From contig JADFWU010000038.1 of assembly GCA_015234045.1 (NCBI GenBank), positions 1 through 30,015 on the forward strand: a stretch of 30,015 nt of DNA, read 5' to 3'. Below are positions 1 to 30,015 of this stretch, piece after piece (positions within the stretch are counted from its first letter, which is position 1; each line of letters begins with the position of its first letter). A program made the translations under genes and the position numbers. The stretch comes from Magnetococcales bacterium. GTDB taxonomy: Bacteria; Pseudomonadota; Magnetococcia; Magnetococcales; JADFWU01. Below the pieces are notes generated by a model. It was not told the DNA's origin and made no database searches. It was given only the letters and a program-made list of their open reading frames with translations.

Positions 1-81
1 GCACGTAACCCTTTCTGGAACGCAGTGGACGGATCAAGAGACCAGTGAATGGGATGATTGATTTTTTCCGTGGTCCTAATT

Positions 82-543
82 CTAATGTTGTTCAAAGATG
101 CCGACTGGACCGTTTTTATTAAACGTGATGCTGGCATAGGCATCGGCTGGTTCACCGGGCATTTCCATACCGGGTGCGCCGATGGGCATGCCGGGAACGG
201 CAATGCCGTGAACATCGGGATTTTCTCTCAGCAGTCGTTTGATATCCGCAGCTGGAACATGGCCTTCAACCAGATAGTCACCGATCACGCCAGTGTGGCA
301 GGATTGCAGCCGGTCTGGCACACCCAAGCGCTCTTTCAAAGGCGTGACATCCTCAAGATTGCGTACTGAAACCGAAAAGCCATTGGCTTGGAGGTGTTCA
401 ACCCAACCGCCACAACAGCCGCAGCTTGGGGATTTATAGACCACCATTTTTTGCTCTTCAGCATGCGCGGGAAGTGTTGTGAATATAATGGCAAAAAGAG
501 CGATGAACCGAATCTGATAAATGTATTTCTTGGTCAGTGACAT
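82..543 (-). CDS. DUF411 family metal-binding protein, secreted
   Basis: A 153-residue protein with an N-terminal signal peptide (hydrophobic stretch about residues 11-27 ending in A-H-A). The mature part begins with the DUF411 signature K-S-P-S-C-G-C-C-G-G-W (about residues 37-47). It continues with the family's GxxSCHTGVxGDYxxEGHVP block and the closing GxPGMPxGxPGMEMP block. DUF411 proteins are often found near copper-resistance genes and are thought to bind metal in the periplasm; the biochemical role is not settled. The ATG at 543 is preceded by an AGGA close by and a GAGGAG further upstream. It is divergent from the unknown membrane protein at 676, with a 132-bp AT-rich gap between. No copper genes are visible next to it, but the window edge is only 81 bp away and nothing could be supported in bases 1-81. 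Confidence 0.88.
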   Translation of the reverse strand: MSLTKKYIYQIRFIALFAIIFTTLPAHAEEQKMVVYKSPSCGCCGGWVEHLQANGFSVSVRNLEDVTPLKERLGVPDRLQSCHTGVIGDYLVEGHVPAADIKRLLRENPDVHGIAVPGMPIGAPGMEMPGEPADAYASITFNKNGPVGIFEQH

Positions 544-584
544 GGTCCTGTTGATCTCCTCGCCCTTTGTTTGTAAACACGCTA

Positions 585-618
585 CTATCTATTTTGAGTA
601 TATGTTCTCCAAAGATAG
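585..618. promoter_or_regulatory. Imperfect dyad between divergent genes
   Basis: CTATCT at 585-590 is mirrored by AGATAG at 613-618, with partial symmetry in between, in the AT-rich gap between the divergent genes at 543 and 676. This could be an operator for a regulator of the DUF411 gene, or chance. No convincing -35/-10 pair was found. Confidence 0.2.
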
Positions 619-675
619 CATGTATTCTTTATTTTATTTTATAAAAAAACATCTTCTCACCAGGATAATCACACC

Positions 676-1332
676 ATGGATCTTTTGATTCCGGTCATCA
701 TCTGTTTAGGGTTGTTCTACTTTTGGCAATATAACCGCGTGCAGGGCAGTGGTATTGATCAGAAGCGTAAGGCGTTGGCAGAAAAACACGGTTTGTCATT
801 CAAAGGTTCGGATAAAACGCTCTGTTTTCGCTATGAAGGGACAATAAAGGGCAAAACCTGGACCCTGGAAGGGAAGTGGGCTATGGCCAATTGGTTTCGC
901 CGCCGCCGGCCAGAGACCAATTGGACCATCTCCGGTTTTGACGCTGAACAAGCGTGGCTGGTTGGTCCGCGTTTGCCCGCTATTTTTCAAGAGTTCTCTT
1001 TTGATGACCCTCGGGCGAGCAAGGTGGTGACAGCGCTGATGGGCGGGCTGTCTGCTGAATTGTCCAAAAAAGTCAGACCGGTGACTCTTTCAGACACTGA
1101 TTTTCACAAGCGCTTTGATCTGCTCTCAACCGATGACAAACAGCTTCGCAAAGTGCTGACACCACAGATACGACAGATATTGATGCAGCATCCGGGCGGA
1201 CTGACACCGCCTACTGTGCGCTTTAAAGGGGGGGCTTTGCTGATTCAATTTCGTGAAGTGCTGGCCCAGCCCAAGGATATTGAGGCTGCCATGGCCATGG
1301 GACAGGCTATAACAAAAAAACTCATCTCTTGA
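676..1332 (+). CDS. Unknown membrane-anchored protein
   Basis: A 218-residue protein that I do not recognise. It has one N-terminal hydrophobic segment (about residues 3-18), then a basic and polar body with an RRRR run near residue 75 and a conserved-looking C-terminal half without known catalytic motifs. The likely topology is a single N-terminal anchor with a cytoplasmic domain. An AGGA lies about 11 nt before the ATG. Its 3' end overlaps the 3' end of the convergent gene on the minus strand by 11 nt. Codon use is ordinary for the window, so it is likely a real gene, but no function can be given. Confidence 0.7.
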   Translation: MDLLIPVIICLGLFYFWQYNRVQGSGIDQKRKALAEKHGLSFKGSDKTLCFRYEGTIKGKTWTLEGKWAMANWFRRRRPETNWTISGFDAEQAWLVGPRLPAIFQEFSFDDPRASKVVTALMGGLSAELSKKVRPVTLSDTDFHKRFDLLSTDDKQLRKVLTPQIRQILMQHPGGLTPPTVRFKGGALLIQFREVLAQPKDIEAAMAMGQAITKKLIS

Positions 1333-2035
1333 GCACTGTTTGACAGGACTCTCGCGCAGGTTGCTGATTGAGCCATTCGGATATCTCGTCTGCGCGTGCT
1401 TCTTTACTCTCTTTTTTGAATAGTGGATAATAGCCCGCCAATACTGTTTTCCATTCGGAAATATGGTGTTTTACAATCATCACAGCGGTTTGGTTGATGG
1501 TTGGCTCAGGTTGTTTCAATCCCCAAAGTGCGGCCTGAATAATCTCTTTGCACTGTGTCGATTTTGTCCCACTCTTTGTAAGAAAATAAGCCGCAGCCAG
1601 TCGGGCGCGAGCAGTGCCTGAAAAAAGCGTTTGGACAGGCTTCTCTTGTGCCTGAGTCAGTGCGTTTAAGGTCTGCTCCGGTTCATGGAGAATTAATCCA
1701 CCGTTGGTGGGTGGATAGATGAGTGTCGCTCTGTTTTGGTCGATTTGTTTAATAAAGGCGACAACAGTTTGACCGGGTTGGCGTAGGAAACGAAAGGTGG
1801 CAGTGTTGGCCAGGATTACCGAAGTGCCGATCAGATTGGTCTGTTCAGGGCTTTTCGAGTAGACCGCATCAATTTGGATTCGCGCATTCGAACGGCTGGG
1901 CAGAGTGGTGGCCAAAACGGCAAAGCGGGCATTAATAAAAGCGGACTCATGGCTATAAATCACTGCGGCCTGCATGGCAAAAAGAGCGTGAAATGGCCAG
2001 AAGAGAAACAGTAAACCCATCAGACATTGTCTCAT
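1322..2035 (-). CDS. Unknown secreted or periplasmic protein
   Basis: A 237-residue protein opening with a clear signal peptide (M-R-Q-C-L-M-G-L-L-F-L-F then A-L-F-A). The mature part has a beta-rich first half and a helical second half with two cysteines (around residue 161 and near the C-terminus). No family is recognised. The start codon overlaps the end of the upstream metalloprotease gene by 4 nt (ATGA-type overlap), so the two are almost certainly co-transcribed and translationally coupled. This suggests, but does not show, a role linked to the secreted protease. The 3' end overlaps the convergent gene at 676 by 11 nt. Confidence 0.7.
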   Translation of the reverse strand: MRQCLMGLLFLFWPFHALFAMQAAVIYSHESAFINARFAVLATTLPSRSNARIQIDAVYSKSPEQTNLIGTSVILANTATFRFLRQPGQTVVAFIKQIDQNRATLIYPPTNGGLILHEPEQTLNALTQAQEKPVQTLFSGTARARLAAAYFLTKSGTKSTQCKEIIQAALWGLKQPEPTINQTAVMIVKHHISEWKTVLAGYYPLFKKESKEARADEISEWLNQQPARESCQTVLKR

Positions 2036-3087
2036 GTGGTTTTTGCTGTACTGGTATGTTTTCGTTGATAGAGAAACATTAATCCCAGGGCAACCAGCAT
2101 CAGTCCGGCTGAATCGGGTAGTGGTGTGGCGTAGAGGATGATGTCGTAGCCGATCACATCCAGGGCGCGTAGATCAGCGCTGGTGATTTCGACCAATTCA
2201 CCGGATGAAAGGGTGGGATCCATGATACCCAGCACAGGGTCTTGACCATCCTTCCAGTGGCTGGCCTGTTGGCCATCGCCTTCACTGGAACCGGTAGAGA
2301 ACAGATAGGAATATTCTGTATCACTGAAATAGGTGGTGGAGCCGGGTGTCATGTCGCGTGCTGTGGTGGTAAAGCTGGATTCATCTGTGGGCAGTGAGCC
2401 GCTGGTGAAGCGAAATAGATCAAGCGGTGATGGGCTGGAAGAGGTTATGCCTGATGATGTGTCGAATACATCCACTTTAGAGGTAAAGCCCAGAGCGTGA
2501 CCGATTTCGTGAGCGACCACGGTTTCAAAATCCATCAACCCGGCGGTAACGCCATCAGTGTTGTCAAAATCAAAGCTGTAACTGGAGTTAAAGGTCAGAG
2601 TGGCATCTGTCAGGCTCCAGTCAATATTGAGATAATCGGCATCTGATGTGTCTGTTGTGTCAATATAGCCAAGGGCTTTAAGTGTTGCTTTATTGATAAT
2701 AATCTTGGATGGAGAGGCCAGACTATCGCCACCATCCAAAGTGACACTTAACTCTGAAGAGGTGGGCAGATAGGTAACAATATTATCATCGCTTTCGTCA
2801 CTGGCATCAGAAGCCATGCGGTCGCGGATGGTGTCGTAATCCACCGAATATTGTGTGGAAGAGGCTGAACCGATAACCGATCCACCCAGGGTTTGCCACT
2901 GGGCATCAATTTCAATTGTGATATCATCGGTAAAGAGAGTGCCCCACTGATCTGCGCCACGGGTAAAAGCGTTCAAGGCATCGGTGTCGGAGGAGAGGGC
3001 GGTATCTGGTGTGATGGAAAAGGTCAGGGCCTCGCTCGGTTGGGAAGGGGCAAGCACACACAGCACCGCGAGCAGCCAAAGGCGCAT
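2032..3087 (-). CDS. Secreted zinc metalloprotease with PEP-CTERM-like tail (NF038122-like)
   Basis: From the ATG at 3087 this is 351 residues. I prefer that start to the upstream TTG at 3165 because it gives an immediate signal peptide (M-R-L-W-L-L-A-V-L-C-V-L-A-P). The zinc-protease motif H-E-I-G-H-A-L-G-F (HExxHxxGF) lies at about 2492-2520, preceded by a Ser/Asp/Thr-rich region typical of exported metalloproteases. The C-terminus has P-L-P-D-S-A-G, a hydrophobic stretch and a basic Y-Q-R-K-H tail. This matches the layout of PEP-CTERM/exosortase sorting signals, with PDSAG in place of the usual PEP. The expected fate is export, C-terminal processing and surface or matrix attachment. An exosortase should exist elsewhere in the genome. 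It forms an operon with the following unknown secreted protein. Confidence 0.82.
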   Translation of the reverse strand: MRLWLLAVLCVLAPSQPSEALTFSITPDTALSSDTDALNAFTRGADQWGTLFTDDITIEIDAQWQTLGGSVIGSASSTQYSVDYDTIRDRMASDASDESDDNIVTYLPTSSELSVTLDGGDSLASPSKIIINKATLKALGYIDTTDTSDADYLNIDWSLTDATLTFNSSYSFDFDNTDGVTAGLMDFETVVAHEIGHALGFTSKVDVFDTSSGITSSSPSPLDLFRFTSGSLPTDESSFTTTARDMTPGSTTYFSDTEYSYLFSTGSSEGDGQQASHWKDGQDPVLGIMDPTLSSGELVEITSADLRALDVIGYDIILYATPLPDSAGLMLVALGLMFLYQRKHTSTAKTT

Positions 3088-3417
3088 GTATTGTCTGAGG
3101 TCTATGTGGTTGCCAATTTCCACGATATGGAAAATTTCCTTATGAGGTTTTGTCAACAGAGTCAAGAAATTGAATTGACACCACAGGATAAAACAATATC
3201 AAATTGATTTCATGCTTTTTTAGCAAAAGCGATAAAGATCTAATCAGAGCCGATTTTAAGACGTATGGATATACTATCGGAACAAATGAAAAAAAAGTTA
3301 AGCATAACTCAAATATCCAAGTAGAATAGAGTCAAGAAATAACAGAATGGAAAGTTGCTCTAACAGGCGTGCAAGAGTACCCTTCAGACATTTCCATAAA
3401 TTCCGCATGGGGTGAGA
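3088..3417. other. Intergenic stretch, AT-rich
   Basis: About 330 bp between the metalloprotease and a possible small ORF. It contains a 13-bp direct repeat (AGAGTCAAGAAAT, ending near 3170 and 3340) and a TTGACA at about 3175-3180 without a good -10 partner. No gene, RNA or terminator could be supported here. Confidence 0.4.
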
Positions 3418-3558
3418 ATGGCGCGTTTCGCGCTTGATTTTGTTCTGAGTTGTGAGCAATGTCGTTGCGGTTATTGGATTGTGGAGCGTCCCAGGTCATC
3501 GGCTTTGCTTGCCAAGGCATCGCATGATGAAGAAATAGATTGGCTTAGAATTTGTTGA
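3418..3558 (+). CDS. Possible 46-residue Cys-rich small protein
   Basis: An ATG at 3418 preceded 4 nt upstream by a GGGGTGAG Shine-Dalgarno-like sequence opens a 46-codon frame ending 13 nt before the STAS gene. The product has a C-E-Q-C-R-C-G-Y-W cluster resembling half a zinc ribbon, then an acidic S-H-D-E-E-I-D-W end. The spacing to the STAS gene and the good ribosome site argue for a translated leader gene or small protein. The short length and unknown family keep confidence low. It could also be the 3' remnant of a larger gene, because the frame is closed by a stop about 20 nt upstream. Confidence 0.3.
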   Translation: MARFALDFVLSCEQCRCGYWIVERPRSSALLAKASHDEEIDWLRIC

Positions 3559-3571
3559 TGAAGGAATCTCG

Positions 3572-3859
3572 ATGGAAATCTCGACATCTGAAAATAATGG
3601 TGCCGTAACGATTACAATCAAAACAAAGGAATTCACTTTCAAAAGCCATGGCGCTTTCAGAAAGAGCTATGAAGATGCCAAGGCTGACAGGGCTATTGTA
3701 GACTTTCGTCATGTGGATTATGTTGACAGCTCTGCTTTGGGTATGTTGCTGATTATCCAGAAAGAGTTTAAAGGTGGCGTGGAAATTCACAACTGCAATG
3801 AGAAGTTGACACGGGTTTTTAAAGTGGCGAACTTCGATAAAATTTTTAACTTCAAGTAG
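3572..3859 (+). CDS. STAS-domain protein (anti-sigma factor antagonist type)
   Basis: A 95-residue stand-alone STAS domain. It has the typical strand-helix order and the motif V-D-Y-V-D-S-S-A-L-G-M-L-L at about residues 48-60. The first Ser of D-S-S is the usual phosphorylation site in SpoIIAA-like anti-anti-sigma factors. Such proteins act in partner-switching with an HATPase_c anti-sigma kinase and are switched by phosphorylation. No kinase or PP2C phosphatase lies next to it, so its partners must be elsewhere. A GAAGGAA lies about 8 nt before the ATG. The end overlaps the convergent RNA methyltransferase gene by 8 nt. Confidence 0.85.
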   Translation: MEISTSENNGAVTITIKTKEFTFKSHGAFRKSYEDAKADRAIVDFRHVDYVDSSALGMLLIIQKEFKGGVEIHNCNEKLTRVFKVANFDKIFNFK

Positions 3860-4661
3860 CCAGATAGCGGTAATGATAGAGAAAAAGCGTTGCCGCCATG
3901 GTGACGTTCAGAGAGTCGGTTTCATTGGCCATGGGCAGGGTGATTTTCTGCTGACATTGAGTAATACAGTCTTGCGATAGGCCGTTGTACTCGTTGCCCA
4001 TGACAATGCCGATCCGTTTTTGCTCTCTTTTTGTCTGCATCAGCGGTGTTGCTTCAGCATCCAGCACCGTAGCCGCCAGCTGAAATCCGCCTTCCTGATG
4101 CAACTGAATCAAACCCTGTTTAAGATCATCACACTGGATCAGCGGCATGCCAAATACCGCGCCCATGGAGGCGCGGACCGATTGGTTGTGAAACGGATCG
4201 GCTGAATGATCTCCCAAAATTACGCCATGCGCGCCCAAGCCTGCTGCACTGCGTATCATCGCGCCGATGTTGCGCGGGTTGTTGCTGTTGGACAAAATCA
4301 ATACCGTGATTGGCTCATCAGAAGCTAGACTGGACAAAAACGTACCGATTTCCAGCAACTTTGGCTGTTCAGCGTGGGCATAGACACCGCTTTTGTAACC
4401 GGTTCCGGCAACCGATTTTAAGATGGCTTTGGTGATGCGATACAGCGTGACCGACTCTGCTGGTTGTGGTGTGAGTTGATCAATTTTATTGGTCACAACC
4501 ATCATGGAGTGAATGGCTAAGGTGCTTGTCAGTAGGCGATTGACCACATTCACGCCTTGGGCAACAAATCCACTGGGTGAGCTTTGCACACAGGAGCGTG
4601 ACAGAACGCGATAGGGATCGAGCCTTGGGTCATCCGGGTCTGTGATGTCGATGATGGGCAT
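3852..4661 (-). CDS. TrmH/SpoU-family RNA 2'-O-methyltransferase
   Basis: 269 residues from the ATG at 4661. This start puts the typical I-I-D-I-T-D-P-D-D-P-R-L-D-P-Y-R opening at the N-terminus; the longer frame begins at a TTG. The C-terminal half is a SPOUT domain. Motif 1 is N-N-P-R-N-I-G-A-M-I-R-S-A, motif 2 is I-G-I-V-M-G-N-E-Y-N-G-L-S, and motif 3 is L-P-M-A-N-E-T-D-S-L-N-V-T-M-A. These three form the trefoil-knot SAM-binding site of tRNA/rRNA ribose methyltransferases. The N-terminal part resembles the substrate-binding extension of TrmH-like enzymes. The exact target (tRNA or 23S rRNA) cannot be told. It is divergent from the radical SAM gene, with only 68 bp between starts. Confidence 0.88.
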   Translation of the reverse strand: MPIIDITDPDDPRLDPYRVLSRSCVQSSPSGFVAQGVNVVNRLLTSTLAIHSMMVVTNKIDQLTPQPAESVTLYRITKAILKSVAGTGYKSGVYAHAEQPKLLEIGTFLSSLASDEPITVLILSNSNNPRNIGAMIRSAAGLGAHGVILGDHSADPFHNQSVRASMGAVFGMPLIQCDDLKQGLIQLHQEGGFQLAATVLDAEATPLMQTKREQKRIGIVMGNEYNGLSQDCITQCQQKITLPMANETDSLNVTMAATLFLYHYRYLAT

Positions 4662-4729
4662 GATATAGTTTTTCCGTGCTTCTAAATATTCCAAAACATG
4701 ACTGTAGCAAAAGGAGCCCTTGGCTCACC

Positions 4730-6262
4730 ATGGCTGATATCGTTCTGGTCACATTCAATGCACGCTATATTCATACGGCATTTGGTTTACGCTATCTCAA
4801 AGCCAACCTTGGTCGTTTGGCGGATAGATGTGACATCCTGGAGTTTGATCTCAATCGACGTCCGGTCGAGGCGATGGAACAGGTGCTCTCCTTGTCACCA
4901 AAGATTATCGGCATTGGTGTTCACATTTGGAATGTCGGTCTGTGTGAACGGTTGTTGACACTTTTAAAGCAGGTAGCACCCGAAATTACCGTGGTGCTGG
5001 GCGGTCCAGAGGTGAGTCATGAGATCCAGCAACGTCCATGGATTCTGACTGCCGATGTTGTTGTGGTTGGAGAAGGTGAGCTGGCATTTCAGGGGGTGTG
5101 TGAGGATCTGCTTTCAGGCGGCACCATTCAGAATCAGGTGATACAGCTTTCACCGCCTGATCCAGCCCGTTTAGCGCTGCCGTATGATCTGTACAGTGAT
5201 ACTGATATACAGAATCGTTTGATCTATGTGGAGGCCTCTCGGGGCTGTCCGTATACGTGCGCTTTTTGCCTCTCTGCGCTGGATCGTTCAGTGCGTGGTT
5301 TTGATCTGGATCTGTTTTTGGGTGCCATGCAAAAACTGATGGATCGCGGTGTTGGACAGTTCAAGTTTGTTGATCGTACCTTTAATCTCAATATCGCCAT
5401 CTGTGAGCGGATTTTGACCTTTTTTCTGGATCGAATGCGTGATGGTCTGTTTCTGCATTTTGAGATGATTCCAGATCGTCTTCCAGAACCGCTCAAGGCT
5501 TTGATTCAGCGTTTTCCAGCTGGGACGCTTCAGTTTGAGATAGGAATCCAAACATTCGATGCAGAGGTGGCCGAACGGATCGGACGCCGACAAGATGCTC
5601 AACAGGCAGAGCAGAATTTACTTTGGCTTCGTAATGAAACCGAAGCTCATCTGCACACTGATCTGATCATCGGTCTGCCCGGTGAAGCGGTGGACGGGTT
5701 TGGGGCGGCTTTTGATCGTCTGACCGCTCTTGATCCGCATGAAATACAGGTTGGAATACTCAAACGCCTGCCCGGCGCGCCGATTTCAGAGCATAGTGAG
5801 GCATTTGGAATGGTGTACGATGCGGTGGCACCTTATGAAATACTCTGTAACAATCTGATCGACTTTGACACCATGCAGCGATTGAAGCGCTTTGCACGCT
5901 ATTGGGATATGATCGGCAATTCCGGACGGTTTCGCACGACCAAAAAGGCGCTGTTTTGTGGTGAAGGCGCGTATCAGCGTTTTTCAGTGTTGAGTGCGTG
6001 GATTTATACCGAGACCGGACAGACCCATCGTATTGCACTGCGTCGGTTATATGGTTTGGTGTTGCGTGGTCTGATGGATGGTGTTGGTGTGGATGGAACG
6101 ACTGCGCTTGAGTATGTTTCGGATGATTTTAAACGCAGTCAGCCTGGTGAACCGGTGTTGTTTCTTGATGACATCGTCACTGGTCAGGCCAAAAAACAGC
6201 AAAAACGTCGTTCGTCTGCTACGCTGGTTTCACGGCAGAAGCGCCATACGCAAAGCGCGTGA
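4730..6262 (+). CDS. B12-binding-domain radical SAM protein (DUF4080 type)
   Basis: 510 residues from the ATG at 4730, chosen over the GTG at 4676 because an AAGGAG lies 13 nt upstream and the Rossmann-like domain begins at once (M-A-D-I-V-L-V-T-F-N-A). Residues about 1-140 are a cobalamin-binding-like domain. Then comes the radical SAM core with R-G-C-P-Y-T-C-A-F-C: cysteines 173, 177 and 180 ligate the 4Fe-4S cluster. The usual D-x-H-x-x-G cobalamin-ligand motif is not seen, so B12 binding may be base-off without a His ligand, or lost. The C-terminal third matches the DUF4080-type extension. The substrate is unknown; family members include methyltransferases and rearrangement enzymes. MsrA follows 30 bp downstream on the same strand, probably in one transcript. 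Confidence 0.87.
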   Translation: MADIVLVTFNARYIHTAFGLRYLKANLGRLADRCDILEFDLNRRPVEAMEQVLSLSPKIIGIGVHIWNVGLCERLLTLLKQVAPEITVVLGGPEVSHEIQQRPWILTADVVVVGEGELAFQGVCEDLLSGGTIQNQVIQLSPPDPARLALPYDLYSDTDIQNRLIYVEASRGCPYTCAFCLSALDRSVRGFDLDLFLGAMQKLMDRGVGQFKFVDRTFNLNIAICERILTFFLDRMRDGLFLHFEMIPDRLPEPLKALIQRFPAGTLQFEIGIQTFDAEVAERIGRRQDAQQAEQNLLWLRNETEAHLHTDLIIGLPGEAVDGFGAAFDRLTALDPHEIQVGILKRLPGAPISEHSEAFGMVYDAVAPYEILCNNLIDFDTMQRLKRFARYWDMIGNSGRFRTTKKALFCGEGAYQRFSVLSAWIYTETGQTHRIALRRLYGLVLRGLMDGVGVDGTTALEYVSDDFKRSQPGEPVLFLDDIVTGQAKKQQKRRSSATLVSRQKRHTQSA

Positions 6263-6292
6263 ATGGATTGTGCTCTCTTTCGGAGAAAACGC

Positions 6293-6928
6293 ATGTTTGG
6301 AAAGAAATCTCTCATCGTTCCTACAGCTGAACAGGCTCTGCCCGGTCGTGAAGAAATCATGCCGGTGCCGGAAAAACATTTTGTTTTAGATGGTCGATTG
6401 AAAGCTCCTTTTCCCGATACCATGGAAATAGCGCTCTTTGGCTTGGGCTGTTTCTGGGGCGCGGAGCGCAAGTTTTGGACGGCGGAGGGTGTTTATTCAA
6501 CCATGGTAGGCTATTCGGCAGGCGCTACGCGCAATCCAACCTATCATGAAGTCTGTTCTGGGATGACCGGTCACAATGAGGTTGTTCAGGTGGTGTTCGA
6601 TCCGCAGAAAACAGCCTATGAAGCGCTGCTAAAACTGTTTTGGGAATCCCATAATCCGACTCAGGGGATGCGTCAGGGCAATGATGTTGGCACACAGTAT
6701 CGTTCGGGTATCTACTGTTTCAATGATGATCAAATGAATCAGGCCAAACAGACGTGTAAGCGCTTTCAAGCAGTATTGACTGATGCCAATATGGGTGCGA
6801 TTACCACGGAAATCATTCCGGCAGGCCCATTTTATTATGCAGAAGAGTACCATCAGCAGTATCTGGCCAAAAATCCGGGCGGATATTGTGGTTTGGGTGG
6901 TACGGGCGTGCTTTATCCTGTGGGGTAA
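6293..6928 (+). CDS. msrA: Peptide methionine sulfoxide reductase A
   Basis: 211 residues from the ATG at 6293. An earlier in-frame ATG at 6263 is less likely, because the E. coli-like N-terminus (F-G-K-K ... L-P-G-R) begins here and CGGAG lies 7 nt upstream. The catalytic G-C-F-W-G-A-E motif gives nucleophile Cys53. The [14 protein letters not shown] and [11 protein letters not shown] blocks match long-form MsrA. It reduces methionine-S-sulfoxide in proteins using thioredoxin. The C-terminal Y-C-G-L-G-G keeps one resolving cysteine, but the second, found in E. coli MsrA in the G-V-C-L end, is replaced by Leu. The enzyme probably recycles through a single resolving Cys. It is likely co-transcribed with the radical SAM gene. 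Confidence 0.95.
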
Positions 6929-6957
6929 ACATCTCTTTCCTGAGTAAACGTGTAATG

Positions 6958-6987
6958 CCGTCATTCCCGCTTCGGCAGAAATGACGG
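6958..6987. repeat. REP-like hairpin
   Basis: CCGTCATT at 6958-6965 pairs with AATGACGG at 6980-6987 around a GC-rich loop. This resembles the common CGTCATTCCCGC-type intergenic palindromic repeats. It lies 30 bp after msrA and may act as a 3' stabiliser or weak terminator; no T-run follows. Confidence 0.5.
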
Positions 6988-7161
6988 GTACAAAATGCAT
7001 TCAACTGCGTAACGCCTATTCTATAAAAAAAATTAATCCTTGAATTGAATTCTGTAAGGGTGTGTTGTCGGGAAGTGTGTTATTTTGCCATAAAGGGATC
7101 AGTTGCTTATCGTGGTGGCTGAATGCTCAGTGTGGGAATGGGAAGAATATTGGGGGCGTTG

Positions 7162-9150
7162 ATGAACAGTTTGTCCATCCGAATAAAAGTGTTGTTGGTT
7201 TTTTGTTTGATTGGGGCGGTGGCGATCATATCGAGTGTTTCGGTGATTTGGTCGTTGAATCAAGCCAGTAATGATGCAAACTATATCAATGCACTAGGTC
7301 GCCAGCGCATGTTGACGCAAGCGATGGGCAAGTCGGTATTGGGCTATGCCATGGCCAAGAGTAGTTTTCAGACCTTGAATGAACGGGTTGAATCTTTAGA
7401 CCGATACATTACCAGTATGCGTCAAACTTATACGACACATGTGGTGGAGCCTGCTGATCGTGGTGAGATTATTTTATCCCGCGATCCTTCCGCACTCAGT
7501 GAACCGGCAATTCCTTATCCTGCCACCTTTACCAGAATGGTTAATGATGCTTTTAAGGGAGAGGCCAAGGTCAGCATTGACATGCTTTCCGAGCAGCCTG
7601 TGAACAAGGCTAAGAAGCTAACAACTGCCATGGATCAGGAAGCGAATCGATTTTTGACACGCGGTGAAGGGCCGATTTTTATCAACACTGAGGAGAAGGG
7701 CGGCGGTTTAGCCGTGCATTTCTACACCGCAGACCGTGCCACGGTACAGGCCTGTGTGGATTGTCATGCGGTCAAGGCCAATCGACAGACCAAGGTTGGT
7801 GATGTGTTGGGTATTCGCAAATTTTCGCTGAATTTTTCGGATGATTTGGCGTTGGGTAAGGCGGAGTTGAATCCCAGTCTAGGCGAATACAATACAGCGC
7901 GAGAGATTTTTCAACAGACGTTAATGGCCATGAAAAATGGTGGTCAATATCCGAAAGATTTGAAAATCACCAAGTTCAAACAAATTGCAGCGATTGATGA
8001 TTCTGGTGCACAGAATAAAATCGGTGAGATCGAAGCAAAATATCGGCTGTTTGTGGACAGTGTTCAGACGTTGCTGGAGAGCAAGGTTGGATCACTTGAG
8101 TATCGTAAGGCGCGGCAATCGATTTTGGTTGAGTCCAACACACTGCGGAAGTTGAGCAATGATCTGGTGACTATTTACACCGGGATTGCCGAGGGCAATC
8201 AGACGCGGATTTTTTGGTCTGTGATGGTAATGGGGATTTTGATTGTTTTATTGGCGATTGGTGCATTGATGTTTTTCAATGGTTCGGTGATTCGACCGTT
8301 GATTGAGTTGGCAGATCGTTTGCGGGCGGTTGGAAATGGTGATTTGTCTGTTGAGGTGAATTCTACCAGCGGTGATGAGATTGGTCAGACGATGTTGGCA
8401 CTCTCCAGAATGTTGGAGAATCTACGCAATACGGTTGGTTCAGTCATGCAGACAACGGAAGCGGTAGCGGACAACGCCAACGGTATGATGAGTCGCAGTG
8501 CTCAGCTTTCGCAGGGTGCCACGGCACAAGCCGCCTCTATTGAGCAGACCTCTTCAGCCATGGAGGAGATGGCAGCCAACATTAATCAAAATACCGATAA
8601 TGCCCGACAGACAGAGCAGATCGCTCGTAAAGCGGCGGATGAAGCGGTTGATGGTGGTAAGGCGGTGACAGAGGCGGTAACGGCCATGCGTCGTATTGCC
8701 GAGGAGATTTCCATTATTGAAGAGATTGCCCGACAGACAAACCTGTTGGCGCTCAACGCAGCCATTGAGGCGGCGCGTGCTGGTGAGCAGGGCAAGGGCT
8801 TTGCGGTGGTTGCGGCGGAAGTGCGTAAGCTTGCTGAACGCAGTCAGAAGGCGGCCGGCGAGATTGGTTTACTCTCTGGAACCAGCGTTGAAGTTGCGGA
8901 ACGTGCGGGCAAGGTGTTGGATACATTGGTGCCGAACATTCAGCGTACAGCGGCTTTGGTTCAGGAGATCAGTGCGGCTTCCGAGGAACAGAATCACGGT
9001 GCAGAGCAGATAAACAGCGCCATTCAGCAGTTGGATCACGTAATTCAAGAGAATGCCGGATCAGCGAATGAAATGGCCAGCGGCTCGGACCATTTGGGAC
9101 AGATGGCTCAGGAGTTAGAGCGTGCGGTTGGGTTTTTCAAGTTGAAGTAG
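7162..9150 (+). CDS. Methyl-accepting chemoreceptor with periplasmic c-type haem sensor domain
   Basis: 662 residues from the ATG at 7162; an ATG at 7123 would add 13 residues before the same membrane segment. Order: TM1 (about 7-32); a NarX/PilJ-like helix ([16 protein letters not shown]); a DUF3365/Tll0287-like sensor with C-V-D-C-H at about residues 198-202, a c-type haem site; TM2 (about 350-373); HAMP; and the cytoplasmic signalling domain. The hairpin tip [17 protein letters not shown] lies near residues 520-540. It should dock with CheA/CheW and sense redox state, oxygen, NO or a related ligand through the haem. No C-terminal CheR-binding pentapeptide is present (it ends F-F-K-L-K). 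No che genes lie nearby, so it is an orphan receptor. Confidence 0.92.
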
Positions 9151-9153
9151 TGA

Positions 9154-9729
9154 AAAAAGGTTTGGGCTGAATATGGCAGATATCGTGCGACTCCCTTTTC
9201 TGTGTTGGATTTGGGTCGCATTAATGATTCAGATCTATCACGTGATGATTTGTTAAGAGGTGGATTCTTAGCATTGAAATGCGTTTTTCAAGCGGAGCTT
9301 TCGGTTGATGTGGTCGCTTCAATTGGTCAAGCGCTTCATGGTGATACAGAGCTTGCTCAACGTGCGTTGTTGTATCTGATTCAGACTTGTGAGGATTTTG
9401 ATATGAGTAGTGTTCAGGCATTTACGGAAGAAGCCTTTCCTGGTGAAACAGAACAGTATGCGTCTCAATTTGCTAGAGAAATGATCGAGAAAGGGCTTCA
9501 GAAAGGACTTCAAAAAGGGCTTCAAAAAGGGCTTCAAAAAGGGCTTCAAAAAGGCCATCAGGAAGGTGAGTCGGCATTTCTGCTGAGACAGCTTCAGCGT
9601 CGGTTTGGGGTTTTGTCAGATTCGGTTGTTGAACAGGTCAAATGTGCGGATCTTGCTGCTCTTGAGTTGTGGGGAGATCGGGTGCTTGATGCGCGGTCGT
9701 TGGATGACGTTTTTTTGGATGAAGCGTGA
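9154..9729 (+). pseudogene. N-terminally truncated Rpn/DUF4351-type nuclease gene
   Basis: The open frame begins right after the chemoreceptor stop, and no normal start is seen; a GTG at 9202 gives 175 residues. The product matches only the C-terminal part of Rpn-family (YhgA-like, PD-(D/E)XK) proteins. It starts at the L-D-L-G-R-I-N-D-S-D-L segment, then L-A-L-K-C-V-F. After a K-G-L-Q repeat comes a DUF4351-like tail (L-L-R-Q-L-Q-R-R-F-G-V-L). The roughly 150-residue nuclease core expected at the N-terminus is missing. Residues upstream of 9202 (E-Y-G-R-Y-R-A-T-P-F-S-V) stay in frame and family-like, so the break lies very near 9154. This is a deletion remnant. It might still be translated by read-through or coupling from the chemoreceptor gene. 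Confidence 0.7.
9490..9561 (+). repeat. 12-bp tandem repeat coding KGLQ
   Basis: Six consecutive 12-bp units (AAAGGGCTTCAA and close variants) lie inside the Rpn remnant and code K-G-L-Q or a variant each time. Such expandable helix repeats are common in the linker of Rpn/DUF4351 proteins. Confidence 0.9.
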
Positions 9730-9765
9730 GATTTGGTTTGAGTTTGTTGTGAGGTGATGGTGTCG

Positions 9766-11064
9766 ATGAATACATCTGTTGAGAAAACATTACTGTATAG
9801 ATTGGATCATCTACCTGCTGGTTGGGCGTTGTTGATGGGGGTGATGGTTGGTGTGTTGGGCGGTGCGGTTTTGCTGTGGTTGTGGCCGGAGTGGGGCTGG
9901 ATAGGTTATGTGGTGTTGTTGGGGCTTGCCGTGGTGTTGGCTTGGACGGGTAAGCCGGTGGTGAAGCGTGAACGCCGTGCGATTGATGTGCCAGAGCAGG
10001 GTGTTGAAGAAGTGAGTACGCCGGATGAGCAGGAAATAGTAGGAGAGCTACCAGCAGAAACAGTGCCGGACATACCAGAGCCTGACATACCAGAGCCCGA
10101 TATACCAGAGTCTAACGCTGATACTCAACCAATAGAGCCTGAAGCCAGTCAGGAATCAGAAGAGCCACAGAACACACCAAAAACCGAGCCAATTGATCAG
10201 GATGTGGCTGAAAAATCACCGAAAAAGATGTCTCTGGCGACTCGGGCTTATCTGCCCAAAACGGATGAAGAAAAAGCCGCATTCAATACCATCCATAAAG
10301 CACCGCACAGGCCTTTGGATGAGTTTGTTGAGATTCCTGCTGGGCGCTTCATGATGGGAAGCCCGGATTCGGACGATTTGGCTCGTGATAATGAAAAACC
10401 TCAACGTGATGTCACAATCTCCTCACTCAGTTGCATGCGCTATCCAGTGACCCGAAAGCTTTATCAAGAGGTGATAGGCAAGGTCTCTGACCATTGGGAT
10501 GATCAAGCAAAGGAGAACTGGCCAATAACGGAAATAAGTTGGTTGGAGGCAGTGATATTCTGTAATCAGTGGTCTGAGCGGGTGGGGTTGACACCCTGTT
10601 ATGAGCAACAGAGTAAACAGATTATATGGCATCGTAGAGCAGATGGCATCCGGTTACCGACAGAAGCGGAGTGGGAATATCTGTGTCGAGCTGGAACAGA
10701 GACTCCGTGGTTTTTTGGTGAAACTGATGATCTGGGTAAGGAGTATGCTTGGTTTGAAGATAACTCAGAAAATCGGCCACATGCTGTGGGCACCCGAAAG
10801 GCCAATCCTTGGGGGTTGTATGATTTATCAGGCAATGTGTTTGAATGGTGCTGGGATCGATATGGTGACTATTCCAAGGAGTCACAGGAGAATCCGGTCG
10901 GCCTGGAGGCAGGTGATGTGCGCGTGATTCGCGGCGGCTCTTTTTTGTTCTGGTCCGGGAGCCTGCGCTCTGCGGACCGGGTCAGGGTCGAGCCCGTGAA
11001 CCGGGTCAGGTTCCTTGGTTTTCGTTGTGTTCGCGGCGCGTCTCCCGCCAGCCTTGATCATTGA
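9766..11064 (+). CDS. Membrane-anchored FGE-sulfatase/C-type-lectin-fold protein, probable DGR target
   Basis: 432 residues from the ATG at 9766, with GAGGTG 9 nt upstream; in-frame GTG 9754 and ATG 9757 are alternatives. Two hydrophobic segments (about 20-40 and 44-60) anchor the N-terminus. A Pro/Glu-rich linker follows, with a D-I-P-E-P repeat. From about residue 186 comes a formylglycine-generating-enzyme (SUMF) domain: E-I-P-A-G-R-F-M-M-G-S-P, R-L-P-T-E-A-E-W-E-Y, P-W-G-L-Y-D-L-S-G-N-V-F-E-W, R-V-I-R-G-G-S-F and G-F-R-C-V-R-G. This fold is the usual ligand-binding scaffold varied by DGRs. No sulfatase gene is nearby, so a binding role is more likely than catalysis. The last 48 codons hold the variable region shared with the convergent gene. 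It is probably a second sensor of the adjacent MoxR system. Confidence 0.85.
   Translation: MNTSVEKTLLYRLDHLPAGWALLMGVMVGVLGGAVLLWLWPEWGWIGYVVLLGLAVVLAWTGKPVVKRERRAIDVPEQGVEEVSTPDEQEIVGELPAETVPDIPEPDIPEPDIPESNADTQPIEPEASQESEEPQNTPKTEPIDQDVAEKSPKKMSLATRAYLPKTDEEKAAFNTIHKAPHRPLDEFVEIPAGRFMMGSPDSDDLARDNEKPQRDVTISSLSCMRYPVTRKLYQEVIGKVSDHWDDQAKENWPITEISWLEAVIFCNQWSERVGLTPCYEQQSKQIIWHRRADGIRLPTEAEWEYLCRAGTETPWFFGETDDLGKEYAWFEDNSENRPHAVGTRKANPWGLYDLSGNVFEWCWDRYGDYSKESQENPVGLEAGDVRVIRGGSFLFWSGSLRSADRVRVEPVNRVRFLGFRCVRGASPASLDH
10069..10110 (+). repeat. 15-bp tandem repeat coding DIPEP
   Basis: About 2.8 copies of a 15-bp unit code D-I-P-E-P in the linker between the membrane segments and the FGE domain. 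It likely forms an extended stalk. Confidence 0.85.
10921..11057 (+). repeat. Putative DGR variable region 1
   Basis: This 137-bp segment is repeated in inverted orientation at 11353-11489. The left 27 nt (10921-10947) and the right 50 nt (11008-11057) are identical in the two copies. The 60-nt core between them (10948-11007) has 13 differences, 12 of them at codon positions 1 or 2. Seven of the 13 sites carry A in one copy. This is what adenine-directed mutagenesis of a template rich in AAC codons would give. The constant 3' part would be the homing-initiation (IMH-like) end. It ends 7 nt before the end of the gene. Confidence 0.72.
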
Positions 11065-11081
11065 TTTCTTGATCTTTTTAA

Positions 11082-11106
11082 CGCCGCGCAGCGGCGAGAT
11101 TTTTAT
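11082..11106 (+). terminator. Hairpin with GCA triloop plus T-run after variable region 1
   Basis: CGCCGC (11082-11087), loop GCA, GCGGCG (11091-11096), then GAGATTTTTA. It can serve as a rho-independent terminator for the FGE gene. Its place, 24 nt after the variable region, also matches the hairpin/cruciform that stimulates DGR homing. Confidence 0.6.
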
Positions 11107-11111
11107 TGGGT

Positions 11112-11129
11112 AAGTGACAATTGTCACTT
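11112..11129. promoter_or_regulatory. Perfect 18-bp palindrome
   Basis: AAGTGACAATTGTCACTT is a perfect inverted repeat between the two convergent FGE genes. The half-site TTGTCAC recurs at about 11184. It could be a protein-binding site or part of the recombination-prone 3' region; function unknown. Confidence 0.4.
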
Positions 11130-11306
11130 TATTGGTCGTGATTGCACCAATATTTGTAGTTTTTGGTAGTTTTTTGGTGTTTTGTTGTCACCCATTGTGT
11201 CACAAGGTGAGTAATAGGCCGCGATAGGATTTTAAGGTTTGACAAAATAGTACCAAAATGGTCGTTTTTTGTCATGTGTTTGTGTTTTTTTGTCTTTATT
11301 AAGTAC

Positions 11307-11332
11307 CAAAAAAAATCTACCCGCTTCGCGGG
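11307..11332 (-). terminator. Hairpin with GAA triloop plus T-run after variable region 2
   Basis: Read on the minus strand: CCCGC, loop GAA, GCGGG (11332-11320), then TAGA and a long T-run (to about 11307). It is a good rho-independent terminator for the conflict operon. It is the counterpart of the hairpin at 11082, 20 nt after the second variable region. Both hairpins are preceded by TTGATCTTTT. Confidence 0.65.
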
Positions 11333-11345
11333 AAAAGATCAATAA

Positions 11346-14123
11346 TCAAGAGTCAAGGCTGGCGGGAGACGCGCCGCGAACACAACGAAAACCAAGGAAC
11401 CTGAACCGGTCCCCGGGCTCGTACCAGTCCCGGTCCGCTGAGCGCAGGTACCCGGACCCGGCCAAAAAAGAGCCGCCGCGAATCACGCGGCGCAAGCCAG
11501 TCTTAGGCCCTGTGGGATTGGTTTGCTCTTTAGCAGGATAAGTGTCATACCAATCCGAGTTCCATTCCCAGGCATTGCCATGCAAATCATACAGCCCCCA
11601 TGGATTGGGGCGCATGGAACCAACAGTTAATAAGGAATCTGAATTTTGCTTGTTGTAATTAGCGTATTGATCCAGCTGGCTCTCATCCTCACCAAAAGAC
11701 CAGCGTGATTGTGTCCCGGCCCGAGTAGCGTATTCCCATTCTGCCTCGGTGGGCAGTCGATAACCCAATGAGCGACAATATCCATCAGCATCATTCCAGG
11801 ATACGTTTATCACAGGAAGGTCATCTTCACCCTTATGATCTGGATGAACCAGACGGTATTGGGCATTGGTGGTCTCATATTTTGCCATATCGAAGGCGGA
11901 AAGAGTCACTTTGTGTACTGGGCCTTCATTGGAGTTTCGACCTTTTTCATTTTCTGGTGAGCCCATCTTGAACGACCCAGCACAGAGTCGGATAAAAGGA
12001 ATGCCGTTATTGTCCTTATACTCACTATGAGGGCAGAATAGAGATGTCCATAGGTAGGTGTCATAAAAAATAAAATAACCGCCAGAAATAGCCAGCCAGA
12101 GTGTGATGCCAATGGAGAACCAAACACGCCCTGGTGATTTTGTTGAGTAGTTTACGCCTGGATCTCCACCAAAGCCCATTGTCAACAGCATCGCTTTTTC
12201 CGCATCGGTGCGGTCATCTAACTGCCAGGGTAGTCGTATTAAATCGGATGAAGTGGCGTGTTGGTCAGAATAGGGTTTGATACGTTTCTTGATCAGTTCG
12301 CGTAATTGATCAGATTTGTTTGAAGGCTCTTGGTCGAACAGTGTGAAAAGGGCAGGGATGGCTTTTTCTGGTGCGAGCCAAAGGGTGAGTAGGACCTGCT
12401 CAACGGTGAGCCGATGATAGGCCAGGCTGTTTTTTTCCGGGCTCTCCTCTGTTTTTCTAATTTGTCTTTCAAACGCTGTTAGCCAATAGTTCAGCGCTTT
12501 GTTCAGAACTGTGTCTTCATGAAGCGTGTCTGACGGATCAACTTGTTGATAAAAACTCAACCAATCCAGAAGCTCTTGTCTCTGAGTGTCGGTAAATATC
12601 ACTGCGTCGGTGCTGGATTTAGCATAGTGGAACAGATGGCGGTAATGGCTACTTGGACAGCTGATTTTGAGTTCTTTGTGCAGTGCTAATGCTTGGGATT
12701 CCAAAACAGGCAGAGGAGACAGCGCACATGTGGCGGCCCAAAGTTTAATTACATTTTTATCTTCAATCCGTGCTGGCTGTGTACGGCTCTGACCCAAAAC
12801 AGCAGGCAGCTGATCCGCTGTAATCAGCGCTAATTGAAAAGGCTCAATAACTGTCTTTAACGCGCGGCTGTCGGTCAAGTCTGTCACAAACCAAAGACGA
12901 GGAAAAGACGATAACATCCGTAAAATGGCATTAAAACGCACAGAGTTCCTATCAGAACGCTGATATTGAGCGCTCAAAAGCTCACCATCGGTAAGCAGGA
13001 GCATAATCAATCCATTACGTTGCTCTTCCAGATCGCTAAGAATAAAACGTGCTTGAGCGTTGTCGGTAAACTGATCCGGCTTGATCCAGAAAAAGGCGGT
13101 CTCAACCGGTAAATTAGCTCTGAGCAGTGCGGTTTCAACTTCTTGGGCCAGACGCTCCAGTGTAGGGCTTTGGCAGGCTTTATCCAATAGAATCCACACC
13201 GTGCGGTGATAACGGGCTGGTTGAAAAACCAGGTTCAATAAACCGCCATCCTGAGCGGTTTTCTCAACTGTGGCATCTATATCAATTGTCTGAGTTGCTT
13301 CTTCAGCTGTAAATGTATCAATGCCCCAAACAATCAACTCTTCATTGGTATGATCCAGAAAAATAAGCTCTTTTGATTCCCATGCAGGTAAATAAGGTTC
13401 CGTTGCGCCCTCATTAAACAAAAGCGGTTCAGAAGGCTGAAGTAGTCGCCTTCTAAGTGGGAAAAGAAACATCAAGATCAATATAATAAAAGCAGAAGCT
13501 GCAATGGCAGGATAGGGATGATTGATAGTGCGAATAACCGTTGGTGGTGCGTTGTTGGATGGATCTTTGATGCTTGTTTCATCTGTTAGCTTTAAAAGTT
13601 GTTTGAAATCTTGATTGCTTTTCTGGAATATTTCATCCTGCATCAACGGACGTGGTGGTGAGGGCGTGAATTCAATTTGCTCTGGAATAATTGCCGCAAA
13701 AACAATGATGATTAGGAAAAGTGAATAGGCCAGCAATAGCCACAACACTCTTTCCCAGGTAATAAAGGATTTTTTTTGAATGGGGCTGTTGGTGTCAAAG
13801 GATCTGGTAGCGTGCTGTTGATCAGGTGTGCCTGAAGGGTGATCCGTGGTCGGAAATAATTTTGATTTGTTATTAAGGGTGATGTTGTCTAACCACTGAT
13901 CAAACAATCGATTAAACAGTTTTCTCTTCTCATCCGAGCGCACCAGAATAGAGGATAGAATGGCCTTGATCTGTGCAATGGTTGGCGCATCGCTCTCTGA
14001 CTGAGCGATTTTCTGAAACACCGCATGAATCCGCAACGTCTCCTGAATGCCGATATCCAGACCACCATGGCGTAATCCAGTTAGTAGCGAATCCAGCGAA
14101 GGTGTTTCACGTAACATCGACAT
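11346..14123 (-). CDS. vWA-like, membrane-spanning, FGE/C-type-lectin-fold sensor of a MoxR conflict system
   Basis: 925 residues from the ATG at 14123, which overlaps the MoxR stop in TGATG; the longer frame to 14249 begins at TTG inside MoxR. Residues 1-80 resemble the helical N-terminus of CoxE-type vWA proteins. TM1 lies at about 126-147 and TM2 at 205-223. A vWA-like domain starts near 308, but its metal site is degenerate (W-I-L-L-D-K-A-C-Q-S in place of DxSxS). A helical region follows, then TM3 (about 668-690). The C-terminal FGE domain (about 700-925) has R-L-P-T-E-A-E-W-E-Y, N-P-W-G-L-Y-D-L-H-G-N-A-W-E-W and R-V-I-R-G-G-S-F. The variable region codes residues about 887-907. Topology suggests the FGE domain is on one side of the membrane and the vWA part, facing MoxR, on the other. 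Inferred role: ligand sensing coupled to the ATPase. Confidence 0.85.
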   Translation of the reverse strand: MSMLRETPSLDSLLTGLRHGGLDIGIQETLRIHAVFQKIAQSESDAPTIAQIKAILSSILVRSDEKRKLFNRLFDQWLDNITLNNKSKLFPTTDHPSGTPDQQHATRSFDTNSPIQKKSFITWERVLWLLLAYSLFLIIIVFAAIIPEQIEFTPSPPRPLMQDEIFQKSNQDFKQLLKLTDETSIKDPSNNAPPTVIRTINHPYPAIAASAFIILILMFLFPLRRRLLQPSEPLLFNEGATEPYLPAWESKELIFLDHTNEELIVWGIDTFTAEEATQTIDIDATVEKTAQDGGLLNLVFQPARYHRTVWILLDKACQSPTLERLAQEVETALLRANLPVETAFFWIKPDQFTDNAQARFILSDLEEQRNGLIMLLLTDGELLSAQYQRSDRNSVRFNAILRMLSSFPRLWFVTDLTDSRALKTVIEPFQLALITADQLPAVLGQSRTQPARIEDKNVIKLWAATCALSPLPVLESQALALHKELKISCPSSHYRHLFHYAKSSTDAVIFTDTQRQELLDWLSFYQQVDPSDTLHEDTVLNKALNYWLTAFERQIRKTEESPEKNSLAYHRLTVEQVLLTLWLAPEKAIPALFTLFDQEPSNKSDQLRELIKKRIKPYSDQHATSSDLIRLPWQLDDRTDAEKAMLLTMGFGGDPGVNYSTKSPGRVWFSIGITLWLAISGGYFIFYDTYLWTSLFCPHSEYKDNNGIPFIRLCAGSFKMGSPENEKGRNSNEGPVHKVTLSAFDMAKYETTNAQYRLVHPDHKGEDDLPVINVSWNDADGYCRSLGYRLPTEAEWEYATRAGTQSRWSFGEDESQLDQYANYNKQNSDSLLTVGSMRPNPWGLYDLHGNAWEWNSDWYDTYPAKEQTNPTGPKTGLRRVIRGGSFLAGSGYLRSADRDWYEPGDRFRFLGFRCVRGASPASLDS
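11353..11489 (-). repeat. Putative DGR variable region 2
   Basis: Inverted copy of 10921-11057, at the 3' end of the 925-residue protein gene. The constant flanks are 11463-11489 (27 nt) and 11353-11402 (50 nt), and the variable core is 11403-11462. Encoded differences from copy 1 include F-W to A-G, S to Y, V-R-V to D-W-Y, V-N to G-D, and V to F. Confidence 0.72.
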
Positions 14124-15055
14124 CAACCGAGTATCTCGTAATCGTCCCGATCCTTGATCAGTGTGTTTAAAGCGGGTAGGTCTGAGAGTGGGCAGTGTGA
14201 AATATGGTTGAGATCGGTGTATTGCATGGCAGAAAGTGCTGTCAGCCAAACAAGTAATTCAGCGGTTGCTGGACGTTTTCGAAGCTCTACGGACCGCAAC
14301 TCTAAAAATCGCGTGGTTGCCGCGTCTCGGATCTCAACGGACAGGTTGGGAAAATCACCAATCCGTGCCTCTACAGCTTTTCTAACCAGATCATCAGAAA
14401 AGGTGATGTAATGAAAAATGCACCGCCTGAGAAATGCCTCAGGCAACCGGCGTTCACTGTTGCTGGTTATGATGACAATTGGCGGTGGCGCGTCTTTGCG
14501 AGAGATATCATCATCCAATTCATCCACTCGAAAAGTGTGCTGATCCAATACGTTCAGTAGATCATTGGGAAAATCACGGGATGCCTTGTCAATCTCATCC
14601 AACAGCACAACCGATGGATCGCTCTGTTCAAACGCTTTCCACAGTGGTCCTTGTCGAATAAAATTATTCATATCATCAATGTCTTGCTTAGGATCTTGCG
14701 CCGCATGAAGGTAGGCCACAGTATCAAACCGATATTGTAGATCACTGGCGGTTGTGGTGCTTTTAACAAACAACGGAAACAATTCAATACCAAAAAAACT
14801 TGCCAGATAGTAGGCCAACTGCGTCTTGCCTGTTCCAGGCTCACCGGTCAGCAAAAGAGGAGCGCCCACTGTTAAGGCAACATTCACCGCTTCCAATAGA
14901 TCAGGATCAGGATGATAAAACTCAGCCCCTTTTTCAAGACTGCCAAGCGAAGAAGGAATATCACGGGTCGCAAGCAGTGTTTTACGGGTGGCCTGATCGC
15001 GTTCAGCATCAAGAAGGTTGAAAACAGATTTATTGGTGTCAGTCATCGTTACCAT
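14123..15055 (-). CDS. MoxR-family AAA+ ATPase
   Basis: 310 residues. Walker A G-E-P-G-T-G-K-T (71-78), Walker B V-V-L-L-D-E-I-D (149-156), sensor-1 Asn near 199, and the paired Arg of F-L-R-R-C near 210 as candidate arginine finger. The MoxR-type lid follows. MoxR ATPases remodel proteins together with vWA-domain partners. Here the partner is the next gene, whose start overlaps this stop (TGATG). Its own start overlaps the end of the upstream gene by 7 nt, so all three genes are translationally coupled. An alternative start is the ATG at 15046. Place and coupling point to the motor of a ternary conflict system, not to a metal-insertion role such as methanol dehydrogenase maturation. Confidence 0.93.
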
Positions 15056-16965
15056 GTCCCGCGTTTGGGTCTATTGGGTTCGAGCTCACCTTTCATATGA
15101 GAACGTAGAGCATACCATCCACTGTTAACGCCTTTGTTCAGTAAAACGATTAACTGCTGAAAAACACCGCCATTTGATTTCTGATACAAAAGGTCTCTTG
15201 TCTCCGTCAAAATATTTGCTGGACATGAAATGTGTCTAAGGAAATCAAGTAGTTCACGCTTTGGAACCTTGCCAACCGGACTGCTCAGTTTTTTATACCA
15301 GAATGCAGGGTCTGTGAAATTGTCATCAAGTTTCTCCAGAAAACTGTCAACATTTGAGATGTGTTTGGGAGCTACTTCCATGGAAGCAAAGCAGATTACT
15401 TTCACGGAACGCGGACAGAATGGTGTGAGCGTATTGTGAGCATGACTGAGCCAGTCAGAAATTTCATCAGCTTTAATCTGATGTTTTAACTGTGGATTGT
15501 TATGACCAAATGCGCCCATATCCAACCAGATAATCCGTTGTCTGCCCGGAGGTGCTTCGGGTGCGGCACGAGTGAGAATGGAATCCCATGGCTCATTGCT
15601 TTCTGCGCCAAGAGCTCTGCGTAGGGCTTGTTCCAAATCAGGTATTAGGTTGATACGTATATCTGGAAAATCGACGTTGATTTTCTTGATGGCAATACTG
15701 TTGGCGAGCACTTCAGATGTGTTGAGAAAGTGAATCAACTGATCACTGAGAATCTCAATCATATTGTCTGGTGCGGCAAATGGCAATAACGCCATCACCC
15801 TTGCTCTGGAGTCGCCTAACAGCTCAGAGATCCATTTGAGCATGTGGCTTTTAATGCCATCCCGATCCAATATCATTTCCAATTTGATTGGCACCTGTTG
15901 TTGCCCAGGTACACGGGATGACTCTGGCGGAATGTAGGGAAATGTTTGAAAGATGATGCGATGAGATAAGCAGACAAGTGAATCTGCTGTCGTTGAAGGA
16001 TAGCTCTTGCAAGATTCGTGAAAGGCGGTAATTGGTGATTTTGTGTTGTGTAACCAGTTATGGAAAAAGCTCAATGCAATATTGTTTTTTGCGTCATCCT
16101 CGGTTGAGATAATGTTTCTAACCACAAAAGGTGTGCGTTTGGAAAATTCTTTAGATGGGTCCAGGTTGAGCGGCAATGCACCGCTGCTGTTCATATAGAT
16201 GACCGCTGGAGGATGTTTTAGTTTTTCTATATCCGTTTGAAATGCCGACCATGGATATTCAGAGCCGTCTGAATTCCTGAGTAGAATATCTCTATTGTCT
16301 GAATCGTTTTGCTGCGTATCGATATAAATAATAGTCGGAGGTTTATCCTCAAGAGCTTGTCTGATGTCGTTCTTTGAAAGGGCGATGGACAGCCAAGACT
16401 CTTCCTTATCGCCCCAAACCTCTTTTAATGCACCAGTAAATTGGGCAGAGTGGCTGGCTGACTTTGTACCAGTAAAGATGGCTAACAATCCACTTCGTGG
16501 TTGTATGGTCTTTGACTCGGTTTGTGTGATATCTCGATCAAAAGCTGTTGTAATCTGCCACCCTTCTTTAACAAGGGAAAAATTTTTCCATCGCATTAGT
16601 CGCCAAGGCAAAGCAATATACTCTGGAAGGTCAGATATGATTTTTAAGGAGATTGGCTTTGAGACAGGGGTTTGATTTTCTATAAGATCGCCATGGACCA
16701 CTCTGAGAACTTCTTCGATTTTGAGTCCATTGCCAAAGAGAAAAGAAAACAGTTTTGAACCAATTTCTCCGTTGTCCTGGAATGGTTCAGGATCACCAGT
16801 ATTTATACTGTTGTGAAGATCGAGAAAGGTATTCTTTTTTGGAATGAATATGAAATTGAATCGCGATGATACCAAAGGCAAATAATATTCCAGTAGAATC
16901 TGGGTGCCTTGTAGAGAGATCTTAACTTCCAGCTCAAATACATAAGGACTTGCACTGCTGCTCAT
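15049..16965 (-). CDS. Degenerate CHAT-like protein of the conflict operon
   Basis: 638 residues, ATG at 16965 with AGAGGT 10 nt upstream. No clean family match from reading alone. Residues about 60-325 follow the CHAT (caspase-like) layout. [11 protein letters not shown] (113-123) stands for the usual LPWELL. A strand I-I-Y-I-D-T-Q sits where the catalytic His is expected, and V-I-Y-M-N-S-S-G-A (255-263) where the catalytic Cys is expected; the pair is not conserved. The helix after I-S-T-E-D-D-A-K matches the CHAT end. The C-terminal half (about 345-620) has Rossmann-like strands, including [10 protein letters not shown], and could be the inactive NTPase-like module reported in ternary conflict systems. 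It is the first gene of the operon. Probable roles are adaptor or effector control; certainty is low. Confidence 0.6.
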
Positions 16966-17003
16966 TAAAAATTACCTCTATGTAAAATAATGATGATAAA
17001 TAT

Positions 17004-17032
17004 TTTATAACAAAAATCAGTTTACCTCACAA
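17004..17032 (-). promoter_or_regulatory. Candidate sigma-70 promoter of the conflict operon
   Basis: On the minus strand, TTGTGA (17032-17027) is followed after 17 nt by TATAAA (17009-17004). This gives a start near 16997 and a leader of about 30 nt. Only a consensus match by eye. Confidence 0.42.
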
Positions 17033-17139
17033 GATTGAAAATGTTGGCTCCTATCCATTTTTTACATGCCTCTTGTCGCTCCCGGTTTAAAAAATGATCA
17101 ATAAAGCGTATGCTTGACAGGCGTACAAGGGCAATTGTC

Positions 17140-17169
17140 TTGATTGATTCCGTGTAGATTTGCTATAAA
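17140..17169 (+). promoter_or_regulatory. Candidate sigma-70 promoter of the sulfotransferase gene
   Basis: TTGATT (17140-17145), an 18-nt spacer and TATAAA (17164-17169) lie about 44 nt before the ATG at 17213. The region between the two divergent promoters is short, so co-regulation is possible. Confidence 0.4.
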
Positions 17170-17212
17170 TCTTGCTCCTATCACACCCATAATAGAGGCC
17201 GAGTTCCGCCGG

Positions 17213-18136
17213 ATGTCAGATACCAAGCTGAAAATCATTTATGTCGCTGGTGCGGGAAGAAGCGGCACGACTATTGTTGATCGGGTACTCGGTGCCATTA
17301 ACGGTGTGACCTCCTTTAATGAGGTGTACCGATTGTGGGAGGAGGGGTTCTCCAGCAATAATATGTGTGCCTGCGGCGCGCATTTTCGCCAGTGTCAATT
17401 TTGGAATGAAGTGATTAAAGAGAGCTTTGGTACTGATATCGATTCCGTTGATATCGAAGCGATTACAAAATTGCACCACACTTTTGATCACTCGCGCCAT
17501 GTGCCAAAATTGTTACGCGGCAAAATGGATGCTGAGGATCAAGCCGCACTCATGCAATACAGTGAACGCCTGAAAGCACTCTATGCCGCCATGATTCGAC
17601 ACTCGGGTACCGAGATCTGTGTGGACTCCTCAAAGGTGCCATCCAGGCCGCTCTTGCTCAATAATATGGAGGGTGTCCAAGTGAATGTCCTGCATATTAT
17701 CCGAGATCCTCGGGCAGTGGTGTACGCCTGGAATAAGAAGAAATTCAATCCAGCCACCGGCGAATACCTCAAGAAAAACGAAACATCAGGTTCTATCAGT
17801 GCCTGGTTGGCGCGTAATATCCTGTCCAAAAAAATTATGAAGCAGATTCCCGGCGTTACGATTCGCTATGAGGATTTTGCTTTGCAACCACGGGCAACCA
17901 TTCAGCGGGTGATTGATGAATTGCCGTTATTGAATGGGCTGGATAATCCTTTTGTCACTGAAAATAGTATTGATCTGCCCAAGCTGCACTCCATCGGTGG
18001 TAATCCTCATCGGTTTAAATCGGGTATGACAGATATCCGCTTCGATGATGAATGGAAGCGGAAAATGCCCATGCTGGATCGTATGGGTGTGTCTCTGGTT
18101 ACTTTGCCCTGGTTGATCAAATACGGCTATCTGTAA
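17213..18136 (+). CDS. Sulfotransferase
   Basis: 307 residues from the ATG at 17213; the longer frame begins with a TTG inside the likely promoter. The PAPS 5'-phosphosulfate loop is G-A-G-R-S-G-T-T (about 13-20). The 3'-phosphate site is I-I-R-D-P-R-A-V-V-Y-A-W (about 162-173). A C-A-C-G ... C-Q-F-W segment near residues 47-60 is typical of bacterial sulfotransferases of unknown acceptor. Expected reaction: transfer of sulfate from PAPS to a carbohydrate or other acceptor. It is followed 48 bp later by a polysaccharide-polymerase-like membrane protein on the same strand, so the acceptor is probably a cell-surface glycan. Confidence 0.87.
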   Translation: MSDTKLKIIYVAGAGRSGTTIVDRVLGAINGVTSFNEVYRLWEEGFSSNNMCACGAHFRQCQFWNEVIKESFGTDIDSVDIEAITKLHHTFDHSRHVPKLLRGKMDAEDQAALMQYSERLKALYAAMIRHSGTEICVDSSKVPSRPLLLNNMEGVQVNVLHIIRDPRAVVYAWNKKKFNPATGEYLKKNETSGSISAWLARNILSKKIMKQIPGVTIRYEDFALQPRATIQRVIDELPLLNGLDNPFVTENSIDLPKLHSIGGNPHRFKSGMTDIRFDDEWKRKMPMLDRMGVSLVTLPWLIKYGYL

Positions 18137-18184
18137 AACCCTCGTGACTTGTATTGACAGCCTCACCACGACACGTGGTACGAC

Positions 18185-19450
18185 ATGAGATCATCCATTC
18201 AGCAGATGATTTACGGAGAAACAGGTAAGGACAACGCCAGCGGCTATCAGGTGTTGATGGCTTACCTGTTTTTCATTCCGTTTTGCATGCCGATTGTAAA
18301 TCCGATGTTTTTCAACAAAGTGATTTACCTGTACGCACTGATTCCCTTGATAGATCTGGTCTTTATTCGAAACACCATCCGACATACCGGTTTGTTGGAT
18401 TGGGCGGTGTTGTCGTTGATTTTGATAGCGGGTCTGCTCTCCATGGATGCCATCGCCATGGCAAAGTTGATTGTACTCATAATGGCGATTGCGTATATGA
18501 GTTACCTTTGGCAAAGAGGGCTGTTTTATATATTTTACTGGATTATATTATTAACTGTTATCGTTTCAATTATACAGTATGCGGCGGCAATAGTTGGGCC
18601 TGAATGGGCTAAACTGGTTGGACCGAGAAAAATATACAGTCTGATTTGGGGTATGGAGTTAAGAGGTAATACCAACTTCTATGCCACAAACTTTACCGGT
18701 GGTTTTCTGATGCGGGTCTCTGGCATGTCCTTGGAGGCGGGTTTTTATTCCGCGTTGATTTCCACCAGTATCATGATGTATTTGCTGGATCATCGGGTTG
18801 TGCGTACCCGGTTGGTGATGGGGTTGTTGATTTTGGGGTATCTGCTTTCCTTGTCCAAGATTGGTTTTAGCTTGTTGTTGGTGATGTTGATTTTTCCCTT
18901 TCGCCGTATTGTTAATCGGATACCCGCGCCCATTGCGTTGATCAGTGCTATCGGTCTGATGTTTCTGGTGATTGGTGCCGTATATGACGTGTTGCCAGAA
19001 ATAGCGCATCTACCAACATTTGCCCATCGGACTCTTGGTTATGTGTTGTTGTGGGACCTGTCCACAGAGGCCTTTTTTCTGGGCGCTGATCCACAAGCAT
19101 TGGTGGATTTGGTGCGCACATTGATTTCTGGTTTTGTGGCGGATTTTCTGGAAGGACAGAGGAATCTGTTTACCGGGATTCCTCTGATTATTGCTGAAAA
19201 TGGGATTATTTTTGCATTTGCGTTACTGATGGCGCTGATTGTTAAAGGCTCAGACGCAGTGCGGGCGGTGTTTTATTTGCTGGTCACCTTCAGTGTGAAT
19301 CCGATGACCTCAGACTCATTTGTGATTGCAGCGACATTTTTGCTGATAAGCACAGGATTTAGCGAACAACATGCACCTTCAGCCAAGGCGCATGTCGTAC
19401 AAAGTGTACAAAGACCACCAAAAGGCGCTATCGCCCAAGTTCCAATTTAA
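18185..19450 (+). CDS. O-antigen polymerase/ligase-like membrane protein
   Basis: 421 residues with about ten predicted membrane segments and a larger polar loop between residues about 280 and 330 that includes N-L-F-T-G-I-P-L-I-I. This is the general layout of Wzy/WaaL-like glycan polymerases and ligases, whose sequence conservation is low. It follows a sulfotransferase gene, supporting a role in assembly of a sulfated exopolysaccharide or O-chain. The C-terminal 35 residues are polar. The 3' end overlaps a short minus-strand Tat-signal ORF by 23 nt. The ATG at 18185 has no strong Shine-Dalgarno sequence, so the true start may be slightly downstream (ATG of Q-Q-M-I-Y). Confidence 0.72.
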   Translation: MRSSIQQMIYGETGKDNASGYQVLMAYLFFIPFCMPIVNPMFFNKVIYLYALIPLIDLVFIRNTIRHTGLLDWAVLSLILIAGLLSMDAIAMAKLIVLIMAIAYMSYLWQRGLFYIFYWIILLTVIVSIIQYAAAIVGPEWAKLVGPRKIYSLIWGMELRGNTNFYATNFTGGFLMRVSGMSLEAGFYSALISTSIMMYLLDHRVVRTRLVMGLLILGYLLSLSKIGFSLLLVMLIFPFRRIVNRIPAPIALISAIGLMFLVIGAVYDVLPEIAHLPTFAHRTLGYVLLWDLSTEAFFLGADPQALVDLVRTLISGFVADFLEGQRNLFTGIPLIIAENGIIFAFALLMALIVKGSDAVRAVFYLLVTFSVNPMTSDSFVIAATFLLISTGFSEQHAPSAKAHVVQSVQRPPKGAIAQVPI

Positions 19451-19616
19451 ACGTGCTTACAGAGCGTTGCAGTGCGTGACCTGCTCTGGAGCCGGCTACG
19501 AACGGTGAATAGTGCTTGGAATCCGCAATGGTCGGGTTGGATTGTGCGATAAATTGAACGCAGATCGGGAATCCGAGCAGGGTTTGAAGTGCAGTACGTC
19601 TGCTGATCTTTTTCAT
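19428..19616 (-). CDS. Short protein with twin-arginine signal
   Basis: A 62-residue frame from the ATG at 19616, opening M-K-K-I-S-R-R-T-A-L-Q-T-L-L-G-F. This is a good twin-arginine (Tat) signal with a hydrophobic core, followed by only about 35 polar residues. An AAGG lies about 10 nt upstream. It could be a tiny exported protein or accessory subunit, or what is left of a larger Tat substrate. It overlaps the convergent polymerase gene by 23 nt. No family recognised. Confidence 0.35.
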   Translation of the reverse strand: MKKISRRTALQTLLGFPICVQFIAQSNPTIADSKHYSPFVAGSRAGHALQRSVSTFKLELGR

Positions 19617-19760
19617 GGTTGGCAAGCCTTATTCAGGGCGTTTAGGGCCACGGCAAAAATTAATCATCCCAGTCGCACAGGGTATTGATTCGTCCGCAAG
19701 GCGCAGAAAGGAGCGTGTGCTGATTATAAGCCGACTGTTGAACATTTGCCAACGGTGTCA

Positions 19761-19925
19761 ATATAGTTCTTTCGTCTAAAATTTGAACAGTCAAACGTTC
19801 CAGCCGTGGTGATGTTTTTGCTCTGATGATCTGCTTCGCATGTTAAAAGCGGCGCAAAAACATCGCCAGGGCTTCCATTCAGGTTGTGATTCATTGTCTA
19901 ATTTTGGACCGAAACAACGATATCA
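19761..19925 (+). mobile_element. MITE-like repeat, copy 1 (full length)
   Basis: About 165 bp. The left end (ATATAGTTCTTTCGTC) is an imperfect inverted copy of the right end (reverse complement TGATATCGTTGTTTCGGTCC), followed in both by AAAATT and GACA-like sequence. Inside, a near-perfect 17-bp inverted repeat (GTGGTGATGTTTTTGC against GCAAAAACATCGCCAGG) forms a long hairpin. No transposase frame is present. The same sequence recurs near 26309 and, internally deleted, near 27618. Its right end supplies the stop codon of the pseudouridine synthase gene. Confidence 0.75.
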
Positions 19926-20602
19926 GTCAATGCCTCAATGATATGTGCAGGCGGCTCTGCTTCAACACTGACAGCTGTCTGAAGTGGCAGAGATAAATAC
20001 CGTGCATGGAGATGCAGGTGTACCTCTCCTTGTGGCTCAGGATGATAGAGCGGATCACCGATAATCGGCCAATCCATGCCCGCACAATGAACCCGTAACT
20101 GATGCGTTCGTCCGGTAAGTGGTGTGAGTGCCAGCCAGCTGCGCTTGTCGGAACGCCCTAAAACCTGATAGCGCGTCTGACTCGCTTTTCCAGCCTCATC
20201 CACACGCATTCGAGGCCGTCCAGGCCAGCCAAAATCCATCAACGGAAGATCAATAATTCCAGTGTCATCCAAAGGCAGTCCATCCACCACGGCCCAATAC
20301 ATTTTTTTTACGTCAGCCGAGGCAAACAGATCACTCACACTGCGCCGTGCATCACGACTGCGGCCAAGGACCAGACAACCACTGGTAGAGGCATCCAACC
20401 GATGCGCCGGTGCTGGCGGCTCGTCATACTCTCCTTGCAAACCGTCTAGATAGTCCGCCAATACCGGACCACCTCCTGGACCTTTGTATAACGGTAGTCG
20501 ATGCGGTTTATTGATGATGATGATCTGTTCATCTTCATAGAGCACCAGATCTTGAATAGTGGTGGATGTCAGATCAGTCAAATGGGTCTGAAAAGGGCGC
20601 AT
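19898..20602 (-). CDS. RluA-family RNA pseudouridine synthase
   Basis: 234 residues. The catalytic motif H-R-L-D-A-S-T-S-G (Asp70), the P-L-T-G-R-T-H-Q-L-R-V-H block and I-I-G-D-P-L-Y are all present. These enzymes isomerise uridine to pseudouridine in rRNA or tRNA; the site cannot be told. There is no N-terminal S4 domain, as in RluA/TruC-type short members. It starts 10 bp after the end of the histidine kinase gene, so the two are probably one transcript. The last residues (V-S-V-Q-N and stop) are coded by the right end of a MITE-like repeat, so the original C-terminus was probably changed by insertion. No Shine-Dalgarno sequence is obvious, which fits coupling to the upstream gene. Confidence 0.9.
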   Translation of the reverse strand: MRPFQTHLTDLTSTTIQDLVLYEDEQIIIINKPHRLPLYKGPGGGPVLADYLDGLQGEYDEPPAPAHRLDASTSGCLVLGRSRDARRSVSDLFASADVKKMYWAVVDGLPLDDTGIIDLPLMDFGWPGRPRMRVDEAGKASQTRYQVLGRSDKRSWLALTPLTGRTHQLRVHCAGMDWPIIGDPLYHPEPQGEVHLHLHARYLSLPLQTAVSVEAEPPAHIIEALTDIVVSVQN

Positions 20603-20612
20603 GGAGAGGCAC

Positions 20613-23600
20613 TTAATTAGAGTAGGGTGTGGCAGTCTCTTCGTCGATTATGTTCGGAGAATATTGATCAATCACTTCCAAAAGGCGCACTTTTCTGACT
20701 GGTTTGGTGAGGAATTCATTGCATCCAACGTTAAAGGCCCTCTCTCCGGCTTCTTTCATGGCATGGGCTGTCAATGCAACGATTGGGGTTGGGCGTAGGC
20801 TTTGAGACTCTTCCCACTGGCGAATGCGGCTCACAGCTTCATAGCCATCCATGACTGGCATCAACATATCCATCAGAACAAGATCGTATATACCGGACTT
20901 ATACATCTCCAACGCTTCACGACCATTCTGTGCTTCTTCAATCTGATGGTCGGTGCGTTTAAGGAATGAGGAGACCAGAAACCGGTTATCTTCAGAGTCA
21001 TCCACGACAAGGATGGAGAGAGACTCTTTGGGTGTGACCAAGTCTGCTGGCGGATGTTTTGGCTGATTGACGGTTTGAGACAATCGGCCCACGCTACCCA
21101 TATGTCTTGGCAAAGAAATTTCGAAATAAAACATGCTCCCATGTCCGGGAGTGCTCTCGACCTGAATTGTACCGCCCATTTTATCAATGAGATGCCGACA
21201 GATAGCCAAGCCCAGCCCCGTTCCACCAAATTGACGGGTTGTTTTCAGGTCAGCTTGGACAAAGGTTTCAAAAATGGCATCCAGTTTTTGTTTGGCGATG
21301 CCTATTCCGGTATCCACAACCTCAAAGCGGATCTGATGTTCACTGCGTCCTGGTTCAACAGCAAGAAATACCTGGCCGGCATGGGTGAATTTCAGAGCAT
21401 TATTCAAAAGGTTGAGCAATATTTGCTGAATGCGATTACTGTCTCCAGTGACGATGTCAGGCAGTGTGTTGTCTATGCGCATGCGTAGGCCAACGCCTTT
21501 ATCGCGTGCCAATCCGCGTTGAATATCCAGAACGCTTTCCAGCGTTTCACGAAGATGGAAAGGCGTGCTGACCAAATCCAACTGACCTGCTTCAATTTTA
21601 GAAATATCCAAAATATCGCTGATCAAGGCGAGCAGTGAGGCGCTGGCTTTTTGAGAGGTGTGGAGGTAGTCCTCCTGCTCTTTATCCAGCTTTGTATCAC
21701 CTAACAACTCGCCCATACCGAGAATGGCATTCAGCGGTGTGCGTATTTCGTGGCTCATGTGTGCCAGAAAAGCGGATTTGGCATAGTTGGCGCGTTCGGC
21801 ATCTTCTTTGGCGAGTCGTAATTGTGCTTCAAGTGCTTTTTGTGGTGTGACATCGGCTATGAACGCAAATGCCACTGGATCTTTTGTGTCTGATCTGTTG
21901 GCTAATGTGCAGTGGAGTTGAACATGTACTTCCTGAGCATCTCGAGTCATCAGGATGGTGTTGAGCATATCCTGGTCGGCAACTTTTCTCTCCAACGCTT
22001 CCATCTCAGCGCGTTGATCGACTCTGACCAATTCTGAGGGGCTGCGACCAAGAATTTCATCGCTGGTATAACCAAGGGTGTGACACAGCGCATCATTGAC
22101 TTCAAGAATTTTTCTGTCATTGAGTGAGAAGAGCAAAAAGCCCTCAGTGGTTGAAGCGATAATGGAACGATACTTTTTCTCACTCTCCAGAAGGTCGGCT
22201 TCCATCTGTCTGAGATCCGTAATATCTTGACGCAGGCTTACCACGCCACCTTCATGGGTTGGATAATCACTGATGGAGATGAATCGGCCATTGATTTGCT
22301 GGAGGGTATAGGCGCGTCGAGCACGATGGTCAGCAAGCCGTTGGGAAATCCATTCATTTTGTGTGATGTCTAATGGAATATGTGGTTTTAGAATCTCAAC
22401 TTTGCGCTGCAAAATTGTCTCATAAGGTGTGCCAGGTATCATGAATGGTGAGATTTGGTCATAAATTTCCTTGTATTTCCGATTGCAAATGACCAATTTC
22501 TCTTCCCGATCATACATTACCAATCCAGCATCCAACGATTCAATGGCATCTTCAAGCCGAGTGTGTGCCTGTCGCATGGCTTCGAAGGTGTGCGTAACCT
22601 GTTCAAACCAAACGACCCAGAGTTCGGGAATGGATGGAATCGGGCGTGGTTCATTTTTAGAATGATATTCAATATGTTGAACCAACGCCAAAGCGGGTTT
22701 GACGAAAGCGCGCTCCAGGAAACGGTAACCAAAAATCAGAAGCGCCATCAGGCCGAGTACGAATACCATATGGATTGAAAAGGCAGGAAGAATGGTCGCA
22801 ACCAGATCGGCTTCAGGCAGAATATAAACCAATCGCCATGGTGAAACGCTGGAAAGGCTGGAAACAAAGATATTGGCACCATTTTGCCAGCCGTGTTGCA
22901 TGCGTCCTTCGGGCGTAAAGCGCAGGGCATCCCAGATAAGATCTGGTAGAAAATCCTTCAGAAGTGGAATGGTTGTCTTGTTGTATGCGGCTATTCGTTC
23001 GGAACGGTTTTCCGGTATTTTGTCCGATAGACTATTGCCAGTAGACGCGCTCATGACCTGGAGTTGTTCATCAACGATCAAAAACTGCCCATTGGGATAG
23101 TCGGCATCCCGAAGTACATCATTGAGAAAGTCCATGGTGATATCGGTACCAATAATACCGAGCAGGGTGCCGTCATGGTTGACAGGGATACCATAGGTGA
23201 CCATCAGTCCCTTGCCGGCGGGATCGATATACGCGGGTGTCCAATAGGGCAGACCTTTTGGATTGTTGAGCGGCAACGCTGGATTCCACCAACTGGTTAC
23301 ATTGAGCACTTGATCAAGGTATTCGTTCAACGCATCCTGACCGTCTTTGAGCAGGTCTTTTTCCAAGGTGGGCGGATAGGTGGCGATGAAATGGCTGGCG
23401 GATATATAGTAGATCCAAGCCATTTGTGGCGATAGTTCTTGAACCGGTTTTGCCAACTCCAGCAAGCTCAGCGTTGCATTGATTTCATCTTGTTCACGTG
23501 GAGGGCGTTCAGAGAAGCGGCCCAGCGCCAGCAAGTTGCCTGTTTCAATCATCTGGTCCATAAAATCCTGGCTGCCCCACTCTAAAGAGAAGCGTTCAGG

Positions 23601-23903
23601 GCCGGTTGGACTATTGGTAAGACGACTGAGTAAAGTGGAGCGGGGCAGGGAAGCCATTTTCCTGAAGCGACGATCACCATAGCGGTGTACTTCAACCAGG
23701 CGGTCGGTGGTTGATTTGATAATGGCTTTCAGTTCGAAGGCGCGATCCAGAACAATCTCTTGGACATGGGCGATCTCCTGATCGCGTTGGACAAAATATC
23801 CATAGGCGGAAATCAGCAACCAGGTCGCAAACACGATGAATGAGGCAATCATCATATTGCGGTGATATCTTTTCGAGATATGCGTTCCGGTTTGTGCAGG
23901 CAA
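20613..23903 (-). CDS. Hybrid sensor histidine kinase with dCache-like, two PAS and receiver domains
   Basis: 1096 residues. TM1 about 17-36; an extracytoplasmic Cache-like sensor about 40-365, including G-K-G-L-M-V-T-Y-G-I-P-V and G-I-I-G-T-D-I-T; TM2 about 371-392; PAS near 449-560; a second PAS from about 571 (E-K-K-Y-R-S-I-I-A-S-T-T). HisKA has M-S-H-E-I-R-T-P-L-N (His718). HATPase_c has D-T-G-I-G-I-A, then F-G-G-T-G-L-G-L-A-I. A C-terminal receiver has L-V-L-M-D-M-L-M-P (Asp about 1012) and the Lys of F-L-T-K-P. It is a membrane sensor with internal phosphorelay, likely passing phosphate to a separate Hpt protein. The ligand may be a small organic molecule, as for many Cache domains. The first codon is TTG; an ATG at 23855 would leave few residues before TM1, so the start is uncertain. 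Confidence 0.93.
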   Translation of the reverse strand: MPAQTGTHISKRYHRNMMIASFIVFATWLLISAYGYFVQRDQEIAHVQEIVLDRAFELKAIIKSTTDRLVEVHRYGDRRFRKMASLPRSTLLSRLTNSPTGPERFSLEWGSQDFMDQMIETGNLLALGRFSERPPREQDEINATLSLLELAKPVQELSPQMAWIYYISASHFIATYPPTLEKDLLKDGQDALNEYLDQVLNVTSWWNPALPLNNPKGLPYWTPAYIDPAGKGLMVTYGIPVNHDGTLLGIIGTDITMDFLNDVLRDADYPNGQFLIVDEQLQVMSASTGNSLSDKIPENRSERIAAYNKTTIPLLKDFLPDLIWDALRFTPEGRMQHGWQNGANIFVSSLSSVSPWRLVYILPEADLVATILPAFSIHMVFVLGLMALLIFGYRFLERAFVKPALALVQHIEYHSKNEPRPIPSIPELWVVWFEQVTHTFEAMRQAHTRLEDAIESLDAGLVMYDREEKLVICNRKYKEIYDQISPFMIPGTPYETILQRKVEILKPHIPLDITQNEWISQRLADHRARRAYTLQQINGRFISISDYPTHEGGVVSLRQDITDLRQMEADLLESEKKYRSIIASTTEGFLLFSLNDRKILEVNDALCHTLGYTSDEILGRSPSELVRVDQRAEMEALERKVADQDMLNTILMTRDAQEVHVQLHCTLANRSDTKDPVAFAFIADVTPQKALEAQLRLAKEDAERANYAKSAFLAHMSHEIRTPLNAILGMGELLGDTKLDKEQEDYLHTSQKASASLLALISDILDISKIEAGQLDLVSTPFHLRETLESVLDIQRGLARDKGVGLRMRIDNTLPDIVTGDSNRIQQILLNLLNNALKFTHAGQVFLAVEPGRSEHQIRFEVVDTGIGIAKQKLDAIFETFVQADLKTTRQFGGTGLGLAICRHLIDKMGGTIQVESTPGHGSMFYFEISLPRHMGSVGRLSQTVNQPKHPPADLVTPKESLSILVVDDSEDNRFLVSSFLKRTDHQIEEAQNGREALEMYKSGIYDLVLMDMLMPVMDGYEAVSRIRQWEESQSLRPTPIVALTAHAMKEAGERAFNVGCNEFLTKPVRKVRLLEVIDQYSPNIIDEETATPYSN

Positions 23904-23952
23904 AGTACGTTCTCGTAAAAAAAATCAAAATCTGAATATCAGAAGACAATCC

Positions 23953-23980
23953 TATATAAAATAAGCCACTTCATCCACAA
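23953..23980 (-). promoter_or_regulatory. Weak candidate promoter of the histidine kinase gene
   Basis: On the minus strand, TTGTGG (23980-23975) and TATATA (23958-23953) are spaced by 16 nt, about 50 nt before the kinase start. Match by eye only. Confidence 0.28.
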
Positions 23981-23985
23981 TATCA

Positions 23986-24268
23986 CATTATTTTTTCCAT
24001 TTATGTGAACTTAAATGTTTTTTTTCTTTAATTTGTTGATTTTATTTGGAAAACAAATGTGTAATTTATAGTGATGTTTTGGCGTTATGATTTTGTCTGA
24101 GCCGTTGATGCCTGTTTTGGTTGAATGTTTACGCGGTTTTTAGTCGATTGAACAAAGATTTTAGTTTGGTGCTCTGAAGCTTTTGTTTGATTATTATGGC
24201 CTTCTGTTAGAAAAAATTGAGTGCCAATCAACAACAGAAGACCAAAAATCAGTACCTGATCTGCGGCA
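23986..24268. other. AT-rich intergenic stretch
   Basis: Between the kinase gene and the small membrane peptide. A loose inverted repeat (CTTCTGTT near 24201, AACAGAAG near 24233) could be a weak terminator-like hairpin. No gene or RNA could be supported. Confidence 0.3.
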
Positions 24269-24388
24269 CTAAAAAACCTTCTTGATGATTTTCCAAATCA
24301 AAAATGCCAATAAAATAGCGATGATGATCTGAACAAACTGTGGAAAATCAGTCACCCATCCGACAAAGTCATCCCAAATGTCACCCAT
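24269..24388 (-). CDS. 39-residue single-span membrane peptide
   Basis: From the ATG at 24388 (AAAGGGG about 10 nt upstream), the product is M-G-D-I-W-D-D-F-V-G-W, then a hydrophobic helix (about residues 19-35), then K-K-V-F. It has an acidic, Trp-rich amphipathic N-terminus and a basic C-terminal end. The longer frame to 24508 lacks a better start. The layout is like that of small regulatory membrane proteins or type-I-toxin-like peptides, but no family is recognised. It sits alone in a 0.9-kb otherwise empty region between the kinase and ankyrin genes. Confidence 0.45.
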   Translation of the reverse strand: MGDIWDDFVGWVTDFPQFVQIIIAILLAFLIWKIIKKVF

Positions 24389-24788
24389 CTTTTTTTCCCC
24401 TTTAATAATAATGAATAAGTCTGGTCCCCTTTTGTAACAAAATCCGCTCACCAAGGGTACAGAAATCGTAATAATCTGGATAGCTCTTTTCAAGCGGAAT
24501 CCAATCATTAATAGATATTTAGAATTTATGTTATTAATGGTGATAAATGGCTTTATGTCGTTTTAAATCAATTTATTAACAGATATAAAGCTGATTTGTA
24601 GATGAATCATGAAATCTGGAATTTACAAATGATGGAGGATTTTATAGGCGCTTAGATTCTTGACGATTTGAAGAAAAATGATGCAGCCGCGCGGTTGTCC
24701 GTTGCAAAGTACGATGATTTAATAGAGATTCATAGATATTTGTTTTTGTGAGAATCGACTAACAATTAGACAAGAGGGTTGAAAACCG
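24389..24788. other. AT-rich intergenic stretch before the ankyrin gene
   Basis: About 400 bp. It should hold promoters for the small peptide (minus) and the ankyrin gene (plus), but no clear -35/-10 pair was seen. An AGAGGG lies about 10 nt before the ankyrin ATG. Nothing else could be supported. Confidence 0.3.
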
Positions 24789-26174
24789 ATGGCCGAAGCG
24801 AAATTGACTAAAGCAGAAAAGAAAGCTGAAAAGGCACGGATCAAAGCTGAAAAGAAAAAAGAAGCAGAGAAAGCTGCCAGCAAGAAAATGGCTGCACCTT
24901 TGCACGATGCTGTTGAAAATAATGACTTGGCCATGGTGCAGAAACTGCTCAAGGGCAAGAAAATTAAAGCCAACATGCTTGATGCTGAACAGAAATCAGC
25001 GCTTCAAAGTGCTTGCAAACGCGGCAATGTTGAGATCGTTAAGGCACTGATGAAAGCTGGTGCGCGTTGCGATATGCCCGACAGCAAAGGCCGCACGCCT
25101 CTCCAGGAAGCCGCCAAACTGGGTCACTACGAAGTCGTTCGCCTATTGATCAAAAAAGGCGCGAATGCCGCCAATGTTGACACCAAAGATACCACCCCGC
25201 TCCACTATGCCAGCAAAAAAGGTCATATCGAATTGGCCAAAATGCTGATGAAAAATGGTGCGGACAAGCAAGTCAACCATCAGAACTACAAAGGCTATAC
25301 ACCACTCACCGATGCTGCCCGCAAAGGTAAGACCGCATCCGTAGAGATGTTGTTGGCCGCTGGTGCTGATCCCAACGTGCGTGACGTTCATGGCAACCGT
25401 CCTGCCGTTCTCTGCCAGGCTTTTGGTTTTCCAGAGCTTGCTGAGATGCTTGGTGGCCTGAATGACGAAGAGATGGCTGAAGCACACAAAATCGCCCGTC
25501 TTGAGTTGGCCAAAGAGTCCGCTAAAGATATGGCACGTGGTGCCGCTGAATCTGAAGGTCGCCTGCCAGTTAAAGCCGAAATGAAAGGCGCAGCCAAAGC
25601 CGCCATTGATGTGTTCTTGGCATCCTTGAATGGTGCTGTTGGTGAAGACGATGTTCAAGCCACTACTCAGAAAGCTGCTGAAGTCTTTTTGGCCAAGTGG
25701 GTTGAAGCTCAACAGGCCGAAGTAGAGCCTGGTGTTGAAGTTGACGAAAAAGAGCAACTCGAGCTTGCTACTCAAGCTGGTATTGAGGCTGCTAAAGAGA
25801 TTCTGGCTAAAGCCGAAGCCGCTCAAGAAGCCGCTGAAGCTGCTCAAAAGGCCGCTGAAAAAGCTGCTGACGAAGCCGCTGCTGAAGAAGCTGCTGCTAA
25901 AAAAGCCGCTGAAGAAGCTGTCGCTGCTGAAGAAGCCGCTGCTGAAGAAGCCGCTGCTGAAGAAGCTGCTGGCAATGCAACGGAGACTGTTGCAGAAGCT
26001 GCTGACGCTGCCGCTGCCGCTGCTGCCGAGGCCGCTACTGCTGCAACTGATGCCGTTGCTGTCGCAGAAGCTGCAAAAGAAGCCACAGAAGCTGCAAAAG
26101 AAGCTGCCGCTGCCGCTGAAAAAGCCACAGCCGCTGCCGCTAAACTCAGAGCCGTTACCGGCGCTGCTGAGTAA
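24789..26174 (+). CDS. Ankyrin-repeat protein with long Ala/Glu-rich helical tail
   Basis: 461 residues. Residues 1-35 are a Lys/Glu/Ala-rich charged helix (K-A-E-K-K-A-E-K-A). Residues about 36-220 hold five to six ankyrin repeats (for example G-R-T-P-L-Q-E-A-A-K-L-G-H-Y-E-V-V-R-L-L and T-T-P-L-H-Y-A-S-K-K-G-H). Residues about 240-340 are helical and acidic. Residues about 340-461 are almost pure Ala/Glu/Lys repeats (A-A-E-E-A-A), likely a long single helix or coiled coil. No signal peptide, so probably cytoplasmic. Ankyrin domains bind proteins; the tail may act as a scaffold or filament. Transcription probably ends at the terminator at 26205. It is an isolated gene without operon partners. 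Confidence 0.85.
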   Translation: MAEAKLTKAEKKAEKARIKAEKKKEAEKAASKKMAAPLHDAVENNDLAMVQKLLKGKKIKANMLDAEQKSALQSACKRGNVEIVKALMKAGARCDMPDSKGRTPLQEAAKLGHYEVVRLLIKKGANAANVDTKDTTPLHYASKKGHIELAKMLMKNGADKQVNHQNYKGYTPLTDAARKGKTASVEMLLAAGADPNVRDVHGNRPAVLCQAFGFPELAEMLGGLNDEEMAEAHKIARLELAKESAKDMARGAAESEGRLPVKAEMKGAAKAAIDVFLASLNGAVGEDDVQATTQKAAEVFLAKWVEAQQAEVEPGVEVDEKEQLELATQAGIEAAKEILAKAEAAQEAAEAAQKAAEKAADEAAAEEAAAKKAAEEAVAAEEAAAEEAAAEEAAGNATETVAEAADAAAAAAAEAATAATDAVAVAEAAKEATEAAKEAAAAAEKATAAAAKLRAVTGAAE

Positions 26175-26204
26175 GCTGTAATACAGTATAAAATGCTATG
26201 AAAG

Positions 26205-26242
26205 AAGCGCCGTTGCGATGGTCTTGCAGCGGCGCTTTTTTT
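26205..26242 (+). terminator. Rho-independent terminator of the ankyrin gene
   Basis: AAGCGCCGTTGC (26205-26216), a 9-nt loop, then GCAGCGGCGCTT (26226-26237) with one G-T wobble, running into a T-run to 26242. It lies 30 bp after the stop codon. Confidence 0.9.
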
Positions 26243-26308
26243 ATGGTGCGGTTGCAGAGTATATGGTGCGTTACTAATTGATCGTCATATGATTGTTTGT
26301 TGGTTGAA

Positions 26309-26471
26309 TATAGTGAATTCGTCTAAAATTTGAACAGTCAGCCGTTCCAGCCCTGGTGATGTTTTTGTTCTGATGATCTGCTTCGCATATCAAAAGCGGC
26401 GCAAAAACATCACCAGGGCTTCCACTCAGGTTGTGATTCATTGTTAAATTTTGGATCGAAATAACGCTATC
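26309..26471 (+). mobile_element. MITE-like repeat, copy 2, with extra 3' half
   Basis: Full-length copy of the repeat at 19761. Its internal hairpin is perfect (CCCTGGTGATGTTTTTG against CAAAAACATCACCAGGG). It is followed directly, to about 26523, by a second, diverged copy of only the right-hand part (ATCACCAGGGTTTCCACTCA and onward). Same orientation as the other copies. The extra part carries the probable ribosome site and start codon of the GT-B gene. Confidence 0.75.
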
Positions 26472-26510
26472 ACCAGGGTTTCCACTCAGGTTGGGAGGTA
26501 TTGTCTGATT

Positions 26511-27623
26511 TTGAATCTAAATTACCATACGAATCGGCCAATTCGGCTTTGGTGTGCTGTGTCTGGTCATGGTTTTGGTCATTTTGCTCAGGTTGCACCG
26601 GTTATTGGTCAGTTGCATCAGCGGTGCTCAAATTTACAGCTGCATATCAGCTGTGCGTTGCCGAGGTCTGTTTTGTCGCAACGGTTGAGTTGTGCCTTTT
26701 CGCATACGCAACAGGCGTATGATGTGGGATTGGTTCAGCCTGATCCGATGATTGTTGATCTGGATGCTACGGCTGAGGCGTTGCGGCAGAAACAGGCGAA
26801 TCGAACGCGGGATTTAGAGGCGCTTTGTTCTGATCTGTCGGACTGGAAGCCGGATTTGGTGTTGGCAGATATTCCAGACCTGCCATTGGCAGCGGCGCAG
26901 CGGTTGAAAATTCCAAGTGTGGCGATTGCCAGTTTGACTTGGGTGGATGTGATTCAGGCCTATTTTCCAAATGATGATCCACAGGTGCAAGGTTGGTTGG
27001 ATACCATGCGTGAGTCCTATGCAGCGGTCACCATGGCGTTGCGACCGGAGCCAGTGATTGTTGCGGAGCTGTTTGATAATCCACAACCCATTCCTGCCAT
27101 TGTTGAGCCAGGGCGGAATAAACGGTTGGCTTTGCGTGGTGCTTTGGGGATTGGTGTGGATGATGCGCGTCCTTTGGTTTTGGTCAGTTTGGGCGGTATT
27201 CCTTCTCAGCAATTGCCGCTTGATCAGTTGGCGCGGGAGCGTGGGTATTATTGGATAATGGATCGTCAGAATGAGACGAATCGGGCCAATATTTTTTCTG
27301 CATCCAGTGTGTCAGGGTTCACATTTGCGGACATATCTGCTTCGGTTGATGCGGTTGTTGGTAAGCCGGGTTACAACATGACTGTGGAGTCTGTGGCGCA
27401 TGGTGTGCCGTTTCTTTATGTGTGTCGTGGTACGTTTCCTGATGAAGCGCCGTTGTGTGCCTGGCTTGATCGCTATGGTCGTGGGCTGGAACTGGATACA
27501 GCGCGGTTTTCAAGAGGTGAGTGGGCGGATGGGCTCAATGCATTATTGCACAGGAAACAGCCAGAACCTCCTCCATTGAATGGGGCAGAGGTGGCTGCAC
27601 AAAAGTGCATTGATTTGATATAG
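26511..27623 (+). CDS. GT-B-fold glycosyltransferase
   Basis: 370 residues if translation starts at the TTG at 26511, 12 nt after GGGAGG (26493-26498). No ATG exists near the domain start, and the open frame reaches back to 26451. The N-terminus W-C-A-V-S-G-H-G-F-G-H-F-A-Q matches the SGHGFGH opening of UDP-GlcNAc-transferase-like proteins and the N-terminal part of L-arabinokinase-type proteins. The C-terminal part has V-V-G-K-P-G-Y-N-M-T-V-E-S-V-A-H-G-V-P, the nucleotide-sugar-binding segment of GT-B enzymes. Donor and acceptor are unknown. Both start region and stop codon lie in MITE-like repeats. It may act with the GT2 and sulfotransferase genes nearby, which face it. Confidence 0.78.
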   Translation: MNLNYHTNRPIRLWCAVSGHGFGHFAQVAPVIGQLHQRCSNLQLHISCALPRSVLSQRLSCAFSHTQQAYDVGLVQPDPMIVDLDATAEALRQKQANRTRDLEALCSDLSDWKPDLVLADIPDLPLAAAQRLKIPSVAIASLTWVDVIQAYFPNDDPQVQGWLDTMRESYAAVTMALRPEPVIVAELFDNPQPIPAIVEPGRNKRLALRGALGIGVDDARPLVLVSLGGIPSQQLPLDQLARERGYYWIMDRQNETNRANIFSASSVSGFTFADISASVDAVVGKPGYNMTVESVAHGVPFLYVCRGTFPDEAPLCAWLDRYGRGLELDTARFSRGEWADGLNALLHRKQPEPPPLNGAEVAAQKCIDLI

Positions 27624-27706
27624 TTGTTTCGTCAAAAATTGGACAGTCAACCGTTCCAGCCATGGTTGTGATTCATTGTCTGATTTCGGATCAAAATCAC
27701 GATAAA
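27618..27706 (+). mobile_element. MITE-like repeat, copy 3, internally deleted
   Basis: The left end (ATATAGTTGTTTCGTC) and the right end (TTGTGATTCATTGTCTGATT) are conserved. The whole internal hairpin is missing: the sequence jumps from CCAGCCATGG straight to TTGTGATTC. The TAG of its left end is the stop codon of the GT-B gene. Confidence 0.7.
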
Positions 27707-27711
27707 ATAAT

Positions 27712-28665
27712 TTATTGGTTACGTCGTTCAGGCCAGGAGCGGATGAAGCCTTTTACCTGGCCAAATGTAGCAGCCAGGCGGACGAGATGGTAACGGCGTT
27801 TTTGGTCTGATCCCAGATGGCGGATGACTTGGCCGATGTTGATCAAAATCTTTGGTAGCATGTAGGCCGGTAGCCAGGCAGTTTCGGGCCATGGGGTCAT
27901 GCTCATGGCTGTGGCTGTGCGCTTGTAGGCTTTTTCCATTAGATAGCGGAGTTTAAACCGTTCCAGGTCTACATAGTGGTATTGAATAATATCCGGTAGA
28001 TAGCGCACAGAGACACCTTTTTCCATGCCCAGTACCAACCAACGTAGATCTTCAGCGCCGCCCAGGTCATGACCTTGTGGGCCTAAATGAGTCGGAAAGG
28101 TGCCTAGGGTTTGGGTGACACGTTGGCGCATGACTATGTTGCCGCCGCCGGGTTTGCGGCGGTTGTTTTCCAAGGTGATATCCAGTGGTGTTTGGCCTAG
28201 ATCGAAAATGGGGACCGGCATGGGAAAGATCTGATATTCCGATGTGTCATGTGCCCAATCGGGTTCATTGCCATCCCAGTCTGCGCGAATTTGGCCGCAG
28301 AGTAGATCGATTTCAGGATGTTGTTCGCTGCATTTTTGGACGGTGACTAAATAATCCTCCGGCAAGCGGTGGTCGTCATCAATAAAGGCGACTAGATCAC
28401 TGTCCAACAAGGCTATTCCAGTGTTTAATGCCCATGATTTGCCGAGCCGTGGCTCTTCTACCAGTTGCAGGGTTATCCAATCTGGCACGGAACCGCTTTT
28501 TATTCTGCTCTCAACAGAGGTAACGGTAGTGTCAGTACAGCCGTTGGCCATGACCAGGACGTGCACAGGGGTATGCGCTGGTCTCTTGTTGGCGCAGAGC
28601 GAATCCAGCAGTCTGGAGAGCAGGAAATCGCGATTATGTGTACAGATCAGTATGGCTAGGTGCAT
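27712..28665 (-). CDS. Family 2 glycosyltransferase
   Basis: 317 residues, GT-A fold. I-L-I-C-T-H-N-R-D at the N-terminus, V-M-A-N-G-C-T-D nucleotide-sugar strand, L-G-K-S-W-A-L-N-T-G-I, and the metal/donor motif A-F-I-D-D-D-H-R (Asp 96-98). Also a G-G-A-E-D-L-R-W segment that fits the ED acceptor-base motif of GT2 enzymes. C-terminal basic helices may associate with the membrane. Expected to add a sugar to a surface glycan or lipid. It begins 9 bp after the end of the sulfotransferase gene, so the two are one operon. Confidence 0.9.
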   Translation of the reverse strand: MHLAILICTHNRDFLLSRLLDSLCANKRPAHTPVHVLVMANGCTDTTVTSVESRIKSGSVPDWITLQLVEEPRLGKSWALNTGIALLDSDLVAFIDDDHRLPEDYLVTVQKCSEQHPEIDLLCGQIRADWDGNEPDWAHDTSEYQIFPMPVPIFDLGQTPLDITLENNRRKPGGGNIVMRQRVTQTLGTFPTHLGPQGHDLGGAEDLRWLVLGMEKGVSVRYLPDIIQYHYVDLERFKLRYLMEKAYKRTATAMSMTPWPETAWLPAYMLPKILINIGQVIRHLGSDQKRRYHLVRLAATFGQVKGFIRSWPERRNQ

Positions 28666-28674
28666 GATGCCGGC

Positions 28675-29643
28675 CTATTGTTGATCCTGTGATTGAATGG
28701 GATAACCCAATTTATCCATCAACGGCGCGATCTGTGGCAAAATTTTCTCAATGGCTTCAGGATTTCGGCTTCGCCATTTCTCAAGGGCCGGTGGCCCATT
28801 AACAATACTGGTCTGATGGGATGTCAGATTTGAACAGCGTTGTTCAACAGCGGGATCAAAGGGAATTTCCAGTTTCTCGCAGATCTCAGAGAAGAGCGCA
28901 ACCGGTCTGCTGAATAGATCTTCATAAGCCACTTGAATCCACTGTCGATCCGGTATGACAGCCCGGCCTTCCAGTGCCATACGATTGGCTGTATTCCATT
29001 GGTGAGCACACACCTCTTCAAGAGATGCCTCATTGAACTCTCGCCACGCTGACGGCAGAAAAAAGCACCAATGGTTAAATGTGTGCTCACCATCGGTAAT
29101 GGCTACCCGTTCGGGCAGATCTCCCAGATATTGGCGCAGATCAAAACGCGCACCTTGTCGCCATCCATCCATCAGAGAACTGATGTTACTGCGTCCATCC
29201 CGGTGTACATAGATAAAACGCGCTTTGGGAAACAGGGCGTACAAATAGGGAATCCGCAAGGTGTTGATGCAGGATTTGTCCAAATACCATCCATTGCCAA
29301 GCCTTTGATACCAGTGGGATAAAATGGCATTCCGGTGATCGGCGTTGGCATCCGCGCTGGTTGCGGCTTCCGAGTGCCAACTGTTTCGACCGGGGTGGTG
29401 TAGATGGTGCCAAAGCCGAGTCAGTTCATAGCCCAATGTCTTGAATGTGGGATGACAGGCAATGGTCTCAAAGGTCACTGTTGTACCGGCTCGAGAGCAG
29501 CCGATGACAAAAACAGGATCGTGTGGTGGTTCAATATTGGCTAAGCGCCGGTAATATCCACGGAGCGCAAAGCGGAGCGACTCAATATTTTTTCGCCGAA
29601 TTTCTGAATCAAGAATTTTATGAATATTGAGTACGTTGGGCAT
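28675..29643 (-). CDS. Sulfotransferase
   Basis: 322 residues from the ATG at 29643, which has GGAG about 8 nt upstream; the longer frame starts at a GTG. PAPS-binding loop F-V-I-G-C-S-R-A-G-T-T, and 3'-phosphate motif F-I-Y-V-H-R-D-G-R-S-N-I-S-S. It is of the Sulfotransfer_1/3 kind but clearly different from the one at 17213. It is probably co-transcribed with the GT2 gene, so the acceptor is likely a carbohydrate made by that pathway. No signal peptide; expected to be cytoplasmic or membrane-associated. Confidence 0.87.
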   Translation of the reverse strand: MPNVLNIHKILDSEIRRKNIESLRFALRGYYRRLANIEPPHDPVFVIGCSRAGTTVTFETIACHPTFKTLGYELTRLWHHLHHPGRNSWHSEAATSADANADHRNAILSHWYQRLGNGWYLDKSCINTLRIPYLYALFPKARFIYVHRDGRSNISSLMDGWRQGARFDLRQYLGDLPERVAITDGEHTFNHWCFFLPSAWREFNEASLEEVCAHQWNTANRMALEGRAVIPDRQWIQVAYEDLFSRPVALFSEICEKLEIPFDPAVEQRCSNLTSHQTSIVNGPPALEKWRSRNPEAIEKILPQIAPLMDKLGYPIQSQDQQ

Positions 29644-29718
29644 CGTTAGTCTCCACTGATCCCTTGGGCACCGGAGGGCCAACAGATCCAACTTCACTGA
29701 GGCCCTGAACAGGTGTTC

Positions 29719-30015
29719 TCAGCCTCGGGCCAGGATATGACTTTTACCACACTCTGGACATTGCCAAGTACGTCCATTGCATCGAACAAGGGTTAAATTG
29801 TCATTCATGCATTCGTGACAAAAAGCAAACCCACAAGGGCAGTGCCAAGTAAACCCGGTATCTGCACCGCATTTCTGATCCGGAGTGGCTTTTGGTCCTT
29901 GTGGGCGCGTGGCCGTGGGCGATGTTGGGCCATCAGTTTCCTTGGATAAGGGTTGGGCCACTGGCGCGCGCTTATGGGCCAGCGCTCGACTGTATAGCTC
30001 ACGAATTTCTGGATA
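29719..30015 (-). CDS. C-terminal part of a Cys-rich zinc-ribbon protein (runs off the window)
   Basis: The frame stays open to the window end, adding Y-P-E-I-R-E-L-Y-S-R-A-L-A-H-K-R-A-P before the GTG at 29961, so this is likely the 3' end of a larger gene and not an 80-residue protein. The tail has a treble-clef-like set of cysteines (W-H-C-P-C-G-F-A-F-C-H-E-C and W-Q-C-P-E-C-G-K), probably binding one or two zinc ions. A Pro/Thr-rich linker precedes it. Function not known. It is upstream of the sulfotransferase on the same strand, with 75 bp between. Confidence 0.6.
   Translation of the reverse strand, partial: YPEIRELYSRALAHKRAPVAQPLSKETDGPTSPTATRPQGPKATPDQKCGADTGFTWHCPCGFAFCHECMNDNLTLVRCNGRTWQCPECGKSHILARG

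What the first reader, a model, noticed from the sequence alone, without database searches (positions are those of the whole stretch)
10921..11489. Two convergent genes end in inverted copies of a hypervariable segment: probable DGR variable regions
The 3' ends of the FGE genes share 27 nt upstream and 50 nt downstream without a single difference, yet the 60-nt core between them has 13 differences. Twelve fall on codon positions 1 and 2 and only one on position 3. Purifying selection or neutral drift would give the reverse. The differing codons (TTC/GCC, AGC/TAC, GTC/TAC, AAC/GAC, GTC/TTC) are all reachable from AAC-type template codons by changing adenines. The segment lies in the ligand-binding end of an FGE/C-type-lectin fold, the standard DGR scaffold.
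Basis: partly seen in the sequence, partly recalled or inferred. Interest (0 to 1): 0.92.

Follow-up and report, generated by a model that had tools for sequence, protein, structure and literature searches.

The report
Inverted hypervariable tails, probably DGR targets
Two neighbouring bacterial sensor-like genes end in copies of one segment that is identical at its edges but scrambled in its binding core, the signature of a known protein-diversifying machine (a diversity-generating retroelement), although the machine's reverse transcriptase and template are absent from this incomplete genome assembly.

Summary
A 146-nt inverted pair (10921-11066 / 11344-11489) ends two convergent FGE-domain genes. 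Differences: 0 in 27 nt, 13 in 58 nt, 0 in 52 nt; the rest of the two FGE domains is only 49% identical. The DGR reading is well supported by comparison. Confirmed DGRs (IGNLTSQ-type RT, Avd, template, FGE target) exist in genomes of the same order, and 11 of the 13 variable sites fall on adenines of a relative's template (p = 5e-5; no enrichment for C, G or T). All 13 fall on an adenine in at least one related template. Gene B is homologous to a confirmed DGR target and, like it, sits beside a MoxR-type AAA ATPase. This is the published "clade 5A" conflict-system layout: one short and one long FGE target. However, the window's own assembly (93% complete) holds no DGR RT, template or Avd; its only RT is a group II intron maturase. 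A second family of the order (G006) has the same convergent inverted pair and also no detected RT. Best reading: variable regions diversified in trans by a DGR outside the assembly, or recently lost. New member of a known kind; the conserved RT-less convergent arrangement is the interesting remainder.

The parts
9754..11064 (+). Gene A, short target: N-terminal hydrophobic segments, acidic/proline-rich linker, C-terminal FGE-sulfatase domain
   Evidence: ORF; PF03781 4e-46, residues 188-427; hydrophobic N-terminus read by eye
11346..14249 (-). Gene B, long target: about 750-aa N-terminal extension without Pfam domain plus C-terminal FGE domain; the listed TTG start overlaps the MoxR gene, the true start is probably downstream
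   Evidence: ORF; PF03781 6e-52; homologous to the confirmed DGR target of G001 (E 3.6e-10, N-terminal part) and to G006 (E 5.9e-55)
10921..11057 (+). Variable region of gene A (identity block with gene B); hypervariable core 10948-11005
11353..11489 (-). Variable region of gene B, inverted copy; hypervariable core 11405-11462
11044..11057 (+). CCCGCCAGCCTTGA at the 3' end of VR A, candidate IMH-like DNA element
   Evidence: Same 14 nt at the end of both VRs of Thiodictyon pTs485 in another reading frame; function inferred
11353..11366 (-). Same CCCGCCAGCCTTGA element at the 3' end of VR B
11082..11096 (+). GC hairpin CGCCGC-GCA-GCGGCG downstream of VR A, followed by T-rich DNA: terminator or DGR-type hairpin
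   Evidence: z -1.3, not significant as a fold; role inferred
11320..11332 (-). GC hairpin CCCGC-GAA-GCGGG downstream of VR B; the same hairpin lies downstream of the G006 gene-B VR, there without a T run
   Evidence: role inferred
14123..15055 (-). MoxR-type AAA+ ATPase, directly upstream of gene B
   Evidence: AAA_5 1e-16; 60%, 44% and 42% identical to ATPases beside the gene-B homologues of G006, G034 and G001
15049..16965 (-). 638-aa protein without Pfam match, first gene of the operon; occupies the place of the VMAP/effector partner
   Evidence: No family at E<=10; homologue (25% over 565 aa) in the G006 operon

Best explanation
The two inverted segments are variable regions (VRs) of one diversity-generating retroelement acting on two convergent FGE-fold (C-type-lectin-like) target genes of a MoxR-type conflict system. 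An RT copies a template RNA, misreading adenines, and the cDNA replaces the 3' end of either gene. This keeps both copies identical outside the adenine-derived codons and scrambles about ten residues of the presumed ligand-binding end in each. Shown: the VR pattern, the coincidence with related templates' adenines, and the homology of gene B to a confirmed DGR target. Inferred: that the RT and template act in trans from DNA missing from this 93%-complete draft (for instance an unbinned plasmid or prophage) or were lost recently; that the FGE tips bind an invader-derived ligand; and that the signal passes through the ATPase to the 638-aa partner.
For: Identical flanks with a scrambled core while the rest of the domain is 49% identical. 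Window variable sites against template adenines: 11/13 against 15/65 with the G018 template, p = 5e-5; no enrichment of C, G or T sites. The synonymous site TCT/TCA matches an adenine in the Prosthecochloris template (TCA, read TCG and TCT in its VRs). The non-Asn site GTG/GGG matches GTG/GAG in G006 and a template A in a myxobacterial DGR. In the confirmed relatives the changes are A to T 22, A to G 21, A to C 8, with only 2 non-A changes; the window's variable letters are T 11, G 7, A 7, C 1. Six of the variable codons are NNC/NNC. Full DGRs of this kind occur in the order. Gene B and its ATPase are homologous to the G001 DGR target and its neighbour, where RT and template are adjacent. The layout matches clade 5A of PMC10907252. 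FGE relatives include a solved DGR variable protein, TvpA 2y3c (E 7e-25). The VR 3' motif is conserved as DNA but in different frames.
Against: No DGR RT, template repeat or Avd in the assembly; its only RT is a group II intron maturase. G006, with the same inverted pair, also has no PF00078 match. Two independent gaps in 93%-complete assemblies are somewhat unlikely unless the cassette sits on DNA that is badly recovered. There are no population reads to show ongoing variation.
Confidence: 0.8

Rival explanations
1. Relict VRs: a DGR made the differences in the past, the RT and template were then lost, and gene conversion between the closely spaced inverted arms now keeps the flanks identical.
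For: No RT or template in this assembly and no RT in G006's; arms only 277 and 251 nt apart, a favourable geometry for conversion.
Against: Conversion would homogenise the core as well as the flanks, and tracts would not stop at the same DGR-like borders; zero differences in 79 flanking nt imply recent copying.
Confidence: 0.17
2. Ordinary duplication or gene conversion followed by positive selection on ligand-contact residues, without any retroelement.
For: The variable sites lie in the C-terminal end of the FGE fold and nearly all change amino acids.
Against: Needs 13 point changes in 58 nt with none in 79 flanking nt, and does not predict coincidence with template adenines including a synonymous one or near absence of C among the variants.
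Confidence: 0.05
3. Chance similarity or assembly artefact, such as a collapsed repeat or chimera.
For: Draft assembly of 117 contigs.
Against: The same convergent inverted pair with its own sequence occurs in an independent genome, G006; both genes are open to their ends.
Confidence: 0.02

Closest known systems
DGR clade 5A loci, e.g. DGR 8 of Thiohalocapsa PB-PSB1 (PMC10907252)
   Same: MoxR-like ATPase directly upstream of a target with a long domain-less N-terminal extension; [quoted passage not shown]
   Different: Here the two targets converge and their VRs are inverted repeats 277 nt apart; no RT, Avd or template nearby or in the assembly; no homology test against PB-PSB1 itself was possible
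DGR of G001 (same order; L037)
   Same: Target gene homologous to gene B including its N-terminus, next to a MoxR-type ATPase; FGE VR with adenine-only changes
   Different: RT and template are in cis, directly beside the target
DGR of Prosthecochloris aestuarii plasmid pPAES01 (NC_011061)
   Same: FGE targets, same template motif around RGGS...RSA, including the adenine that explains the window's one synonymous difference
   Different: Complete FGE-HRDC-Avd-RT-template-FGE cassette in cis on a conjugative plasmid
VMAP/MoxR ternary conflict systems (PMC7159879)
   Same: MoxR ATPase plus FGE-bearing, DGR-linked partner
   Different: No vWA or VMAP domain found in gene B or the 638-aa partner

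Membership tests
Diversity-generating retroelement (complete) | DGR-type reverse transcriptase in the genome | tested here: not met
   PF00078 and a 5-sequence DGR-RT profile find only a group II intron maturase (TIGR04416) in the own assembly, 93% complete
Diversity-generating retroelement (complete) | Template repeat matching the VR except at adenines | tested here: not met
   DNA search with the VR, a 21-mer pattern with 3 mismatches and a related template find only the two VRs
Diversity-generating retroelement (complete) | Avd accessory protein | tested here: not met
   Best match E 0.04 with stops inside
DGR variable region | Two or more copies identical except at template-adenine sites | tested here: met
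   By proxy of related templates: 11/13 on A of G018, all 13 on an A in some related template; the own template is unknown
DGR variable region | VR at the 3' end of a CLec/FGE-fold gene | tested here: met
   PF03781 and PDB 2y3c match
DGR variable region | IMH at the VR 3' end, differing from that of the template | tested here: inconclusive
   A conserved frame-independent DNA motif GCCAGCCTTGA is present; there is no own template to compare
MoxR ternary conflict system, DGR clade 5A type | MoxR ATPase directly upstream of a long FGE target, with a second short FGE target | tested here: met
   layout as described in PMC10907252
MoxR ternary conflict system, DGR clade 5A type | RT belongs to clade 5A | not testable with these tools
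   No RT in the assembly

The most novel reading that the evidence does not exclude
Convergent target pairs with inverted VRs are a separate, RT-less class: the two VRs diversify and stay in step through each other (conversion between inverted arms plus an unknown adenine-biased mutator, or a foreign RT that visits), conserved in at least two families of this order.
Probability: 0.07. Interest if true: 0.8.

Novelty: new member of a known kind. Interest (0 to 1): 0.42.

Why it matters
It extends DGR-diversified conflict-system sensors to a deep lineage with no other held genome of its family, and shows target pairs that seem to be served from a distance. If the RT and template prove to be on a mobile element, this is a case of sensor diversification lent in trans; if they are truly absent, two genomes with fresh-looking VRs and no RT would need a new explanation. 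Closing two genomes would decide it.

Tried and rejected
Chance hits of the VR in G002 and G030 (L006, L007) are unrelated genes. The own genome's RT at G000:C43 is a group II intron maturase with QGSPLSP, not a DGR RT. Exact-pattern scans of viral and genome collections found no template; phages gave no match and plasmids only Thiodictyon. The AlphaFold model of the gene B FGE domain was unusable (mean pLDDT 36.6), so no exposure or fold argument is made from it. RNA folds of the downstream hairpins are not significantly better than shuffles. Pfam and PADLOC gave no domain for the gene B N-terminus or the 638-aa partner.

Full report
Observation. The 146-nt arms 10921-11066 and 11344-11489 are inverted copies 277 nt apart. 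Aligned in the shared reading frame, 10921-10947 and 11006-11057 are identical, and 13 differences lie in the 58 nt between; 12 are at codon positions 1-2. Both arms are the C-terminal ends of FGE-sulfatase domains (PF03781) in convergent genes. Elsewhere the two FGE domains share only 49% of nucleotides, with many synonymous differences. So the flanks have been copied recently while the core has not been kept. The codon-position bias alone is modest (p = 0.02-0.04).

Own genome. The window is the whole contig G000:C49 of a 3.65-Mb, 117-contig assembly, 93% complete, the only held genome of its family. The assembly holds one RVT_1 protein, a group II intron maturase. A profile of DGR RTs finds nothing else. 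No third copy of the VR, no template and no Avd were found. A complete DGR is therefore not shown in this genome. The order is unnamed in the tool; from genome sizes I guess Magnetococcales, which was not verified.

Relatives with complete DGRs. In the same order, G001, G014, G018, G031 and G035 carry RTs with the DGR hallmark IGNLTSQ. G001, G014 and G018 show template-VR pairs. Of 53 differences in these three pairs, 51 are at template adenines (A to T 22, A to G 21, A to C 8). G018 also has HRDC-like and Avd-like genes between target and RT (identified by eye and by the annotated Prosthecochloris cassette). The G018 template reads RGGSWNNNPANVRSANRNNNDPGNRNNNIGFR.

Window against templates. 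The VRs align to these templates without gaps. Eleven of the 13 variable sites are template adenines in G018, against 15 of 65 invariant sites (Fisher p = 5e-5); C, G and T sites show no enrichment. The two exceptions are explained by other DGRs. The synonymous TCT/TCA is TCA in the Prosthecochloris pPAES01 template and TCG and TCT in its two VRs. GTG/GGG is GTG/GAG in G006 and an adenine codon (GAC) in a myxobacterial template. Caveat: sites within a codon are not independent, and these positions probably also face the ligand, so the p-value overstates the evidence somewhat.

Conserved arrangement. Gene B's N-terminal extension is homologous to the confirmed DGR target in G001 (E 3.6e-10) and to G006 (E 5.9e-55). 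In G006 the whole operon is kept (638-aa partner 25%, ATPase 60%, gene B 31%), and gene A's homologue (52%) again converges on gene B. The ends there form another inverted pair (L151 905-1093 / 1345-1533, 251 nt apart), identical over 40 nt downstream, with 12 core differences on the 78 aligned sites tested that also favour template adenines (p = 0.011). G006 has no RVT_1 match; its template was not separately searched. On the Thiodictyon plasmid pTs485 two FGE genes also converge (4.5 kb apart, with an insertion sequence between); their tails show a similar constant 3' part and variable core, and no RT similar to the G018 DGR RT was listed on that plasmid at E 1e-20.

DNA-level elements. The last 14 nt of the window VRs, CCCGCCAGCCTTGA, occur at the end of both Thiodictyon VRs in another reading frame (PRQP-stop against PASLD), and G006 has TCTCGCCAG in yet another frame relative to the DGR relatives. 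Confirmed relatives have GCCAGGACT at the VR end and GCCAGTACA or GCCAGCACG at the template end, the expected IMH/IMH* contrast. This suggests a DNA signal rather than protein constraint; its function is inferred. The hairpin CCCGCGAAGCGGG lies downstream of the gene B VR in both the window and G006.

Known context. PMC10907252 describes clade 5A DGR loci with a MoxR-like ATPase directly upstream of a target with a domain-less N-terminal extension, and a second short CLec-only target. The window matches that layout. The same paper reports targets diversified in trans and loci whose RT was lost. PMC8144416 notes that remote targets escape metagenome surveys. A complete DGR with FGE targets sits on the conjugative plasmid pPAES01, so an unbinned plasmid is a plausible home for the missing cassette.

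Verdict. Very probably DGR variable regions of a conflict-system sensor pair, served in trans or recently orphaned. It works like a DGR target; membership in a complete DGR is not demonstrated. New member of a known kind. The repeated absence of an RT beside convergent inverted VRs is the part worth following.

Noticed in passing
L151 (G006:C67) 905-1093 and 1345-1533: Second independent convergent FGE pair with inverted variable ends and the same operon, in a genome with no RVT_1 match.
   Followed up: yes
L153 (Thiodictyon syntrophicum plasmid pTs485) 9032-9138 and 13652-13758: Two convergent FGE genes with VR-like tails, separated by IS91-family transposase and toxin-antitoxin genes; the 5' ends of the two genes are also about 90% identical in inverted orientation.
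   Followed up: partly
window 9202-9729: DUF4351 protein with KGLQ repeats just upstream of gene A, perhaps a remnant of an Rpn/PD-(D/E)XK transposase-like gene; a similar stretch lies near the DGR RT of G035 (L041 2474-2653), possibly only low complexity.
   Followed up: no
L001 1042-2352 (G000:C43): Group II intron maturase, the only reverse transcriptase of the window's genome.
   Followed up: yes
L042 6480-8240 and L043 5941-7680: RT proteins of about 580 aa that carry the DGR-like IGNLTSQ motif, but no nearby FGE target or template was found by the simple scan.
   Followed up: no
window 15049-16965: 638-aa operon partner with no Pfam, NCBIfam or PADLOC match, conserved in G006.
   Followed up: partly

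Follow-up and report, generated by a model that had tools for sequence, protein, structure and literature searches.

Two convergent genes in a Magnetococcales genome, each encoding a C-terminal FGE-sulfatase domain, end in DGR-like variable regions (VR1 and VR2), and just beyond each gene lies a short hairpin closed around a GNA triloop. The question raised by this locus is whether these hairpins belong to the target-site hairpin/cruciform elements known from DGRs, or are terminators, dispersed repeats or remnants. The window, by which we mean the whole stretch of DNA that was analyzed, is contig C49 in full, 30,015 bases long; the assembly it comes from has 117 contigs totalling 3.65 Mb and is 93% complete. 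Table 1 gives the coordinates of the features.

Table 1. Features at and around the converging 3' ends of the two target genes
Feature	Position	Strand	Remarks
Target gene 1, C-terminal FGE-sulfatase domain	9754..11064	+	436 aa; PF03781 E 4e-46
VR1	10921..11052	+	Differences from VR2 at 10948-11005; 5' limit approximate
Constant 3' end of VR1, IMH-like part	11006..11057	+	Terminates in ...CCCGCCAGCCTTGA; same in VR2
Hairpin 1, CGCCGC-GCA-GCGGCG	11082..11096	+	6 bp; sense-strand GCA triloop
T-run past hairpin 1	11100..11104	+	3 nt from stem
Inter-hairpin DNA	11097..11319	.	Six TGACA/TGTCA words; resembles both outer ends of the core cassette of relatives
T-run past hairpin 2	11308..11315	-	4 nt from stem
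Hairpin 2, CCCGC-GAA-GCGGG	11332-11320	-	5 bp; sense-strand GAA triloop
Constant 3' end of VR2, IMH-like part	11353..11404	-	Identical to 11006-11057
VR2	11358..11489	-	Differences from VR1 at 11405-11462; 5' limit approximate
Target gene 2, C-terminal FGE-sulfatase domain	11346..14249	-	967 aa; PF03781 E 6.3e-52

Ahead of the stop region, the final 137 bases of the two targets are inverted copies of each other that differ at 13 positions. All 13 fall in 10948-11005, the next 52 bases being identical, and 12 of them are at codon positions 1 or 2 (7 at the first, 5 at the second, 1 at the third). At most of the positions matching these differences the TR of related genomes carries AAC/AAT-type codons, and similarity between VR and TR in those genomes stops near GCCAGC. 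Judged from sequence, the pattern resembles that of two DGR variable regions. Elsewhere in the window, tandem repeats of GGGCTTCAAAAA type lie at 9480-9560 within a DUF4351 gene immediately upstream of target gene 1, and a 166-nt direct repeat, 90% identical, occurs in copies 6.5 kb apart (19760-19925 and 26307-26472), and shorter related copies begin at 26469 and 27644.

The initial annotation had described two hairpins 20-24 nt downstream of the variable regions, each preceded by TTGATCTTTT and followed by a T-run (AGATTTTT and TAGATTTTTTTT), and all of this was confirmed in the sequence. The spacers are 24 and 20 nt when counted from the last base shared by the variable regions (CTTGA) and 29 and 25 nt when counted from GCCAGC, and they hold TTGAT words. 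Both stems consist entirely of G-C pairs. Mini-hairpins of the d(GCGNAGC) class are very stable, and folding of the two elements as single-stranded DNA gave -8.2 kcal/mol (z = -2.1) for hairpin 1 and -5.5 kcal/mol (z = -2.7) for hairpin 2. To place them in a genomic background we used 430 kb of the host genome (860 kb of strand). GCGNAGC words occur there 146 times on both strands, and only in hairpins 1 and 2 is the word enclosed by a stem of 5 bp or longer; across 66 kb of intergenic sequence there are three triloop hairpins with at least five G-C pairs, hairpins 1 and 2 among them. Because no other GCGNAGC-cored hairpin with such a stem is found in the 430 kb, the pair are unlikely to be ordinary terminators or repeats. 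Rfam yielded no match at the gathering threshold; a match to MIR8007, seen when E values up to 1 were admitted, scores below that threshold, spans the VR1/VR2 inverted repeat and was discarded as a fold-back artefact.

It had been proposed that the stems differ while place and loop type are the same, and that this points to selection on structure. The shared placement and the GNA loop type stand, but the difference between the stems was overstated. The hairpins align as homologues within a 189-nt, 86%-identical match, in which the five inner pairs show one compensatory swap (G-C against C-G), the middle loop base differs, and hairpin 2 has T/T where the outer sixth pair of hairpin 1 stands. 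Since the two are homologous and differ by one swapped pair, the case they make by themselves for selection on structure is thin, and it is the differing stems of the relatives described below, still paired, that argue for it.

A DGR reverse transcriptase (RT) query matched 19 of 48 same-order genomes, the weaker matches possibly being other RT types. Twin targets were found in five of these genomes (G003, G040, G043, G044 and G045; loci L153, L154, L187, L189 and L190), in the order VR-bearing target 1 (+), hairpin, TGACA/TGTCA array, HTH gene, bAvd-like gene, TR, RT, a second array, a second hairpin, and VR-bearing target 2 (-); L187 and L190 have the core inverted. Pfam searches of L189, the locus of G044, identified bAvd (PF22296, E 3.5e-11, above the cut-off) and RVT_1, with HTH_17 below the cut-off. 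The window shares the convergent layout of these loci, with the gap shrunk to 223 nt. The TGACA/TGTCA arrays, often AAAGTGACAA / TTGTCACTTT, flank the core on both sides in L154, L187, L189 and L190. They adjoin the gene with the weak HTH_17 match and may be candidate binding sites of its product.

A hairpin is present after all ten VRs of the five twin relatives, 39-45 nt past GCCAGC. The stems, 8-11 bp long, occupy the equivalent position and are paired in sequences other than those of the window stems. Their loops are GAA (2), GCA (1), GTA (3) and CTTG (4), so the expectation of a fixed GNA loop across FGE copies is borne out in part: GNA is common (6 of 10) but not fixed. The whole genomes of four of these relatives (G003, G043, G044 and G045) were searched for the stem pattern CCAGGGGGC...GCCCCCTGG; beyond the VR ends there were no further copies in G003, G044 and G045, and one extra copy, with a different loop, in G043. 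The tails past the hairpins are TTTTGCAAAATG, CTTTGCAAAATG, ACTTGCAAAATG or TCGCTCAAAATG, and the T-run is not conserved.

How general is this arrangement? We collected TR/VR pairs by self-alignment, accepting those with mismatches concentrated at TR adenines, and scored the best sense-strand hairpin against a fixed cut-off beside 90 non-redundant VRs (57 viral, 20 other cellular, 13 same-order); cellular DGRs of Spirochaetota and Bacteroidota lie outside this sample. A sense-strand GNA or GRNA loop follows 51 of the 90 VRs, and neither loop type occurred in any of the 90 matched TR flanks or on the antisense strand of any of the 90 VR flanks. Shuffled sequences produced GNA loops in 0.19% and GRNA loops in 0.08% of cases, about 0.3% jointly. 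GRNA loops were found after 38 of the 57 viral VRs, 3 of the 20 other cellular ones and none of the 13 from the same order; for GNA the counts were 1 of 57, 4 of 20 and 5 of 13. All 41 GRNA hairpins and seven of the ten GNA hairpins are closed by C-G, the other three by G-C. Among eleven GNA hairpins four of six stem pairs are altered on both sides, which illustrates rather than tests pairing because these hairpins were chosen for their GC-GNA-GC core. Of the general evidence that these hairpins are DGR target marks, the difference between VR and TR flanks is the strongest. GGA-triloop hairpins, some G-C closed, also follow the VRs of three DGRs in genomes from another class (L277, L279 and L282).

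The initial annotation had held that copies with an intact variable region and no hairpin would speak against its view. Such copies exist among DGRs at large, since a GNA or GRNA hairpin is lacking after several VRs from DGRs of the order; in the twin family all ten VRs have a hairpin. The proposal that the hairpins act in DGR homing is otherwise supported by the DGR-like differences between VR1 and VR2, by the uniqueness of the hairpins in 430 kb and by the equivalently placed hairpins of relatives.

Hairpins of this kind have been studied in phage BPP-1, where a hairpin/cruciform just beyond the VR is required for efficient homing, with stem pairing needed, stem sequence free and the loop critical; removing at least 2 bp of the stem sharply lowered activity (PMC3240598). 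The DGRs of phages are described there as having GC-rich stems of 7-10 bp and a GRNA tetraloop 4-34 bp from the VR. The window hairpins resemble these elements (Guo et al. 2011, PMC3240598) in being sense-strand inverted repeats soon after a VR, with GC-rich stems of varying sequence, a loop of G..A form and a flexible distance. They depart from the phage consensus in stem length (6 and 5 bp here, 8-11 bp in relatives) and in having GNA triloops, including a middle pyrimidine (GCA here, GTA in relatives), instead of GRNA tetraloops. The shorter stems count against a DGR reading. Because stem and loop miss a consensus that was drawn from phages only, we claim membership of the broader class of target-site hairpins. 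According to Guo et al., most chromosomal DGRs have hairpins too, in data left unpublished (PMC3240598). The DUSEL4 DGRs of Nanoarchaeota (Paul et al. 2015, PMC4372165) likewise have a triloop hairpin with G..A loop ends beside the VR, but the loops described there are GRA only and inside the target gene, whereas the loops here are GNA, beyond the stop codon and in a bacterium. The available portions of the literature on DGR hairpins contain no bacterial GNA triloop with a middle pyrimidine. The best explanation is that the elements are of a known kind, the DGR target-site hairpin/cruciform, in a GNA-triloop form.

By analogy with the BPP-1 experiments, the hairpins, standing just beyond the constant 3' end (IMH), would mark the VR, not the TR, as the recipient in mutagenic retrohoming. 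Under negative supercoiling or transient single-strandedness the GC-GNA-GC core would fold on the coding strand and nucleate a GC-rich hairpin or cruciform, which could keep the adjacent IMH open or recruit the homing machinery. Mutated cDNA made from the TR could then integrate upstream.

The targets also resemble the NTPase-linked FGE targets of DGR-diversified NTPase/vWA conflict systems (Kaur et al. 2020, PMC7159879; PMC10907252). TIR or NACHT is joined to FGE in the examined targets of G044 and G003, and from their domains the twin-DGR targets with TIR and/or NACHT look like diversified conflict receptors. In the window a MoxR-like AAA ATPase gene follows target gene 2, together with a 638-aa gene (14123-16965, minus strand); the latter has no Pfam or NCBIfam match, and the three genes possibly constitute one conflict-system operon. 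Unlike the published systems, the family to which the window belongs has two convergent targets that enclose an HTH-bAvd-TR-RT core. PMC10907252 nowhere uses the words hairpin, cruciform or stem-loop.

That core is missing from the window. The 223-nt gap contains neither HTH, bAvd, TR nor RT. It does contain six TGACA/TGTCA words against 0.39 expected, a number that none of 2000 shuffles reached, and these take forms such as AAGTGACAATTGTCACTTTA, resembling the arrays that border the relatives' cores on either side. The DGR RT query found no match in this genome at E <= 1e-10 (assembly 93% complete). The sole PF00078 (RVT_1) reverse transcriptase of the assembly, on contig C43, was considered as a DGR RT and dropped: its sequence reads as the group II intron type and the query did not match it. 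The HTH protein of the relatives' cores was not found in this genome, and no third VR-like copy was detected in it up to E 10, hence no TR was found in the assembly. The simplest reading is that a core once present between the twin targets was deleted, or is absent from the assembly.

A second genome of the order, G042, offers a comparison for targets in this state. It was reached by a DNA search with the window VRs, which across the order returned short matches only, one of them leading to an orphan FGE family of G042. G042 lacks the HTH of the twin core and has several FGE ends of the same type as those of the window: one (L294) has an intact hairpin, CCAGGGGC-GAA-GCCCCTGG, three (L291, L292 and L293) have hairpins that are recognisably eroded as judged by eye, and the remaining ends have no hairpin. 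A match of 22 exact bases on contig C139 of G042 was set aside, as it sits between unrelated genes. DNA searches of phages gave no match, and those of plasmids gave two partial FGE matches.

Could the hairpins be nothing but intrinsic terminators of the convergent genes, alike through duplication of the gene ends? Both are G+C-rich, stand just beyond convergent stop codons with T-runs after them, and are picked by a terminator scan. However, the T-runs begin 3-4 nt past the stem, farther than is usual for terminators, the relatives do not conserve them, and no further intergenic GNA hairpin of this kind occurs in 430 kb, so that this is not the genome's terminator type. Termination would also leave the contrast between VR and TR flanks unexplained, and as a sole function we regard it as improbable. 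An additional terminator role, which had been suggested earlier, is possible; it does not account for the placement. That a dispersed palindromic repeat of REP or MITE type happens to have copies at both gene ends is more improbable by far. The hairpins are short palindromes and some DGR loci are reported to carry MITE-like repeats (PMC10907252), but there are two copies in 430 kb here, and four relatives, searched genome-wide, have 2-3 copies of the matching stem, all but one after VRs. These copy numbers refute the idea, barring many copies in the unsampled part of the genome.

The reading that deserves most weight beside our own holds that the hairpins are non-functional relics of a working twin DGR whose core was deleted, with decay still to come. 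We give this somewhat less than an even chance. It fits the absence of the core genes and TR from the assembly, the gap with its repeat words, the eroding hairpins of the orphan FGE ends in G042, and the targets without core genes on record in T. denticola (PMC4891356). Yet both hairpins of the window are perfect and both target reading frames open; RT and TR may sit on missing contigs, as the assembly is 93% complete; and diversification in trans has been described for Thiohalocapsa PB-PSB1 (PMC10907252), which likewise has RT-less loci, with RT genes replaced by repeats. Since the assembly shows no DGR RT, no TR and no HTH gene, and the hairpins are just 223 nt apart, present activity is uncertain, and the perfect hairpins imply that core loss was recent, that an RT acts in trans, or that the hairpins have another use. 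Decay of this kind bears on present activity and not on the identity of the elements. That they are target-site hairpin/cruciform elements of a twin-target DGR, in GNA-triloop form, we hold to be likely; the two genes, for which the assembly shows no core, may be orphan targets.

The finding extends the DGR target-site hairpin beyond the GRNA tetraloops of phages: bacterial chromosomes have GNA triloops, GCA and GTA among them, an extension backed by the clear contrast between VR and TR flanks across 90 targets. Triloops and tetraloops share their G..A ends, and the role of the loop thereby becomes testable. The hairpin is also a possible marker of orphan DGR targets, those that have lost their RT or have it at another place. 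We suggest, tentatively and with more doubt than confidence, that in the chromosomal DGRs of bacteria a G..A loop closed by G-C (GNA or GRNA) is what separates recipient from template, being kept with the core and eroding after its loss. If so, an intact or decayed hairpin would tell whether diversification of an orphan target in trans continues.
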